Source: Pseudonocardia nigra (GTDB taxonomy: Bacteria; Actinomycetota; Actinomycetes; Mycobacteriales; Pseudonocardiaceae). Taken from it: DNA of 64,000 nucleotides. The stretch is from contig NZ_JAHKRK010000003.1 of assembly GCF_019396355.1 (NCBI RefSeq), positions 1 to 64,000 of the forward strand, written 5' to 3'. The position numbers were made by a program, and so were the translations under genes. The notes below the pieces were generated by a model. The model was not told where the DNA came from and ran no database searches. It worked only from the letters and a program-made list of their open reading frames with translations. Positions 1 through 64,000 of this stretch are shown piece after piece (within the stretch, counting starts at the first letter, position 1; every line of letters starts with the position of its first letter).

Positions 1-42
1 CCGGGGCGCGTCCAGCAGCTGACGGCCCCGGCACACACCCGG

Positions 43-98
43 TCGGGACGGCACACAGCGCCGGCGGTGGGTGCCGTCCCGACGCGCTGTGTGCCGTC
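43..98. repeat. Overlapping, mutually exclusive inverted repeats before selA
   Basis: Two perfect stems share bases 47-55. Bases 43-55 pair with 71-83 (13 bp), and bases 47-61 pair with 84-98 (15 bp, arm GACGGCACACAGCGC). They cannot form together, which is the geometry of an attenuator, but they also resemble the terminator-like intergenic hairpins elsewhere in the window, for example 23483-23556. The region lies 50-110 bases before the likely selA start. Function is inferred. Confidence 0.6.
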
Positions 99-150
99 GG
101 TGATCCACCGCGCCGGGCGGGCCGAGGGGCGCGATCGTAGGGTGGTGGCC

Positions 151-1506
151 GTGAGCGTCGTCGATCCCCGACGGCGGGTGCCGCGCACCGACGCCGTGCT
201 GGCCGAGCCGCAGGTGGCCGCCGCGAGCGCGCGGCTCGGGCGCGGGCTGGTCAAGGCCGCCGTCGCCGCTGCACAGGAGCGGGCCCGGCGGGGGGAGCTG
301 CCCGCCGAGCACGACGCCGTCGTCGAGGCGGTGCTGGACGCGCTGCCGTCCGCCGCCACCGGGCTGCGCCCGGTCCTCAACGCCACCGGCGTGCTCCTGC
401 ACACGAACCTGGGCCGCGCGCCGCTGTCACAGGCGGCCCGGGCCGCGCTCGACCTCGCCGCCGGCACCTGCGACGTCGAGCTCGACCTCGCCACCGGCGG
501 CCGCGGCAGCCGTGGCGCCTCTGCGATCGAGGCGTTGCTCGCCGCCGTCCCCGGCGCGGCCGCCGCGCACCTCGTCAACAACGGCGCCGCAGCACTCGCC
601 ATGGCCGCGATGGCGCTGGCCACGGGCACCGTTGACGGGCGCTCCCCTGACGCTGTGCGCCGGGAGATCGTCATCGCCCGCGGCGAGCTCGTCGAGATCG
701 GCGACGGCTTCCGCATCCCCGAGCTGTTGACGGCCACCGGTGCGCGGCTGCGCGAGGTCGGCACGACGAACCGGGTACGCCGCGACGACTACGCGGCCGC
801 GATCGGCGAGCAGACCGCGTTCGTTCTCAAGGTCCACCCGTCGAACTTCCGGATCACCGGCTTCACCCGCTCGGCGGGCATCGAGGAGCTCACCGGCCTC
901 GGGGTGCCGGTGGTGGAGGACATCGGGTCCGGCCTGCTCGCCCCGCACCCGCTGCTGCCCGACGAGCCCGACGCCGCCACCGCGCTCGCCCAGGGCGCCA
1001 CCCTCGTCACCGCATCCGGCGACAAGCTCCTCGGCGGACCGCAGGCCGGGCTGCTGCTCGGCGCACCGGGTGAGGGCGCCGAGCTGGTGCAGCGGATCCG
1101 GCGCCACCCGCTGGCCCGCGCGATGCGGGTGGACAAGCTCACCCTCGCCGCGTTCGAGGCGACCCTCCGCGGCCCGGTCCCGCCCACCCGGGTCGCCCTC
1201 GACGCGGATGCCGGGGCCCTGCGCGCCCGGGCGCAGCGCCTGGCCGCCCGGCTCGTCGCGCATGGAGTCGACGCCACCGCCGTCGACTCCGTGGCGACCG
1301 TCGGCGGCGGCGGGGCGCCCGGCGTCACGCTGCCCAGCGCCGCTGTCGCCCTGCCCGAACGGTTCGCCGCCGCGCTGCGGGCGGGCGACCCGGCCGTGCT
1401 CGGGCGCCTCGAACACGGCCGTTGCCTGCTCGACCTGCGCGCGCTCACCCCCGAGGCCGACGAGGAGCTCGCGGCCGCCGTACTGAAGGCGCACCATGCC
1501 GACTGA
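151..1506 (+). CDS. selA: L-seryl-tRNA(Sec) selenium transferase SelA
   Basis: PLP-dependent enzyme that converts Ser-tRNA(Sec) to Sec-tRNA(Sec) using selenophosphate, in the cytoplasm. The protein shows the family's N-terminal LRPVLNATGVLLHTNLGRAP segment, the HLVNNGAAA loop and the PLP lysine in SGDKLLGG. With the GTG at 151 as start this is Lys-292, close to Lys-295 of the E. coli enzyme, and the length (451 aa) fits the family. The frame is open back to 67, but the extra N-terminal residues are low-complexity and cross the upstream inverted repeat; GTG at 142 or 145 is also possible. The stop overlaps the selB start by 11 bases, so the two are surely co-transcribed. No selD, selC or selenoprotein gene is visible here. 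Confidence 0.93.
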   Translation: MSVVDPRRRVPRTDAVLAEPQVAAASARLGRGLVKAAVAAAQERARRGELPAEHDAVVEAVLDALPSAATGLRPVLNATGVLLHTNLGRAPLSQAARAALDLAAGTCDVELDLATGGRGSRGASAIEALLAAVPGAAAAHLVNNGAAALAMAAMALATGTVDGRSPDAVRREIVIARGELVEIGDGFRIPELLTATGARLREVGTTNRVRRDDYAAAIGEQTAFVLKVHPSNFRITGFTRSAGIEELTGLGVPVVEDIGSGLLAPHPLLPDEPDAATALAQGATLVTASGDKLLGGPQAGLLLGAPGEGAELVQRIRRHPLARAMRVDKLTLAAFEATLRGPVPPTRVALDADAGALRARAQRLAARLVAHGVDATAVDSVATVGGGGAPGVTLPSAAVALPERFAAALRAGDPAVLGRLEHGRCLLDLRALTPEADEELAAAVLKAHHAD

Positions 1507-3340
1507 CGGCCGTCGGCACGCCGTGGTCGCGACGGCGGGGCACGTCGACCACGGCAAGTCCACGCTGGTCCGGGCGCTCACCGGGATGGAGCCCGACCGG
1601 TGGGCCGAGGAACGGCGCCGCGGCATGACCATCGACCTGGGCTTCGCCTGGACGGAGCTGCCGTCGGGCGGCACGGTCGCGTTCGTCGACGTCCCCGGCC
1701 ACGAGCGGTTCGTCACGACCATGCTCGCCGGCGTCGGCCCGGTCCCGGCCGCACTGCTCGTCGTGGCCGCCGACGAGGGCTGGATGCCGCAGTCCGCCGA
1801 GCACGTCGACGCGCTCGCGGCGCTCGGCGTCCGCGACGGCCTGCTGGTGATCACCCGCAGCGATCTGATGGAGCCGGAGCTCGCCCGCGACGAGGCCCGC
1901 GCGCACCTCGCCGGTACCCCGCTCGCCGACGTGCCCGCGGTGTGCGTCTCGGCCACCACGGGCACCGGGATGGACGCTCTGCGCGCCGCGCTGGACGACC
2001 TCGTCGCCCGCCTCCCCGGCCCGGACGCGGGCGCGGACGTGCGGCTGTGGGTCGACCGCGCCTTCACCATCCGGGGAGCGGGCACCGTCGTCACCGGCAC
2101 GCTCGGGGCGGGGCGGATCCGGGTGGACGACGAGCTCGAGCTGGCCTCGGCCGAGGGCACCCGGCGGGTGGCGGTGCGCGGGCTGCAGAGCCTCGGCGCG
2201 CCGGTCGACGAGGCGCGCGGGGTGGCCAGGGTGGCGGTGAACCTGCGCGGCCTGCCCAAGGACGCGGTGGCCAGGGGTGACGTCCTGCTCGGTCCGGGCG
2301 CGTGGCTCACCACGGACCTGGTCGACGTGCGTTGCCACGGCCTGCGCACGGACACGGGCGCCGAACCGGCCGCGTTCCCGGAGGAGCTGACCCTGCACAT
2401 CGGCGCGGCGGCCGTCGTCGCACGCGTGCGGCCGCTGGGCGGCGACACGGCCCGGCTGCGGCTGCGACACCCGCTGCCGCTGCGCATCGGCGACCGCGCG
2501 GTGCTGCGCGACCCGGGACGGCGCGAGGTCGCCGCGGGCGTCACCGTCCTCGACGTCCGGCCGCCCCCGCTTCGCAGGAGGGGCGCTGCGGCGCGGCGGG
2601 CCGCCGAGCTGACGGAGATGGCGAGCGTCGCGTCGGCGGTGGGCGAGCTCGCCCGGCGCGGGATCGCCCGCCGCGCCGACCTCGTCGCGATGGGTGTGCC
2701 CCTCGAGGAGCTCGACGCCCTCGCGCACGCCGGCACCCCGGCCGCGGCGGGCTGGCTGGTCGACCCGGCGCTGGCGGTGCAGCTCACGGCCCGGCTGGCC
2801 GCCGCCGTCGCCGAGCACGACGCCGCCGACCCGCTCGACCCCGGGCTGCCCACGGAGGCGGCGCGGCGGGCGGTCGGGCTCCCGGAGCCGCGGCTGGTCG
2901 AGGCCGTGCTGCGCCACGCCGCCCGCGTTGGTCCGGATCCGGGGCTGGCCCTTCGCGACGGCCGCGTCACGCGCTCGGCCGGGGCCGGGCTGCCGGCAGC
3001 GGTCCGGGCCGGCCTGGACGTCCTGCGTGCCGACCTCGAGCGCGCCCCGTTCGCCGCGCCGGAGGCCGGCAGGCTCGCCGAGCTCGGCCTCGGGCCGCGC
3101 CAGCTCGGGTCCCTGGTCAAGGCAGGTGAGCTGCTGCGGGTCGCCGACGGCGTCGTGCTGCTCCCCGGGGCGGACGCGCGCGCCGTCGAGGTGCTCTCCG
3201 GTCTCGGCCCCGAGTTCACCCTCAGCGCGGCCCGGCAGGCGCTGGGCACGAGCAGGCGCGTCGCCGTGCCACTGCTCGAGCTGCTCGCCCGCACCGGTCG
3301 CACCGTCCGAACCGCGGAGGGGACGCATCGGCTGGCATAG
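1496..3340 (+). CDS. selB: Selenocysteine-specific elongation factor SelB
   Basis: GTPase that delivers Sec-tRNA(Sec) to UGA codons followed by a SECIS hairpin. Residues 15-23 are the P-loop GHVDHGKST; RGMTIDLGF (switch I) and DVPGHERFV (G3) follow. The G4 position reads ITRSDL rather than NKxD, as in several bacterial SelBs. Domains II/III occupy about 175-350 and the C-terminal half carries the winged-helix repeats that bind SECIS RNA. At 614 aa it has the length of E. coli SelB. The ATG lies inside the selA 3' end, so translational coupling is likely. The presence of selAB implies that the genome encodes at least one selenoprotein, typically a formate dehydrogenase, outside this window. 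Confidence 0.95.
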   Translation: MPTDGRRHAVVATAGHVDHGKSTLVRALTGMEPDRWAEERRRGMTIDLGFAWTELPSGGTVAFVDVPGHERFVTTMLAGVGPVPAALLVVAADEGWMPQSAEHVDALAALGVRDGLLVITRSDLMEPELARDEARAHLAGTPLADVPAVCVSATTGTGMDALRAALDDLVARLPGPDAGADVRLWVDRAFTIRGAGTVVTGTLGAGRIRVDDELELASAEGTRRVAVRGLQSLGAPVDEARGVARVAVNLRGLPKDAVARGDVLLGPGAWLTTDLVDVRCHGLRTDTGAEPAAFPEELTLHIGAAAVVARVRPLGGDTARLRLRHPLPLRIGDRAVLRDPGRREVAAGVTVLDVRPPPLRRRGAAARRAAELTEMASVASAVGELARRGIARRADLVAMGVPLEELDALAHAGTPAAAGWLVDPALAVQLTARLAAAVAEHDAADPLDPGLPTEAARRAVGLPEPRLVEAVLRHAARVGPDPGLALRDGRVTRSAGAGLPAAVRAGLDVLRADLERAPFAAPEAGRLAELGLGPRQLGSLVKAGELLRVADGVVLLPGADARAVEVLSGLGPEFTLSAARQALGTSRRVAVPLLELLARTGRTVRTAEGTHRLA

Positions 3341-3394
3341 GGCGCGAGTTCCCGGGTACCGATGCTTGAAGTGGCAGATCGCGGCGCGGAGCCC

Positions 3395-3400
3395 TACCGT
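3395..3400 (+). promoter_or_regulatory. -10 hexamer, leaderless pattern, STAS gene
   Basis: TACCGT lies 8 bases before the ATG at 3409, one of many TANNNT-N6-8-start arrangements in the window. No clear -35 is seen. Confidence 0.45.
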
Positions 3401-3408
3401 GAGCCCCG

Positions 3409-3816
3409 ATGTCCGAGACCCGTGAGAACCTGCCGTCCGGCCCCTCGTCGATCCCACGCGGGGGGGACGTCGACGACCAGATCGGGCTCGTCACGTCCCA
3501 CCCTGATGAGGGCCAGGTCGTGATCGAGGTCGCCGGTGAGGTCGACATGCTCACCTCGCCGCAGCTGCGTGGCGCCGTGCTGGAGCAGTTCGAGGCGGGT
3601 GCCGGGCTCGTGGTCCTCGGCCTGGACGGGGTCACGTTCCTGGGCACGAGCGGTCTGGCCGTCCTCATCGAGGTCCGGGAGGCGGCGCAGAACACCGGGG
3701 TCACCCTGCGGTTGGCCTGCACGGCACGGCGGGTGCTGCGGCCGCTGACGATCGCCGGGCTCATCCCACTCTTCGACATCCACGACACGGTCGACCAGGC
3801 GTTGACCGCCGCCTGA
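3409..3816 (+). CDS. STAS-domain anti-sigma factor antagonist
   Basis: RsbV/SpoIIAA-like protein of 135 aa. After about 25 unstructured residues a STAS domain follows (about 28-130), with VIEVAGEVDMLTSPQLR and the switch helix VTFLGTSGLAVLIEV; Ser-81 is the expected phosphorylation site. In this family the unphosphorylated antagonist traps an RsbW-type kinase and frees a sigma factor. It is not next to a kinase gene, but a full partner-switch module (5.2-9.4 kb) lies close by, so it may be an additional input to that switch; this is inference. Selection of ATG 3409 is supported by the nearby -10. Confidence 0.88.
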   Translation: MSETRENLPSGPSSIPRGGDVDDQIGLVTSHPDEGQVVIEVAGEVDMLTSPQLRGAVLEQFEAGAGLVVLGLDGVTFLGTSGLAVLIEVREAAQNTGVTLRLACTARRVLRPLTIAGLIPLFDIHDTVDQALTAA

Positions 3817-3827
3817 TCGCCCCACCG

Positions 3828-3851
3828 CGGATGTGACCTGCGTCACATCCG
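3828..3851. promoter_or_regulatory. CRP/GlxR-like palindrome upstream of whiD-type gene
   Basis: A perfect 10-bp inverted repeat with a 4-base centre. Its core at 3832-3847, TGTGACCTGCGTCACA, matches the CRP-family consensus TGTGA-N6-TCACA at every defined position. It lies 12 bases after the STAS gene stop and about 245 bases before the WhiB-family start. There is no T tract, so a plain terminator role is less favoured, though not excluded. Confidence 0.6.
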
Positions 3852-4093
3852 AGGGCCGGCCCGCTCCGCCTCGGACGTCGGTCCGCACCGGGCGTCGCGC
3901 GCCGATGCCTGTCGTGAGCTGCCCGAACGCCGCGGGTTCTGCAGGGGGGTACCGCTGCATCGTCCGCACCCCCGCGGCGCGTCCGCACCGCCGCGCGACC
4001 CCTGCGTCCGCGGCGGCGTTTGGCGGCGCAACGAGCAGGGAACGAGCACCTCGATCGCCCGGTGCGCCGGGCACGAGCGGACAAGAGGTGACG

Positions 4094-4387
4094 ATGAGCG
4101 ACGTTTCCCGGCTTCCCGGCCCCATGGACCACGCATGGCAGTGGCAGCGCCTCGGGTCCTGCCGTGGAATGGACAGCGCGGTGTTCTTCCACCCGGACGG
4201 CGAGCGCAACCCTTCCCGGGCCAGGCGGACCGCGCAGGCCAAGGAGGTCTGCCACCGCTGCCCGGTGATCGAGCAGTGCCGCGAGTTCGCCCTGCAGACC
4301 CGGGAGCCGTTCGGGGTGTGGGGTGGCCTCGCCGAGGCGGAGCGCCGGGTGATCCTCGAGCAGCGCGGGATCGCGATCGCCAGCTGA
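4094..4387 (+). CDS. whiD: WhiB-family Fe-S regulator, WhiD/WhiB3 type
   Basis: 97-aa WhiB-like protein. The four [4Fe-4S] cysteines are C23, C53, C56 and C62 (CxxCxxxxxC spacing in the last three), followed by the GVWGG turn at 74-78 and a basic C-terminal stretch. The N-terminus MSDVSRLPGP...W.WQ, and FFHPDGER, resemble Streptomyces WhiD and mycobacterial WhiB3, which sense redox/NO and act through SigA region 4. The reading frame is open upstream to 3833, but that part has no WhiB character; ATG 4094 gives the canonical length. A CRP-like palindrome lies upstream, and a strong hairpin follows the stop. Confidence 0.93.
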   Translation: MSDVSRLPGPMDHAWQWQRLGSCRGMDSAVFFHPDGERNPSRARRTAQAKEVCHRCPVIEQCREFALQTREPFGVWGGLAEAERRVILEQRGIAIAS

Positions 4388-4410
4388 CCGGGAAACCGAG
4401 CGGACGAACG

Positions 4411-4443
4411 GAAGGGGCAGGTCCCGCGGGGACCGGCCCCTTC
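4411..4443. terminator. Bidirectional terminator hairpin
   Basis: GAAGGGGC-A-GGTCCC pairs with GGGACC-G-GCCCCTTC across a 2-4 base loop. It sits between convergent genes (whiD-type on + and 4464-5063 on -). No U tract, as is usual in actinobacteria. Confidence 0.75.
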
Positions 4444-4463
4444 GTCGTGCCGGGCGGGAACGG

Positions 4464-5063
4464 TCAGGCGGGCTCGTCGCCGACCACGGACAGCTCGAGG
4501 CAGCGGTAGCGCAACAGCGGGATGCCGTAGACCTGCGCGATGCGCTGGGCGGCCCGGTGGACGACCGCCCGGCTCGGGTCGGCCGGGCCGGGGGCGGGCG
4601 CCACCCCGTACAGGCCGGGCTCCGGGTCGAAGCCGACGAGCTCGCTGAGCGCGGCGATCACGTCGCCCTCCGCGGAGCCGTCGAGGGGCTGGCGCAGGCC
4701 GAGCCGGTGCAGGTGCAGGCCGGGCAGCTCGAGCCGGGCGACGTCCTCGCGCACGTGGTCGACATCGTCGTCGTCGACGTCGTCCGCGTCGTCGTCCAGG
4801 TCGTCGTCCCACGCATCGGCCGCCGGCAGGACGCTCACCGTGCCGGGCGCGGCCACCGGTGGGTCCTCGGCGGTGACCAGCAGGTCGACGTGCGGGAAGC
4901 CCTCGACGAGCCGGGCGAGATCCGATTCCGGGCGCAACAGCTCCATCGGGCTGACGGCGACGGCCACCGCGCGCCGTCCGTGCGTGGGAACGGCAGACCG
5001 GCGGGATGCGGCCGGTACCGCAGGCGCGGAGATACCCATCTCCGGAACCGCGACCATCGACAA
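4464..5063 (-). CDS. Conserved-looking hypothetical protein
   Basis: 199 aa, function not recognised. The N-terminus is Ala/Val-rich without a convincing signal peptide. Residues about 85-110 form a very acidic linker (DDDLDDDADDVDDDD), and the C-terminal part (about 115-195) looks globular, ending in IAQVYGIPLLRYRCLELSVV. Codon use and third-position GC fit a real gene. It is convergent with the WhiD-type gene across a terminator hairpin and lies downstream of the LOV-phosphatase gene on the same strand, separated by 189 bases, so it may have its own promoter. No motif ties it to a pathway. Confidence 0.6.
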   Translation of the reverse strand: MSMVAVPEMGISAPAVPAASRRSAVPTHGRRAVAVAVSPMELLRPESDLARLVEGFPHVDLLVTAEDPPVAAPGTVSVLPAADAWDDDLDDDADDVDDDDVDHVREDVARLELPGLHLHRLGLRQPLDGSAEGDVIAALSELVGFDPEPGLYGVAPAPGPADPSRAVVHRAAQRIAQVYGIPLLRYRCLELSVVGDEPA

Positions 5064-5252
5064 GGCCTCCTTCGATGCCCTCGCCCCACCCCGAGGCGCT
5101 GGTCCTGACGCTGAGTGAACCGTCCGGACCGGGTCGGGTATTCGCCCGGTGGCCGATGGAACGGTGAGCGGGCAACGGCGAGCCGTGAATGACCGCTACC
5201 GCCCGGTAGCCCCGTCGCCGGGTCCGCTGTCCGCTCGTTGACCGTTCGTCGT

Positions 5253-7379
5253 TCAGGAACGCAGGCGCACCGCGAGCAACGCGACGTCGTCGCGCAGCGG
5301 CGCGGGGACGCAGACCTCGAGGATGCGGTCCACCACGGTGTCGGCGGCCGCGTCCGGCGGCAGCTCGACCAGCGTCTGCTCGAGCAGCTGGGTGCGCTCG
5401 TCGGCGTCGTCGCCCGCCACGTCGGTGAGCCCGTCGGTGTAGAGCAGCAGCAGCGACCCCGGCGGGCAGCGCAGCGTGGCCTCCGTGCGGCCGAGGCCCG
5501 CCCGCCGTCCCAACCCGCGGACCGCCCCGATCATGGGTGAGCGGTACTCCTCCAGCCGCCGCAGCGCGCCGTCGGGGCGCAGCAGCAGCGGGGCGGGGTG
5601 CCCCGCGTTCGCGTACCGCAGCAGCCGCTCCCCCGTCGCGTCGGGCGGCTCGAGTCGGGCGTAGACGGCGGTGGCCATCGCAGCGGTCTCCAGGCCCTGC
5701 ACCAGCTGATCGCACCGGTCGAGCACCGAGCCGGGCGCCCCGCCGTCCCACGCGAAGGACCGGACGACGGCGCGCAGCTGGCCCATCGCCGCCGCCGCGC
5801 GCAGGTCGTGGCCGACCACGTCGCCGACCGTGAGCCCGATGGCTCCGTCGGGCAGGTCCAGCACGTCGTACCAGTCCCCGCCCACCTGGTTGCCGTCGAC
5901 GCCCACCAGGTAGCGGGCCGCGGTCTGCACCCCGTCGACGTCGGGCACGGCGGGCAACAGGCTGCGCTGCAGCGTGACGGCCGCGGCGTGCTCGGCCTCG
6001 TAGAGCCGCGCGTTGTCGACGGCGAGCGCGGCCCGGCCGGCGAGGTCGGTGGCCAGGTGCAGGTCACGCGGCCCGTACCGGCGCCCGTACGGGTGCTGGG
6101 TGACCAGCGTGAGCGCGCCGAGCACCCGCCCGCGGGCCCGCATCGGCACCACCATCGCCGAGCGCAGCCGCAGCTCGTCGTACACCGCGGCCGCGGCGGG
6201 CTCGCCCGGGTAGCGGTCGGTGCCGCGCTCGGGCAGCTCGGGGTCCAGCAGCGCCTGCTCGCCGCCGAGCACGTCCCCGGTGCGGCTGCCGTCGCCCACC
6301 TGGTAGCCGCGCACCGCGCCGAGCTCGCGCAGCAGCACCTCGTCATCCGGGTCCCGGCCGGCCACCGCCACCCGCTGCGCGAGCGCGGACCCGGGGCGGT
6401 CCAGCAGGTCGACGGCGCACAGGTCGGCCAGCTGCGGCACCACACTGCGCGCGAGCCGCTCACAGGCGTCGGTGACGTCGAGGGCGCCGGTCATGCGGGT
6501 GGTGGCCTCCGCGAGCAGCCGCAGCCGGGACCGCGCCTCCTCGGCCTCGGCGAGTGCGGCCGTGCGCTCCTGCTCGACGCTCACCCGCTCGGTGACGTCG
6601 TTCTGCACGCCCAGGAAGTTGACGAGATCGCCGGCGCCGTCGAACACCGGCGAGATCGACAGCTGGTTCCAGAAGGCCCGCCCGTCGCGACGGTAGTTGA
6701 GCAGCACCTCGGTGACGGGCTCGCGCCGCCGCAGCGCCTCCGCGATCCGCCGCACCGCCGCCCGGTTCGTGTTCGGGCCCTGCAGCAGCCGGCAGTTGCG
6801 CCCGACCACCTCGCCATACGGATAGCCGGTGAGGGCCTCGAACGAGGGATTGACCCAGATCAGCGGGTCGTCGGGCTGCCGGGGATCGGAGATGCTGAAC
6901 GCGGTGTCGGTGGCGACGATCGCCCGCTCGCGCAGCGCCGCCAGCCGCCGCCGGTCGCCGTGCTCGGTGCCCCGCAGCGAGAGCAGCACCACCAGCGACC
7001 GCCCCTCGTCGGCCGGCCCAGTGGGCGAGAGCGGGAACCCCGTGACCCACAGCAGCTCAGGGGCACGGTCGGCCGCGTCGCGCACCGCCACCGGCTCCCC
7101 CGCCACCGGCAACCCGCGCGCCACCAGCGCGATCGGCGAGCTGCCCGGCACCGGCAGCCCACCCAGGCCGGTGAGCCGGGCCGCCTCGCTCCAGGCGTCC
7201 ACGTCGAGCGGGAGCCGGACGTCATCACCGGTGAGCGCGACGGCCGCCGCGTTGGCCGAGACGACCCGCCGCCCCTCCAGCACGAGCACGGCGGCCGGGC
7301 CGGGCCCCAGGACGTGCAGGAGGTCACCGGCGGCCACGGTCGCGGCGCCGGCGTCCGCCGCGTTCCCGCCGTCCGCCAC
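5253..7379 (-). CDS. Blue-light LOV - GAF - SpoIIE-type PP2C phosphatase
   Basis: 708-aa soluble signalling protein. Residues about 15-140 are a divergent PAS-like region. Residues about 151-265 are a LOV domain: GRNCRLLQG places the photo-adduct cysteine at C196 with R197 and Q200, and the other flavin contacts are present (N228 in LNYRRDG, N238 in FWN, Q259 in FLGVQNDVTER). A GAF domain follows (about 285-460), then a PPM/SpoIIE phosphatase (about 470-705) with GGDWYDV, VGDVVGHDLRA, NAGHPAP, LLLYTDGLTD and DDVALL metal-site motifs. By analogy with RsbU/RsbP it should dephosphorylate a STAS antagonist; light control of that activity is inferred from the intact LOV residues. It is divergent from a STAS-RsbW-sigma operon. 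The GTG at 7379 sits 6 bases after a TAGGCT hexamer. Confidence 0.93.
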   Translation of the reverse strand: MADGGNAADAGAATVAAGDLLHVLGPGPAAVLVLEGRRVVSANAAAVALTGDDVRLPLDVDAWSEAARLTGLGGLPVPGSSPIALVARGLPVAGEPVAVRDAADRAPELLWVTGFPLSPTGPADEGRSLVVLLSLRGTEHGDRRRLAALRERAIVATDTAFSISDPRQPDDPLIWVNPSFEALTGYPYGEVVGRNCRLLQGPNTNRAAVRRIAEALRRREPVTEVLLNYRRDGRAFWNQLSISPVFDGAGDLVNFLGVQNDVTERVSVEQERTAALAEAEEARSRLRLLAEATTRMTGALDVTDACERLARSVVPQLADLCAVDLLDRPGSALAQRVAVAGRDPDDEVLLRELGAVRGYQVGDGSRTGDVLGGEQALLDPELPERGTDRYPGEPAAAAVYDELRLRSAMVVPMRARGRVLGALTLVTQHPYGRRYGPRDLHLATDLAGRAALAVDNARLYEAEHAAAVTLQRSLLPAVPDVDGVQTAARYLVGVDGNQVGGDWYDVLDLPDGAIGLTVGDVVGHDLRAAAAMGQLRAVVRSFAWDGGAPGSVLDRCDQLVQGLETAAMATAVYARLEPPDATGERLLRYANAGHPAPLLLRPDGALRRLEEYRSPMIGAVRGLGRRAGLGRTEATLRCPPGSLLLLYTDGLTDVAGDDADERTQLLEQTLVELPPDAAADTVVDRILEVCVPAPLRDDVALLAVRLRS

Positions 7380-7385
7380 TTGACC

Positions 7386-7391
7386 AGCCTA
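7386..7391 (-). promoter_or_regulatory. -10 hexamer of the LOV-phosphatase gene, abutting a MITE-like element
   Basis: On the minus strand TAGGCT precedes the GTG at 7379 by 6 bases. Its first base coincides with the first base of the terminal repeat at 7391, so any -35 would lie inside the inserted element. Confidence 0.5.
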
Positions 7392-7541
7392 GGGCGTGTC
7401 CGGTGGATCCGGGGTCGATGAACTCGGTGATCCAGGGCGTTCCTGGCAAGGCGGAGGCCCGAGCCGTCGTACCTGGCGACCACGCCGCCAGGGGCGTCCT
7501 GGGCGCCGAGGGCGCGGCCAGGGGTCCGCCGGACACGCCCT
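7391..7541. mobile_element. MITE-like element with terminal inverted repeats
   Basis: A 151-base non-coding segment whose ends are inverted copies: left AGGGCGTGTCCGGTGGATCC, right (reverse complement) starting AGGGCGTGTCCGGCGGACC. They match at 16-17 of the first 19 positions. The interior (7430-7500) contains further short inverted segments such as CCAGGGCGTTCCTGG. No transposase is encoded. A target-site duplication is not obvious. It fits a miniature inverted-repeat element mobilised in trans by an IS transposase; this is inferred from structure only. Confidence 0.65.
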
Positions 7542-7707
7542 GGGGGGACCGCAGGCGGTGCGCGCCCCCACGATCGGTCGGCCTCCGGCGGGAGTAGGGT
7601 CACAGGTGATGCGGTTGAGACCCCAGCCGCCCGACCCGGGCCCGTCCGGAGATCCGGAGGGGTCTGCCGCGATCCGGCCCGGCCCCGTCCGACCGGAGGT
7701 GGAGAAG

Positions 7708-8097
7708 ATGCCCGATCCCGCCCGGCACACTGCCGGCCCGGACGCGACGGACGAGCTGCTCGACACGCGGATCGACCGTCCCCGACCGGGCGTCGCCGTG
7801 CTCGCCGTGCACGGCGAGGTCGACACGCTCACCGCCTCGGCGTTCACGGGGGCCCTCGAGGAGCTCACCACCGCGGACGAGCCCGTCCTCGTCGTCGACC
7901 TGACGGGTGTGACGTTCCTCGCCTCCACCGGTCTCGCCGCCCTCATCCAGGCCGCCCGCCGGGCCGAGGAACGCGCGCTGAGGCTGCGGCTGGTCGCCCC
8001 GGCACGCGCGGTCCGGCGCCCGCTGGAGATCACCGGCACCGACCAGCTGTTCGAGATCCACGCCGACGTGATCGGCGCGACCGCGGGCAGCGATTGA
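7708..8097 (+). CDS. STAS-domain anti-sigma factor antagonist of the light-linked module
   Basis: 129 aa. The STAS fold spans about 28-120: VAVLAVHGEVDTLTASAF, then VVDLTGVTFLASTGLAALIQA with the phospho-acceptor Ser-73, then FEIHADV near the C-terminus. It is the likely substrate of the divergent LOV-phosphatase and of the RsbW-like kinase encoded next. ATG 7708 is preceded by GGAGGTGGAGAAG, a good ribosome site; an ATG at 7609 would add a Pro-rich tail without domain character. It is a paralogue of the STAS protein at 3409. Confidence 0.9.
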   Translation: MPDPARHTAGPDATDELLDTRIDRPRPGVAVLAVHGEVDTLTASAFTGALEELTTADEPVLVVDLTGVTFLASTGLAALIQAARRAEERALRLRLVAPARAVRRPLEITGTDQLFEIHADVIGATAGSD

Positions 8098-8133
8098 TCC
8101 CCACCCACCGGGGGTAGCAAGATGACCGATCAC

Positions 8134-8178
8134 GTGCCCAGTGCTGATGTGCCCGATACTGGTGTGCCCAGTACCACC
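8134..8178 (+). repeat. Three tandem 15-base repeats upstream of the RsbW-like gene
   Basis: GTGCCCAGTGCTGAT, GTGCCCGATACTGGT and GTGCCCAGTACCACC follow head to tail at 8134, 8149 and 8164. They end just before the AAGGAG ribosome site of the next gene. They could be translated (VPSAD-VPDTG-VPSTT) if the frame starts at 8122, or be an iterated binding site in a leader. Confidence 0.6.
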
Positions 8179-8196
8179 GGAAGGAGACCCGGCAGC

Positions 8197-8634
8197 GTGC
8201 CCGACCTGGACTCCCCCTCGTCCCAGACTCTGGACGGGGCGTCGACCGTGGAGGTCCGGACGTCGGCCACCGCGTCGCTGATCCCGACGATCCGCGCCGT
8301 GGCCTCCGACCTGGCCGCGCGGGCGGACTTCGACCTCGACGCCATCTCCGACCTCCGGATGGCCGTGGACGAGGCCTGCGCCACCCTCGTGGACGTAGCC
8401 GCCCCGTCGTCCATGCTGCAGTGCACCTTCCTGGTGCGCCCGGAGCGGATCGAGGTGACCGCTGAGGTGCAGGCCGAACAGGCCGACGCCACGGTCTCCA
8501 CCGAGACGTTCGGCTGGCGGGTCCTGCAGACCCTCGCCGACGAGGTCGCCGTCCACCACGTGCCGGGGGCCAACGGTTCAGCACCGACCGTGGGGATCCG
8601 CTTGGACAAGCGCTCCGGCGACCTACTGCGGTGA
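8197..8634 (+). CDS. RsbW-like anti-sigma factor (HATPase_c_2 kinase)
   Basis: GHKL-type Ser kinase / anti-sigma factor. The ATP-binding N-box region reads DLRMAVDEACATLV, with Thr where B. subtilis SpoIIAB has Asn; actinobacterial SigF anti-sigmas vary here too. Later segments include TFGWRVLQTLADEV. It should bind and silence the sigma factor encoded next and phosphorylate the STAS antagonists. The start is chosen at GTG 8197, 10 bases after AAGGAG (8181-8186), giving 145 aa. A longer form from ATG 8122 (170 aa) would translate the three 15-base repeats. Its TGA overlaps the sigma start (GTGA), so the two products are made in coupled amounts, as is usual for sigma/anti-sigma pairs. Confidence 0.88.
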   Translation: MPDLDSPSSQTLDGASTVEVRTSATASLIPTIRAVASDLAARADFDLDAISDLRMAVDEACATLVDVAAPSSMLQCTFLVRPERIEVTAEVQAEQADATVSTETFGWRVLQTLADEVAVHHVPGANGSAPTVGIRLDKRSGDLLR

Positions 8635-9410
8635 CCCGGGCCGATCCGGAGTACGGCCACCTCGTCCCCCTCCTCGAGCGCTATGCCGCCCTGGGACCCG
8701 ACGACCCGGGCCGTGAGGCCCTCCGCGAAGAGCTCGTGCGGGGCTTCCTCCCGGTGGCCCAGCACATCGCGCGTCGCTTCTCCAACCGCGGCGAGCCCCT
8801 CGACGACCTCGTCCAGGTGGCGACCGTCGGGCTGATCAACGCGGTCGACCGGTACTCGCCCGAACGCGGCACCGACTTCTTCTCGTTCGCCGTGCCGACG
8901 ATCAGCGGCGAGGTGCGCAGGCACTTCCGCGACCTCGGCTGGTCGATGCGGGTGCCGCGGCGCCTCAAGGACCTGCACGTCTCGATCAACGGGGCGGTGT
9001 CGGAGCTGTCGCAGAGCCTCGGCCGGGCGCCGAAGCCCAGTGAGATCGCCGATCGGCTGGGCGTCCCGGTCGCGGACGTGCTCGAGGGCCTCGAGGCGTC
9101 GGAGGCCTACCGCAGCTCCTCGTTGGACGAGATGCTGTCGTCGGAGCAGGGCAGCGCCACCGTCGGCGAGCTCGTCGGGGAGGCCGACGCCGAGCTCGAC
9201 CGCGTCGACTTCCGGCAGGCCCTGCGGCCGGTGCTGTCCGAGCTGGCCGAGCGCGAGCGCACGATCGTGCTGCTGCGGTTCTTCGGCAACATGACCCAGA
9301 CGCAGATCGCCGACCGCGTGGGCATCTCGCAGATGCACGTGTCCCGGCTGCTCGCCCAGACCCTCGACCGGTTGCGCACGCGCCTCGACCCCGAGACCCG
9401 CGTCGGCTGA
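8631..9410 (+). CDS. RNA polymerase sigma factor, SigB/SigF subfamily
   Basis: 259-aa group 3 sigma factor. Region 2: LPVAQHIARRFSNRGEPLDDLVQVATVGLINAVDRYSPERGTDFFSFAVPTISGEVRRHFRD (residues about 40-100, given here only as landmark span DDLVQVATVG). Region 3 holds RVPRRLKDL and a helix-turn-helix-like SLGRAPKPSEIADRLG. Region 4 ends in FFGNMTQTQIADRVGISQMH. This is the general-stress/development type found in Streptomyces (SigB, SigF) and mycobacteria (SigF). GTG start overlaps the anti-sigma stop. With the LOV-phosphatase and STAS genes it forms a complete partner-switching cassette, so the expected output is light- or stress-induced transcription. Confidence 0.93.
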   Translation: MTRADPEYGHLVPLLERYAALGPDDPGREALREELVRGFLPVAQHIARRFSNRGEPLDDLVQVATVGLINAVDRYSPERGTDFFSFAVPTISGEVRRHFRDLGWSMRVPRRLKDLHVSINGAVSELSQSLGRAPKPSEIADRLGVPVADVLEGLEASEAYRSSSLDEMLSSEQGSATVGELVGEADAELDRVDFRQALRPVLSELAERERTIVLLRFFGNMTQTQIADRVGISQMHVSRLLAQTLDRLRTRLDPETRVG

Positions 9411-9429
9411 CCTGCCTCGAGGGGAGACC

Positions 9430-10662
9430 ATGACCGGGCAGCCGGAGCACGTCGTCGTCGTCGGGGCAGGCCTGGGCGGGCTGCGCACCGCCGAACAGCT
9501 GCGCTCGGCCGGGTTCCAGGGACGGATCAGCCTCGTCGGCGCGGAGCCGCACCCGCCGTACGACCGGCCGCCGCTGTCCAAACAGGTCCTCACCGGCGAG
9601 TGGGCGCCCGAGCGGGCCCGGCTCGCCGCACCCGATGCGCTCGAGGACCTCGGGGTGCGCACCCACCTCGGCCTGCGGGCGGTGGCCCTGCGGTCGCACG
9701 AGGCGGGCCCGGGCCACGAGGTGGAGCTGTCCGACGGCGCCACGCTGCACAGCGACGCGCTCGTCGTCGCGACGGGGTTCGTCCCGCGGACCCTGCCCGG
9801 ACAGCTCGCGCAGGTGCACACCCTGCGCACCCTCGAGGACGCCGTCGCACTCCGCGGCACCCTGGAACGGGTCGGATCGCTGCTCGTCGTGGGCGGCGGG
9901 TTCATCGGCGCCGAGGTGGCGAGCGCCGCCCGGGCCCGCGACATCGCTGTGACCGTGCTGGAGGCGCTGCCCGTGCCGTCGGTGCACGCGCTCGGGCCGG
10001 AGGTCGGCGCGCTCGCCGCACGGCTGCTCACCGAGGGTGGGGTCGCGCTGCACACCGGGGCGCTCGTCGCGGGCTTCGTGGAGGCCGGGGACGGCGTGTG
10101 CGTCGAGCTGGCCGACGGGACGCAGCACGCCGCCGACGCCGCCGTCGTGGGAATCGGGGGGGTGCCGGACCTGGGCTGGCTCGACGGCACCGGACTGGAC
10201 GTGCGGACCGGCATGGGCTGCGGGCCCACCGGCCGGGTGCACGGGCTGGCCGCGGCGTGGGCCGTCGGCGACGTGGCCGTATGGGACGACCCGGTGCACG
10301 GCGACCGGCATCGCAACGAGCACTGGACGAGCGCGGGCGATCAGGCCGCCGTGGTGGCCCGCGACATCCTGGGGGCGCAGCCCCCGCCCCCCGCGGTGCC
10401 CTACTTCTGGTCCGACCAGTTCGGGCTGAAGATCCAGCTCATCGGCCGGCCGGACGTGGCGGGCGAGGTCGTCGCCCTGCACGGGGCCGGACTCGACGGC
10501 GGACCGGTGCGCGGCACCGTCGTCGGCTACCTCGACGGCGAGCACCTGGCGGCCGTGGCCGGTTTCGGGGCGGCCCGGTTCGTGGCCCGCTACCGCCCCC
10601 TGGTGGCGGCGCGCGCGACACGCACCGAGACCGAGGCCCTGGCGGCGACCCTGAACCGGTAG
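9430..10662 (+). CDS. FAD-dependent NAD(P)H reductase (ferredoxin reductase-like)
   Basis: 410 aa, pyridine nucleotide-disulfide oxidoreductase family lacking the redox disulfide. N-terminal FAD site VVVVGAGLGGLRTAEQL, then PYDRPPLSKQVL typical of rubredoxin/ferredoxin reductases of oxygenase systems (ThcD, PdR type). The NAD(P) site is LLVVGGGFIGAEVAS and the second FAD motif is AAWAVGDVAVWDD; a reductase C-terminal domain follows with YFWSDQFGLKIQLIG. It starts 19 bases after the sigma gene with a GAGGGGAG ribosome site, so it may be the last gene of the sigma operon or an early target. No oxygenase or ferredoxin partner is adjacent. Confidence 0.88.
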   Translation: MTGQPEHVVVVGAGLGGLRTAEQLRSAGFQGRISLVGAEPHPPYDRPPLSKQVLTGEWAPERARLAAPDALEDLGVRTHLGLRAVALRSHEAGPGHEVELSDGATLHSDALVVATGFVPRTLPGQLAQVHTLRTLEDAVALRGTLERVGSLLVVGGGFIGAEVASAARARDIAVTVLEALPVPSVHALGPEVGALAARLLTEGGVALHTGALVAGFVEAGDGVCVELADGTQHAADAAVVGIGGVPDLGWLDGTGLDVRTGMGCGPTGRVHGLAAAWAVGDVAVWDDPVHGDRHRNEHWTSAGDQAAVVARDILGAQPPPPAVPYFWSDQFGLKIQLIGRPDVAGEVVALHGAGLDGGPVRGTVVGYLDGEHLAAVAGFGAARFVARYRPLVAARATRTETEALAATLNR

Positions 10663-10689
10663 CCGCGGCCCCCGTCGCCCGCCCCGAAC

Positions 10690-10743
10690 GCCAGCAAGGT
10701 GGCAATACTGTCACTGGGCGGCAGTAAGGCCACCATGCTGGCA
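10690..10743. repeat. Dispersed hairpin, copy A (same family as 48436-48485)
   Basis: Outer arm GCCAGCAAGGTGGC pairs with GCCACCATGCTGGC (one mismatch); an inner TACTG pairs with CAGTA. It lies between convergent genes and probably terminates transcription. About 43 of 50 positions match the copy at 48436, with one compensatory base-pair change in the inner stem. Confidence 0.75.
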
Positions 10744-10796
10744 CGTGGACGCGGGGATCGGCGGGGTCCGGCGCGCCGACGGCGTCGCCGCTCCGG

Positions 10797-11018
10797 TCAG
10801 CGGAACAGCTTGCGCAGCAGCGCCAGCCCCAGGATCGCGCCGACCGCGATCAGCGCGTACCGGACCCGCGGGTCGTCGAGCCGCGCCTGCACGCTCTCCT
10901 TGCCGGAGTCGACGAGGCGCTTGGGGTTGGCCCGCTCGCTCAGAGCGTCCAAGTTCTCCGCAAGGGCGTCCCTGGCCCGCTCGATCTCGCGCTCGATGGT
11001 CTCCGGGTCGCGCGCCAC
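10797..11018 (-). CDS. DUF3618 membrane-anchored small protein
   Basis: 73 aa from GTG 11018, which follows AGGAGG by four bases. N-terminal charged helix DPETIEREIERARDALAENLDALSER matches the DUF3618 signature (first part IEREIERARDAL), then a basic linker and one C-terminal membrane helix YALIAVGAILGLALLRKLF. These proteins usually accompany phage-holin-like and DUF4235 proteins of the envelope; function is unknown. The frame is open to 11057 upstream, but that would translate the ribosome site. Confidence 0.82.
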   Translation of the reverse strand: MARDPETIEREIERARDALAENLDALSERANPKRLVDSGKESVQARLDDPRVRYALIAVGAILGLALLRKLFR

Positions 11019-11117
11019 GACGCCTCCTGAGGGTTCCGGTGCACCTGGAGGTGTCACCGTAGATCACGCCCGCCCCACCGGTCGGGGCGGCCGGGCCGTG
11101 GTGCCAGGATCGGGCGC

Positions 11118-11585
11118 ATGACCACCCGCCTGTCGCCCGGTGACCCGGCCCCCGACTTCACCCTCCCCGACGCCGACGGCAAGCCCGTGTCGCTGTCGGA
11201 CTACCGCGGCCGCCGCGTCGTCGTCTACTTCTACCCGGCCGCGAGCACGCCCGGATGCACCAAGCAGGCCTGCGACTTCCGCGACAACCTCACGGAGCTG
11301 GGCGGGGCCGGGCTCGACGTCGTCGGGATCTCGCCCGACAAGCCGGCGAAGCTCGCGAAGTTCCGCGACGCCGAGGGGCTCACGTTCCCGCTGCTGTCCG
11401 ACCCCGACAAGGAAGTCCTCACCGCATGGGGAGCCTTCGGGGAGAAGCAGATGTACGGCAAGACGGTGACCGGGGTGATCCGCTCGACGTTCGTGGTCGA
11501 CCCCGAGGGGAGGATCGAGGTCGCCCAGTACAACGTGCGCGCCACCGGGCACGTGGCGAAGCTGCGCAAGGATCTCAAGGTCTAA
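11118..11585 (+). CDS. bcp: Thioredoxin-dependent thiol peroxidase (Bcp/PrxQ)
   Basis: 155-aa peroxiredoxin that reduces hydrogen and alkyl peroxides. [12 protein letters not shown] carries the peroxidatic C47 and resolving C52 five residues apart, the alpha-2 type PrxQ arrangement; the N-terminal [14 protein letters not shown] and C-terminal [13 protein letters not shown] segments complete the thioredoxin fold. Length is normal. The 3' end overlaps the convergent vapC gene by four bases. Neighbouring redox and stress regulators fit an oxidative stress role, but no shared operon is seen. Confidence 0.95.
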
Positions 11586-11986
11586 CCGCGGACGAGACGG
11601 GCGCTCACGCCCGGGAGCTCGCCGAACCGGGCCCGCTCGTCCGTGGTGAGCACCGTGCGGTCGGCGCTGCGGGCGGTGGCGGCGATGAGGAGGTCGTGGA
11701 CGCCGCGGCTGCCGCCGGCGCGCCCGACGTGGGCGAGCAGCGCCGCGTGGTGCCCGGCCACGTCCTCGTCGTAGCCGAGCACCGGGACCACGCTCAGCAC
11801 CTCGTCGAGGAACGCCCGCTGCGCGTCGGCCCGGCGGGGATCCGGATCGAGCAGCACGCCGGCCAGGTACTCGGCGATGACGACCGCAGGGAGCGCGACG
11901 TCGTCGGTGTCGGCCAGCCCCGCCATGTCCACCCGTCCGCGCACCGCGGCGATCAGCACACCGGTGTCGAGGATCAGTCGCGCCAC
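11582..11986 (-). CDS. vapC: VapC-type PIN-domain toxin ribonuclease
   Basis: 134 aa. PIN domain with acidic active-site positions in [11 protein letters not shown] (Asp-6), the central [11 protein letters not shown] (Glu), [11 protein letters not shown] (Asp) and [12 protein letters not shown] (Asp). VapC toxins are Mg-dependent endoribonucleases that cleave tRNA or rRNA. The GTG at 11986 lies inside the antitoxin 3' end (13-base overlap), the usual translational coupling; upstream in-frame codons belong to the antitoxin region. The pair sits between a peroxiredoxin gene and the glycan locus, a typical island for mobile toxin-antitoxin modules. Confidence 0.9.
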
Positions 11987-12240
11987 GGGTCGGTGTCCAG
12001 CTCCTCGGACGCCGCCTCGCGGACCGCGCCCACCTGCGCGGCGAAGGTGTCGTCCAGCGCCGGGTGCCCGCGCCACCGGCCGAGCACCTCCCGCAGGGCC
12101 CCGCCGTTGGCCCGCGGGGCCGGCGCGATCAGCGCCACCCGCCGGCCGGAGCGCGTGACCACGATCGTCTCGCCGTGCTCGGCGGAGTCGAGCACGGCCG
12201 AGAAGTTCCGAGAGGCCTCGGAGGCAGTCATCTCGCGCAC
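11974..12240 (-). CDS. vapB: Phd/YefM-family antitoxin paired with the PIN toxin
   Basis: 88 aa. The N-terminal half MREMTASEASRNFSAVLDSA and the strand IVVTRSGRRVALIAPA are the Phd/YefM DNA-binding fold; the acidic C-terminal half should wrap the toxin. GTG 12240 matches family N-termini and lies 8 bases after GATAAT, so the transcript may be leaderless; ATG 12231 is the alternative. A 13-base palindrome covers that -10, fitting autorepression by the toxin-antitoxin complex. Confidence 0.88.
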   Translation of the reverse strand: MREMTASEASRNFSAVLDSAEHGETIVVTRSGRRVALIAPAPRANGGALREVLGRWRGHPALDDTFAAQVGAVREAASEELDTDPWRD

Positions 12241-12244
12241 CGGT

Positions 12245-12257
12245 TCAGATTATCTGA
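12245..12257 (-). promoter_or_regulatory. vapBC promoter/operator palindrome
   Basis: TCAGATTATCTGA is a perfect palindrome around its central base. On the minus strand it contains GATAAT (12249-12254), 8 bases before the antitoxin GTG. It overlaps the last codons and stop of the GH4 gene. Confidence 0.6.
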
Positions 12258-13603
12258 TTGATGAGGTCGCCGTCGAGCACCGCTGCCACGCCCGGCAGCT
12301 GCGCGCGGTACCCCGCCAGCAGCTGCTTCGCCACCTGCACGGAGTCGACGAGCGGGTGCTGGGCGAACGCACGCAGCGCGAGCGCCGACGACCCCGTCCG
12401 GGCGGCCGCGATCGTGTCCTGCTCCACGGCCTTGACCTGCTGCAGCAGGCCGAGCATCGACCCGGGCAACGGCGCGGTGGCCAGCGGCGTGACGCCGTGC
12501 GCCCCCACCAGGCAGGGCACCTCCACCACAGCCTCGGCGGGCAGGCCGGGCACCGCGGAGCCGTTGCGCACGTTCAGGATCATCGTGCGCGATGTGCCCC
12601 CGGACAGCGCACCCATAAGCTCCAGCGCCACCTGCTGGTACCCCCCGGCGGCCACGTCGGCCGCCTCGCGCTCCCCGGCCCCGCTGGCCTCTCGGCTCTC
12701 GGCCATGTAGCTGGCGTCGCGCTCGTCGCGCACCTGCCGCCAGCGTCGCCACGCGCCCTGCGGATCGCCCGCCACGTCGGCGTAGAACTGCTCCTGCTGG
12801 CCGAGCAGGAACTCCCCGCGGGTGCTCGGGGCCGACGTGATGGCGGCGATCGCCTCCCGCGTGCAGTAGTAGTAGTAGAGGTACTCGTTGGGGAGCGCGC
12901 CGATGCTGCGCACCCAGTCGGCGCCGATGAGCCGCGCCTCCTCGATGCCGGCCAGCGCGGCGTCGTCGGCGAGCAGCTCCGGGAGCCGGTCGACGCCGTC
13001 CACCCGCAGCCGGCGCAGCCAGCCGAGGTGGTTCAGCCCCACGTAGTCGACGGCCAGGTCGCCGCTCGCGCCCAGCGCCCGCGCGGCGCGGTGCACCAGC
13101 CCGACCGGCGAGTCGCAGATGCCGACCACCCGCTCGCCCAGCACCTCCTGCATGGCCTCGGTGATCATCCCGGCCGGGTTGGTGAAGTTGATGACCCACG
13201 CCCCCGGCGCCACCGCGGCGACCCGCTCGGCCACGTGCACGGCCACCGGGACGGTGCGCAGCCCGTAGGCGATCCCGCCGGGGCCGGTGGTCTCCTGGCC
13301 GAGCACGCCGCACGACAGCGCCACCCGCTCGTCGACCGTGCGGCCGTCGAGCCCGTCGACGCGGATCGCGGAGAACACGAACCGGGCGCCGGCCAGAGCT
13401 TCGTCCACGTCGGTCGTGACGCGCACCGCGGGAGCGCCGGGGCGCTCGGCGGCCATCTGCTCGAGCACCGCGCGGATCGCCGCCAGCCGGGACGCCGACA
13501 CGTCGTGCAGCACGACCTCCGTGACCGGCGATGCGCCGTCGGCGAGCGCCTGGAACACCAGCGGCACCCGGAACCCGCCGCCACCGAGGATCGTGAGCCT
13601 CAC
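12245..13603 (-). CDS. Family 4 glycosidase (6-phospho-beta-glucosidase-like)
   Basis: 452 aa. GH4 enzymes use NAD+ and a metal to split (phospho)glycosides by oxidation-elimination. Seen here: N-terminal dinucleotide fold LTILGGGGFRVPLVF, GQETTGPGGIAYGLRTVPV, VINFTNPAGMITEA, the metal-site segment VVGICDSPVGL, and YVGLNHLGWLRRL, all in family order. Whether the substrate is phosphorylated is uncertain, since the adjacent importer is an ABC system rather than a PTS; the PfkB kinase nearby could supply the phosphate. The GTG start overlaps the DeoR stop (GTGA), so it is the second gene of a deoR-GH4 operon. Its last codons contain the vapBC operator. Confidence 0.9.
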   Translation of the reverse strand: MRLTILGGGGFRVPLVFQALADGASPVTEVVLHDVSASRLAAIRAVLEQMAAERPGAPAVRVTTDVDEALAGARFVFSAIRVDGLDGRTVDERVALSCGVLGQETTGPGGIAYGLRTVPVAVHVAERVAAVAPGAWVINFTNPAGMITEAMQEVLGERVVGICDSPVGLVHRAARALGASGDLAVDYVGLNHLGWLRRLRVDGVDRLPELLADDAALAGIEEARLIGADWVRSIGALPNEYLYYYYCTREAIAAITSAPSTRGEFLLGQQEQFYADVAGDPQGAWRRWRQVRDERDASYMAESREASGAGEREAADVAAGGYQQVALELMGALSGGTSRTMILNVRNGSAVPGLPAEAVVEVPCLVGAHGVTPLATAPLPGSMLGLLQQVKAVEQDTIAAARTGSSALALRAFAQHPLVDSVQVAKQLLAGYRAQLPGVAAVLDGDLINQII

Positions 13604-14355
13604 GCGAGCCGGATCTCCGTGCCGACGCGGGCGCAGGCGTCCAGTGTCTCCTGGTCCGCCCCCTCGTTCGTGACGATGACGTCCACCTCCTCCGGTCCGC
13701 ACACCGGCAGCAGGCCGGTGCCGGGGAACTTGCCGCGGTCGGCCAGCACCACCGTCTGCCCGGCCGCGTCGATCATGGCACGCTTGACCGGCACCTCCAC
13801 CAGGGTGGAGTCCATGACCCGGCCGTCGCGGCCGATGCCGCTCGTGCCGAGGAACAGCCGGTGGGCGCGCAGTTCGCGCAGCGCCTGCTCGGTGAGCATC
13901 CCGACCAGCGACAGGTAGTTGCGCCGCAGCACCCCGCCGAGCACGAGCAGCTCCACCGCGGGGTCGTCGCGCAGCTCGTCGACCACCGCCAGACTGCTGG
14001 TGATCACCGTGACCCGCCTGCCGCGCAGCCGGCGCGCCAGCCGGGCGGTGGTGGTGCCGATGTCGAGGAGCACGACCTCGCCGTCGGCCACCAGCTCGGC
14101 GGCGGCCCGGGCCACCCGCTCCTTGTCGTCGACGGCCACGGTCGCGACCTCGGCGAACGGCACCGGGTCGTCGTCCGGGACGCACCCCGCGCCGCCCCGG
14201 ACGCGCCGGAGGATGCCCTCGGCGTCGAGCGACTGCAGGTCACGCCGGATCGTCGACGGGCTGACCCCGAGGTTGGCGGCCAGCGCCTCCACCGACACCA
14301 CGCCCGAGGACCGCACCAGGCGGACGATCTCGCCGTGACGACTGACCGGAAGCAC
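13600..14355 (-). CDS. DeoR-family transcriptional regulator of the glycan locus
   Basis: 251 aa. N-terminal DeoR helix-turn-helix: VSVEALAANLGVSPSTIRRD followed by LRRVRGGAG. C-terminal sugar-phosphate sensor domain: LLDIGTTTARLARRL, VITSSLAVVDEL, LFLGTSGIGRDGRVMD and VVLADRGKFPGTG. Such regulators respond to a phosphorylated sugar and repress adjacent catabolic genes. It is first in an operon with the GH4 gene and is divergent from the PfkB kinase/ABC importer genes; the 156-base gap holds two direct repeats likely to be its operator. Confidence 0.93.
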   Translation of the reverse strand: MLPVSRHGEIVRLVRSSGVVSVEALAANLGVSPSTIRRDLQSLDAEGILRRVRGGAGCVPDDDPVPFAEVATVAVDDKERVARAAAELVADGEVVLLDIGTTTARLARRLRGRRVTVITSSLAVVDELRDDPAVELLVLGGVLRRNYLSLVGMLTEQALRELRAHRLFLGTSGIGRDGRVMDSTLVEVPVKRAMIDAAGQTVVLADRGKFPGTGLLPVCGPEEVDVIVTNEGADQETLDACARVGTEIRLA

Positions 14356-14408
14356 GTCGTCACGGTAGCCGAGACCTGCGTGCTGCGACCAGCCGATGGC
14401 GCAAGTTC

Positions 14409-14449
14409 GCGCATGAACACGTCAATCACACGCAGAAATGCGCATGAAC
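14409..14449. promoter_or_regulatory. Candidate DeoR operator: two GCGCATGAAC direct repeats
   Basis: The decamer GCGCATGAAC occurs at 14409-14418 and 14440-14449, 31 bases apart (three helical turns), in the gap between the divergent deoR-GH4 and kinase-importer transcription units. Direct-repeat operators are common for DeoR-type repressors. Confidence 0.5.
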
Positions 14450-14511
14450 GGTTGCCATCCGCCCGTCGAACGCGGCACTATCCCGGCATCCGTGAGATTC
14501 GGGGGGACGAG

Positions 14512-15708
14512 GTGGCCAGCGGAGTCCGGCAAGCGGGCCAGGGCACGAACGGGGCGGGTGGACTCGCCCTGGGCCCGGTCGACACGCCGCACGATACGGT
14601 CTGGTGGGACCCGCTCGCCGACGTCCGCGACCCCGACTGGCCGGCCGTCGACGTGTTCATGTCCGGCACCGTCTTCCTCGACATCGTGTTCACCGGCCTG
14701 TCCGACCCACCGTCCCCGGGCACCGAGGTGTGGGCGGCCGGGATGGCCTCGTGCCCTGGCGGGATCGCGAACCTCGCGATCGCCGCGTCCCGCCTCGGCC
14801 TGCGCACCAGCCTGACCGCGGGCTTCGGCGACGACGTCTACGCCGACTTCTGCTGGCAGACCCTCGCCGAGCAGGAGCGCGTGGACCTGTCGCGGTCGCG
14901 GCAGTTCGGGCAGTGGCACTCCCCGGTGACCGTGTCGATGTCGGTGCAGCGCGACCGCAGCATGGTCACCCACGGCCACGACATCCCGATCAGCGCCGAC
15001 GAGCTGATCGGCACCCCGCCGCGGTCCCGCGCGGTCATCACCAGCATCGGCGAGGGTGCGGCCGACCGCCTCCTGCCCGCGTGGGCCACCCGCGCCCGAC
15101 GGGACGGCGCCCTGATCTTCGCCGACGCCGGCTGGGACCCCACCGGCGCCTGGGACCCCGCCGTGCTCGCCACGCTGTCGGGTTGTGACGCGTTCATGCC
15201 GAACGCGGTCGAGGCGATGAGCTACACGCGCACCGACAACCCGCGCGCCGCCCTGCGCACGCTCGCCGACCGCGTCCCGCTGGCCGTCGTCACCTGCGGC
15301 GGCGACGGGGCGATGGCGATCGACGGCGTCACGGGGGAGGAGGCCGAGGTGCCCGCGCTGCCGGTGGACGCGCTCGACCCCACCGGGGCGGGCGACGTGT
15401 TCGGCGCGGCCCTGGTGCTCGGCACCATCGCCGGCTGGCCGCTGCGGCACCGGCTGCTGTTCGCCGGGGTCTCCGCCGCGCTCGCCGTCCACGAGTTCGG
15501 CGGCTCGCTCGCAGCGCCCGGCTGGGGCGACATCGGCGACTGGTGGCGGCGCCTCGGCGCGCGGGCCGCCGCAGGTCACCAGGGCGCGGCCGAGCTGCGC
15601 AGCCGCTACGCGTTCCTCGACGACCTCGTGCCCCGCACGCACGTGTGCGGCGTCCGGAGGGCGGCAGCGACAATTGCTCGCCACTCGGACCTGACCCGAC
15701 CGACCTGA
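14512..15708 (+). CDS. PfkB-family carbohydrate kinase
   Basis: 398 aa, ribokinase superfamily. Substrate-side motif PGGIANLAIAASRLG and the catalytic/anion-hole motif DPTGAGDVFGAALVLG (Asp is the base) are both present, with SGTVFLDIVFTGL opening the fold. The substrate is unknown; the first 40 residues are an extension. GTG 14512 follows GGGGGGACGA and gives the best start; the frame is open far upstream only because of high GC. It leads the plus-strand part of the glycan locus (kinase, binding protein, two permeases, deacetylase), so it probably phosphorylates the imported sugar or its product. The C-terminus is about 40 residues longer than typical members. Confidence 0.85.
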   Translation: MASGVRQAGQGTNGAGGLALGPVDTPHDTVWWDPLADVRDPDWPAVDVFMSGTVFLDIVFTGLSDPPSPGTEVWAAGMASCPGGIANLAIAASRLGLRTSLTAGFGDDVYADFCWQTLAEQERVDLSRSRQFGQWHSPVTVSMSVQRDRSMVTHGHDIPISADELIGTPPRSRAVITSIGEGAADRLLPAWATRARRDGALIFADAGWDPTGAWDPAVLATLSGCDAFMPNAVEAMSYTRTDNPRAALRTLADRVPLAVVTCGGDGAMAIDGVTGEEAEVPALPVDALDPTGAGDVFGAALVLGTIAGWPLRHRLLFAGVSAALAVHEFGGSLAAPGWGDIGDWWRRLGARAAAGHQGAAELRSRYAFLDDLVPRTHVCGVRRAAATIARHSDLTRPT

Positions 15709-15728
15709 TCGATCCTCGGAGGACACCG

Positions 15729-17105
15729 ATGCCCAGCCGATCCAGCCGGGCCCGCCGCGCGCCGGGCGTCGTCGCCCTCGTGGCCGCGCTCGGGCTCCTC
15801 GCAGCGGCCTGCACCCCCGGTTCGGAGAACGCGGGCGCTCCCCCGGCCGACGCCGACCGCGCCGTGCAGACCGACGTCGCCGCGCTCGGCGAGGTCACGC
15901 TGACGGTGTGGGACCAGGAGGTCCGCGGCGGCCAGAACGAGCAGATGGAACGGCTCAACAGGGCCTTCCAGGAGCAGTACCCGAACATCACGATCGAACG
16001 GGTTTCGCGGTCGTTCGACGACCTCGCCACCACGTTGCGGCTGGCGATCAGCGGCAACGAGGCGCCCGACGTCGTGCAGGCCAACAACGGCCGCGCCGAC
16101 ATGGGCGCGTTCGTCGCGGCGAACCAGCTGCTGTCGCTGGAGCCGTGGGCGGAGGCCTACGGCTGGCACGATCGCTTCCCCGACTCCGTCGAGCGGTACG
16201 TCAGCTACACCCCGGACGGGCGTGTCTTCGGCGAGGGCAACCTGTACGGGCTGCCGCAGGTCGGCGAGGTCGTCGGCATCTACTACAACCAGGCCGAGCT
16301 GGACCGGCTCGGCATCGCCGCGCCGCAGACGTGGGACGACTTCGAGGCCGCGCTGGCCGCCGCCGCAGCCGCCGGGGCCACCCCGATGCAGCTGGGCAAC
16401 CTCGAGGGCTGGCCCGCGCTGCACGTGTACGGCACCGTGCAGAACCAGTTCGTGGCGCCCGAGCAGGTGCGCGACCTGGCGTTCGGCCGCGAGGGCGCGT
16501 CCTGGACCACACCGGAGAACACCCAGGTCGCGCAGAAGATCGTCGACTGGGTGCAGGCCGGGTACTTCAACGAGGGCGTCAACGGCATCGACAACGACCA
16601 GGCCTGGCAGGCGTTCTCGCGCGGTGAGTCGGTGTTCCTGATCGGCGGCACGTGGCTCGCGGCCGACCTGCAGTCGGCGATGGGCGACGCCGTCGGCTTC
16701 ATGGCACCGCCCCCGCGTGCCGACCGTCCGGTCTCGGCCACCGGCGGCACCGGCCTGCCGTTCGCGATCACCAGCGGCAGCGACGCACCGGACGCGGCCG
16801 CCGCCTACCTCGACTTCATCACCAACGACCAGGCGATGACGGTGCTCACCGAGACCGGGAACCTGCCGGTCGTCGACCCGGCGTCCCAGACGCCGCCGCC
16901 CGGGCTGTCGGAGGACGTGTTCGCCGCGTTCGCCACGGTGTCGCAGGACGGCGAGCTGCTGCCGTACCTCGACTACGCCACCCCGACGATGGCCGACACG
17001 ATGGGCGCGGCCCTGCAGGACCTCCTGGCCGGCGAGACGACGCCCGAGCAGTTCCTGCAGACCATCCAGGCCGACTACGCCGAGTTCGTCGAGCAGAATG
17101 GCTGA
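15729..17105 (+). CDS. ABC sugar importer, substrate-binding lipoprotein
   Basis: 458 aa, family 1 extracellular solute-binding protein. Lipobox LLAAAC with lipidated Cys-28 after an Arg-rich n-region and hydrophobic core; the mature part begins with a polar linker. Typical segments are LTVWDQEV, APDVVQANNG, LYGLPQVGEVVGIYYNQ and FLIGGTWLAADL. It should capture an oligosaccharide or sugar outside the membrane for the two permeases that follow. ATG 15729 is preceded by GGAGGACACC. It overlaps the first permease gene by eight bases. No ATPase gene is present; actinobacterial importers of this kind often share a genomic MsiK-type ATPase. Confidence 0.93.
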   Translation: MPSRSSRARRAPGVVALVAALGLLAAACTPGSENAGAPPADADRAVQTDVAALGEVTLTVWDQEVRGGQNEQMERLNRAFQEQYPNITIERVSRSFDDLATTLRLAISGNEAPDVVQANNGRADMGAFVAANQLLSLEPWAEAYGWHDRFPDSVERYVSYTPDGRVFGEGNLYGLPQVGEVVGIYYNQAELDRLGIAAPQTWDDFEAALAAAAAAGATPMQLGNLEGWPALHVYGTVQNQFVAPEQVRDLAFGREGASWTTPENTQVAQKIVDWVQAGYFNEGVNGIDNDQAWQAFSRGESVFLIGGTWLAADLQSAMGDAVGFMAPPPRADRPVSATGGTGLPFAITSGSDAPDAAAAYLDFITNDQAMTVLTETGNLPVVDPASQTPPPGLSEDVFAAFATVSQDGELLPYLDYATPTMADTMGAALQDLLAGETTPEQFLQTIQADYAEFVEQNG

Positions 17106-18048
17106 CCAGCGGGTGGCCGCGCCCGCGGCCGTCCGCACGGACCCGCCGTCCCGTCCGCGCCCGGCGCGGCGGCGGGGTTCGCTCGGCCCGTCCCGCTGGG
17201 TGGCGCTGGGCTACGTCCTGCCCGGGCTCGCCGTGTACGCGGCGTTCGTGCTCTACCCGCTCGGCCGGTCGGTGCACCTGTCGCTGTTCGACTGGGACGG
17301 GCTGACGCTCGCCACGTTCGTCGGCATCGGCAACTACCTGGAGGTCGTCACCGACGAGGAACTGCGGGCGGCGTTCGGCCACGCGCTGGTGCTCATCGTG
17401 TTCTTCGCGCTGCTGCCCACCGCGATCGGGCTGGTGCTCGCCGCCGTGCTGACCAGGGCGAAGGTCCGCGGCCTGCCGTTCTTCCGCACGGTCGTGTTCC
17501 TGCCGCAGGTGGTGGCGATGGTCGTGGTCGGCGTCGCCTGGCGGCAGCTCTACGCCCCCGACGGCTCGGTGAACGACCTGCTCGACCTCGTCGGCCTCGA
17601 CGGGCTCGCGAGGGCGTGGCTCGGCGACACCACGTTCGCGCTGCCCGCCGTCGGCGTGATCGGCACCTGGGTGCAGACCGGGCTGGTCACGGTGCTGCTG
17701 ATGGCCGGGATGAGCCGCATCCCCGACCAGCTCTACGAGGCCGCGCGGCTGGACGGGGCCGGCCCGGTGCGGGAGTTCTTCGCGATCACGCTGCCGTCGG
17801 TGCGCGGGGAGCTCGCCGTCGCGCTCACCCTCACGGTGATCGCCGCCCTCAAGACGTTCGACCTGATCTACATCACGACGGGCGGCGGGCCGGGCAACCG
17901 CACGTCCGTGCCGTCGTTCGAGGTCTACAACCGCGCGTTCCGGCTGGGCGAGGTGGGCTCGGCGGCCGCCGTGGGCGTCACGCTCACCGTGATCATCTTC
18001 GCGATCAACCTCGCGGTCGCCCGGATCGGCGAGCGGGAGGCGCGATGA
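17098..18048 (+). CDS. ABC sugar importer permease 1
   Basis: 316 aa, MalF/UgpA-like inner-membrane protein with six predicted membrane helices after a basic cytoplasmic N-terminus. The EAA loop that docks the ATPase reads YEAARLDGAGPVREFFAITLP. Its ATG lies in the 3' end of the binding-protein gene and its TGA overlaps the next permease start (ATGA), so the three are translationally coupled. Confidence 0.93.
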   Translation: MADQRVAAPAAVRTDPPSRPRPARRRGSLGPSRWVALGYVLPGLAVYAAFVLYPLGRSVHLSLFDWDGLTLATFVGIGNYLEVVTDEELRAAFGHALVLIVFFALLPTAIGLVLAAVLTRAKVRGLPFFRTVVFLPQVVAMVVVGVAWRQLYAPDGSVNDLLDLVGLDGLARAWLGDTTFALPAVGVIGTWVQTGLVTVLLMAGMSRIPDQLYEAARLDGAGPVREFFAITLPSVRGELAVALTLTVIAALKTFDLIYITTGGGPGNRTSVPSFEVYNRAFRLGEVGSAAAVGVTLTVIIFAINLAVARIGEREAR

Positions 18049-18848
18049 TCTCCCGCACCGAGCGCACCGCCAACTACGCGGTCCTGCTGCTGTTCGCGAC
18101 GTTCGCACTGTGGCCGATCGGGTCCATCCTGCTCAGCTCGGTGGGCCCGCCCGACGCGCTCGGCGTCGGCGGCGGGCTCGCGAACTTCCCCGCCGCGTGG
18201 GAGCAGGGCCGCTTCGGACCGTCGATGCTCACCAGCGTGGCCGTCTCCGGATTCGTGGTGGTGGTCGCGGGCGTGCTGTCGCTGTTCACCGGCTACGCGT
18301 TCGGCACCATGCGGGTGCCCGGGGCCGCCGTGCTGTTCCCGCTGTTCCTCCTCGGGCTGATGGTGCCGACCGAGGTGATCGTGGTGCCGCTGTACTTCGA
18401 CCTGCGGACGTTCGGCCTCACCAACACGTTCTGGGCCATCGTGCTCCCCCAGGTGGCCCAGTCGCTCGCGTTCGGGACGTTCTGGATGCGCGCCTACTTC
18501 CGCGCCCGGCCCGTCTCGCTGATCGAGGCCGCCCGGCTGGACGGCGCCGGCTCGTGGCGGATCCTCTGGCAGGTGCTCGTGCCGCCGGGACGGCCCGCGA
18601 TCGTCACGATGGTCGTGCTCACGTTCATGTGGACCTGGAACGAGTTCCTCATCCCCCTGGTCATGGCCACCGACCCCGCCTTGCGCACGGCGCCGCTGGG
18701 CCTGGCCTTCTTCCAGGGGCAGTACACATCCGGCTTCACGCTGCTGGCCGCGGGCGCGGTGATCGTCGCCGCGCCGGTGGTGGTCGTCTACCTGTTCCTC
18801 CAGAGGCACTTCATCCGGGGAATGCTCGAGGGCGCCGTCCGCGAGTGA
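18045..18848 (+). CDS. ABC sugar importer permease 2
   Basis: 267 aa, MalG/UgpE-like permease with six predicted helices. EAA loop: IEAARLDGAGSWRILWQVLVP. The family segment MWTWNEFLIPLV is near the C-terminus. Start ATG 18045 overlaps the stop of permease 1. The next gene, the exported deacetylase, starts 21 bases after its stop, probably in the same operon. Confidence 0.93.
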   Translation: MISRTERTANYAVLLLFATFALWPIGSILLSSVGPPDALGVGGGLANFPAAWEQGRFGPSMLTSVAVSGFVVVVAGVLSLFTGYAFGTMRVPGAAVLFPLFLLGLMVPTEVIVVPLYFDLRTFGLTNTFWAIVLPQVAQSLAFGTFWMRAYFRARPVSLIEAARLDGAGSWRILWQVLVPPGRPAIVTMVVLTFMWTWNEFLIPLVMATDPALRTAPLGLAFFQGQYTSGFTLLAAGAVIVAAPVVVVYLFLQRHFIRGMLEGAVRE

Positions 18849-18869
18849 ACATCGATACGGGGAGGCACA

Positions 18870-21464
18870 ATGCGTTCGGCACTGCTGGTGGCTGGTGTGC
18901 TCGCAGCCGGCTTGGTGGTGGGGTCCCCCGGCGGACCGCCGACCGACTCCACCTCGGCCGGCCCGCCCGTCGACCTCGACGTCCTGTTCATCGGCGCGCA
19001 CCCCGATGACGAGGCGAGCACGCTGTCCACCCTCGGGCAGTGGAAGCAGACCCTCGGCGCCCGCTCGGGCGTCGTCACGATCACCCGGGGTGAGGGCGGC
19101 GGCAACGCCGTCGGCCCGGAGGAAGGGCCGGCGCTCGGCCTGCTGCGTGAGGACGAAGAACGCCGGGCGGTCGGGACGGCCGGCGTCACCGACGTGTACA
19201 ACCTCGACGAAGTCGACTTCTACTACACCGTCTCCGCGCCGCTCACCCAGCAGGTGTGGGGCGACGACGTGCTCGAGCGGGTCGTGCGGATCGTGCGCCA
19301 GACCCGCCCCGAAGTGCTGCTCACGATGAACCCGGCGCCGTCGCCGGGCAACCACGGCCACCACCAGGAAGCCGCCCGCCTGGCGATCGCCGCGTACTAC
19401 GCGGCCGCGGACCCGAAGGCGTTCCCGTCTCAGATCACACAGGAGGGGCTCGAGCCGTTCGCCGCCGCCAAGATCCTCCGCAATGGCGCGGCCGGCGAGG
19501 GGCCGACCGGGCCCGACTGCGCCGCCACGCTCGTCCCCGCCGACCCGACGCAGGACGTGTTCGGCGTCTGGAGCGGCGCGCAGGCGCCGGACGGGCGCAG
19601 CTGGGCGGCCGTGGAGCGGGACGCGCAGCGCGTCTACGCCTCGCAGGGCTGGGCGGTCTTCCCCGACGTGCCGACGGACCCGGCCGAGCTGGGCTGCGAC
19701 CGGTTCACCCAGATCGACTCGCGGGTGCCCTACCCGGCACCCGGCACCCCGGAGGCCGCGTCCCCCACCGCGATCCTCACCGGTGCGGACGGCCCGCGGC
19801 TGGAGATCGAGGCGCCGTTCGACGTGTCGGCGGGCGAGCCGTTCCCCGTCACGGTCCGAGCGGACGGGGCCGACGCGGGAGGCACGACCCTGACCGCCCC
19901 GGACGGCTGGGCCGTCAGCGCGACCGACGCGGCCGGCGGGACGTTCACCGTGACCCCGCCGGCGGATGCCGCCCCGGGCACGCGCGTGCGGCTGGAGGCG
20001 ACGACGGCGGCCGGATACACGGCCGAGCAGGTCGAGGTCGCCCCGCCGGTGCGGGTGGCCCAGGAACCGCTCCCCCAGGTCGCCGAGTTCACCGCCTGGG
20101 CCGACGAGCTCGAGGTGGCCCAGCTGCGCGGCGTGGTCACACCCGTGCTCACGCTGCCGTCCGGCGGCTCGCGGGAGATCCCGATGACCGTGACGAACCT
20201 GTCGGACGCGCCGCAGTCGGGCACCGTCGCGGTCGAGCTGCCCGCGGGGTTCACCACGGACGCCGCGAGCAAGCCGTTCGCCGACCTCGCGCCGGGCGCG
20301 TCCACGACCGTCCCGTTCGTGATCACGAACACCGACCCGGCGCTGCCGACATCGACCCAGGGCGGCGACCACGCGTACACCCTGAGCGTCGCCACGGCGG
20401 CCGGGACGACTTCGGTGCAGCCGGCCCTGGAACTGGTGCCCGCCACTGAGGTGCCCGCCGTCGACGCGGCCCCGGTGATCGACGGTGTGGGCGCGGCGGC
20501 GGAGTACCCGGGTCCGGTGCTGGACCTGTCCCGGCGCTGGGAGGGCGACGACTGCGAGTCGGCGGAGGACTGCTCGGCGACCGCCCGCCTCTCGCGGTCC
20601 GGGGACGTGCTGAACGTCCTCGTCGAGGTGACCGACTCCGTCGGCGGCACCGCGCTGGCCGCGACCGACTGCAAGCGGCACTGGCGCACCGACAGCGTCG
20701 AGCTCGCCCTCGACCCGGCCGGCACCAGCGAGAACACGGCCACGACGTTCAAGCTCGCCGTGCTCCCGTGGACGGCCGATCGCGCCCCGTGCGCCTCGCG
20801 GGACGCCGACAACCACCAGGGCCCGGCCGCCGAGACCGCACCCGGCGTGCAGTACGCCACGACGGTGACCGGCACCGGCTACACCGTCGAGGCCGCGATC
20901 CCGCTGGCCGCGCTGCCCGCCCCGGTCGACCCGGAGCGCCTGGGCCTCAACCTGTTCGTCTACGACTCCGACACCCAGGACCAGACCGGCCAGACCCGCA
21001 TCGGCTGGTCGACCTGGCAGGGCGTGCAGGGCGACCCCTACCGCTGGGGCCGGGCGACGCTGCCCGGGTACGAGCCGGCCGGGGGTGAGGTGAGCGAGCC
21101 GGCGATCCCGTCCGACGCGCTGCTCAGCTCGCAGTCCCCGCAGTCGATCGAGCAGGCGGTGGACATCGACGTGCCGCTCTCCGGTGGGCCGGCCGCCCCG
21201 GCGGACGCGAGCGGGTGGCTGACCGGGGCCCGGCCCGGCGACGGGGCGGTCGAGGTGACGGCGACGAGCACGAGCGCCGGCTCGCTGAGCGTGTTCGTCA
21301 TGGACGCCGAGGGGATCGCCGGGTCGCTGGTCGTGCCGGTCGACGGGGCCGGGGAACACGCGCTCACGGTGCCGCTGGACCGCCCGCTCGGGGCCGACGC
21401 CCGCGCGGTGGCGGCCTGGACGGTGGAGAGCGGGAGCCTGGCGTCGCGGGTGCCGGTCGGCTGA
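18870..21464 (+). CDS. Exported PIG-L family deacetylase with C-terminal CBM9-like module
   Basis: 864 aa. An N-terminal hydrophobic segment (residues 3-18) looks like a signal peptide or anchor. Residues about 36-300 form a PIG-L/LmbE de-N-acetylase domain with the metal motif GAHPDDEA (H44, D46/D47) and the partner NHGHHQEA. Residues about 310-490 are beta-rich, NPCBM/NEW2-like linker domains (TVTNLSDAPQSGTV). Residues about 495-700 resemble a family 9 carbohydrate-binding module (IDGVGAAAEYPGPVLDL ... DSVELALDPAG). The last 160 residues are a further beta domain. Last gene of the importer operon, so it likely deacetylates an extracellular glycan whose fragments are taken up. Substrate unknown; much larger than intracellular PIG-L enzymes of about 250-300 aa. 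Confidence 0.88.
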   Translation: MRSALLVAGVLAAGLVVGSPGGPPTDSTSAGPPVDLDVLFIGAHPDDEASTLSTLGQWKQTLGARSGVVTITRGEGGGNAVGPEEGPALGLLREDEERRAVGTAGVTDVYNLDEVDFYYTVSAPLTQQVWGDDVLERVVRIVRQTRPEVLLTMNPAPSPGNHGHHQEAARLAIAAYYAAADPKAFPSQITQEGLEPFAAAKILRNGAAGEGPTGPDCAATLVPADPTQDVFGVWSGAQAPDGRSWAAVERDAQRVYASQGWAVFPDVPTDPAELGCDRFTQIDSRVPYPAPGTPEAASPTAILTGADGPRLEIEAPFDVSAGEPFPVTVRADGADAGGTTLTAPDGWAVSATDAAGGTFTVTPPADAAPGTRVRLEATTAAGYTAEQVEVAPPVRVAQEPLPQVAEFTAWADELEVAQLRGVVTPVLTLPSGGSREIPMTVTNLSDAPQSGTVAVELPAGFTTDAASKPFADLAPGASTTVPFVITNTDPALPTSTQGGDHAYTLSVATAAGTTSVQPALELVPATEVPAVDAAPVIDGVGAAAEYPGPVLDLSRRWEGDDCESAEDCSATARLSRSGDVLNVLVEVTDSVGGTALAATDCKRHWRTDSVELALDPAGTSENTATTFKLAVLPWTADRAPCASRDADNHQGPAAETAPGVQYATTVTGTGYTVEAAIPLAALPAPVDPERLGLNLFVYDSDTQDQTGQTRIGWSTWQGVQGDPYRWGRATLPGYEPAGGEVSEPAIPSDALLSSQSPQSIEQAVDIDVPLSGGPAAPADASGWLTGARPGDGAVEVTATSTSAGSLSVFVMDAEGIAGSLVVPVDGAGEHALTVPLDRPLGADARAVAAWTVESGSLASRVPVG

Positions 21465-21484
21465 ACGCCTTCCTGTGGACAAAC

Positions 21485-21520
21485 CCGCACGCTGTCGAAC
21501 GGCAGTTCGATAGCGTGCGG
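21485..21520. terminator. 16-bp hairpin directly before the HNH start codon
   Basis: Arms 21485-21500 and 21505-21520 pair over 16 bp with a single G-T-type mismatch and a GGCA loop. The structure ends two bases before the HNH ATG and covers its ribosome site. It may terminate the deacetylase operon, hide the HNH start, or mark the border of a mobile cassette. Confidence 0.7.
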
Positions 21521-21522
21521 GG

Positions 21523-22173
21523 ATGCCGAGAGCCAGACGTTGGACCGATGAACAGCTCGCCGCCGCGGTCGCGGCGAGCTCGACCCTGGGCGAGGTGTGC
21601 CGAAGACTTGGGTTGCAGCCAGGCAAGTACGACGTGCTGCGGAGGCACATCGCCCGGCTAGGACTTGAGGCGTCACACATACCTAGATCGACCCTCGGAA
21701 CACCCCGCAGAACGCGGCGCTGGACCGATGTGGATCTTGAGGAGGCTGTGCGAGAGAGTTCGATCTCCGAGGTCGGCCGCCGGCTCGGCTACACGCCGAA
21801 CGGCGGGGTGCACCGGCTGATAGTGGGCCACATCGCGGCTGCCCGGCTGGACACCTCGCATTTCACCGGGCGGAGTTGGGCACTCGGGCAGAGGCTGGAG
21901 CGCAAGGCGACGCCTTTGGAGGAAATCCTGGTCAAGGACTCGGGGTACCGCGCGAACTCTCACCTCCGCAACCGACTTGTCGCGGCGGGGCTGCTCAAGG
22001 CGGAGTGTTCGGAATGCGGCCTTGTGTCATGGCGTGGTCGGCCACTGCCTCTACACCTGGACCACATCAACGGCGACCACACCGACAACCGCCTGGAGAA
22101 CCTCCGTATCCTGTGCCCGAACTGCCACGCCCTCACCGACACCTGGTGCAGGCGGAAGCCCAAGCCGGCGTAG
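21523..22173 (+). CDS. HNH endonuclease with duplicated N-terminal helix-turn-helix
   Basis: 216 aa. Residues about 1-52 and 65-115 are two related units, each starting RRWTD and containing an HTH-like GEVCRRLGLQPGKYDVLRRH or SEVGRRLGYTPNGGVHRLI. The C-terminal domain is HNH with zinc knuckles: CSECG, then LHLDHINGDHTDNRLENL and CPNCH. These features fit a site-specific or homing-type nuclease. Base composition is visibly lower in GC than its neighbours (for example 21660-21900), a sign of transfer. The gene is bracketed by a 36-base hairpin at its start and by a tRNA whose acceptor arm overlaps its last codons and stop. Target and biological role are unknown. Confidence 0.85.
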   Translation: MPRARRWTDEQLAAAVAASSTLGEVCRRLGLQPGKYDVLRRHIARLGLEASHIPRSTLGTPRRTRRWTDVDLEEAVRESSISEVGRRLGYTPNGGVHRLIVGHIAAARLDTSHFTGRSWALGQRLERKATPLEEILVKDSGYRANSHLRNRLVAAGLLKAECSECGLVSWRGRPLPLHLDHINGDHTDNRLENLRILCPNCHALTDTWCRRKPKPA

Positions 22174-22239
22174 CCCAACGGCAGAGGCCCGGGCCTTAGG
22201 AGCCCGCCAGTGTGGGTTCGAATCCCACCGTCGGCACCA
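22164..22239 (+). tRNA. tRNA with anticodon UAG, short variable loop, encoded CCA
   Basis: 76 bases. Acceptor 22164-22170 (GCCGGCG) pairs with 22229-22235 (one G-U); D arm GCC/GGC with a GG-containing loop; anticodon stem CGGGC/GCCCG closes the loop CTTAGGA, anticodon TAG at 22197-22199; variable loop CCAGT; T arm GTGGG-TTCGAAT-CCCAC; discriminator A, then CCA. UAG would read the Leu codon CUA, and the loop resembles bacterial tRNA-Leu(UAG). However bacterial tRNA-Leu normally has a long variable arm, absent here. The D stem is short (3 bp). The first ten bases overlap the end of the HNH gene. Aminoacylation identity is therefore uncertain. Confidence 0.8.
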
Positions 22240-22247
22240 TGGCGGCC

Positions 22248-22994
22248 CTACTCGGGCCGCGCGGCCCCCTGGCCCGCACCAATTGCGACGGGCTCCGGAG
22301 CCACCGCCACCGGCACCGGCCGCCGCGACGCGATGAACGCCCCGGTGAGCCCGACCGCCCCGGACACGAGCGACACGGCGAACATGGCCGGGTGCGGGTT
22401 GCCGCCGATGGCGGCGTCGCCGAGCACCACGATCCCGATGGTGCCGGGCAGCACGCCGAGCACGGTGCCCACCAAATACGGCGGGAACCGCACACCCGAC
22501 AGCGCCGAGGCGTAGTTCATCACCGAGAACGGCATGGCCGGGATGAGCCGCAGCGAGATCACCGCGAGCAGGCCCCGGCGGTCCAGGCGCGCCCGGACCC
22601 ATTGCATCGCGCGGTGCTGGGCGTGCCGTTGCACGAACCGCCCACCGGCGAGCTTGCCCAGCCAGAACGCGCCCGCCGCGGCCAGGGCCGTGCCGGCGAT
22701 GGAGAGCGCCACCCCGGTGATGGCGCCGAACAGCACCCCGGCGGCCACGGTGAACACGGTGCGCGGCACCGGCGCCAACGTGACGGCGCCGTGCAGCAGC
22801 ACGAACAGCATCGGCGCCCAGATTCCGGCGCTCTGCACGGCCCGGCGCACGTCCGGGATCCCCTCGCGCAGCAGGAGGACGACGATCGCGGCGACGACGA
22901 GCACTCCGACGCCCACGGCGATCCGTCCCCACTTCACGCGCCCGACGGTACCGGCGGGCACGCGGCCGGTGGGACGAAGGGCGGACTCCGTCAC
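22248..22994 (-). CDS. TVP38/TMEM64 (VTT-domain) membrane protein
   Basis: 248 aa with about six hydrophobic segments. The VTT/SNARE-assoc domain shows VFTVAAGVLFGAITGVALS, a conserved FWLGKLAGGRFVQRH, and RLIPAMPFSVMNYASALSGV, the family hallmark. Relatives act in membrane lipid scrambling or transport; the bacterial role is unsettled. It ends only 8 bases from the tRNA gene on the opposite strand. An N-terminal stretch of about 20 residues precedes the first helix (VKWGRIAVGVGVLVVAA); a start at the internal GTG is possible. Confidence 0.85.
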   Translation of the reverse strand: MTESALRPTGRVPAGTVGRVKWGRIAVGVGVLVVAAIVVLLLREGIPDVRRAVQSAGIWAPMLFVLLHGAVTLAPVPRTVFTVAAGVLFGAITGVALSIAGTALAAAGAFWLGKLAGGRFVQRHAQHRAMQWVRARLDRRGLLAVISLRLIPAMPFSVMNYASALSGVRFPPYLVGTVLGVLPGTIGIVVLGDAAIGGNPHPAMFAVSLVSGAVGLTGAFIASRRPVPVAVAPEPVAIGAGQGAARPE

Positions 22995-23040
22995 TTTCTG
23001 GTCACCGGAAGTCCACCCCCGGCTGGGCCATACAGGCGAT

Positions 23041-23046
23041 TACCGT
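23041..23046 (+). promoter_or_regulatory. -10 hexamer, leaderless pattern
   Basis: TACCGT precedes the GTG at 23055 by 8 bases; no ribosome site is visible in between. Confidence 0.45.
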
Positions 23047-23054
23047 GCTCCATC

Positions 23055-23468
23055 GTGACGACCGAGCAGCCCTCCAGCCCCGAACCGCCCGCCCTCGACC
23101 TCGACCCGGCCGGCCTCGCCGTCCGCCGCGAGGTCCTCGGGCCGGAGCACGTCGACGCCGCCATCGCCCGCGCCGACGCCACCACGTCGGCGTTCCAGGA
23201 GATGATCACCAAGTATGCGTGGGGCCACATCTGGACCCGCCCGGGTCTCGACCGCCGGATGCGCAGCGCCATCACGCTCACGGCGCTCGTCGCCCACGGC
23301 CACCTCGCCGAGCTGGAGCTGCACCTGCGGGCCGCGCTGCGCAACGGCCTGAGCCGCGACGAGATCGTCGAGGTGCTGCTGCAGTCGGCCATCTACTGCG
23401 GCGTGCCCGCCGCCAACTCGGCGTTCGCCGTGGCCCGTCGCGTCCTGGCCGAGACGGACCCAGCCTGA
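23055..23468 (+). CDS. Carboxymuconolactone decarboxylase family protein (PcaC-like)
   Basis: 137 aa. It matches 4-carboxymuconolactone decarboxylase, the protocatechuate-pathway enzyme, along its length: REVLGPEHVDAAIARAD, FQEMITKYAWGHIWTRPGLD, RSAITLTALVAHGHLAELELH and EIVEVLLQSAIYCGVPAANSA. The last segment is the classic PcaC active-site helix. No other protocatechuate genes are adjacent, so it may instead be a related CMD-family enzyme. The GTG start with an adjacent -10 suggests a leaderless message. Confidence 0.87.
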   Translation: MTTEQPSSPEPPALDLDPAGLAVRREVLGPEHVDAAIARADATTSAFQEMITKYAWGHIWTRPGLDRRMRSAITLTALVAHGHLAELELHLRAALRNGLSRDEIVEVLLQSAIYCGVPAANSAFAVARRVLAETDPA

Positions 23469-23482
23469 CGGCGAGCGCAATG

Positions 23483-23556
23483 GCACCGCACACAGCGCCC
23501 GTTGTCCGCACACATCGCCGGCCATGTGTGCGGGCTCCACACGGTGTGTGCGGTGC
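23483..23556. terminator. Nested double hairpin between convergent genes
   Basis: The outer stem pairs 23483-23493 (GCACCGCACAC) with 23546-23556; the inner stem pairs 23506-23515 (CCGCACACAT) with 23524-23533. Both are perfect. It sits between the decarboxylase gene and rdgB. The GCACACAGCGCC motif is shared with the hairpin before selA. Confidence 0.75.
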
Positions 23557-23567
23557 GCCGCGAGCGC

Positions 23568-24161
23568 TCAGGACGTCAGGCTGTGCAGGTGCGGTAGTAG
23601 GGCGCGCATCGCGCGGCCGCGGTGGGAGGCGGCGTCCTTCTCGGCCGCACTGAGCTCGGCGGACGTGCGCTCCTCCCCCTCCGGCACGAAGATCGGGTCG
23701 TAGCCGAACCCGTTCGTGCCGCGGGGCGCGCGGACGATCCGCCCGGGCCATTCGCCGTGCACCACGGTCTCCAGCCCGTCCGGCACGACGAGCGCCGCCG
23801 AACAGATGAAGGCCCCGCCGCGGCGATCGTCCGGCACGTCGGCGAGCTGGCCGAGCAGCAGCTCCAGGTTGGCGACGTCGTCGCCGTGCCGGCCCGCCCA
23901 CCGGGCGGAGAGCACCCCGGGCATTCCGTTGAGGGCGTCGACGGCCAGGCCGGAGTCGTCGGCGACGGCGGGCAGGCCGGTGGCGTTCGCGGCGTCGAGG
24001 GCCTTGGCCAGTGCGTTCTCGGCGAAGGTGGCGCCCGTCTCCGGGGCCTCCGGGAACTCGGGCACGTCGGCGAGCCCGACCACCTCGAGGGGCCCGTCGG
24101 CGAGCATGCGGCGCAGCTCGCGGAGCTTGCCGGGGTTGCGGGTGGCGACCAGGAGCTTCAT
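23568..24161 (-). CDS. rdgB: dITP/XTP pyrophosphatase (Ham1/RdgB)
   Basis: 197 aa, house-cleaning enzyme that hydrolyses dITP and XTP to monophosphates. N-terminal [48 protein letters not shown] and [13 protein letters not shown] are the canonical substrate and metal segments. ATG 24161 overlaps the rph stop by four bases (ATGA), matching the rph-rdgB order found across actinobacteria (Rv1340-Rv1341). Confidence 0.96.
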
Positions 24162-24910
24162 GCCGGTCCCGGGAGGTCGCCGGGGTAGGGCTCGGCGAGC
24201 GCGGCGGCCTGCAGGTCGGCCAGCTGCCGGATGCCGGCCAGCGCGACGTCGAGCATCGCGTCGAGCGTGGTGCGGGTGAACGTGGCGCCCTCGCCGGTGC
24301 CCTGCACCTCGATGAGGGTGCCGGTGTCGGTGGCGACGATGTTGGCGTCGACCTCCGCGCGGGAGTCCTCCTCGTAGGGCAGGTCCAGCCGCACCCGCCC
24401 GTCCACGACGCCGACGCTGATGGCCGCGACCTGGCACGACAGCGGCTTGGGGTCGGCGAGGCTGCCGTGCGCGCGCAGCCAGGTGACCGCGTCGGCCAGC
24501 GCGACGTAGGCGCCGGTGATCGCGGCGGTGCGGGTGCCGCCGTCGGCCTGCAGGACGTCGCAATCCAGGGCGATGGTGTTCTCCCCGAGAGCGGCGAGGT
24601 CGATGCACGCCCGCAGGGAGCGGCCGATGAGCCTGCTGATCTCGTGGGTGCGGCCGCCGACGCGGCCCTTCACCGACTCCCGGTCGCTGCGGGTGTTCGT
24701 CGACGACGGGAGCATCGCGTACTCGGCGGTGAGCCACCCGAGTCCGGAGCCCTTGCGCCAGCGCGGGACGCCCTCGGTGACACTGGCCGCGCACAGCACC
24801 TTGGTGTCCCCGAACTCGACGAGCACCGAGCCCGCCGGGTGCTTCTGGAAACCGCGCGTGATGGTCACCGGGCGGAGTTCGTCGTCGGATCTGCCGTCTG
24901 CTCGCGTCAC
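24158..24910 (-). CDS. rph: Ribonuclease PH
   Basis: 250 aa, phosphorolytic 3' exoribonuclease that trims tRNA precursors. Landmarks: [39 protein letters not shown]-like [33 protein letters not shown] and DLPYEEDS. The GTG start lies 6 bases after TAGGCT, so it probably begins a leaderless rph-rdgB transcript. Confidence 0.96.
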
Positions 24911-24916
24911 CGCGCC

Positions 24917-24922
24917 AGCCTA
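24917..24922 (-). promoter_or_regulatory. -10 hexamer of rph-rdgB
   Basis: TAGGCT on the minus strand, 6 bases before the rph GTG. Confidence 0.5.
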
Positions 24923-25082
24923 TGTCGCCCCCTGTGAACCGAACGCGACGGTGGAACGTTGAACGGGACGTGGTCCTGGTCGGCGGCATCCCCGCGCACC
25001 GCTCTCCCTCGCTGCGCTCGGTCGGCGCTGCGCGCAGGCGCCGTGTCGACGGTTCGCTCGCACGCTCGCTCACCCCCTGCTC

Positions 25083-25575
25083 GTGCACGCGGTCGTCGTG
25101 CTGCTGCCGCTCGCGGCCGTCGGCGCGATCGCCGTCGCGGCCCGGCCGGCGTGGCGGCGGCAGCTCGGCGTGCCGGCGCTGCTCGTCGCGCTCGTGGGCG
25201 TCGCCGCCGTGCCGCTGGCCGCCGAGACCGGGGAACAGCTCCAGGCGGCGCTGCCCGGCCCGAACCCGCTCATCGAGGAGCACGCCCGCCGCGCGGCGCC
25301 GCTGCTGCCGGCGGCGGCCGGGTTCCTCGCGCTGCTCGCGGCCGCCGTGTTCGTGGGCCGCTCGGCCGACCGCGGGCGCGTGAGCGCACCGGCCGCGCTC
25401 GCCGCGCCGGCCAACCGGGCGTCGCGCCAGCGCCGGACGTCCGCCGCTCGGCTCGACCGGGTCGCGACCGGGCTGGGTGTGCTCGCCGCGCTCGCCGGGA
25501 TCGCGGTTCACCGGCCTCGTGGTGTGGATCGGGCACGCCGGTTCGATGGCGGTGTGGCAGGGCGTGGGCCAGTAG
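25083..25575 (+). pseudogene. DUF2231-like membrane protein gene with a one-base frame break
   Basis: From GTG 25083 the frame encodes four hydrophobic segments: HAVVVLLPLAAVGAIAVA, LLVALVGVAAVPLAAETG, PNPLIEEHARRAAPLLPAA and LGVLAALAGIA. The expected C-terminus, LVVWIGHAGSMAVWQGVG followed by TAG (25573-25575), is in another frame. Removing one T from GGTTCACC at 25506-25511 joins them as IAVTGLVVWIGHAG. The N-terminus also lacks a clear start: HPLLVHA is encoded just upstream with no good initiator. It is either a decayed gene or carries a sequence error. Function of the family is unknown. Confidence 0.7.
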
Positions 25576-25587
25576 GGGGTGCCCCTT

Positions 25588-25640
25588 TGCAGCAAAGCCA
25601 CTTTCACGCAAGCTCGTTGCATCAAAGTGGCTTTGCTGCA
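25588..25640. terminator. Perfect 17-bp hairpin between convergent genes
   Basis: TGCAGCAAAGCCACTTT (25588-25604) pairs perfectly with 25624-25640; the 19-base loop has its own 4-bp stem (GCAA/TTGC). It lies between the DUF2231-like gene and the metallo-hydrolase gene. It resembles the hairpin at 45179-45231 (shared AAAGCCAC). Confidence 0.8.
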
Positions 25641-25654
25641 ATCCAGGCCCCGGA

Positions 25655-26443
25655 TCAGACGGTGTACGCCACGTCCGGCGCCACCAGCTCCACCGGCCCG
25701 TCGAACGCCGCCTTCGCCTCGGCGAGCAGCTGCTCCCCGTCGAACCATGCCGGGACGTGCGTGATGAGCAGCCGGCCCACGCCCGCCGCGGCCGCGTGCT
25801 CCCCGGCCTGCCGGCCCGAGAGGTGCACCCCGGGTGGCGGCTCGTCCCAAGCGCCGCCGCCGTCGTGCGGCCAGGTGGCCTCGCACAGCAGCACGTCGGC
25901 GCCCCGGGCGAGCTCGACGAGCCCGGGGCACGGGCCGGTGTCACCGCTGTAGACGAGGCTTCGCCCGCCCTGCTCGACGCGCAGCGCGTACGCCTCGCAC
26001 GGGTGGTCCACCGCGGCCGAACGCAGCACCGTGCCGGCCACCTCCGCGACGGCGCCGTCGGACAGCGGCTGGAACGCGAAGACGTCGGTGAGGTCGGTCG
26101 CGGCCCGTTCGGCGGCCGACGCCGCGTACGCCGCGGCGAACCGCTCCGGCGCCTCGGCGGGCGCGTACACCGGCAGCGGCCGCGACGCGGGATCGAACGG
26201 CGGCCGCGGGTGGTAGCGCCGGTGCACCACCAGCGATGCGAAGTCGGCGGAGTGGTCCGGGTGCAGGTGGGAGAAGACGACGGCGTCGAGCTCCCACGGG
26301 TCGAGGTGGCGCTGCAGCGCGCCCAGCGTTCCGTTGCCGAGGTCGAGCACCAGGTGGGCGTCCCCCGCCTGCACGAGGTAGCCCGACGCCGGCGAGTCCG
26401 GCCCCGGGCCGCTGCCCGAGCACCCGAGCACGATCAGCCGCAT
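25655..26443 (-). CDS. Metallo-beta-lactamase-fold phosphodiesterase (Rv1339-like)
   Basis: 262 aa. MBL fold with LVLDLGNGTLGALQ, the metal motif SHLHPDHSADF, VYSGDTGPCPGL and LLITHVPAWFD. It is the positional counterpart of M. tuberculosis Rv1339, between murI and rph, reported as an atypical class II cAMP phosphodiesterase; relatives are also annotated as RNase Z-like. cAMP turnover would be notable given the CRP-like site at 3828, but this is inference. ATG 26443 follows TAGCGT by 7 bases. Confidence 0.87.
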   Translation of the reverse strand: MRLIVLGCSGSGPGPDSPASGYLVQAGDAHLVLDLGNGTLGALQRHLDPWELDAVVFSHLHPDHSADFASLVVHRRYHPRPPFDPASRPLPVYAPAEAPERFAAAYAASAAERAATDLTDVFAFQPLSDGAVAEVAGTVLRSAAVDHPCEAYALRVEQGGRSLVYSGDTGPCPGLVELARGADVLLCEATWPHDGGGAWDEPPPGVHLSGRQAGEHAAAAGVGRLLITHVPAWFDGEQLLAEAKAAFDGPVELVAPDVAYTV

Positions 26444-26450
26444 GGGCCGC

Positions 26451-26456
26451 ACGCTA
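26451..26456 (-). promoter_or_regulatory. -10 hexamer, leaderless pattern
   Basis: TAGCGT on the minus strand, 7 bases before ATG 26443. Confidence 0.45.
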
Positions 26457-26496
26457 ACAGTCCACTGGTGCCTGTCCGCCTGCTCCGCGACGGCGT

Positions 26497-26916
26497 TCAG
26501 CCGCCAGACATGCTCGGGCACGCGCGGGTGTGGCGCAGCCACCACAGGCCGACGAGCGGCAGCACCAGCGGGACGAACCCGTAGCCGCGGCCGTAGACCG
26601 ACCAGACGGTGTCGTCCGGGAAGTCTCCGCCGTCGAACACCGTGAGCGTGCCGACCACCAGCACGCCCACCAGCTCGAACCCCACAGCGGCCCACGCCAG
26701 CCTGCGGGCGCCCGGCCCCCGCCGGGCCAGCGCGATCGTCGCGACGATGTAGACGACACCGGCGAGCGCCGACAGCAGGTACGCCAGCGGCGCCTCGCCG
26801 AACTTCGAGGCGATCTGCACGCCCGCACGGGCGGTGGCGGACAGCGCGAAGACCCCGTAGACGGCGATCAGCACCCGCCCCGGTCCCGACGAGGTGGCCC
26901 TGGCCTGCTCAGGCAC
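26497..26916 (-). CDS. Four-helix membrane protein, unknown
   Basis: 139 aa from the GTG at 26916, which overlaps the end of the preceding gene. Four hydrophobic segments: VLIAVYGVFALSATARAGV, PLAYLLSALAGVVYIVATIAL, RLAWAAVGFELVGVLVVGTL and FVPLVLPLVGLWWL, with a conserved-looking DDTVWSVYGRGYGF loop. No catalytic motif. Co-transcribed with the membrane protein upstream; both occur near rph-rdgB as in mycobacteria (Rv1342c-type), so a shared envelope role is possible. Confidence 0.8.
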   Translation of the reverse strand: MPEQARATSSGPGRVLIAVYGVFALSATARAGVQIASKFGEAPLAYLLSALAGVVYIVATIALARRGPGARRLAWAAVGFELVGVLVVGTLTVFDGGDFPDDTVWSVYGRGYGFVPLVLPLVGLWWLRHTRACPSMSGG

Positions 26917-27271
26917 CAGCCGTCCACAACGCGTCGAGGCGCAGCACGACCACGCCCGTGGCGATCGCCGCGACGGCGATGACCGCGCCGCCCCAGCGCG
27001 TGGGCTCCGCCATCGCGAACTGCGTGGCGATCGGCAACACACACACCGACACGACGAGGTAGATGAGGAACGTCGTGGTCTCCGGGAGCGTGACGCCGCC
27101 GAACACCTGCAGCGCCGCGATCACCGCCTGGATCAGCAGCAGTGCCACGACCACACCGACGGCCAGTCGCATCCACCGGTCCGGCGGGCGGTTCGCGACC
27201 GCGCCCACCAGCCCGTAGACCGCGAGGGCGCCCGCCGCGACGAGCGTCACCACCACCAGCGCGCCGATCAC
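26909..27271 (-). CDS. Four-helix membrane protein, Rv1342c-like
   Basis: 120 aa with four hydrophobic helices (IGALVVVTLVAAGALAVYGL; MRLAVGVVVALLLIQAVIAAL; FLIYLVVSVCVLPIATQFA; WGGAVIAVAAIATGVVVL). Loop PPDRWMRLAVG is basic. Position near rdgB/rph recalls M. tuberculosis Rv1342c. Function unknown. The 3' end overlaps the next gene by eight bases. Confidence 0.8.
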   Translation of the reverse strand: MIGALVVVTLVAAGALAVYGLVGAVANRPPDRWMRLAVGVVVALLLIQAVIAALQVFGGVTLPETTTFLIYLVVSVCVLPIATQFAMAEPTRWGGAVIAVAAIATGVVVLRLDALWTAGA

Positions 27272-27287
27272 GGCAACCGCCCCGAAC

Positions 27288-28466
27288 TCACGCGTCGGAC
27301 GCTACCGGAGCCGCCGCGCGCGCCGTCCGCGCACCGGTCGACCGGCGCACGGCGAGCAGCAGACCGAGCGCGAGCAGGCTGAGCACCGCCGCCACCTCCG
27401 GCAGCAGGACGACGCCGCCGGTCGCGATGACCAGTCCGCCGACGACGCCGGACAACCCGGCGCCCAGGTAGATCGCCGAGGCGTTGAGCGACAGCAGCAG
27501 GCCGCTGCCGCCGCCGAGCTCGAGGAGCATGTTCTGGATCGGCGGGTTGACCGTCCAGGTGAACAGGCTCCAGACGAACAGCGCGACGGCGGCCCCGCCC
27601 ACGGTCGTCGCGGTCAGCGGCAGCGTCGCGACCAGCACCACGAATCCGCCGAACGCCACGAGCAGCGTCCGCATGCTGCCGAAGCGGTCGGTGGCACGGC
27701 CGCCGATCGCGTTGCCGAACACGGCGCCCAGCCCGTAGACGAGCAGGAGCGCACCGACGGCCGATCCGCTCACGCCGGCCGTCGTGGCCAGGAACGGGAC
27801 GATGTAGGTGTAGACGCTCATCGCGCCGAGCACGCCGAGCACGGTCATCCCCAGCACCGCGACCACGCGGCGGTCGGCGGCGACGGCGAACCGCTCGCGC
27901 AGCCCGACCACGGGCGGGGCGTCCACCCGCGGCAGCACCATCCGGACGGCGACCGCCGCCGCCAGGCACACGAGCGCCACCAGCGCGAACACCCCTCGGT
28001 AGCCGATGCTGCCGCCGAGGATGCTCCCTGCTGGTACGCCGATCACCAGCGCGAACGTCAGGCCGCCGAACACCCGCGCGACGGCCCGGCCCCGCTCCTG
28101 CGGCGGGAGCAGCACGGTGGCGACGAGTGTAGCGGCCGGCGTGTACACCGCGGCGCCCAGCGCGGCGACGATCCGGCCGCCGAGCAGCAGCGGGTACGTG
28201 GTGGCGACCGCGGCGAGCGCGTTCCCGGCGGCGGCGACGAGCAGCGCGGTGAGCAGCAGGGTGCGCCGCTCCCAGCGGCCGGTGAGCGTGGCGAGCACGG
28301 GGGCGCCGACGGCGTAGGAGAGGGCGAACGCGGTGGAGAGCTGGCCCGCCGCGGTGAGCGAGACCCCGAGCTCCGCGCTGACGGCGGGCAGCACGCCCGA
28401 GACGACGTAGGCGCTCGTGCCGACGGCGAACGCGCCGGCGGCGAGCAGGTAGGTGCGTGCGGACAC
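27288..28466 (-). CDS. MFS efflux transporter (DHA1/AraJ-type)
   Basis: 392 aa with twelve predicted membrane helices. The motif A region between helices 2 and 3 reads LTGRWERRTLLL, and YTPAATLVATVLLPPQERGRAVARVFGG is typical of AraJ/Cmx-like exporters. Start GTG 28466. It is divergent from an ArsR regulator whose operator-like repeats lie between them, so it is probably repressed by that protein and induced by the exported compound. Substrate unknown. Confidence 0.9.
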   Translation of the reverse strand: MSARTYLLAAGAFAVGTSAYVVSGVLPAVSAELGVSLTAAGQLSTAFALSYAVGAPVLATLTGRWERRTLLLTALLVAAAGNALAAVATTYPLLLGGRIVAALGAAVYTPAATLVATVLLPPQERGRAVARVFGGLTFALVIGVPAGSILGGSIGYRGVFALVALVCLAAAVAVRMVLPRVDAPPVVGLRERFAVAADRRVVAVLGMTVLGVLGAMSVYTYIVPFLATTAGVSGSAVGALLLVYGLGAVFGNAIGGRATDRFGSMRTLLVAFGGFVVLVATLPLTATTVGGAAVALFVWSLFTWTVNPPIQNMLLELGGGSGLLLSLNASAIYLGAGLSGVVGGLVIATGGVVLLPEVAAVLSLLALGLLLAVRRSTGARTARAAAPVASDA

Positions 28467-28487
28467 GGCGTCCTCTCGAAGGGCAAC

Positions 28488-28545
28488 TTGTACGACGAGC
28501 ACCGTACTACGAGCTTCGTCGAACTTCGATACCTGTCGTACGATT
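28488..28545. promoter_or_regulatory. ArsR operator/promoter region
   Basis: GTACGACGAGC (28490-28500) is repeated as GTACTACGAGC (28504-28514), and TTGTACGAC (28488-28496) is inverted as GTCGTACGA (28535-28543). The last copy overlaps TACGAT (28539-28544), a -10 hexamer 6 bases before the regulator ATG, fitting autorepression and control of the divergent transporter. Confidence 0.6.
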
Positions 28546-28550
28546 GCCCC

Positions 28551-28886
28551 ATGAGCACAGCGGAGACGGCACCGGCGCTCCTCCCCCAGCCCGCACGGCA
28601 CGAGATCCGCATCGCGACCGTGCTGCAGGCCCTCGGTGATCCGGTCCGGCTCCAGATCGTGCGCGCGCTGGCCGAGGACGAGCGCGCCTGCATGGGCCTG
28701 GCCTGCGGGGACGTGCCCCTGCCGGTGAGCAAGTCGACGGTCACCCACCACCTGCGCACCCTGCGCGACGCCGGCGTCGTCTCGACCCGGGTGGAAGGGA
28801 CGCGGCGGCTGAGCACCCTCCGCCGGGAGGACCTCGACGCGCTCTACCCGGGACTGCTGGCCGGAGTGCTGGCCGCGGAGCGCTGA
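28551..28886 (+). CDS. ArsR-family transcriptional repressor
   Basis: 111 aa winged-helix protein: TVLQALGDPVRLQIVRALAE, then CMGLACGDVPLPVSKSTVTHHLRTLRDAGVV (recognition helix SKSTVTHHLRTL) and the wing RVEGTRRLSTLRREDL. Cys residues in CMGLACGD could bind a metal or thiol-reactive ligand, but the ArsR3 metal motif ELCVCDL is not present. Divergent from the MFS gene. Confidence 0.92.
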   Translation: MSTAETAPALLPQPARHEIRIATVLQALGDPVRLQIVRALAEDERACMGLACGDVPLPVSKSTVTHHLRTLRDAGVVSTRVEGTRRLSTLRREDLDALYPGLLAGVLAAER

Positions 28887-28955
28887 GCCGGGACCGCGGA
28901 CGGAAGACGTCGGTCCGGCGGGCTCCGGCCGAGTGGCCGGCGGTGCACCGAAACA

Positions 28956-28997
28956 GTGATCACGGCCGCGGTCCTCGGAAGCCAGCGCCGTGATCAC
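28956..28997. terminator. 11-bp perfect hairpin between ArsR gene and murI
   Basis: GTGATCACGGC (28956-28966) pairs with GCCGTGATCAC (28987-28997), loop 20 bases. It separates convergent genes. Its GTGATCAC ends resemble the stem-loop units at 34.2-34.7 kb. Confidence 0.7.
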
Positions 28998-29029
28998 CAG
29001 CGGGCCGCGTACCTGGCGGCGCCTGCTCG

Positions 29030-29845
29030 TCAGGACCGGGAGCCGGCCCCGAGGAGCGGCGTGACCGCGCCGATCTCCGGGCCGAGGAACCGGCGGCCGA
29101 GCCTGCGGAACGGCTCGGGGTCGCCGGTGGCGAGGAACTCGTGCGGGCCGGGCGGCGGCCCGACCGGGTCGCGGGCGAGGTCCCGGTCCATCAGCACGCG
29201 CACGACGTCCTTGGCCGTCTCGTCGGCGCTGGACACGAGCGTGACATCCGTGCCCAGCACGATCTGGAGCACCCCGGCGAGCAGCGGGTAGTGGGTGCAG
29301 CCCAGCACGACCGTGTCGACGCGGGCGCGCTGCAGCGGCTCCAGGTAGCTCTGTGCGAGCCCCAGCACCTGGCGGCCGCTGGTCATCCCGCGCTCGACGA
29401 AGTCGACGAACCGGGGGCAGGCCACTGCGGTGACCTCGACGTCCCGCGCCGCGGTGAACGCGTCCTGGTAGGCGCCGGATGCGATCGTGGCGCGGGTGCC
29501 GATCACCCCGATCCGCCCGGTGCGGGTGGTGGCGACCGCGCGCCGCACGGCGGGGCGCAGCACCTCGACGACCGGGACCGGGTAGCGCTCGCGGATGTCG
29601 GGCAGGCACGCCGCCGTCGCGGTGTTGCATGCGACCACGAGCGCCTTGACGCCGCGCTCCATCAGAGCGTCGCCGATGGCGAGCGCGTGCGTGCGGATGT
29701 CGGCGATCGGGAGCGGCCCGTACGGCCCGTGGGCGGTGTCGCCGACGTAGACGACCTGTTCGGCGGGCAGCAGATCGATGATCGCGCGCGCCACGGTGAG
29801 GCCGCCGACGCCGGAGTCGAAGATGCCGATGGGCGCGTCCAGCAC
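29030..29845 (-). CDS. murI: Glutamate racemase
   Basis: 271 aa, makes D-glutamate for peptidoglycan. Two-cysteine active site: C73 in VACNTATA and C183 in LGCTHYPLL; the N-terminal [13 protein letters not shown] and [11 protein letters not shown] segments are canonical. GTG 29845 follows TAGGCT by 7 bases. It follows the rhomboid gene, as in M. tuberculosis Rv1337-Rv1338. Confidence 0.96.
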
Positions 29846-29852
29846 GGTCGAC

Positions 29853-29858
29853 AGCCTA
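29853..29858 (-). promoter_or_regulatory. -10 hexamer of murI
   Basis: TAGGCT on the minus strand, 7 bases before GTG 29845. Confidence 0.5.
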
Positions 29859-30479
29859 GGCCGTGGGCAGGACCGGTCGCGAGCGCCGGTCGGCGCGGGC
29901 GACGAGCCAGGCGGCGAACAGGCCGGCCAGGGCCCCGAACAGGTGGCTCTGCCAGGAGATCCCCTGCTGCCCGGGCAGCACCCCGAACAGGATCCCGCCC
30001 CAGATCGCGAACAGCACGACGGCAAGCCCGATCTGGCGGAGGCTGCGGGCGAAGAACCCGCGGGTGAGCAGGAAGACCAGCCAGCCGAAGATCACGCCGG
30101 AGGCGCCGATGTGGCTCCCGTCGCCGGCGGTGAGCCACACGCCGACGCCGCCGAGCAGCCAGATCGTGGCCGTGACCATGACGAACTGCCCGATGCCGCC
30201 CGCCATGGCCAGGAAGCCGAACACCAGGAACGGCACGGTGTTGGCGAGCAGATGCGGCCACCCCCCGTGCAGCAGCGGGGCCCAGAGGATCCCGTCCAGC
30301 CCGTCCACCCGGCGCGGGAGGATGCCGTCGTCGTCCAGGTTCAGAGGCGTGAACCGGTCGAGCGCCTCCGACACGTAGAGCAGTGCGGTGAACGCGAGCA
30401 TCGTGACGAACGCCGGGACCGGCCGGGGCGGCAGCACGCGGGCGATCGACCGGCGGGGCGCGGGCGCAGGAGCGACCAT
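29856..30479 (-). CDS. Rhomboid-family intramembrane serine protease
   Basis: 207 aa with six predicted helices. Catalytic dyad Ser-127 in [11 protein letters not shown] and His-179 in [12 protein letters not shown]; the L1 loop motif [14 protein letters not shown] is present. Located directly before murI as in mycobacteria. Substrates unknown. ATG 30479 lies 7 bases after TAGCCT (30487-30492), so the message may be leaderless. Confidence 0.92.
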
Positions 30480-30486
30480 GCGCTAG

Positions 30487-30492
30487 AGGCTA
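30487..30492 (-). promoter_or_regulatory. -10 hexamer of the rhomboid gene
   Basis: TAGCCT on the minus strand, 7 bases before ATG 30479. Confidence 0.5.
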
Positions 30493-30520
30493 CGCGCAGC
30501 GCACCCGGGGCGGCCGGGGT

Positions 30521-31759
30521 TCACGCGGCGCGCAGGTTCTCCGGGTCCGCGGCGTCAGCCAGGAGGCCGGCGAGCGACGCGACGGCGATGCGGGCGAGCA
30601 GTGCGACCAGCACCGCCGCCACGGGCACCGGGAGCAGTGCCACGACGAGTCCCGCCGCCCCCGCGGTCCCGATCCCGGCCGGCCCGAAGAGCACCGCGCC
30701 CAGCAACGCCCCGGCCGTGGCCGCCGGGACCGAAACGGCGGTGAGCTGCCGGCGCAGGACCCGGCGCTGGACGTCCGGGTCCGCGCCCAGCGCGGAAAGC
30801 GCTGCCACCGCCCGCCTGCCGTCCACGATCTGGTCGGCGGCGGCGACGAGGAGCGCGAGCACGCTCACGACGATCGCGACGAGCGTGGCCGTCGCGGCGA
30901 TGCCGACGCCTGCCAGGTAGAAGCCGGCGTCCTCGCGGGTGACCGTGCCCGCGGCGAGGCCGCCCTGCACGCCGAGCGCGAACCCGCACACGGCCAGCAC
31001 GCCGGCGACCCGACCGGCCGGGCGCGGGGCCGCTGCCAGCCGCGCGGCCGCGAGCAGCTCGGTGGGCGTGCCGCGTCCCGCCATCCGCCGGGCGACGCGC
31101 CGGGTCACCGGCGTACCGAGGGCCACGAGTGCGATGAGCGCCGCGGCGCCCACGGCGAAGATCACGGACAGCTGCACCGCCCACAGCACCACGAGGAGTC
31201 CCACGAGACCGACGACCACCCGCGGCACCCACGCGGCCCGCGGGCTCGCCCGCCGGGCGGTCATGGCACCCGCGACCGGCGCGGGCAGCAGCCGGGATCC
31301 TGCTGTGGGCAGCACCCCCAGGGCCGCCCACAGCAGGAGGTATGCCGGCCCGGCCAGCAGCCCGCCGAGCAGGCCGGAACGCCCGGTCTGCAGGGCGGCG
31401 ATGCGCCGCAGCTCGGCGGGGGCGGCGCCGGCCAGCCGCAGCGCCGCGAGCCGGCGCTCGCGCGCGGTACTTCCCAGCCGCAGCACCTGCACCGCGAACA
31501 CCGCCACGGGCACGACGACCAGCACCCCACCGAGCACCACCCCGAACCGCAACCCCGGCTGCGCCACGAACGGCGCCAGCGCCGGGAGCGCGCGGAACTC
31601 CCCGATCCGCGCGATCCGAGCGCTCGCCAGCAACAGCGCCCCCGCCACGGCAACGGCGGCCACGAGCAGCCGTTCCCTCGTGCGCTCCCGGGGCCGGTTC
31701 GGCCGCGCCAGCACGCGAACCGCGGCGAACCCCACGGTGCCCCTCCCCGTGCCGGTCAC
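30521..31759 (-). CDS. ABC exporter permease, FtsX/MacB-like
   Basis: 412 aa from GTG 31759, whose TGA-overlapping position (GTGA) couples it to the ATPase gene. Eight or more hydrophobic segments, including RLLVAAVAVAGALLLAS, VVVPVAVFAVQVLRLG, the RERRLAALRLAGAAPAELRRIAALQ loop typical of FtsX-type permeases, and a C-terminal four-helix group. These permeases move lipids, lipoproteins or peptides, often antibiotics, outward. The operon is padR - ATPase - permease. If the ATPase frame break is real, the permease may lack its motor. Confidence 0.82.
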   Translation of the reverse strand: MTGTGRGTVGFAAVRVLARPNRPRERTRERLLVAAVAVAGALLLASARIARIGEFRALPALAPFVAQPGLRFGVVLGGVLVVVPVAVFAVQVLRLGSTARERRLAALRLAGAAPAELRRIAALQTGRSGLLGGLLAGPAYLLLWAALGVLPTAGSRLLPAPVAGAMTARRASPRAAWVPRVVVGLVGLLVVLWAVQLSVIFAVGAAALIALVALGTPVTRRVARRMAGRGTPTELLAAARLAAAPRPAGRVAGVLAVCGFALGVQGGLAAGTVTREDAGFYLAGVGIAATATLVAIVVSVLALLVAAADQIVDGRRAVAALSALGADPDVQRRVLRRQLTAVSVPAATAGALLGAVLFGPAGIGTAGAAGLVVALLPVPVAAVLVALLARIAVASLAGLLADAADPENLRAA

Positions 31760-32438
31760 GTCAGGCTCACATCGTGCTCGACGAGTCCGTCCCGCAGCCG
31801 GACCTCGCGGTCGGCCCGCGCGGCGACGGCGTTGTCGTGGGTGACGAGCACCAGCGCCGCCCCGCGCTCCTGTACGGCGCCGACCAGCAGGTCGAGCAGG
31901 AGCCTGCCGCCGATGGTGTCGGTGCTGCCGGTCGGCTCGTCGGCCAGCACGAGCGCCGGGCCCGTGACCAGTGCGCGGGCCACGGCGCCCCGCTGGGCCT
32001 GACCCGCCGACAGCTCGGCCGGGACGGCGTCGGCCTGCTCTGCCAGCTGCACACGGTCGAGCCACTCGCGCGCGTGGCACGTGCGGCGGGCACCGGGTTC
32101 CCCTCGAGCAGCAGCGGCAGCGCGACATTGTCCACCAGCGGCAGGTCCGGGACGAGCTGACCGAACTGGAGGACGATGCCCAGCTCACGGCGCCGCAGCC
32201 GGCAGCGGGCCGTCTCGTCGAGCCCCGCGAGGTCGTGCCCGGCGGTCCGCACCCGGCCGGCTCGCGGCACCAGGATGCCCGCCGCGACGTGGAGCAGGGT
32301 GGACTTGCCACACCCGCTCGGCCCGGTGACGGCCACGACCTCACCCGGCCCGACCGACAGATCGACGCCGCGCAGGGCAATGGTGCGCCGGTAGGCGTGC
32401 TCGACACCGGACATCTCCAGCACACGGTCCACGGTCAT
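31756..32438 (-). pseudogene. ABC exporter ATPase (LolD/MacB type) with a frame break
   Basis: The first part (ATG 32438) has Walker [15 protein letters not shown] and the Q-loop [19 protein letters not shown]. The second part, in another frame, has [20 protein letters not shown], signature [15 protein letters not shown], Walker [13 protein letters not shown] and switch HD in LVLVTHDN, ending at 31756. The junction is the CG-dinucleotide run at 32066-32074; one base lost or two gained there would restore one 230-aa protein. This could be decay, slippage or a sequence error. It follows padR with a 4-base overlap and precedes the permease with another. Confidence 0.8.
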
Positions 32439-32992
32439 CCGCCTCCCTCGCTCCTTCCGCCGGACGGTTGCCCCGTACGGGCCCCGCCGTCGCTACCGAC
32501 CAGCTCGACGGCCAGGTCCAACCACCGCAGGTCGGCGTCGAGATGGGCGATGGTGTGCTCGCGGGCGAGCCGCGATGCGGCGTCACCGCCCGCCGCGGCC
32601 GCGGTGAGCTCCCGCATCCGCCGCAGGTGGGCGGCGCGCTGGCGGCTGAGGAACGCGGCGGCGCCCGCGCCGGTGCGGAACGCGGCCACCGCCTTGCGGA
32701 TGATCTCGTCCTGCCCGGGCCCCGCCGGCGGCACCGGCTCGGCGAGCCACTCGTCGAGCCGCTGCGTGCCGAGTGCGGTGATGGCGTAGACCGTGCGCTC
32801 CGCGGCGCCCTCGGAACGCTGGTCGACGACCTCGACGAGCCCGTCCCGCTCGAGCCTGGCGAGCGTGGCGTAAACCTGCCCGAACGCGAGCGGCCGCGCG
32901 TCGGGGAACCAGGCGTCGTAGGCGTGCTTGACCTCGTAGCCGTGCCTCGGGTGGTCCCGCAGCACGGCGAGGAGCACATCGCCGACAGCCAT
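32435..32992 (-). CDS. PadR-family transcriptional regulator
   Basis: 185 aa. N-terminal winged helix [37 protein letters not shown] and a C-terminal four-helix dimerisation part ([22 protein letters not shown]). PadR proteins commonly repress an adjacent ABC multidrug exporter, here the two genes downstream. ATG 32992 lies 6 bases after TATATT. Its stop overlaps the ATPase start. Confidence 0.92.
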
Positions 32993-32998
32993 GGCGCG

Positions 32999-33016
32999 AA
33001 TATACACCTTGTACAT
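32999..33016. promoter_or_regulatory. padR promoter with PadR-type inverted repeat
   Basis: ATATACA (33000-33006) and TGTACAT (33010-33016) form an inverted repeat (6 of 7 pairs). On the minus strand TATATT (32999-33004) is a -10 hexamer 6 bases before padR. The overlap fits autorepression. Confidence 0.55.
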
Positions 33017-33051
33017 ACACTGAGTGAATATTGCTCCGGGGGGAGTTGAGG

Positions 33052-33498
33052 GTGGACGCCGTGCTGGCACTCGGGCTGCTGTTCGCCCTGGCCGCGGGAT
33101 CGGCCGTGGTCCCGGTCGCGGGCGTCGAGGCGTTCCTCGTCGGGTACCTGCTCCTCAACCCGGGGGTCGTGCCGTGGTGGCTGGCCGGGCTCGTCACCGC
33201 CCTCGGTCAGCTGACCGGGAAGGCGGTGCACGTGGTGCTGGCCGGCCGGGTCGCGGCGGTCCCCGAGGTTCATCGGAGGCTCGCGGGCACGATGGCCCGG
33301 TGCCGCCGCAGGCCCCGCACCGCGGCGGGGATCGTCCTGCTCAGCGCGAGCGTGGGCCTCCCACCCTTCACGGCCGTCGTACCCGCGGCCGCGGCCAGCG
33401 GACTCGACCTGCGCCGCCTCGTGCCGGTAGCCGCCGCCGGCCGCATCGCGCGGTTCCTGGCGCTGGCCGGCATCCCGGAGCTCCTGGCCGTGCTGTGA
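33052..33498 (+). CDS. Small membrane protein, unknown
   Basis: 148 aa. GTG 33052 follows GGGGGGAG by seven bases; TTG 33046 is an alternative. Hydrophobic segments: LALGLLFALAAGSAVVPVAG, LVGYLLLNPGVVPWWLAGLVTAL, TAAGIVLLSASVGLPPF and VPVAAAGRIARFLALAGIP. The layout faintly recalls VTT/SNARE-assoc membrane proteins, but the signature is incomplete, so no function is assigned. Divergent from padR, sharing its regulatory region, so it may be co-regulated. Confidence 0.7.
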   Translation: MDAVLALGLLFALAAGSAVVPVAGVEAFLVGYLLLNPGVVPWWLAGLVTALGQLTGKAVHVVLAGRVAAVPEVHRRLAGTMARCRRRPRTAAGIVLLSASVGLPPFTAVVPAAAASGLDLRRLVPVAAAGRIARFLALAGIPELLAVL

Positions 33499-33529
33499 GA
33501 GCCTGCTCGCGTTCGGGCACGGTGGGGCC

Positions 33530-34174
33530 ATGGAGCTCAATGGGCAGGCCGAGCCCGGGCCGGCCGCGGTGTGGAATGCCCGGGCGAACCCGCCCGACAA
33601 CGAGGTACCCGCCGCGCTGCCGTGGGCGGCGCTGCTGGGCAGGGGCGAGGACACGGCGGTCGCGCTCACCGGTGCCGCCGTCTACAGCACCGGCCTGCGG
33701 CTCGACATCGCCGCCCGGGCCCGGCGTCGGCCGGGCCGCGGCCGAGTCATCCTGTTCGACGCGTTCGGCGGTCGCGGCGCGGCGCAGGTCCTGCTCGGGG
33801 TCGAGTACGCGGACGGGCGTACCACCACCAACGCCTCCCCGACGTGGCCGCCCGCGCCAGGCGGCGACGACGCGCCCTGGTTGCAGCAGGGCGGCGGGTC
33901 GGGCGGCGACCGCAGCGTCGACATGAGCTTCTTCCTCAGCCCACTCCCGCCGCCCGGCCCGCTGACGTTGGTCTGCGCGTGGCCGGACGAGGGGATCGAC
34001 GAGACCCAGGTGGTCTTCGACGCCCGCGAGATCGAGGCCGCCCTCCGTGACGTGGTGGAGCTGTGGCCGCCGGAGGACGACGCCCCGGAGGAGCCGGAGC
34101 CCCCGGAGCCGCCCGACGTGCCCGGCGGCGGCTGGTTCGCCCGCGCGCTGGGGACGGAGCGGGATGTCCCCTGA
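33530..34174 (+). CDS. Actinobacterial hypothetical protein with acidic Pro-rich tail
   Basis: 214 aa, function not recognised. A beta-rich core (about 30-165) contains VALTGAAVYSTGLRLDIAAR, ILFDAFGG and FFLSPLPPPGPLTLVCAWPDEGID; the pattern 'SPLPPPGPL..vC.WP' recurs in unannotated actinobacterial proteins. Residues about 178-200 are acidic and proline-rich (EDDAPEEPEPPEPPDVP). No signal peptide. It begins 31 bases after the membrane protein gene and could share its transcript. The stem-loop array starts 25 bases after its stop. Confidence 0.65.
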   Translation: MELNGQAEPGPAAVWNARANPPDNEVPAALPWAALLGRGEDTAVALTGAAVYSTGLRLDIAARARRRPGRGRVILFDAFGGRGAAQVLLGVEYADGRTTTNASPTWPPAPGGDDAPWLQQGGGSGGDRSVDMSFFLSPLPPPGPLTLVCAWPDEGIDETQVVFDAREIEAALRDVVELWPPEDDAPEEPEPPEPPDVPGGGWFARALGTERDVP

Positions 34175-34198
34175 TCGCCCCGCGGCCAACCCCCGGGC

Positions 34199-34729
34199 AT
34201 GATCACTACGAGAAGCGCCGATCCGCAGCCGCGACCGCCCGCACGCGCATCTCACGGCGATAACCACCAGCATGATCACCGCGAGAGCGCACGTTGCGCC
34301 GTCTCAGCAACGGCCACGAGCATCTCGCAACGATCATCAGCGGGCCCGCCGCTCCGGCGGGCGGACGGCCATGATCGCCGCGAGAGCGCACTTTCCGCAG
34401 TCCCAGAAACGCACCCGCCCATCTCACGGCGATCACCACCAGCGTGATCATCGCGAGAGCGCACCTATCGCGGTTCCGACCGCGCGGATACGTATCTCGC
34501 GGCGATCTTCAGCAGCCGACACGCCCAGCGACCGCGCCTCCGGCGCGACGGCGACCCTCGCCGCCGCAGCGACCGGCGGCGGATGGGGACCTGGTCCCGG
34601 CGATGCTCGCCGCGAGGGCGCACTTCTCGCAGTTCACCCTGCGCGGATACGCATCTGACGCCGATCACCGCCCGCGAGAGCGCACCTATCGCGGTTCGGA
34701 CTGCGCGGATACGTATCTCGCGGCGATCA
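34199..34729. repeat. Array of about six related 65-base stem-loop units
   Basis: This 590-base gap between the gene ending at 34174 and cysM holds units near 34199, 34272, 34371, 34444, 34603 and 34668. Each has a left arm like TGATCGCCGCGAGA-GCGCAC and a right arm like TCTCGCGGCGATCA, complementary over up to 14 bp. Between the arms is a 25-27 base core that often has its own small hairpin (CGCGGT-TCCG-ACCGCG at unit 4; GTTGC/GCAAC at unit 2; TTTC/GAAA at unit 3; GCAG/CTGC at unit 5). Units 4 and 6 are nearly identical; units 1-3 have diverged. Unit spacing is irregular (about 73, 99, 73, 158, 66). No gene is evident on either strand. Confidence 0.75.
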
Positions 34730-34765
34730 CCGCACCGCCGGCGCCGACGTCCGTGACCACCGGAA

Positions 34766-35773
<1,008 letters not shown>

Positions 35774-36052
35774 TCAGCGCATGCCGCCCGCGACGGCAGG
35801 CAGGATCGTCACGGTGGAGTTCTCGCCGACGGGGGCGTCGAGGCCACCGGCGAAGCGCACGTCCTCGTCGTCCACGTAGATGTTGACGAAGCGGTGCAGC
35901 GAGCCGTTGTTGACCAGACGGCCGGCGATGCCGCCGTGCCGCGACTCGAGGTCGTCGATCACCTCGGCGACGGTGCTGCCCTTCGCCTCGACGGACTTCT
36001 CGCCGCCGGTGTGGGTGCGCAGGATCGTGGGGATGGAGACGGTGACGGCCAT
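35774..36052 (-). CDS. cysO: Sulfur-carrier protein CysO (ThiS/MoaD fold) with C-terminal Met-Arg
   Basis: 92 aa ubiquitin-like carrier: VSIPTILRTHTGGEKSVEAK, VIDDLESRHGGIAGRLV and NSTVTILPAVAGG. The di-glycine that becomes a thiocarboxylate is G89-G90, but two residues (Met-91, Arg-92) follow it, so the carrier must be trimmed before activation. The JAMM peptidase gene mec is adjacent and is the obvious candidate. ATG 36052; the frame is open upstream but without domain content. Confidence 0.94.
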   Translation of the reverse strand: MAVTVSIPTILRTHTGGEKSVEAKGSTVAEVIDDLESRHGGIAGRLVNNGSLHRFVNIYVDDEDVRFAGGLDAPVGENSTVTILPAVAGGMR

Positions 36053-36095
36053 ACGGGTGCTCCTGAATCGATGATGACGGTGGGTGAGGAGGACG

Positions 36096-36551
36096 TCAGT
36101 CGTTGTCAGGGACGTCGTCCGCGCCGGTGTGCGCGAACATGTAACTCTCCACGACCTCGACGTCTTCCTCGGTGACCACACCGTCCACGATCCGGAACGA
36201 CCGGAACTCGTGAGTGTCGGGCTCGCGCGTCGACACGAGCACGTAGTGCGCCTCCGGCTCCGAGGCGTAGGAGATGTCCGTGCGCGACGGGTAGGCCTCG
36301 GTGGCGGTGTGCGAGTGGTAGATCACCACGGGCACCTCGTCGCGCGAGTCCATGTCGCGGTACAGCCGCAGCAGGTCGCCGGAGTCGAACTCGTAGAACG
36401 TCGGCGACCGCGCAGCGTTCAGCATGGGGATGAAGCGCTCCGGCCGGTCCGAGCCCTCGGGTCCGGCAATGACGCCGCACGCCTCGTCGGGGTGGTCCCG
36501 GCGGGCGTGGGCGACGATCTCGTCCACGAGATCGGCTCGGATCACCAGCAC
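36096..36551 (-). CDS. mec: JAMM/MPN+ metallopeptidase Mec (CysO-cysteine hydrolase)
   Basis: 151 aa zinc peptidase that releases cysteine from the CysO-Cys adduct. JAMM residues: E23 in HPDEACGVIAG, H79 and H81 in VIYHSHTATEAYPSRTD, D92 in the same segment. GTG 36551 is supported by TAGGCT 7 bases upstream. Immediately upstream of cysO and cysM. Confidence 0.95.
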   Translation of the reverse strand: MLVIRADLVDEIVAHARRDHPDEACGVIAGPEGSDRPERFIPMLNAARSPTFYEFDSGDLLRLYRDMDSRDEVPVVIYHSHTATEAYPSRTDISYASEPEAHYVLVSTREPDTHEFRSFRIVDGVVTEEDVEVVESYMFAHTGADDVPDND

Positions 36552-36558
36552 GCCCACC

Positions 36559-36564
36559 AGCCTA
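36559..36564 (-). promoter_or_regulatory. -10 hexamer of mec-cysO-cysM
   Basis: TAGGCT on the minus strand, 7 bases before GTG 36551; fixes the mec start and suggests a leaderless transcript. Confidence 0.5.
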
Positions 36565-36603
36565 CGGCGCGGTGGGCGCCGGGCGCACGCGTGCGGGCGC
36601 GGC

Positions 36604-37425
36604 TCACACCGTTTCCCGCCGGGACAGCACGAGGCACGTCCCGTCGGGCGGGCCGAACCCGTACCGCCGGTAGAGGTCGTGGGCGTCGTCGGTGAACAGG
36701 ATCCAGCGTATCCGCCCGTCGCCGACCAGCTCCGCCACCACCGCCTTGCCGAGCCCGGCGCCGCGGGCCGACGGCAGGACGAACACGTCGGCGAGGTACC
36801 CGACGGAAACCCCGTCGGACACCGCGCGGGCGAAGCCCACCATCTCCCCGGTGTCGCGCCGGTACGCGCCGAGCACCCGCCAGGCGGCGTCGATCTGGGT
36901 CTCCACGTCGGCGCGGCTGCGCGAGCGCCCCCAGTAGGCCTCGGTGGACAGGAACTCCCACACCACGTCGCGATCCACCCGTGCCGGGTCGTCGTCCAGC
37001 TCGTACTCGCCGACGGCCACCCGGCGCCCGGCGGCGCCGTCGCGCAGTCCGGTGAGCACGCGCATCGCGTCGGCCGCCCGCTCGTACGGCACGAAGAGGT
37101 GGTCGTGGTGGAACCCCGCGACCGGGTTGACGCTGATCCCGTGCGCGGCCAGCGCGGTCGTGACCCGGGCGAGCAACCCGACGGCGGCGAGCGAGGAGTG
37201 CACCCGGAGCGTGATCCGGGCGCACCGGTACTCCGCCGCGATCCCGCACTGCTGCGCGTCCTCCTCGCGCAGGACGAGCGTGCTGCCCTCGTCCTCCTCG
37301 ACGACCGCGACCGGCAGCACATCGAGGTGGGCGCCCCGGGGCACGGTCGCGAACACGTGCACCTCGGGGTGCAGCTGCGGGTCCAGCCCGGCGAGCAGCA
37401 CCCGCAGGTCGGTCCCGCCCGTCAC
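36604..37425 (-). CDS. ACT-like domain fused to GNAT acetyltransferase
   Basis: 273 aa. Residues about 1-130 look like a double ACT-type small-molecule sensor (FATVPRGAHLDVLPVAVVEE; ITLRVHSSLAAVGLLARVTT; AHGISVNPVAGFHHDHLFVP). Residues about 150-270 are a GNAT domain: VLGAYRRDTGEMVGFARAVS, YLADVFVLPSARGAGLGKAV (acetyl-CoA loop RGAGLGKA) and YRRYGFGPPDGT. The GTG start overlaps the DUF2017 stop. The ACT part suggests allosteric control by an amino acid; acceptor unknown. The corresponding position in M. tuberculosis (between clpS and the mec region) also holds a small uncharacterised gene. Confidence 0.85.
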   Translation of the reverse strand: MTGGTDLRVLLAGLDPQLHPEVHVFATVPRGAHLDVLPVAVVEEDEGSTLVLREEDAQQCGIAAEYRCARITLRVHSSLAAVGLLARVTTALAAHGISVNPVAGFHHDHLFVPYERAADAMRVLTGLRDGAAGRRVAVGEYELDDDPARVDRDVVWEFLSTEAYWGRSRSRADVETQIDAAWRVLGAYRRDTGEMVGFARAVSDGVSVGYLADVFVLPSARGAGLGKAVVAELVGDGRIRWILFTDDAHDLYRRYGFGPPDGTCLVLSRRETV

Positions 37426-37973
37426 CGCAGCTGCATGCGCGACTGCACCAGCGCGTCCTGCACGAACGTGAGCCAGTGGTAGACGCCCAGGTGCGACGAC
37501 CGCGGGTCGTCGGGTGGCAGCTCCTCGGGCATGTCCTCGCTGACGTCGAGGGCGGTGCCGAGGGCGAGCCGCACGTCGTTGAGCGCCGTGAGCCAGGAGT
37601 CGGCCTGGTCGGGCGTGAGCTCCACCCGGCCGCCGGTCTCCGGGAGCGTGTCCAGCACGACGGAGGCGGCCGCGTCCTTCGCCTCGATCAGCGCCGGCTC
37701 GTGCAGGGACCGCAGCCCGGCGGACAGGTCGGCGTCGTCGGTGGAGAAGTCGGGGAGCAACCGGGCGAGCACACGGTCGTCGGGCCGGGTCGACGGGCCG
37801 GTACGCATGCCGGTGAGCACCGCGAGCTCGTCGGCGGGGTTGTCGTCGGCGCGGCCGGCCAGCATCTGCCGGATCTCCCCCACCAGGCCGCGCAGCACGG
37901 CGGCCTCCTGCGCGTCGAGCGACGCGACGAGCCGGGCCCTGCCGCCGCGACCCGCCTTCTTCCAGCCGTTCAC
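37422..37973 (-). CDS. DUF2017 family protein
   Basis: 183 aa. Mostly helical: LVASLDAQEAAVLRGLVGEIRQML, DDRVLARLLPDF, DLSAGLRSLHEPALIEAK and HLGVYHWLTFVQDALVQSR. This protein always follows clpS in actinobacteria but has no assigned function; a link to ClpS/Clp proteolysis is inferred from synteny. GTG 37973 chosen because it lies just after the clpS stop. Confidence 0.87.
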   Translation of the reverse strand: MNGWKKAGRGGRARLVASLDAQEAAVLRGLVGEIRQMLAGRADDNPADELAVLTGMRTGPSTRPDDRVLARLLPDFSTDDADLSAGLRSLHEPALIEAKDAAASVVLDTLPETGGRVELTPDQADSWLTALNDVRLALGTALDVSEDMPEELPPDDPRSSHLGVYHWLTFVQDALVQSRMQLR

Positions 37974-37978
37974 CTGGC

Positions 37979-38278
37979 TCAGGACACCTTCTGCATCGTG
38001 GCCCACAGGCCTGCGGCGTGCAGCTTGGCCACGTCCCCCTCGATCTTGTCCTTGTCCCCGGAGGACACCGCCGCCTTCCCCTTGTGGTGCACGTCCAGCA
38101 TCAGTGCCGTGGCCTTCGGCTCCGGGTAGCCGAAGAGCTTCTGCAGCACGTAGGTGACGTAGGACATGAGGTTGACGGGGTCGTTCCACACGATCGCCTG
38201 CCAGGGCACATCGCCCACCGAGTCCTCGGCGAGGTCCGGATCCACCTGGCGCGTGGGTACGGGTAGCGGCGCGGCCAT
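37979..38278 (-). CDS. clpS: ATP-dependent Clp protease adaptor ClpS
   Basis: 99 aa. It carries the N-degron binding core [37 protein letters not shown] and a C-terminal [13 protein letters not shown], which recruit N-end rule substrates to ClpC/ClpA. ATG 38278 is used; ATG 38287 would add three residues. Divergent from pncB. Confidence 0.94.
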
Positions 38279-38321
38279 GGGTTCCATGGTGGCACCCGAC
38301 CCACGGGGCCCGCACGGCACA

Positions 38322-38327
38322 TAGGCT
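38322..38327 (+). promoter_or_regulatory. -10 hexamer of pncB-pncA
   Basis: TAGGCT, 8 bases before the pncB ATG. Confidence 0.5.
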
Positions 38328-38335
38328 TTCCGACC

Positions 38336-39637
38336 ATGACTGGCAGTCCGTCGTCGGCCGGGGTGTCCACGGCCCTGTTCACCGACCGGTACGAGCTCAC
38401 GATGGCGGCGGCGGGGCTGGCCGACGGCACCGCTGCACGGCAGTGCGTGTTCGAGGTCTTCGCCCGCAGGCTTCCCGACGGCCGCCGGTACGGGGTGGTG
38501 GCCGGCACCGGGCGGTTGCTCGAGTCCATCCAGCGGTTCCGGTTCGGCCGCGAGGAGCTCGACGCGCTCGCCGACGTGGTCGACGGCGACACCCTCGACT
38601 GGCTGGCGGACTACCGCTTCTCCGGCGACGTCGACGGCTACCCCGAGGGCGAGCTGTACTTCCCCGGGTCGCCGATCCTCACCGTCTCCGGCACCTTCGC
38701 CGACGCCGTGCTGCTGGAGACGCTCGCGCTGTCGATCCTCAACCACGACAGCGCCGTCGCCGCGGCCGCGGCGCGGATGGTCACGGCCGCGGCCGGCCGC
38801 CCCATCATCGAGATGGGGTCGCGGCGCACCCACGAGGCGGCTGCCGTCGCCGCGGCCCGGGCCGCCTACCTGGCCGGGTTCGCGGCCACCTCCAACCTCG
38901 AGTCCGAGCGCAGGCACGCGATCCCCACCGCGGGCACGGCGGCCCACGCCTGGGTGCTGCTGCACGACGACGAGCTCGCGGCGTTCACGAGCCAGGTGAA
39001 GGCGCTGGGCCCGGACACCACGCTGCTCGTCGACACCTACGACATCCGCCACGGGGTCGAGCTCGCCGTGGAGGCGGCCGGTACCGGGCTGGGCGCGATC
39101 CGCATCGACTCCGGTGACCTCGGGGAGCTGGCCCGGCAGGCCCGCGAGCAGCTCGACGCCCTGGGCGCCACGGAGACCCGCATCGTGCTCTCCGGCGACC
39201 TCGACGAGTACGCGATCGCCTCGCTGCGCGCCGAGCCGGTCGACTCCTACGGCGTCGGCACCTCGGTCGTCACGGGATCCGGCGCCCCCACCGCGAGCAT
39301 GGTCTACAAGCTCGTCGAGGTGGACGGGCGGCCGGTCGCCAAGCGCAGCGCGTCGAAGGAGTCGCTCGGCGGGCGGAAGTCGGCGGTCCGCCGCTACAAG
39401 CCCACCGGCACCGCGATCGAGGAGGTCGTGCATCCCGTCCGGCACACGCCGGAGATCGGACCGCACGACCGCGTGGTGCCCGTGCCGCTGATGCGCGGGG
39501 GCGAGCTGGTGCCGGGGCTGCCGACGCTCGAGCAGGCGCGCGAGCACCTGCGTGCCGCACTGGTCTCGGTGCCTTGGGAGGGGCTCAAGCTCTCCCGCGG
39601 CGAACCGGCCCTGCCCACCGTGTTCGAAGGGATCTGA
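38336..39637 (+). CDS. pncB: Nicotinate phosphoribosyltransferase
   Basis: 433 aa, first enzyme of the Preiss-Handler NAD salvage route. Landmarks: [86 protein letters not shown] and [12 protein letters not shown], then [16 protein letters not shown]. Two bases separate it from pncA, so nicotinamidase and nicotinate PRTase are made together. Confidence 0.96.
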
Positions 39638-39639
39638 CG

Positions 39640-40188
39640 ATGCGCGCGCTGATCGTCGTCGACGTCCAGAACGACTTCTGCGAGGGCGGCTCGCTCGCCG
39701 TGACCGGCGGGGCCGGTGTCGCGGCGGCCATCTCGGATCGGCTGCGCACCGCGTCCTACGACCACGTCGTCGCCACCCGCGACCACCACGTCGACCCGGG
39801 CGCGCACTTCTCCGCCGCGCCCGACTTCGTCGACACCTGGCCGCCGCACTGCTGCCGCGGCACGCCGGGCGCGTCGTTCCACCCCGAGCTGGACGTGGCC
39901 CGGATCGAGGCGGTGTTCGACAAGGGCGCGCACGCGGCCGCGTACTCCGGGTTCGAGGGAACCGAGCCGGGCGGGACGGGGCTGGCCGACTGGCTGCGGG
40001 CGCACGACGTCGACGCCGTGGACGTGGTGGGCATCGCCACCGACCACTGCGTCCGCGCCACCGCGCTCGACGCCGCGGCGGCCGGCTTCGCGACCACGGT
40101 GCTGCTCGACCTGTGCGCCGGGGTGGCGCCGGAGACGACGGAGCGGGCGATCGAGCAGATGCGGAGCGCGAGCGTCACCGTGGCGTAG
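39640..40188 (+). CDS. pncA: Nicotinamidase PncA
   Basis: 182 aa cysteine hydrolase converting nicotinamide to nicotinate. Catalytic triad D8 ([13 protein letters not shown]), K95 ([15 protein letters not shown]) and C137 ([14 protein letters not shown]); metal site in [12 protein letters not shown]. Directly downstream of pncB, giving a two-step NAD salvage operon. Homologues also activate pyrazinamide. Confidence 0.96.
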
Positions 40189-40191
40189 AGT
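40186..40191 (+). promoter_or_regulatory. -10 hexamer of the orphan antitoxin gene
   Basis: TAGAGT, 6 bases before GTG 40198, overlapping the pncA stop. Confidence 0.45.
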
Positions 40192-40197
40192 CGTCGA

Positions 40198-40386
40198 GTG
40201 GCCGATGTCACGGACCGAGAACTCCGCGACGACCTGCTCGACGTGATGCGGCGGGTGGTCGACGGCGAGGAGTTCGACGTGACGGTCGACGGCCGACCCG
40301 TCGCACGGCTACTTCCGCTCCCGGGACACTCGCCGGCCGTGATCGAGGAAATCCGCGAGCTCCTCACTGAGGAGACACGCGGCTGA
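40198..40386 (+). CDS. Phd/YefM-type antitoxin without adjacent toxin
   Basis: 62 aa. It has the compact antitoxin N-fold ELRDDLLDVMRRVVDGEEF then VTVDGRPVARLLPLP. The C-terminal toxin-binding helix is short (VIEEIRELLTEETRG). The next 96 bases hold no PIN or RelE gene, and the following gene is on the other strand. It may be a remnant or act in trans on another toxin, for example the VapC at 11.6 kb; that is speculative. Confidence 0.75.
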   Translation: MADVTDRELRDDLLDVMRRVVDGEEFDVTVDGRPVARLLPLPGHSPAVIEEIRELLTEETRG

Positions 40387-40487
40387 CGCCCGCCTGACGG
40401 TCGTTGCGGCGGCGCGGAGGCCGAAACGACGTGTGGGGGCGCCCGTCGGAACGCATCCGACGAACGCCCCACGCGTGGCGGTTCAGC

Positions 40488-41369
40488 TCAGAGCGAGCGC
40501 ATCCGGAACGGCTCCAGGCGCGCGCCCAGGTCGCCCGGGTCGCTGGGGTCGCCCAGCGCGTGCGCGCCCACGGCGTCGGCGAGCCCGATGCAGCGCGGCC
40601 CGTCGAACAGCCCGCAGCCGTAGCGCACGGTCGTGTCGTCCAGCTCGAGGACGCCGACGCGGAGCTGGTAGATGCCCGGGTAGTGCACCTCGTCCAGGTA
40701 CTGCACCTGCAGCGAGCTCGGCGAGAGGCCGTCCAGCGGGCCGCCCGTCGGGTAGCCGAGGACGTCGAGGTGCAGCTCGGCGAGCCCGTCGAGGTACCAG
40801 CCGGCGAGCGCGACGTTGTTGATGTGGCGGTTGGTGTCCAGGTCGCCGAAGCGGGTGCGGACGTCGAGCCGGAAGGGGTACGTCTCGCGGACCAGCCGGG
40901 ACGGGTCGCGGTCGGGACGGCCGCCGTACGCGCCGTCGACCCGCAGGCCCTCCAGCCCGGAGCGCACGGCGTCGGGGAGCGGCGCGGGCCCGTCCTCGGT
41001 GGCGTGGACGCTGACCGACTCGCCGGTGGCCACGCACTCGTCCTCCGCGAACACCGCGTAGGAGTAGGCGAACGACGAGGCGCCGATGTGGGTCACCCCG
41101 AGGCCGACCCGGTAGTGCCCGGCGACGCGCAGCGGGGCGAGCACGTCGACCCGGACCGAGGCGAGCAGCAGGCGGCGCATCCGCGACCCCAGGTCGGCGC
41201 CGAACGCGTCCCGCTCGACGGCGATGCGGGCGTCCTCGAACCAGCGCACGAGCGCGTCCCGGCCAATGCGCTTGCTCGGGTCGAGATCGCTGTACCGGGC
41301 GGAGTGCTCGATCAGCACCGGATAGGAGGTGGGGCCCAGAAGGAGTTGCGTGGACGTCACTGGGCACAT
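40488..41369 (-). CDS. Double-hotdog acyl-CoA/acyl-ACP thioesterase-like protein
   Basis: 293 aa with two hotdog units. The first (about 10-135) has HSARYSDLDPSKRIGRDALVRWFEDARIAVERD; the second (about 160-290) has RTRFGDLDTNRHINNVALAGWYLDGLAELH, the 4-hydroxybenzoyl-CoA thioesterase-like motif with Asp and Asn-rich helix (key span DLDTNRHINNVALAGW). Such proteins hydrolyse fatty or aryl acyl-CoA; substrate unknown. ATG 41369 selected from the domain start. Confidence 0.83.
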   Translation of the reverse strand: MCPVTSTQLLLGPTSYPVLIEHSARYSDLDPSKRIGRDALVRWFEDARIAVERDAFGADLGSRMRRLLLASVRVDVLAPLRVAGHYRVGLGVTHIGASSFAYSYAVFAEDECVATGESVSVHATEDGPAPLPDAVRSGLEGLRVDGAYGGRPDRDPSRLVRETYPFRLDVRTRFGDLDTNRHINNVALAGWYLDGLAELHLDVLGYPTGGPLDGLSPSSLQVQYLDEVHYPGIYQLRVGVLELDDTTVRYGCGLFDGPRCIGLADAVGAHALGDPSDPGDLGARLEPFRMRSL

Positions 41370-41428
41370 GATGGACGCACCCGGACGGGTGTGGGCCATC
41401 TCGCGTTGTGGATCACGTGTGACGTGGG

Positions 41429-42238
41429 CTACCCTCCCGCTCCCGCGAAGCGACAGCTCCCGTAGAGCGCGGTGACGGGCGGCGGCGCGGGCTCCGCCGA
41501 GAGCGGCCCGCACCCGGAGCGCACGAACCTCCCCTCGAACTCCAGCCACGTCTCCCAGTAGGTCGGGGCGCCGGCGTAGGCGGGCTCGTACGTGCTCTGC
41601 CGGACGGCGGCGTCCGGGCGGCCGCTGGGGTCGAGGCCTGCGACAAGGGCGTCCGGGGTGCTCCCGTACACGCGGTCGGTGACCTCGATCCCCCCGTTGT
41701 AGGTCAGCAGCATCGTCGCGACGCTCGAGCCGTGCGCGCCGACGTTGAAGGTCACCGCGCAGCGCTGTGCATCGCCGTCGTAGCCGCACGCCCCGTCCAG
41801 GACGTAGGCCTCCTCCTCCGGCTCGCCCACGCCGCGCAGGTCGCCACCGGCCCAGTACGCCACCAGGCTGCGCACCACGCCGGTCTCCGGGTCGTGGGTG
41901 CGCAGGCCGGCGAACTGCACGTCGTCGGGCAGGTGCTCCAGGAACACGACCTCGCAGCCCGGCTCGCAGCCGGGAACCTCGGCGACGTCCGGTGGCGACA
42001 GCGGCCAGGGTGCCGGTGCGGGCGATCCCGGCGCGGGCACCGCAGGCGGAGGTGCCGACGGCTCCGGTGCCGGCGCCGGGGACGGCAGCGATTCGGGCGG
42101 GGGCGGCACGTGCGGGACGGACTGCGGCACGGGCGGCTCGGGCGACGGCACGGCGGGCGCGGGCGGATCCGCCACGGCCGAGCCGGTCATCAGCAGGAGT
42201 GCCGCGGCCCCCGCCGCGGCGATGTTCGCGATCCTCAT
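41429..42238 (-). CDS. Secreted proline-rich protein, unknown
   Basis: 269 aa. Signal peptide MRIANIAAAGAAALLLMTGS with likely cleavage after AVA-DP. Residues about 25-85 are a Pro/Ala/Ser linker that probably spans the wall. The C-terminal domain (about 90-265) has six cysteines in pairs (CEPGCEVVF; CGYDGDAQRCAV; SGCGPLS; GSCRFAG), suggesting disulfides. The function is unknown. Located upstream of, and divergent from, dinG. Confidence 0.75.
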   Translation of the reverse strand: MRIANIAAAGAAALLLMTGSAVADPPAPAVPSPEPPVPQSVPHVPPPPESLPSPAPAPEPSAPPPAVPAPGSPAPAPWPLSPPDVAEVPGCEPGCEVVFLEHLPDDVQFAGLRTHDPETGVVRSLVAYWAGGDLRGVGEPEEEAYVLDGACGYDGDAQRCAVTFNVGAHGSSVATMLLTYNGGIEVTDRVYGSTPDALVAGLDPSGRPDAAVRQSTYEPAYAGAPTYWETWLEFEGRFVRSGCGPLSAEPAPPPVTALYGSCRFAGAGG

Positions 42239-42342
42239 CACGCCCTCCCCCAAGGGTCGTCGGTTCGGACACGGAGAGGACGCACGACGTGGGGCCGGGG
42301 TTGCACCCGCCCGATCGGCCACGGGCCGTCGGGGCCGCCCGG

Positions 42343-42348
42343 TAGCCT
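42343..42348 (+). promoter_or_regulatory. -10 hexamer of dinG
   Basis: TAGCCT, 6 bases before GTG 42355. Confidence 0.5.
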
Positions 42349-42354
42349 CTGCTC

Positions 42355-44370
42355 GTGCCCATCGCGACCGACCTGCCCGGTGTGGCGGAACTGCTGGAGG
42401 CGGCCGTCACCGCGGTCGGCGGGCAGCGCCGCGAGGGCCAGGACGCGATGGTGCAGGCCGTCCGCAAGGCCATCATCAGCGGCGAGCACGTGGCCGTGCA
42501 AGCCGGCACCGGCACCGGCAAGTCGCTGGCCTACCTGGTTCCCGCCATCCACCACGCGATCGCCAAGGACACCACGGTCGTCGTCTCCACGGCCACGATC
42601 GCGCTGCAGCGCCAGCTCGTCGACCGCGACCTCCCACGGGTGGCCAAGGCGCTCAAGCCGCTGCTCGGCCGCGCACCCACGTTCGCGATCCTCAAAGGCA
42701 GGCGCAACTACCTGTGCCTCAACAAGCTCCACGGCGGCAATGACACCGACCCCGCCGACGAGCTGTTCGACCCGTTCGCGATCTCGACGATGGGGCGGCA
42801 GATCAAGCGGCTGCACGAGTGGGCCGACACCACCGACACCGGCGATCGCGACGAGCTCGTGCCCGGTGTCCCCGACGCCACGTGGCGGCAGGTCTCGGTC
42901 ACCGCGCGGGAGTGCCTGGGCGTGGCGAAGTGCCCGGTAGGCGAGGAGTGCTTCGCGGAGCGGGCCCGCGCCGAGGCCGGCAAGGCCGACATCGTCGTCA
43001 CCAACCACGCCCTGCTCGCGATCGACGCCCTCGAAGGCCGCCCGGTGTTGCCCGAGCACGACGTCGTCGTGGTCGACGAGGCGCACGAGCTGGTCGACCG
43101 CGTCACCGGAGTGGCCACGGCGGAGCTGACCTCCGGCACGGTCGGCATCGCCGCGCGCCGGCTGGGCAAGCTCGTCGACCAGGCCGTCGCCGACCGGCTC
43201 GCCGAGGCGGGCGAGGGCCTCGCCCTCGTGCTGGAGGACCTCCCGCCCGGCCGGTGGGAGGCCCTGCCGCGGTCCGCGGCGGGAGTGCTGTCGGCCATCC
43301 GCGACGCCGCAGCCTCGTGCCGCACCTCCCTGGGCTCCGACCGCCGGGAGGACCCCGAGGCCGCGGCCGGCCGCAAGGTCGCGCAGGCAGCGCTCGACGA
43401 GGTGGCCGACACGGCCGTCCGACTCCTCGGCGCGTTCGACGAGCCCGATCCGGCCAAGCGGCACGACGTCGTCTGGCTCGCCGAGCAGGGCCCGGACGGC
43501 GCGCGGCACAAGGTGCTGCGCGCCGCCCCGCTGTGGGTGGGAGGGCTGCTGCGGGAACGGCTCTTCGGCCGGTCCACCGTAGTGCTCACCTCGGCCACCC
43601 TCGCCCTGGGCGGCAACTTCGACGCCCTGGCCCGGCAGTGGGGCCTCCCGCCTGCGGAGCGGGCCGCCGAGAGCACCGATCCCGTGCCCGACCCGGATGC
43701 GCCCAAGTGGTCGGGCCTCGACGTCGGCTCCCCGTTCGCCCATGCCCGCAGCGGCATCCTCTACGTCGCGAAGCGGCTGCCCCCGCCCGGCCGTGACGGG
43801 CTCCCGCCTGCGTACCTCGACGAGATCGCCGGGCTGGTCGAGGCGGCGGGCGGCCGCACGCTCGGGCTGTTCTCCTCGATGCGGGCGGCGAAGCAGGCCA
43901 CCGAGGCTCTGCGCGGCCGGCTCGACACTCCCCTGCTGTGCCAGGGCGAGGACTCCACGATGCAGCTGGTCAAGCAGTTCGCCGAGGACGAGGCCACGTC
44001 GCTGTTCGGCACGCTGTCGCTGTGGCAGGGCGTCGACGTGCCCGGCCCGTCGCTGTCGTGCGTGATCATCGACCGGATCCCGTTCCCCCGCCCGGACGAC
44101 CCGCTGGTCGCCGCGCGGCAGCGCGCCACCGACGCCCGCGGCGGCAACGGCTTCCTCACCGTCTCGGCCACCCACGCCGCCCTGCTGCTCGCCCAGGGCG
44201 CGGGTCGGCTCCTGCGCGGGATGGACGACCGCGGCGTCGTCGCGATCCTGGACCCGCGGCTGGCCACCGCCCGCTACGGCGGGTTCCTGCGCGCGAGCCT
44301 GCCGCCGTTCTGGGCCACCGACGACCGGGAGAAGGTGCACGGCGCCCTGCGCCGCCTCCGCGGAGCCTGA
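42355..44370 (+). CDS. dinG: DinG/XPD-family ATP-dependent helicase
   Basis: 671 aa superfamily 2 DNA helicase. Walker A VQAGTGTGKSLAYLVP, motif II VVVDEAHELVD, Fe-S cluster cysteines in GRRNYLCLNK and ECLGVAKCPVGEEC, motif III region VVLTSATLALGG and motif VI LLAQGAGRLLRGMDDRG. It resolves R-loops and damaged forks. Corresponds to M. tuberculosis Rv1329c at the edge of the same conserved block. Confidence 0.93.
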   Translation: MPIATDLPGVAELLEAAVTAVGGQRREGQDAMVQAVRKAIISGEHVAVQAGTGTGKSLAYLVPAIHHAIAKDTTVVVSTATIALQRQLVDRDLPRVAKALKPLLGRAPTFAILKGRRNYLCLNKLHGGNDTDPADELFDPFAISTMGRQIKRLHEWADTTDTGDRDELVPGVPDATWRQVSVTARECLGVAKCPVGEECFAERARAEAGKADIVVTNHALLAIDALEGRPVLPEHDVVVVDEAHELVDRVTGVATAELTSGTVGIAARRLGKLVDQAVADRLAEAGEGLALVLEDLPPGRWEALPRSAAGVLSAIRDAAASCRTSLGSDRREDPEAAAGRKVAQAALDEVADTAVRLLGAFDEPDPAKRHDVVWLAEQGPDGARHKVLRAAPLWVGGLLRERLFGRSTVVLTSATLALGGNFDALARQWGLPPAERAAESTDPVPDPDAPKWSGLDVGSPFAHARSGILYVAKRLPPPGRDGLPPAYLDEIAGLVEAAGGRTLGLFSSMRAAKQATEALRGRLDTPLLCQGEDSTMQLVKQFAEDEATSLFGTLSLWQGVDVPGPSLSCVIIDRIPFPRPDDPLVAARQRATDARGGNGFLTVSATHAALLLAQGAGRLLRGMDDRGVVAILDPRLATARYGGFLRASLPPFWATDDREKVHGALRRLRGA

Positions 44371-44398
44371 TCGATCCGGCGCCCGTGAGCCCGATCGA

Positions 44399-44464
44399 CG
44401 GTGCACACCCCGCCGCCACCGTGCACATGGTGGGACGTGTGCACGGCCACCCGCAGGTGTGCAC
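44399..44464. repeat. GTGCAC-rich intergenic hairpin cluster after dinG
   Basis: GTGCAC occurs four times (44401, 44421, 44439 and 44459), the last two inside direct repeats beginning CGTGTGCACGGCC/GGTGTGCACGGCC, and the palindromic hexamers let several stems form. It lies between convergent genes, so it probably ends both transcripts. Confidence 0.55.
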
Positions 44465-44476
44465 GGCCGGCGAAGG

Positions 44477-45166
44477 TCAGGGGGCGACGGCGATGCAGGT
44501 CATCGTGCCCGGCGCGACCTCGGTGAAGCCCGCGTCCTGCACACCCACGGCGGCGCCGCGCTCCACCGCCGCGCAGGCCTGCTCCCATCGGTCGACGCCT
44601 GCGGAGCGCACCGCGAAGCGCGGCACCTCGGTGAGCCCGAACGCGGCCGCGAACAGCATCGACGCGTGGCCGACCTGGGCCGCGGCCTTGCCGACGGTCA
44701 GCTCCAGTGCGGCGTTCACCCAGATCACCGGCGTTCCCGGCGGCGGGTCGCCCGGCTCGTCCGGCTCGAGGTCGGTGCCGCCGATCTGCAGCCGCGACAC
44801 CACCTTCGGCACTTCGTCCACCGGCCCGGGCAGCAGCGCCCTCGCCTCGGCCCCGTCGACCGCGCACGTCACGCCCGGCAGGTCCTGCACCGCGTCCCAA
44901 TGCGCGCCGCGAGCGCGGCGGGCGATCTTGCGGATCCGGGCGGCGACCCACGTCTGCACGGCCTCGTGCCACTCCCCGCCGGGTTGCGCCCTCGGATCGA
45001 GGCAGACGGCGAGCGCCGCGGCGGCGGCCGCCTCCAGCACCGGCGTGCGCGGTGCGGGCGGACGTTCCAGGCGGAGCACCACCGGCATGGCGCGCACGAC
45101 ACCGTCCGGCTCCGGCGGGATCACCACCCGCCGCCCGCCGTACCGGGCCGCAAGCGGCGCCAGCAC
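44477..45166 (-). CDS. Pth2-like peptidyl-tRNA hydrolase domain protein
   Basis: 229 aa from GTG 45166. Residues about 125-229 carry the Pth2 signature VIWVNAALELTVGKAAAQVGHASML (key part VGKAAAQVGHA) and end GTMTCIAVAP. The N-terminal half (LAPLAARYGGRRVVIPPEP ... WVAARIRKIARRAR) is an actinobacterial extension. Bacteria normally use Pth1, so the role here is open. The frame is open to a GTG at 45253 overlapping the serB stop, but that longer form would translate the 21-bp hairpin; GTG 45166 is preferred. Confidence 0.78.
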   Translation of the reverse strand: MLAPLAARYGGRRVVIPPEPDGVVRAMPVVLRLERPPAPRTPVLEAAAAAALAVCLDPRAQPGGEWHEAVQTWVAARIRKIARRARGAHWDAVQDLPGVTCAVDGAEARALLPGPVDEVPKVVSRLQIGGTDLEPDEPGDPPPGTPVIWVNAALELTVGKAAAQVGHASMLFAAAFGLTEVPRFAVRSAGVDRWEQACAAVERGAAVGVQDAGFTEVAPGTMTCIAVAP

Positions 45167-45178
45167 GCCCGCCCCTGC

Positions 45179-45231
45179 GTCAGGAAAGCCACGTTCCTGT
45201 CGCTGAACGTCAGGAACGTGGCTTTCCTGAC
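45179..45231. terminator. Perfect 21-bp hairpin between serB and the Pth2-like gene
   Basis: Arms 45179-45199 and 45211-45231 are exact reverse complements, with an 11-base loop. The arm core AGGAAAGCCACGTTCC resembles the AAAGCCACTTT arm at 25588. On this strand it comes just after the serB stop, as a terminator or mRNA stabiliser would. Confidence 0.8.
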
Positions 45232-45249
45232 ATTCGGAGGCGGGCTCGG

Positions 45250-48269
<3,020 letters not shown>

Positions 48270-48280
48270 TCTGCCTCCTG

Positions 48281-48316
48281 AACTGCTTGGCCGACTGGAA
48301 CCGCTTGGCCAACTGG
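48281..48316. repeat. Two tandem 18-base repeats upstream of ctaD
   Basis: AACTGCTTGGCCGACTGG is followed directly by AACCGCTTGGCCAACTGG (16 of 18 identical). Each has a TTGGCC(A/G)A centre that is palindromic or nearly so. They lie 12-47 bases before the ctaD start, in its leader or promoter, and could bind a dimeric regulator. Confidence 0.6.
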
Positions 48317-48435
48317 TTTTCCGGGCCGGTGGTGGAGCGCGGGCGTTCGAGCCCAGCGGGGATCGTAGCTCTACCCGACGTCGAAGGACCCCGGGGGTTC
48401 GCCACACTTGCCGTCCGTCGCCCGCGCCGGAGTGG

Positions 48436-48485
48436 CAGCAAGGTGGCGATGCTGTCACTGGACGGCAGCATGGCCACCTTTGCTG
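48436..48485. repeat. Dispersed hairpin, copy B (same family as 10690-10743)
   Basis: CAGCAAGGTGGC (48436-48447) pairs with GCCACCTTTGCTG (48473-48485, one bulge), and inner ATGCTG pairs with CAGCAT. It is placed between the divergent ctaD and UPF0014 permease genes, not at a convergent junction. Confidence 0.75.
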
Positions 48486-48520
48486 ACCTGCGCGGACGGG
48501 CCCGTGGCGAGCGCCTCCAC

Positions 48521-49309
48521 ATGATCGGCGGCAGGATCTTCGGCGTGGGTGGGGCGAATGTCGTCATCGGGCCGGCACTGGCCGTCGCCGCGGTGGTCGC
48601 CGTGGCGATCGCGGCGGCCGTCGGGCGGTGGGCCGGGCTCGGGACGGCCCGCGGCGCGTCGCTGGCCGCCGTCCGCGCCGTCGTGCAGCTCGGGGCGGTG
48701 TCGCTCCTGCTCGGCGCGATCATCGGTTCGATCCCGGCGAGCGCCGCCTTCGTCGCACTGATGGTCGGGGTCGCGGCCTGGACGTCCGCCCGCCGGGTCA
48801 CCGGGCAGCCGGTGACCCGGGAGCGCAGCGGCGCCTGGGTGCTCCTGCCGATCGCGCTGGCCCCGCTCCCCGTCGTGGGCGCGCTCGTGGCGGGCGGGGT
48901 GGTGCCCCCGCTCGGCGTCGCGATCATCCCGATGGCCGGGATCCTCATCGGCGGCACGATGACGGCGACGTCGCTGGCGGGCAGGCGGGCGCTGGACGAG
49001 CTCAGCTCGCGCCGCGGCGAGGTCGAGGCCGCGCTGTCGCTGGGCTTCCTCGATCGGGACGCCGCGATTGAGATCGCCCGTCCGACGGCGGCGCAGGCGC
49101 TCGTACCCCCGCTCGACCAGACCCGCACGGTCGGGCTCGTCACGCTCCCCGGCGCGTTCGTCGGGATGCTGCTGGGCGGCGCGACGCCCATCGAGGCGGG
49201 AGCGGTCCAGCTGCTCGTGCTGCTCCTGCTGCTCGCCGTGGAGACGGTCGCGGTCGCCGTCACCGTGGAGCTGGTGTGCCGGGGCCGGATCCGACGGCCG
49301 GCCGAGTAG
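48521..49309 (+). CDS. UPF0014 / FetB-like ABC permease
   Basis: 262 aa with about seven predicted helices. [46 protein letters not shown] and [24 protein letters not shown] are family hallmarks of FetB/YbbM, part of an iron or metal exporter with an ATPase FetA. No ATPase gene is adjacent. ATG 48521; an in-frame GTG at 48545 is possible. Confidence 0.85.
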
Positions 49310-49327
49310 CCACCGCCGTGGCGGGGA

Positions 49328-50137
49328 TCACCGCAGCGGCGTGAACAGCTCCTCGAACAGCTCCGGCGTGGCGGCCGGGCTCGGTACCGGGTCGACGATG
49401 TAGAACTCCACGCCCATGCCCATCGCGAACATCGGGCCGGGCATCGCGAGCAGGAAGTGGTCGGGCCCCATCTGGCTGGCGTGCGCCCGCATCGACGCCT
49501 TCTTCTGCTCGACGAAGTCGACGGCGTCGACGCGGTGGGTGATCTCGGACTCCGGCTTGCCGAACGCGGGCGCCTCGGCCGCGGGCGGGGTCCACCCCTC
49601 GGGCAGCTGGCCCGACTCGGCCAGCCCACGGACGCCGCGGATCATCCAGTCGCGGTTGATCGTGCCCTGCGCCACCACGGGCACGGCCGACAGCTCGGCG
49701 GCGCGGCGGCCCACGCGGTGCACCTGGATGTGGTCGGGGTGCCCGTACCCGCCGTTGTCGTCGTAGATCGTGAGGACGTCCGGCTCCTCCTCGTCGAGGA
49801 TCACCGCGAGCCGGCGCGCGGCGTGCTCGATGTCGCCCTGCCAGAAGCAGTAGGGCGCGTCGTTGGTGGGCTCGCCCATCATCCCGGAGTCGGTGTAGCC
49901 GAGGAACTCCACGCGCTTGGCGCCGATGGCGGCGGCCGACGCGTAGCACTCGGCGCTGCGCCGCATCGCGAGCGGCTCGCCCGGCGCGAGGACCCCCGGC
50001 ACAGGCTCACCCAGCTCGCCGCGGGTGGCGAAGACGAGCACGACCCGGTGCCCGGCCGCCGCGGCGCGCGCGAGTGTGCCCGCGCTGCCGATCGACTCGT
50101 CGTCGGGATGCGCGTGGAAGGAGACGATGGTGCCCAC
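49328..50137 (-). CDS. PIG-L family deacetylase
   Basis: 269 aa cytoplasmic LmbE-like hydrolase: FHAHPDDESIGSAGTLARAA with metal ligands H, D and D, and GGYGHPDHIQVHRVG with the third His. Relatives include mycothiol enzymes MshB and Mca, but sequence features do not settle which activity this is. GTG 50137 follows TACCCT by 7 bases. Convergent with the UPF0014 gene. Confidence 0.85.
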   Translation of the reverse strand: MGTIVSFHAHPDDESIGSAGTLARAAAAGHRVVLVFATRGELGEPVPGVLAPGEPLAMRRSAECYASAAAIGAKRVEFLGYTDSGMMGEPTNDAPYCFWQGDIEHAARRLAVILDEEEPDVLTIYDDNGGYGHPDHIQVHRVGRRAAELSAVPVVAQGTINRDWMIRGVRGLAESGQLPEGWTPPAAEAPAFGKPESEITHRVDAVDFVEQKKASMRAHASQMGPDHFLLAMPGPMFAMGMGVEFYIVDPVPSPAATPELFEELFTPLR

Positions 50138-50144
50138 GGGGGCG

Positions 50145-50150
50145 AGGGTA
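50145..50150 (-). promoter_or_regulatory. -10 hexamer, leaderless pattern
   Basis: TACCCT on the minus strand, 7 bases before GTG 50137. Confidence 0.4.
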
Positions 50151-50320
50151 TCGGCGGCAAGCCCGGAACGGCGTCGGGCGCCGGGTGGGTAGGTCGCACG
50201 GGCCCCTGATCGCAAGACACGGAGGGCTCGCGGGCACCAGCGAGCCCCGCCTCCGGCGGATCTTGTGAGAGCGACGCGCCGCATGACAGCCTCACACCGA
50301 CCGCGAGGGAGGCGATCCGC

Positions 50321-51287
50321 ATGACCACGCTCGTCCTGCTCCCGCCGCAGGCCGAGGCCACCGCCGGATGGCCGCAGCGGCTGGAGACGGAGGTGCCGGG
50401 GCTGCGCGTGCTCCGCCCGGAGTCGGCGGAGGACGCCGCCGACGCGCTGCGCACGGCGGACGCCGCGTTCGGCCCGCTGCCGCCCGAACTGCTCGAGCAC
50501 GCCGGGCCGCTGCGCTGGCTGCAGGCCCCGCAGGCCGGACCGCCCGCGGACTTCTACCACCCCGCGCTGGTCGAGCACCCCGTCCAGGTCACGAACATGC
50601 GCGACACCTACACCGACCACGTCGCCACGCACGCGGTGGCGCTAGTGCTCGCGATGGCGCGCGGGCTCCCCCGCTACGTGCGCGACCAGGAACGCGCGCG
50701 GTGGGCGCCGGACCGGGAGCCGGAGGCGGTGCTGCCGATGGCGGAGGCCACCGCGCTGGTCGTCGGGGCCGGGGCCGTCGGGGCCGAGGTGGGCCGGATG
50801 CTGGCCGCGTTCGGCACCCGGGTGGTCGGCGTCGACGCCCGGCGGACCGACCTGCCCCCCGGGTTCGCCGAGATCCACCCCGCCGATGCGCTGGACGAGC
50901 AGCTTCCCGGCGCCGACGTCGTGGTGGTCACCGTCCCGCAGACCCCGCAGACCGAGGGCCTGTTCGACGCCGCCCGGCTGGGCAGGTGCGCGCCGTCGGC
51001 GTTCTTCGTCAACGTCGGCCGCGGCGCCACCGTCGACCTCGACGCGCTCGTGACGACGCTGGAGGCGGGCGGGCTCGCCGGCGCGGCGCTCGACGTGTTC
51101 GAGACCGAGCCGCTGCCCGCCGACCACCCGCTGTGGGCACGCCGGGACGTGCTGATCACCCCGCACGTCGCGGCCGTCGGGCCACACGCCGACGAGCGTC
51201 GCTTCGCGGTCCTGCTCGAGAACGCCCGCCGCTTCGTCGACGGCCGGGAGCTGATCAACGTCGTGGAACAAGGCGCACTGGTTCTGA
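50321..51287 (+). CDS. D-2-hydroxyacid dehydrogenase with a 3' frame break
   Basis: About 321 aa expected. NAD fold ALVVGAGAVGAEVGRMLAAFG, catalytic segments FFVNVGRGATVDLDALV (Arg), ALDVFETEPLPADHPLW (Glu) and LITPHVAAVGPHA (His). After GRELINVV the frame fails to stop and runs, with meaningless sequence, to 52615 across the convergent MoxR-VWA gene. Removing one A from GGAACAAGG (51265-51273) gives INVVDKAHWF followed by TGA at 51285-51287, a normal family C-terminus. The insertion is either a real mutation or a sequence error. Substrate unknown; a paralogue is at 57081. Confidence 0.82.
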
Positions 51288-51288
51288 C

Positions 51289-53127
51289 TCAGGTCAGGAC
51301 CCTGGTCAGCGCCGGGCCCACCTCGGCGAGCCGCCGCACCGTCTGCGCCGATCCGCCGCCGCGGGCGGCCAGTGCGGCCGCCGCCGTCTCCGCCTCCGTC
51401 CCGCCCAGCGGCACGAGGACGTGCAGCCGGTCGATCCCGCCCAGCGCGGCGGCCGGGTCATCGCCCGTGGTGTGCAGGCAGTCCGACAGCAGCACCACCA
51501 GCCGCTCGTCGGCGACCGCGCCCGCGAGCTGCCGGGACGCCTCCCGCAGCCCGGCGGCCAAGTCGGTGACGCCGTGCCCGCGGAGGGCGACGAGCTCGGA
51601 GAGCAGCTCCTCCGGCGGCCGGCGCACCCCCTGGGCCTGGAGCACCCGCACGCCCGTCCCGAAGGCGAGGACGGCCGGTTCGGTCTTCCCCTCCCCCGCC
51701 AGCACGACGCCGGCCGCCGCCACGGCGGCGAGAGCGACGGCGTGGCCCTGCATCGAGCCCGAGATGTCGACGACGAGGCAGACCGCCTGGCGGTGCGCCG
51801 TCCAGGTGCGCGTGACGATGTCGGCTGCCGCGGGCCGGCGCGACGGCGTCGGCGTCCACCCGTCGAGGGTGCGGTCCAGGTCGAGGTCGCCGTCCAGGCT
51901 GCGGGACGGCCCGAGGCGACGCGCGCCCCGGGCGCGGGCCGGCCCGACGTGCCCGAGCCGCAGGAACACCCGCCCGGCCAGCCGCCGCGCGGCAGCGCGC
52001 AGCCCGGCGTCGGTGGCGACGGCCATGTCGGCGAGCAGCGCGGCCGCGCCCTCCTGGTCGCGGCCGAGCACCGCGTCGAACGCGGCGGCGTCCAACTCGC
52101 CGAGCTCCGGGGAGACCTCGTCGAACGCCTCGTGCCGGGCGGCGAGCTCGCGCCTGCCGACGGTGCGGCCCGCCTGCTCGCGCCCGGGGCGCGACCGGGG
52201 CTGGAAGCCTGCCGCGGGGTCCGGCAGGCCGTCAGCTTTTCCCGGGCCGTCCGCGGGGTCCTCGGTCGCCTCCGGGTCGGCGGGGTCCGGATCGGCGGGC
52301 CACAGCTCGTCGAGGAGCTCGTCGATCACCGACTCCGGCGTGCGGTCCACGCCGTCGGCGATCCGGATGCGGCCGGACAGGGCGGCGTACGCGGCGTCGC
52401 GGCCCGTCCCCCGGTCCGGCACCGGCTGCGCCCGCAGCTCGGCGAGCCCCGTGAGCAGCAGCGCGAGGTCGATGGCGCCGCGCACCGACGACCCCATCCG
52501 GACGTCCCGGTGGTCCCGCGTGGCCCGGGTGAGCGCCACCGACAGCTCCACCACCTGCCCGTTCAAGCCGGTGACCGAGGTGGTGATGGCGCGTTCCGCC
52601 GAGGCGTCCTGGTAGCCCAGCACCACCCGGCACATCCGGTCGGCGATCGCCTGGCTGACCCGCGCGGTGCCCACGGCGTCGAACGGGTTCATCGCCGCGA
52701 TCAACCGGAACTCCCGCCCGGCCTGCACCGTGCCCAGCCGCGGGACCGCGATCTCGCCCTCGGTGAGCACGGTGATGAGGACGTTGAGCGTTTCCTCGGG
52801 GACGCGGTTGAGCTCCTCGAGGTAGAGGAGCCCGCCCTCGCGCATGGCGGTGAGCAGCGGGCCGTCCACGAAGGACGCCGGGTGGTAGCCCTCGGCGAGC
52901 ACCTGCGCCGGGTCGAACTGGCCGACGAGCCGCGCGGGCGTCAGCTCGGCGTTGCCCTCGACGAACACCACGGTGCGGCCGGCGTCGCGGGCGATCGAGC
53001 GCAGCAGCGTCGACTTGCCGGTGCCGGGCGGGCCCTCGAGCACGATGTGCCTGCCGGTCGCGAGCGCGACCGTGAGCACCTCGCGCTCGCGCCGCAGCCC
53101 GACGACCGGGGTGGGGACAGTGGTCAC
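51289..53127 (-). CDS. MoxR-type AAA ATPase fused to a VWA domain
   Basis: 612 aa. AAA part (about 8-280): Walker A LEGPPGTGKSTLL, Walker B LLYLEELNRVPEE, sensor 1 LIAAMNPFDAVGT. An acidic Pro/Asp-rich linker (about 288-330) leads to a helical region, then a VWA domain (about 440-612) with MIDAS motif VVDISGSMQGHAVAL and LVVLLSDCLHTTGDD. MoxR and VWA proteins are usually separate partners that insert metals or assemble dehydrogenases; here they are one chain, similar to BchD/BchI-type and RavA-ViaA logic. GTG 53127 follows AGGAG. It lies 64 bases downstream of an alcohol dehydrogenase gene on the same strand, suggesting a maturation role (inference). Confidence 0.85.
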   Translation of the reverse strand: MTTVPTPVVGLRREREVLTVALATGRHIVLEGPPGTGKSTLLRSIARDAGRTVVFVEGNAELTPARLVGQFDPAQVLAEGYHPASFVDGPLLTAMREGGLLYLEELNRVPEETLNVLITVLTEGEIAVPRLGTVQAGREFRLIAAMNPFDAVGTARVSQAIADRMCRVVLGYQDASAERAITTSVTGLNGQVVELSVALTRATRDHRDVRMGSSVRGAIDLALLLTGLAELRAQPVPDRGTGRDAAYAALSGRIRIADGVDRTPESVIDELLDELWPADPDPADPEATEDPADGPGKADGLPDPAAGFQPRSRPGREQAGRTVGRRELAARHEAFDEVSPELGELDAAAFDAVLGRDQEGAAALLADMAVATDAGLRAAARRLAGRVFLRLGHVGPARARGARRLGPSRSLDGDLDLDRTLDGWTPTPSRRPAAADIVTRTWTAHRQAVCLVVDISGSMQGHAVALAAVAAAGVVLAGEGKTEPAVLAFGTGVRVLQAQGVRRPPEELLSELVALRGHGVTDLAAGLREASRQLAGAVADERLVVLLSDCLHTTGDDPAAALGGIDRLHVLVPLGGTEAETAAAALAARGGGSAQTVRRLAEVGPALTRVLT

Positions 53128-53191
53128 GGCGGCTCCTGACGACAGCGGTCGGCGGGGTGGACCGGTCCGGTCCACCCCGCCCCCAGTGTGC

Positions 53192-54316
53192 TCAGCTGTA
53201 GACGATGACGCCGCGGATGTTCTTGCCGTCGTGCATGTCCCGGTAGCCCTGCTGGACCCCGTCGAGCGTGTAGGTCTTGGTGACCAGCTCGTCGAGCTTC
53301 AGCACGCCGTCGCGGTAGAGCTGCAGCTGGCGCAGGATGTCCCAGTTCGGGTTCGACATGCCGAACATCGCACCCTGCAGGCGCTTCTGGAAGAGCGTGA
53401 GCTCGGAGATCGCGATCGGCAGACCGACCTCCTGGATGTTGCCCAGGCCGGTGACGACGCACGTGCCGGCCTTGCGGATCGCGGAGAACGCCTGCGCGAC
53501 GTGCTCGGGCTTGGTGACGCCCACCGTGACGATCGCGGAGTCGGCGCCCTGCCCGTTGGTGAACTGCCGCGCGAGCTCGGCAGCCTCCTCCATCGACTCG
53601 ACCGCGTGCGTGGCGCCGAGCTCCTGCGCCTTCTCGCGCTTGAAGGCGACCGGGTCGACCGCGATGACGTTGGACGCCCCGGCGTGCGCCGCACCCTGTA
53701 CGGCGTTGATGCCGATGCCGCCGATGCCCATGACGATCACGGTGTGGCCGGGCTGGACCTCGGCGGAGTTGACCGCGGAGCCCCACCCCGTGCCGACGCC
53801 GCAGCCGACGAGGCAGGCCTTGTCCAGCGGGATGTCGTCGGGCACCTTGACGGCCGAGTCGGCGGAGACCGTGGTCGTCTCCAGGAACGTCGAGATGCCG
53901 CACATCTGGCCCACCGGCGCGCCGCCGTCGGACAGGTGCAGCCGGTAGTCGGTGGGGTCGCCCCAGCGGGAGCCCGCCAGCAACCCCGCCCCGAGGTCGC
54001 AGAGGTTCTGCATACCGGACGCGCACCAGCGGCAGTGCCCACAGGCCGGCAGGAACGAGAAGACGACGTGGTCGCCCTCCTTCAGCCCCTTCCTGTTGTA
54101 CCCGGCCTTCGTGACGATGCCCGCGCCCTCGTGGCCGCCGGCGAACGGGTACACGCCGACCGGGATGTCGCCGGTCGCCACGTGGTCGTCGGAGTGGCAC
54201 ATCCCCGACGCCACCATCTTGACCTGGATCTCGCCCTCGCGCGGGTCGTCGACCTCGAGGTCGACCACCTCGTACTTGCCCGGTGCCTGCCGGACGATCG
54301 CTCCGCGGGTCTGCAT
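53192..54316 (-). CDS. NDMA-dependent (Zn, MDR) alcohol dehydrogenase
   Basis: 374 aa. Zn sites GMCHSDDHV, GGHEGAGIV and the structural cluster PACGHCRWCASGMQNLC; NAD fold VIVMGIGGIGINAVQGAA; C-terminus NIRGVIVYS. Together with FLETTTVSADSAVKVPDDIPL it matches the NDMA/mycofactocin-linked actinobacterial dehydrogenases, whose NAD stays tightly bound. That assignment is by recalled family pattern. ATG 54316 follows GGGAG. Divergent from the CoA ligase gene. Confidence 0.88.
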   Translation of the reverse strand: MQTRGAIVRQAPGKYEVVDLEVDDPREGEIQVKMVASGMCHSDDHVATGDIPVGVYPFAGGHEGAGIVTKAGYNRKGLKEGDHVVFSFLPACGHCRWCASGMQNLCDLGAGLLAGSRWGDPTDYRLHLSDGGAPVGQMCGISTFLETTTVSADSAVKVPDDIPLDKACLVGCGVGTGWGSAVNSAEVQPGHTVIVMGIGGIGINAVQGAAHAGASNVIAVDPVAFKREKAQELGATHAVESMEEAAELARQFTNGQGADSAIVTVGVTKPEHVAQAFSAIRKAGTCVVTGLGNIQEVGLPIAISELTLFQKRLQGAMFGMSNPNWDILRQLQLYRDGVLKLDELVTKTYTLDGVQQGYRDMHDGKNIRGVIVYS

Positions 54317-54394
54317 GCTGTTCTCCCTTGAACATTGGCTGCGGTCGTTCATAGCAGTGTGCGCATGGAAGGGAAAGCCACCTTCTACGAAATG

Positions 54395-54422
54395 TTGACG
54401 GAGCGTGAGTAACCAGTAGAGT
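54395..54422 (+). promoter_or_regulatory. Sigma-70-type promoter of the CoA ligase gene
   Basis: TTGACG (54395-54400) and TAGAGT (54417-54422) are separated by 16 bases, close to the housekeeping consensus, about 31 bases before the ATG at 54454. Confidence 0.6.
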
Positions 54423-54453
54423 TCGCCCCACCGACTTGGACCGGAGCAGCTCC

Positions 54454-56058
54454 ATGACGGAACCGTTCAACGCCGCCGCCTACCTGACCGAGCGCCGGCT
54501 TGAAGCCGGGAACGGCGACCGGGTGGCGCTGCGCCACCCCCGCGGCGCACACACCTACACCGAGCTGACCGCGGAGGTACGCCGCGTCGCCGCAGGCCTC
54601 GCCGCGATCGGCGTGCACCCCGAGGAGCGGGTGCTGCTGTGCATGGCCGACGACGTCGAGCTCGCCACCGGCATCCTGGCGGCGATGTACCTCGGCGCCG
54701 TCGCCGTGCCTGCCTCCACGATGCTCACCGGAGGTGAACTGACCAAACTGGTAGTGGACTCGCGGGCCCGCGTCCTGCTCGGCAGCCCGCAGTTCGCCGA
54801 CGCCGTGACGACGGCCGCGGCCGCGGCGCCCGATCTGCACCACGTCGTGCTCACCGGCGACACCGCTCCGGACGTCGCCGGCCGCACCGGCCGCACCTGG
54901 GACGAGCTGCTCGCCGCGGGCGCGGATGCCCCGGTCACGGCCCCGTACGCGACGTGGGACGAGTCCCCCGCCCTGTGGCTCTACACCTCGGGGACCACCG
55001 GCACCCCGAAGGGGGCGATGCACCGGCACGTCGACATCCGCCACGTCTGCGAGACCTACGGCACCCAGGTGCTCGGCGTGGGCCCGGACGACGTCTGCCT
55101 GTCGGTTGCGAAGCTCTTCTTCGCCTATGGCCTGGGAAACTCGTTGCTCTTCCCGCTCGCCGCCGGGGCGACGGCGGTGTTGGAGCCGGGGCGGCCGAAC
55201 CCGCACCGGTACGCCGACCTGGTGGCCGAGCACGGCGTCACGCTGTTCTTCGGCGGGCCCAGCTTCTGGGGTCCCCTGCTGGCCGCCGACCTGCCACGGG
55301 ACCGGTTCGCCACGGTCCGCAGCGGCGTCTCGGCGGGCGAGGCGCTGCCACCGCGCATGTTCCACGGCACGCTCAAGCGGTACGGCTTCGAGATCCTCGA
55401 CGGCATCGGCTCCACCGAGGCCCTGCACATCTTCATCTCCAACGTGGCCGGCAAGGTCGTGCCCGGCAGCTCCGGGTTCCCCGTCCCCGGCTACGAGGTG
55501 CAGCTGCGCCGCACCGACGGCACCGTCGTCGACGGACCGGGAGAGCCGGGCATGCTCTACGTCGCGGGCGAGTCGATCTGCACCGGCTACTGGTGCCGCA
55601 CCGCCGTGAACCGCGCGGTCTTCCAGGGCGAGTGGATGCGCACCGGCGACCAGTACGTCCGCAACGAGGACGGCAGCTACACCTGCCTCGGCCGCGCCGA
55701 CGACGTGCTGAAGGTCGGCGGGATCTGGGTCAGCCCCACGGAGGTGGAGACCCGCCTGCTCGAACACCCCGCCCTCGCCGAGGCCGTGGTCGTCGGGGTC
55801 CCGGACGCCGACGGACTCGACAAGCCGGTCGCGTTCGTCGTCCCGCGGCCGGGCGCGACCGTCGATCCCGACGAGGTGGTGGCGTTCTGCCGCGCCGGGC
55901 TCGCGGCGTTCAAGCGGCCGCGGCTCGTCGTCGAGGTGGCCGAGCTGCCGAGGACCGCCACAGGGAAGATCCAGCGCTACCGGCTGCGCGCACTGGCCGC
56001 GGCCTCGGCGCGGCCCCCCACGCCCACGGCGGAGGACGCCGCGGAGGCGATGGGCTGA
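54454..56058 (+). CDS. Benzoate-CoA ligase family acyl/aryl-CoA synthetase
   Basis: 534 aa AMP-forming ligase. P-loop LWLYTSGTTGTPKGAMHRH, A5 region ILDGIGSTEALHIFIS, A7 MRTGDQYVRNEDGSYTCLGRADDVLKVGG (key TGDQY and RxDD) and A10 lysine in PRTATGKIQRYRL. The FAYGLGNSLLFPLAAGATAV segment is typical of benzoate- and related aryl-CoA ligases. ATG 54454 has GGAGCAGC upstream. It is divergent from the alcohol dehydrogenase; the pair may oxidise and activate an aromatic or aliphatic alcohol-derived acid (inference). Confidence 0.87.
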   Translation: MTEPFNAAAYLTERRLEAGNGDRVALRHPRGAHTYTELTAEVRRVAAGLAAIGVHPEERVLLCMADDVELATGILAAMYLGAVAVPASTMLTGGELTKLVVDSRARVLLGSPQFADAVTTAAAAAPDLHHVVLTGDTAPDVAGRTGRTWDELLAAGADAPVTAPYATWDESPALWLYTSGTTGTPKGAMHRHVDIRHVCETYGTQVLGVGPDDVCLSVAKLFFAYGLGNSLLFPLAAGATAVLEPGRPNPHRYADLVAEHGVTLFFGGPSFWGPLLAADLPRDRFATVRSGVSAGEALPPRMFHGTLKRYGFEILDGIGSTEALHIFISNVAGKVVPGSSGFPVPGYEVQLRRTDGTVVDGPGEPGMLYVAGESICTGYWCRTAVNRAVFQGEWMRTGDQYVRNEDGSYTCLGRADDVLKVGGIWVSPTEVETRLLEHPALAEAVVVGVPDADGLDKPVAFVVPRPGATVDPDEVVAFCRAGLAAFKRPRLVVEVAELPRTATGKIQRYRLRALAAASARPPTPTAEDAAEAMG

Positions 56059-56115
56059 CGCCGGGCGAACCGCCCGCCATTCAGAAAGCCGATGCTGACG
56101 GTTGGCAGGCGCCGC

Positions 56116-56121
56116 TAGCGT
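56116..56121 (+). promoter_or_regulatory. -10 hexamer, leaderless pattern
   Basis: TAGCGT, 6 bases before ATG 56128. Confidence 0.45.
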
Positions 56122-56127
56122 CAGCAT

Positions 56128-56400
56128 ATGGCCGACGCCGACCTCCCGATCCTCGGCACCGAGCCGTTGCCGGTAGAGCTCGCGAACACGCTCTACGGCG
56201 ACGGCGCCGACCGGGTCGACTTCCTGCGCAGTGGCGAGGCCGTCGACCGGTGGCTCGCGGCGACGGCGCGGGCGCACGGCGACCCGAGACCCTCCACCGC
56301 CATGGGCGCCGTTCCCGAACAGGTGCGCAGGCTGCGCAACGCCGTCCATCGGCTGCTGTCGGCCGCAGCCGACGGGCTGCGACGCACGACGGGAGCGACT
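56128..56400 (+). pseudogene. Truncated ABATE (CGNR-type) regulator
   Basis: About 90 residues match the ABATE N-domain of CGNR zinc-finger regulators: PVELANTLYGDGADRVDFL, EAVDRWLAA and VRRLRNAVHRLLSAAADG. The C-terminal CGNR zinc finger, normally another 80-100 residues, is missing: after TTGATHDHL the frame overlaps the GNAT gene and has no stop until 57087. It appears to be a 3' deletion remnant with a still intact promoter. Confidence 0.7.
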
Positions 56401-56401
56401 C

Positions 56402-56938
56402 ATGATCACCTTTCGGCGGCTGGACCCCGCGGACTTCCCCCTGCTCGGGCGGTGGCTCGCCCAGGAGTACGTGGCGCGGTGGTGGCACCACGAGACCTCG
56501 ACGGAGGCCGTCGAGCGGGACTTCGGCCCGACGGCCCGGGGCGAGGTGCCCTCCGAGGATCTGCTGGCGCTCCTCGACGGGCATCCGCTGGGCCTCGTGC
56601 AGCGCTACCGGCTGATCGACTTCCCCGAGTACGTGGCGGAGCTCGGCCCGGTCGTCGAGGTTCCGGAAGGCGCGATGTCGATCGACTATCTCATCGGCGA
56701 CCGGGACAAGGTGGGGCGCGGCATCGGCCCGCTCATGATCCGCTCGATCCTGGCACGGATCTGGCGGGAGCATCCGGACGTGACAGCGGTCCTCGTCCCC
56801 GTCGTGGCGGCGAACCGGGCGTCGTGGCGGGCACTGGAGAAGGCCGGTTTCACCCGGGTCGGCTCCGGAGATCTCAAACCGGACAACCCGATCGACGACC
56901 CGCTGCACCACGTCTACCGGGTCGACCGGCCGGCGTGA
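56402..56938 (+). CDS. GNAT acetyltransferase, AAC(6')/IucB-like
   Basis: 178 aa: FRRLDPADFPLLGRWLAQEYV, RWWHHE, LGLVQRYRLIDFPEYV, SIDYLIGDRDKVGRGIGPLMIRS (acetyl-CoA loop GRGIGP) and NRASWRALEKAGFTRVG. The 'VARWW' and 'GRGIG' pattern is shared with aminoglycoside 6'-acetyltransferases and siderophore acetylases; the acceptor is not known. Begins immediately at the break of the ABATE remnant. Confidence 0.85.
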   Translation: MITFRRLDPADFPLLGRWLAQEYVARWWHHETSTEAVERDFGPTARGEVPSEDLLALLDGHPLGLVQRYRLIDFPEYVAELGPVVEVPEGAMSIDYLIGDRDKVGRGIGPLMIRSILARIWREHPDVTAVLVPVVAANRASWRALEKAGFTRVGSGDLKPDNPIDDPLHHVYRVDRPA

Positions 56939-56983
56939 GGCGCGTGCGGGCGCGCCGCGGGGGACGATGGACGTCGATGTCCC

Positions 56984-57049
56984 CGCGAGTCGCCCGATTT
57001 CGACCCGCGAGTCGCCCGTTCTCGACCGGCGAGTCGCCGGTTTCGGCGG
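56984..57049. repeat. Three tandem 22-base repeats
   Basis: Units at 56984-57005, 57006-57027 and 57028-57049 share (C/G)GCGAGTCGCC(C/G)G followed by a TTTCG/TTCTCG segment. The third is most diverged. They lie between convergent genes (GNAT on +, dehydrogenase on -). Confidence 0.65.
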
Positions 57050-57080
57050 CCGAACCGCCCGCCCCGTCGGGGCCGGCCTG

Positions 57081-58130
57081 TCAGTAGAACTCGACGGTGT
57101 TGACGGGGTTGCGCAGCTCCTTGCCGTTCAGCAGCCTGGTCGCGTTCTCGGCGAACAGCTCGGCGATCCGCCGTTCCTCGGCCGGGGTCAGGGCCGCGTT
57201 GTGCGGGCTGACCAGCAGGTTCGGCAGGTCCCACAGCGGGCTCGCCGGGTCCAGCGGCTCCTCCGCGAACACGTCGAGCGCGGCGAAGCCGATCCGCCCG
57301 TCGCGCAGCGCCTCGGCAAGCGCGTCCTCGTCGATGACGGTCCCGCGCCCGACGTTGACCAGCGTGGCGCCGGGCCGGACGGCGGCGAGCACCTCGGCGC
57401 CCACCAGCTTCTCGGTGGCCGCCGTGCCGGGCAGCGTGACGACGATGCCGTCGACGCGGCCGACGACGTCGACCAGCTCGTCGGGGTGTACCACCTCGGC
57501 CACCCCGTCGACGCCGGCGCCGCGCCGGCTCGTGCCGATCACGCGGGTGCCCATCGCGGCGAGGAGGCGCGCCACCTCGGCGCCGATCCCGCCCAGCCCA
57601 ACGACCAGCACGGTCTGCTCCCGCAACTGCCCCATCAACCACCGGTCGGGCCACGTGTGGGCCGCCTGGTCGGACTGCAGCCGAGACAGGTTCTTCGCCC
57701 CGGCCAACAGGCCGAACAGCGCGAACTCGGTGAGCGGCGCCGAGTGCACGCCCGCCGAGGTGGTGAACGCGATGCGCTCGAGCTGGTCGGCGCTCAGCTC
57801 GGCCTTCTTGATCTGCGCGCCGCCACCGGCGGCCATGGTGTGCACCCACCGCAGGCCGGGATTCGCATCGGCGGCCCGCCGCAGCGCCGCGGAGTCCTCA
57901 CCGGGGAGCCCGTAGAGCGCGTCGGCCGAGTCGATCATCTGCTCGAACCGCTGCTGCTGCTCCGGGGTGCGCCGGAACGAGCGGTCGCCCGTGTGGTCCG
58001 CGGGATAGCGCACCGGCGGGAGCAGCTGCTGGTCGCGCACCATCTCCACCCGCGGCTCGAGGCGCTCGATCAGCTCGCACATCTCTTCGCTCAGCGGCGT
58101 CACCACCGCGACGCGGAGCCGATCCTGCAC
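57081..58130 (-). CDS. D-2-hydroxyacid dehydrogenase
   Basis: 349 aa. VRYPADHTGDRSFRRTPEQQ, NAD site VLVVGLGGIGAEVARLLAAMG, catalytic Arg in LVNVGRGTVIDEDALAEAL, Glu in ALDVFAEEPLDPASPLW and His in LLVSPHNAALTPAEE. The C-terminus is NPVNTVEFY. GTG 58130 sits six bases after AGGAGG; the ATG at 58148 would translate that ribosome site. Substrate unknown. Confidence 0.88.
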   Translation of the reverse strand: MQDRLRVAVVTPLSEEMCELIERLEPRVEMVRDQQLLPPVRYPADHTGDRSFRRTPEQQQRFEQMIDSADALYGLPGEDSAALRRAADANPGLRWVHTMAAGGGAQIKKAELSADQLERIAFTTSAGVHSAPLTEFALFGLLAGAKNLSRLQSDQAAHTWPDRWLMGQLREQTVLVVGLGGIGAEVARLLAAMGTRVIGTSRRGAGVDGVAEVVHPDELVDVVGRVDGIVVTLPGTAATEKLVGAEVLAAVRPGATLVNVGRGTVIDEDALAEALRDGRIGFAALDVFAEEPLDPASPLWDLPNLLVSPHNAALTPAEERRIAELFAENATRLLNGKELRNPVNTVEFY

Positions 58131-58286
58131 CTGCCACCTCCTGGGCATCGACGATCAGTACGCCGCACAGCATGGCAATGCCCGTACCGCCGTGCAGCAC
58201 CCCGTGCGCACGCCCACACCCCGATCGCCGCAGGCGTGGGTGCCGCGCCCGTTGACCCGCGAGCACCGGCCCGCCAGCATCCGGCC

Positions 58287-59350
58287 ATGACGACCGACCC
58301 GTCCCCGGCGCTGCTCCCCGACGTGCGCTCCGCGACCGTCGACACCGACCGGATCCGCATGCACTACCTCGAGTCCGGCCCGGCCGACGCCGCGCCGCTG
58401 GTGCTCGTGCACGGGAACCTCTCCACCGGGCGGTTCTTCGAGCACCTCATGCCGGAGCTGACCGGGTACCGCGTGATCGCGCCGGACATGCGCTGCTTCG
58501 GCGAATCGGAGGCGGCCCCGCTGGACGCCACCCGGGGCCTCGCCGACTGGGCCGACGACGTGTTCGCGCTGCTGCGGGCACTGGGGGTCAACCGGCCGCC
58601 GCACCTGGTCGGCTGGTCGACGGCGGGGGCGGCGATCGCCCGGTACGCGATGGACCGCCCCGTCACCTCCCTGACGTTCCTCGACCCCGTCTCCCCCTAC
58701 GGATACGGCGGCACCTTCCCGGACGGCACGCCGTGCTCCCCCGACTGCGCCGGGTCCGGGGGCGGCACCGTCAACCCCGAGGTCGTGCGCCGCATCGCCG
58801 AGGGCGACGCCTCGGCCGAGAGCCCGTTCTCCCCCCGCAACGTGCTGAACGCCTTCTACTTCGCCCCCACCCACCGGGAGCCGCCCGAGCGGGAGGACCT
58901 GCTCGTCGCCGAGATCCTCAAGACGGTCACCGGCGAGGCGAACTACCCGGGCGACGCCACCGTCTCGCCGCACTGGCCGGGCACGGCCCCGGGCACCAGC
59001 GGGATCCTCAACGCGCTCTCGCCCCGCTAGTGCACGTGGGCCGGCATCGTCGACCTCGACCCGAAACCGCCGGTGCTGTGGACCCACGGCACCGCCGACC
59101 TCGTGGTCGCCGACGGCTCCCCGCTGGAGATGGGCACGCTCGGCGCGTCCGGTGCGGTGCCGGGCTGGCCGGGTGCCGACGCGTTCCCGCCGCAGCCGAT
59201 GGTCACCCAGACCGCGACGTGCTCGACCGGTACGCCGCGGCGGGCGGATCCGTGCGCACGGAGATGTTCGACGGCTCCGGTCACGGCCCCCACTTCGACG
59301 CCCGCGAGAAGTGGCTCGCCGTGCTGACCGACTTCCTCGCCGCGTGCTGA
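58287..59350 (+). pseudogene. Alpha/beta hydrolase with a nonsense codon and a frame break
   Basis: From ATG 58287: LVLVHGNLSTGRFFEHLM, DMRCFGESEAAP and nucleophile elbow LVGWSTAGAAIARYA (GxSxG). TAG at 59028-59030 interrupts LNALSPR-(stop)-CTWAGIVDLDP where Tyr (TAC) is expected. The same frame continues PPVLWTHGTADLVVADGSP to QPMVTQT, then one missing C near 59213 shifts to DVLDRYAAAGGSVRTEMF and GSGHGPHF (catalytic His), ending at TGA 59350. Two independent lesions make decay more likely than error here. Confidence 0.82.
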
Positions 59351-59404
59351 CCCGCGAGTAGGCCGATCAGGTGAACCAGCGACGGAGGTCGGCGCCCGCC
59401 GTCG

Positions 59405-59956
59405 ATGGAGGGGTGTGAACCGCAGCGGGAAGGTCCGGCCCGACGCCGGGGCCGCGCTGCTCGACTGTACGACGAGGCGCTCCCGCAGGTGTACGGCTAC
59501 CTGCTGGCCCGGTGCGGCCGCCGTGCCGTCGCCGAGGACCTGACGGCGGAGACGTTCCTCGTCGCCGTCGCGGCCTGCCGCCGGCAGCCGGCGCCCGAGC
59601 CCAGCACCGGCTGGCTGGTCGGGATCGCCCGGCACAAGCTCGTGGACCACTGGCGCGCATCCGAACGCGAGCAGCGCGGGCTGCGCGCCGTCGAGGCCGA
59701 GCCCGATCCGCCCGACGACCCGTGGGACGAGCGGCTCGACGCCCTGCTCGCCCGGCAGGTGCTCGACGCGCAGGCCGGCGCCCATCGCGCCGCGCTCACC
59801 CTGCGCTACCTCGACGGCCTTCCGGTCCCGGAGGTCGCCCGCACCCTCGGGCGCACGGTGCATGCGACGGAAGCTCTGCTCGCCCGGGCCCGCGCCGCGT
59901 TCCGCCGCAGCTACATGGCGCTCGGGGGACTCGAGGAGGAGGGAGGCTCGCGATGA
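59405..59956 (+). CDS. ECF RNA polymerase sigma factor
   Basis: 183 aa in the open frame. Region 2: YDEALPQVYGYLLARCG, AEDLTAETFLVAVAA and HKLVDHWRASERE; region 4: HRAALTLRYLDGLPVPEVARTLGRTVHATEALLARARAAFRR (recognition helix TVHATEALLARAR). The first 20 residues are unusual. Another frame starts at GTG 59415 after GGAGGGG and reads VNRSGKVRPDAGAALL, a more typical N-terminus, and joins the main frame if one C is restored near 59461-59463. No anti-sigma gene follows; instead the VOC gene overlaps its stop (ATGA). Confidence 0.85.
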   Translation: MEGCEPQREGPARRRGRAARLYDEALPQVYGYLLARCGRRAVAEDLTAETFLVAVAACRRQPAPEPSTGWLVGIARHKLVDHWRASEREQRGLRAVEAEPDPPDDPWDERLDALLARQVLDAQAGAHRAALTLRYLDGLPVPEVARTLGRTVHATEALLARARAAFRRSYMALGGLEEEGGSR

Positions 59957-61152
59957 TCGACCCGTTCGAGGCCCTCCGTGCCCCGCAGCCGCCCGTCGCG
60001 CCCGATCCCGGCTTCGCCAGGGCCCTGCGCGCCCGGATCGAGCGCGCGTTGCTCGCATCGGAGGAGAACACGATGACCGTCACCGAGAGCACCCGGACGC
60101 CGTCTGCCGAGGGCGTGCGCCTGCACACCGTCACCCCCTACCTGGCCGTGGCCGACGCCGAGGCAGCCGTGGAGTTCTACGTCGCGGCGTTCGGCGCGCA
60201 ACGCCGCGGCGAGCCGATCATGATGCCGGACGGGCGGGTCGGGCACGTGGAGATCGTGCTCGGCGACAGCGTCCTGATGTTGGCCGACGAGTACCCCGAG
60301 ATGGGTCTCCTCGCCCCGGTGACACGCGGCGGGCCCACGCAGTCCCTGCTCGTCGAGGTCGACGACCCGGACGCCGTGGTGGGTCGGGCCGTGGCGGCGG
60401 GCGCGGTGCTGGAACGCCCCGTCGCGGACTCGCCACACGGCCGCGGCGGTGTCGTGCTCGACCCGGCGGGGCACCGGTGGATGGTGTCGGCGGCCGGTGT
60501 GCGCCCCGGCGAGGTCGTCTACGCCTCGCTGTGGACGCCCGAGTCGGCGCGCGCCGAGCGGTTCTACGGCGCCGTGCTCGGTGGGACCGCCGAGGGTTCC
60601 CGGCTCGGGATGTCCGGCGGGCACGCGCACCCCACGCTGATGGCCTGCTACGCCGTGCCCGACGTCGACGCGGCCGCGGCGGTGGTGCGCGCGGCGGGCG
60701 GCCACGCGAGCGACCCGTCCGACCAGCACTACGGGCGCGTCGCCGACTGCGTGGACGACCAGGGCCTGCCCTTCGCGCTGTGGTCCGGCACGTCCGGATC
60801 CCCCGGCGCGGTCGCGGAGGAAGTCGCCCACCTCGTGCTGCACGTGCCCGATGCCGGGCGGGCCAGGGCGTTCTACGGCACGGTCCTCGGCTGGGGGTTC
60901 CGCCCAGGGGGCACGGTGGACGGGTGGAACGCCCTGGCCGGCGACACCGACCTGCGGCCCCGCACATCGGTCTGGGGTGGGCGCCCCACCGCGGCGGCTG
61001 TGCCGACGTTCACCGTCGCCGATCTCGCCGCCGCGGTGCTGGCCGTGCGAGCGGCGGGTGGGAGCGCCAGTGAGCCCGAGGAGCGCCGGTTCGGGACGAC
61101 GGCCGACTGCGCCGACGACCAGGGCGGCCGGTTCCAGCTCGTGCAGCGGTGA
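59953..61152 (+). CDS. Triple VOC (glyoxalase-fold) protein co-translated with ECF sigma
   Basis: 399 aa. Residues 1-30 (DPFEALRAPQPPVAPDPGFA) form a short helical leader seen in proteins partnered with ECF sigmas. Three VOC units follow: about 47-165 (TVTPYLAVADAEAAVEFYV), 170-280 (VVYASLWTPESARAERFYG) and 285-398 (HLVLHVPDAGRARAFYGTV). Each ends with a D-DQG-type strand (DDQGLPFALW; DDQGGRFQLV). Metal-binding residues cannot be assigned with certainty. As the only gene coupled to the sigma, it may sense a ligand or be its main target. Confidence 0.85.
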   Translation: MIDPFEALRAPQPPVAPDPGFARALRARIERALLASEENTMTVTESTRTPSAEGVRLHTVTPYLAVADAEAAVEFYVAAFGAQRRGEPIMMPDGRVGHVEIVLGDSVLMLADEYPEMGLLAPVTRGGPTQSLLVEVDDPDAVVGRAVAAGAVLERPVADSPHGRGGVVLDPAGHRWMVSAAGVRPGEVVYASLWTPESARAERFYGAVLGGTAEGSRLGMSGGHAHPTLMACYAVPDVDAAAAVVRAAGGHASDPSDQHYGRVADCVDDQGLPFALWSGTSGSPGAVAEEVAHLVLHVPDAGRARAFYGTVLGWGFRPGGTVDGWNALAGDTDLRPRTSVWGGRPTAAAVPTFTVADLAAAVLAVRAAGGSASEPEERRFGTTADCADDQGGRFQLVQR

Positions 61153-61161
61153 GTCGGCCGG

Positions 61162-61872
61162 TCACCACGGCACCGGCCCGGTTCGGTGGAAGAACAGGCC
61201 CGTCGGGCCGTCCGGCGCCGCCGTCGCGAGCGCGATGATGGCGTCGCTGCCCTCCTCGACGGTCTGGTGGCCGCTGTTGCCATTGAGATCGGTCGCCGTG
61301 TAGCCGGGGTCGGCAGCGTTGACCCGGAACGCCGGCAGCGCCTTCGCGTACATCGTCGTGATCATGTTCAGCGCGGTCTTGGACGCCGGGTAGTGCAGGC
61401 CGAGGAGCTGCGACTCGAGCCGCTCGGGGTCGGTGGTGACCGCGAGCGAGCCCATCCCGCTCGACACCATCACGATCCGCGGCGCGCCCGAGCGCTGCAG
61501 CAGCGGCACGAACGCCTTCGTCACCCGCACCGGGCCGAACACGTTCGTCTCGAAGCAGGTCCGCATCTCCTCGGCCCCGGTGTCGAGCACGCCGGTGAAC
61601 GGCCCGCTGATCCCGGCGTTGTTCACCAGCACGTCCAGCCGCCCGTAGCGGGTTTCGACCTCCTTTGCGGCGGCCGCGACGGACCCGTCGTCGGTGACGT
61701 CGATCGGCAGCACGGACGCGTCCCCGTCCAGTCCGGCTGCCGCGGCCGCGCCGCGCTCGGCGTCGCGCGCCCCCAGCAGCACGGTCCATCCCCGATCGGC
61801 CAGCCGCCGTGCGGTCGCCAGGCCGATCCCCTTGTTCGCCCCGGTCACCAGGGCGATCGTCGTCTCCGTCAT
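61162..61872 (-). CDS. Short-chain dehydrogenase/reductase
   Basis: 236 aa classical SDR: ALVTGANKGIGLATARRLA (cofactor loop TGANKGIG), VLVNNAGISGPF, IVMVSSGMGSLA (Ser) and HYPASKTALNMITTMYA (YxxxK). C-terminus GLFFHRTGPVPW resembles carbonyl-reductase-like members. Divergent from an XRE regulator, which may control it. Confidence 0.92.
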   Translation of the reverse strand: MTETTIALVTGANKGIGLATARRLADRGWTVLLGARDAERGAAAAAGLDGDASVLPIDVTDDGSVAAAAKEVETRYGRLDVLVNNAGISGPFTGVLDTGAEEMRTCFETNVFGPVRVTKAFVPLLQRSGAPRIVMVSSGMGSLAVTTDPERLESQLLGLHYPASKTALNMITTMYAKALPAFRVNAADPGYTATDLNGNSGHQTVEEGSDAIIALATAAPDGPTGLFFHRTGPVPW

Positions 61873-61961
61873 GGCTCCACCGTGGGGCCGGGTGGGCGAC
61901 GCGACCAGGCCCGCCGCAGCCTGGGACGGGAAGTACCAGGATGCGGGCCGGCCACGGGGGC

Positions 61962-62828
61962 ATGCTGGAGATCGTGGATCGCACCGAGCTCGGGGCCGCC
62001 CTGCGCACCTGGCGTGAGCGGCTGCGCCCGTCCGACGTCGGCCTGCCCGCCGGGGTGCGCCGCCGCACCCCGGGGCTGCGCCGGGAGGAGGTGGCCGGGC
62101 TCGCCGGCGTGTCCGTCGACTACCTGACGCGGCTGGAGCAGGGCCGCGGGCCGCGTCCCTCCGAGGCCGTGCTGGCCGCCCTCGCCCGCGCGCTGCGCGT
62201 CACCGACGCCGAACGCGACCACCTGTTCCACCTCGCGGGCGGCACCCCTCCCCTGCCCGGGCGCATCCGCAGCGCGGTGCGGCCGAGCGTGCTTCGGCTC
62301 ATGGACCGCTTCACCGACCTCCCGGCACTGTTGCTCGACGCGAAGACCGAGGTGCTGGCCTGGAACCCGATGGCGGCCGCGCTGCTCGGCGACCTGTCGT
62401 CGATCCCGCCGGGGCAGCGCAACATCGCGCGGCAGGCGTTCACCGCGGAGCACCGCCTCGGCGGCGACCCCGCGGAGCGCGCGCGGCTCGACCGGGCGCT
62501 CGTGTCCGACCTGCGCCGCTCGGCTGCCCGCTATCCCTCCGACCCGGGCCTGCACCGGCTCGTTGCAGAGCTGCGCGGCGACAGCGCCGAGTTCGAACGG
62601 CTCTGGACGCTGCGGGAGCTCGACGAGCGCCACGCCGACGTCAAGCGGGTGCGCCACCCCGAGCTCGGCGTGCTCGAGCTCGACTGCAACGTGCTGGAGG
62701 TGCACGGCGACGACCAGGTGCTGCTCGTCTACTCCGCCGCACCCGGTAGCCGGGAGGCCGAGGCACTCGCACTGTTGAGCGTCGTGGGACTCCAACGTGT
62801 CGGCGCAGGCCAGCCGATCGAGAACTGA
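61962..62828 (+). CDS. XRE-family regulator with MmyB-like ligand domain
   Basis: 288 aa. [32 protein letters not shown]; then [20 protein letters not shown]. The MmyB-type C-terminal PAS-like domain runs [58 protein letters not shown] and [19 protein letters not shown]. Such pairs (MmyB regulator next to an SDR) are common in actinobacteria, with the regulator controlling the oxidoreductase. ATG 61962; ATG 61941 is an alternative. Confidence 0.9.
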
Positions 62829-62949
62829 TCCGTTACGGTCCGCCACAAAAATCGCTCGAAAGCGTGAACCGCCCGCCGCTCCTCCTCGAAGGACTACCCG
62901 GTGGTCCGCGCCGCAGGTGGCCGGACACCTCCACCCACGAGGAGCTGAT

Positions 62950-63870
62950 GTGTTCGAGGGATTCAGCAAGGCCTTCGTCCGTGAAGCAATCAACCGGAGT
63001 GCGGAGAACGCGGTGGACCGCCGCCGCTTCCTCCAGGTCGCCGGGCTCACCGGGGCCGGCGTCGCCGGCGCCAGCGTTCTGACGGCCGGTACGGCGTCGG
63101 CCCAGGAGGGACCGAGCGACGCAGCGGTGCTCAACTTCGCGCTCAACCTCGAGTACCTGGAGGCGGAGTTCTACCTGCGTGCCGCTACCGGCGAGGGCCT
63201 GCCGGGCAACCAGATCGACGGCACGGGTCATGCGGGCGGCGTGCGCGGCGGCCGTGCCGTGAAGTTCGAGACCAAGCAGGTGCGGCAGTACGCCCAGGAG
63301 ATCGCGCACGACGAGCGTGCCCACGTCGCGTTCCTGCGTTCGGCGCTGGGTGAGGCGAAGGTGGCCCGCCCGGAGATCAACCTGGACGAGGCCTTCACCG
63401 CCGCCGCCCAGGCGGCCGGCCTGATCAAGAAGGGCCAGAAGTTCGACGCGTTCGCCAACGAGAACAACTTCCTGCTCGCGGCGTTCGTGTTCGAGGACGT
63501 GGGCGTCACGGCCTACAAGGGCGCAGCGCCGCTGATCTCGAACAAGGCGTTCCTCGAGGCCGCGGCCGGGATCCTCGCGGTCGAGGCCTATCACGCCGGC
63601 CTGATCCGCACCGTGCTGCTGAACAAGGGTCTGGCCGAGCCGGCGAATGCCATCTCGGACGCCCGCGACAGCCTGGACGGCGATGAGGACCTCGACCAGG
63701 GCATCACCCGGGACGGGATGGCCAACATCGTGCCGGCGGACGAGAACGGCATCGCGTTCAGCCGCTCCCCCGGCCAGGTGCTCAACATCGTGTACCTGAC
63801 CCCGGAGGAGGCCATGAAGGGCGGCTTCTTCCCGAACGGGGTGAACGGCGAGGTGAACACGAGCGCCTGA
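62950..63870 (+). CDS. Tat-exported ferritin-like domain protein
   Basis: 306 aa. Twin-arginine signal: [20 protein letters not shown] with cleavage expected after ASA-QE. Ferritin-like domain (about 55-230): [18 protein letters not shown] with Glu metal ligands, [19 protein letters not shown] (E..H), and [18 protein letters not shown] (E..H) complete a di-iron-type four-helix bundle. The C-terminal 70 residues are an extra domain ([20 protein letters not shown]). GTG 62950 follows GGAG by five bases. Function in the envelope is unknown; iron handling or stress protection is likely. Confidence 0.88.
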
Positions 63871-63882
63871 CACCGGTCGACG

Positions 63883-63927
63883 CGAACGGCGCTCTTGTGC
63901 GGCTCGGCCGCGCGGGGGTGCCGTTCG
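63883..63927 (+). terminator. Weak hairpin after the ferritin-like gene
   Basis: CGAACGGC (63883-63890) pairs with GCCGTTCG (63920-63927) across a 29-base GC-rich loop. Nothing else is recognised to the end of the window. Confidence 0.4.
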
Positions 63928-64000
63928 TGTTCCCGGCTGCGATGCCCGACTGACCGGTGCGGCCCCCACGCGCGGACGCCCGCGCTACGGCGGGTGGCGC

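Follow-up and report, generated by a model that had tools for sequence, protein, structure and literature searches.

The locus described here raises the question of whether a blue-light photoreceptor might feed directly into the partner switch of a SigF-type sigma factor, and through which neighbouring proteins. It lies in a window of 64,000 nucleotides from the soil actinobacterium Pseudonocardia nigra (contig NZ_JAHKRK010000003.1, positions 1 to 64,000). On the reverse strand, a gene with a GTG start (5253..7379) encodes a protein of 708 amino acids that combines a LOV domain (residues 153-265; 6585..6923, by alignment to solved LOV domains), a GAF domain (about residues 300-456; 6012..6482, Pfam GAF, GAF_2 and GAF_3) and a SpoIIE/PPM phosphatase domain (residues 510-706; 5262..5852, PF07228). 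LOV photoreceptors carry a GxNCRFLQ-type motif with the adduct-forming cysteine, and flavin contacts made by two asparagines and a glutamine. Here the motif GRNCRLLQG occupies residues 193-201 and C196, N228, N238 and Q259 are all present, confirming the intact photo-site described in the initial annotation; the same four residues are kept in 38/38 orthologues of the genus. The best matches among solved structures were LOV domains (E 4e-32), Pfam placed PAS_9 at residues 169-264 (E 2.7e-19), and the NCBIfam model YtvA_fam matched residues 151-281 (1e-40), its 139.8 bits lying below the whole-protein cut-off of 250. Pfam matches likewise bear out that GAF (residues 304-454, E 4.8e-8) and SpoIIE (E 2.8e-40) share a chain with LOV. 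In the phosphatase, D502, D505, D520, H524, D525, D649, D697 and D698 are kept in all 38 genus orthologues, and we take the metal-binding residues of the PPM domain to be among them. These features support a LOV domain that looks photochemically competent, joined to a phosphatase whose acidic residues are conserved. For the phosphatase gene, no shared -10-like element could be established: one was seen at 2/28 loci, with starts taken from match ends and hence unreliable.

Divergently from this gene, in the arrangement first annotated, run forward-strand genes for a STAS-domain anti-sigma antagonist of 129 amino acids (STAS1; 7708..8097), an RsbW1/UsfX-like anti-SigF protein (8122..8634) and a SigF-type sigma factor (8631..9410). 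The sigma factor scored 282.3 bits against TIGR02980 (SigB/SigF/SigG; cut-off 234.35) and 335.5 bits against the SigF model NF005514, short of its cut-off of 372. A FAD/NAD ferredoxin-reductase-like gene (9430..10662, forward strand) is a frequent downstream neighbour for which we claim no role in the switch. STAS1 matched PF01740 and TIGR00377 over cut-off and most likely starts at ATG 7708, which is preceded by GGAGG; a start at 7396 is disfavoured by comparison. The second STAS gene that had been noted at 3409 (STAS0; 3409..3816, forward strand) is borne out by a STAS domain match. By analogy to the SpoIIAA motif, we take the Ser/Thr in the motifs of both proteins to be the phospho-acceptor, which would be T74 of STAS1. 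The STAS1 motif reads FLASTGL here, and the 47 further STAS1 rows all have FLASSGL, rows having been retained only where the motif was present; no count was based on the alignment labelled STAS1, which included one STAS0 row (L022:622-1029). By its predicted products, the locus therefore holds a LOV-GAF-PPM phosphatase, two STAS proteins with a Ser/Thr acceptor, an RsbW1/UsfX-like anti-sigma factor and SigF.

Relatives were collected by a named scan in which 80 of 500 were retained (one candidate comparison scored three candidates per genome), and the genus was delimited as Pseudonocardia by named matches. A phosphatase orthologue is present in 38/62 genus genomes; its absence from the other 24, a few of them incomplete drafts and 23 of them retaining RsbW, marks the phosphatase as an optional input. 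The comparison of gene order proposed in the initial annotation showed that, in 28 of the 38 orthologue-bearing genomes, STAS1 and the phosphatase run divergently, 185-436 bases apart, a recurrence that is not due to chance. In the remaining ten, the distance is about 4.5 kb in one genome and about 13-25 kb within one contig in six; in three drafts STAS1 falls on another contig. STAS1 occurs at 38/38 loci with the phosphatase versus 10/23 without, absence being judged on fetched regions rather than whole genomes. These co-occurrence counts are uncorrected for relatedness. Presence and absence cluster on the tree (11 changes versus 18.6 shuffled for the phosphatase, 5 versus 11.9 for STAS1), which makes the Fisher p of 1.7e-7 an underestimate. 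Taken together, the distribution supports a genetic tie between the phosphatase and the predicted anti-anti-sigma/anti-sigma/SigF set.

Upstream of STAS1 (7595..7629, forward strand) lies a -10-like hexamer, TAGGGT (7595-7600), followed by the inverted repeat CGGTTG-N6-CAGCCG (7612-7629). A hexamer of this type together with the repeat recurs upstream of STAS1 at 17/28 adjacent genus loci; the repeat by itself had a mean of 0.0 in 200 shuffles, for a pattern picked after the alignment had been viewed. The mycobacterial-type SigF promoter GTTT-N14-18-GGGTA had no match in the window (0.06 expected), and we make no claim of SigF autoregulation. A similar pattern gave 3 sites in 1.06 Mb of genus loci, none upstream of a query gene, and the single spacing GGTTT-N16-GGGTA gave 5 sites in the genome versus 0 for the reversed pattern.

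The presence of a LOV-phosphatase beside SigF genes, in a layout kept by many relatives, suggests that light helps to set the stress response. We consider it somewhat probable that the locus lets light act on a partner switch of the mycobacterial SigF type. In one of the two light conditions, a kinase distinct from RsbW and encoded elsewhere in the genome would phosphorylate the STAS antagonist and so prevent it from binding RsbW, leaving SigF held by RsbW. Blue light would form the flavin-C196 adduct, and the signal, passing through the GAF domain and the helix ahead of the PPM domain, would change phosphatase activity. Dephosphorylated STAS could then bind RsbW and release SigF; light as the "on" state is the likelier direction. 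Counting against this model are the genus members without the phosphatase, the orthologue loci without RsbW or SigF, the missing SigF promoter match, the scope for cross-talk and the failure to assign a kinase. That blue light sets sigma activity directly, as initially annotated, is something we infer.

This reading departs from the complete partner switch of the initial annotation in the role given to RsbW. In a classical RsbV-RsbW-SigB system the adjacent RsbW would be both anti-sigma factor and STAS kinase, a view with which the PF13581 match over cut-off and the 4-base overlap of rsbW and sigF agree. However, the N, G1 and G2 boxes of RsbW/SpoIIAB serine kinases are not found together in the sigF-adjacent protein. 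The N-box Asn is replaced by Thr in 61/61 genomes (G055, with no RsbW match, falls outside these counts), and neither D.G nor G.G[LIM] could be read past the N-box of the window protein. Loose matches past the N-box to D.G in 23/61 rows and G.G[LIM] in 10/61, their places not checked row by row, weaken this case; as such simple patterns are uninformative, the argument against a kinase draws on the Asn and on the reading of the window protein. The Asn is also absent from 8ih8 and present in 6m36, a serine-protein kinase RsbW. The solved-structure matches 8ih8 (E 2.7e-14) and 8jzt (1.8e-13) are both named anti-sigma-F factor RsbW and are, we presume, M. tuberculosis proteins; this relation and the position beside sigF identify the protein as UsfX/RsbW1-like. 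By contrast, 8 rows from 14 other HATPase loci in the genome, amounting to 7 distinct ORFs (L126 = L127), passed the pattern of N-box Asn, G1 and G2, by which they had themselves been selected. In M. smegmatis, as far as the account in PMC7693655 goes, RsbW1 is an anti-SigF factor and not a kinase, giving no RsfB phosphorylation in vitro; RsbW2 is reported to phosphorylate RsfB on Ser63 and the PP2C protein RsfR to dephosphorylate it (PMC7693655, PMC10950880). From its motifs, the sigF-adjacent RsbW looks inactive and is not a credible kinase, which makes a classical switch very unlikely. Without kinase motifs in RsbW the switch is incomplete at this locus, and the opposing kinase would be located elsewhere.

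The choice of substrate is more evenly poised, the pattern of presence and absence favouring STAS1 and position favouring STAS0. It is possible, if doubtful, that STAS0 is the real substrate and STAS1 an unphosphorylated or differently regulated antagonist. STAS0 lies less than 2.5 kb from the phosphatase in 38/38 genomes, even where STAS1-rsbW-sigF is 13-25 kb away, and its motif FLGTSGL is found in all 38 (FIGTSGL in the phosphatase-less G014). In G097, a genome of another genus, SigF, RsbW and a STAS adjoin the phosphatase orthologue (L284), and the only STAS gene found nearby is STAS0-like; at the three Cys-less loci, too, a STAS0-like gene lies about 5-7 kb from the phosphatase. Yet STAS0 is also retained without the phosphatase, being present in 57/61 genomes (fetched regions), and no phosphatase-bearing genome lacks STAS1. 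A further, rather improbable alternative is that another partner switch is the main client of the phosphatase, or that redox state or a GAF ligand is what it senses, with light playing a minor part. Other candidate partners are plentiful: the genome holds 25 STAS matches, 47 HATPase_c_2 matches (22 over cut-off), three SigBFG factors over cut-off and six SpoIIE matches, and the number of these sigma factors and phosphatases makes cross-talk possible. Within the stretches covered by genus profiles, five g42 loci and those of Geodermatophilus, Nocardioides, Cellulomonas and others have no RsbW or SigF near the orthologue; linkage of the phosphatase to SigF is therefore not universal. Orthologues of the g2 and g10 groups have lost the cysteine and kept N, N and Q, and Cys-less LOV proteins are reported to be able to signal through flavin reduction (PMC4682037). 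Against this alternative, the cysteine is kept in 38/38 within the genus, where the SigF linkage is also kept.

Under the preferred light-input reading, two candidates for the opposing kinase were examined across the 62 genomes, and neither could be assigned. The RsbW of a STAS-RsbW pair on C250 has the N-box Asn, but is not clearly conserved: 45/62 genomes yield a match of some kind at 1e-15, and the listed non-self matches reach at most 49% identity. A GHKL-GAF-SpoIIE-like protein (C157; GAF by resemblance) has orthologues in 37/62 genomes, one of which, in G038, adjoins STAS0 at the SigF locus; it is missing from 15/38 phosphatase-bearing genomes.

The PAS domain of RsbP is not known to be of the LOV type, and YtvA is a LOV-STAS protein. 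The closest parallel to the light-input reading is the M. smegmatis SigF switch, with its sigF-adjacent anti-sigma factor lacking kinase activity, separate STAS and PP2C input, as described in PMC7693655 and PMC10950880; there, a histidine kinase acts on a receiver domain of the input phosphatase, whereas here LOV and GAF occupy that place, and the gene sits at the sigF locus. In B. subtilis, RsbP and RsbU similarly join a sensor domain and linker to a PPM phosphatase whose target is a STAS antagonist, and a dimer-linker mechanism has been put forward for such phosphatases in general (PMC12143880). RsbP is reported to work with RsbQ and RsbU with RsbT (PMC10950880, PMC12143880); unlike either, the protein here combines LOV with GAF in a single chain and is accompanied by an RsbW that lacks kinase motifs. 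With YtvA and Lmo0799, blue light reaches a SigB-type sigma factor via LOV, but YtvA is described as part of the stressosome (PMC4844311) and carries no phosphatase of its own. The same source names LOV-SpoIIE, the pairing seen here, among the typical outputs of bacterial flavin photoreceptors. LOV-SpoIIE proteins are thus an already known class, and the SigF linkage and the natural Cys-less orthologues of other genera are the interesting parts. Our literature search, whose coverage took in few subscription papers and so leaves absence unproven, turned up no characterised LOV-SpoIIE protein whose gene lies at a SigF locus.

Looking forward, the genomes without the phosphatase, those without both phosphatase and STAS1, and the orthologues missing only the cysteine would offer natural controls for a light input. 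The locus also warns against calling a sigF-adjacent RsbW a kinase on its domain name. We tentatively suggest that a photoreceptor and phosphatase in one protein act on a SigF switch with a kinase-dead anti-sigma factor, and that the phosphatase arm and the distant-kinase arm evolve separately; across the family, the phosphatase would have remained a photosensor, disappeared repeatedly, or become Cys-less and possibly redox-sensing. If the light input is real, blue light would reach a general-stress-type sigma factor of actinobacteria by a short and genetically compact path, with no stressosome or two-component system.

The phosphatase gene (5253-7379, minus strand) encodes 708 residues, in which Pfam places PAS_9 at 169-264, GAF at 304-454 and SpoIIE at 510-706. 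The solved structures nearest to residues 153-265 are LOV domains, headed by an aureochrome-like protein (E 4e-32), and a residue check bore out the four LOV residues named in the initial annotation: C196, N228, N238 and Q259. The three genes said to face the phosphatase are likewise all present on the plus strand: a STAS gene (STAS1), whose start, read from the sequence, is probably at 7708; one for an RsbW-like protein (8122-8634); and one for a sigma factor of the SigBFG type (SigF, 8631-9410; TIGR02980, 282.3 bits versus 234.35). Upstream of the locus lie selA-like and selB-like genes (67-3340, plus strand), a second STAS gene (STAS0, 3409-3816, plus strand) and a WhiB gene; no selenocysteine tRNA was detected in the window, where ARAGORN found tRNA-Leu only. 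Between whiB and the phosphatase gene is a likely gene of unknown family (4464-5063, minus strand), its frame picked by codon GC pattern, for which Pfam gave no match; similar stretches occur in 56 of 70 genus loci, window counted, with overlapping frames matching too. The assembly is a draft of 601 contigs (completeness 96.3%, contamination 5.6%).

Among the 62 genus genomes of the collection, 38, own genome counted, carry a phosphatase orthologue at E ≤6.1e-242, and in the named scan, among the 80 relatives retained, each of the 11 with an identity of at least 59% is a Pseudonocardia. The four LOV residues are intact in all 38 orthologues, as are eight residues of the phosphatase domain; the nine-residue photo-motif varies only at positions 194, 195 (G004 alone) and 198. 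Four matches begin only at residue 126-141 (G017, G042, G028, G054), and the open frame in G017 and G042 is just 578 residues. RsbW is present in 61 of the 62 genomes, and the regions examined were the 38 phosphatase loci plus the 23 other RsbW loci. The divergent phosphatase-STAS1 pair is adjacent in 28 of the 38 genomes. On the plus strand 5' of STAS1 (7595-7629), a TAGGGT hexamer precedes an inverted repeat, CGGTTG-N6-CAGCCG, with one G-U pair if RNA. With a pattern chosen after the alignment was seen, both parts occur in 17/28 adjacent loci and the repeat by itself in no shuffled sequence; in the window's genome, the pattern gave four matches versus one for its reverse. In G021 the element stands 5' of STAS1 even with the phosphatase on a separate contig (L117).

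STAS1, found in 48 of 61 genomes (FLASSGL in 47, FLASTGL in the window), tracks the phosphatase by presence or absence, whereas STAS0 tracks it by position. STAS1 occurs in 38/38 loci with the phosphatase versus 10/23 without, absence meaning absence from the regions read; the Fisher p of 1.7e-7 is too small because the presence labels cluster on the tree. A tree built on SigF plus RsbW shows 11 state changes for the phosphatase and five for STAS1. STAS0 lies within 2.5 kb of the phosphatase in 38/38, even where STAS1-rsbW-sigF is 13-25 kb away. Both STAS proteins may be phosphatase substrates.

The initial annotation had cast the adjacent RsbW-like protein as the kinase, a role that its sequence speaks against. 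The N-box reads AVDEACAT in 58 of 61 rows, AVDEACTT in two and AVDETCAT in one, so that Thr replaces the Asn of kinase-competent RsbW in all 61. In phmmer alignments this Asn is present in 6m36 (serine-protein kinase RsbW), presumably from B. subtilis, and not in 8ih8 (anti-sigma-F factor RsbW), presumably from M. tuberculosis. In M. smegmatis, according to PMC7693655, RsbW1, adjoining sigF, is the anti-sigma factor, RsfB is phosphorylated on Ser63 by RsbW2 only, and a phosphomimic no longer binds RsbW1; PMC10950880 has RsfB dephosphorylated by a PP2C phosphatase. Taken together, the N-box Thr, the contrast in the alignments and these reports indicate that the window most likely carries the anti-sigma factor and not the kinase.

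Other SpoIIE proteins were also seen. In G038 (L100), which lacks the LOV phosphatase, a GHKL-SpoIIE protein adjoins STAS0, whiB, STAS1, rsbW and sigF; the window's genome has a similar protein, encoded on a different contig. Contig C157 of that genome (L190) has a 1680-residue open frame matching, in order, PAS, SpoIIE, HATPase and STAS, like the make-up described for Rv1364c (PMC7693655).

Among 297 genomes sampled from the family, 39 match the phosphatase at 1e-90, in five of 46 genera including Pseudonocardia; 22 belong to other genera, and loci were examined for 10. Five loci of genus g42 keep the Cys, and there the genus profiles gave no STAS, RsbW or SigF; in a sixth (G308) the LOV domain is not covered. 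G097 (L284), from another genus, keeps the Cys, and SigF, RsbW and a STAS0-like gene adjoin its orthologue, with no STAS1 found at that locus. In G107, G062 and G070 (loci L281-L283) the LOV Cys is lost, the N, N and Q flavin-contact residues are kept, and a STAS0-like gene lies ~5-7 kb from the phosphatase, with no RsbW or SigF in the stretch read. These three form one clade (support 1.0) nested in a 15-member clade (1.0) that otherwise bears the Cys, the branches between being weaker (0.785, 0.0). A second Cys-less group comprises Actinotalea, Cellulosimicrobium and related sequences. Flavin reduction can drive signalling by Cys-less LOV proteins (PMC4682037).

The sequence work establishes the gene content, residue conservation and linkage at the locus; published relatives suggest a scheme in which an anti-sigma factor without kinase activity would be governed through STAS phosphorylation, with a PPM phosphatase as input; for PPM phosphatases a dimer-linker route of activation is described (PMC12143880). 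Light dependence, its direction, a role of the GAF domain as input, and which proteins act as kinase and substrate are inferred. Light action on SigB is already known from YtvA. LOV-SpoIIE proteins are an already recognised class (PMC4844311); new here, on present evidence, is the variant in which such a protein is coupled directly, at a SigF locus, with an RsbW that has no kinase motifs. Because the M. smegmatis SigF regulon includes genes for the carotenoid isorenieratene (PMC7693655), photoprotection would be a plausible output of the switch.
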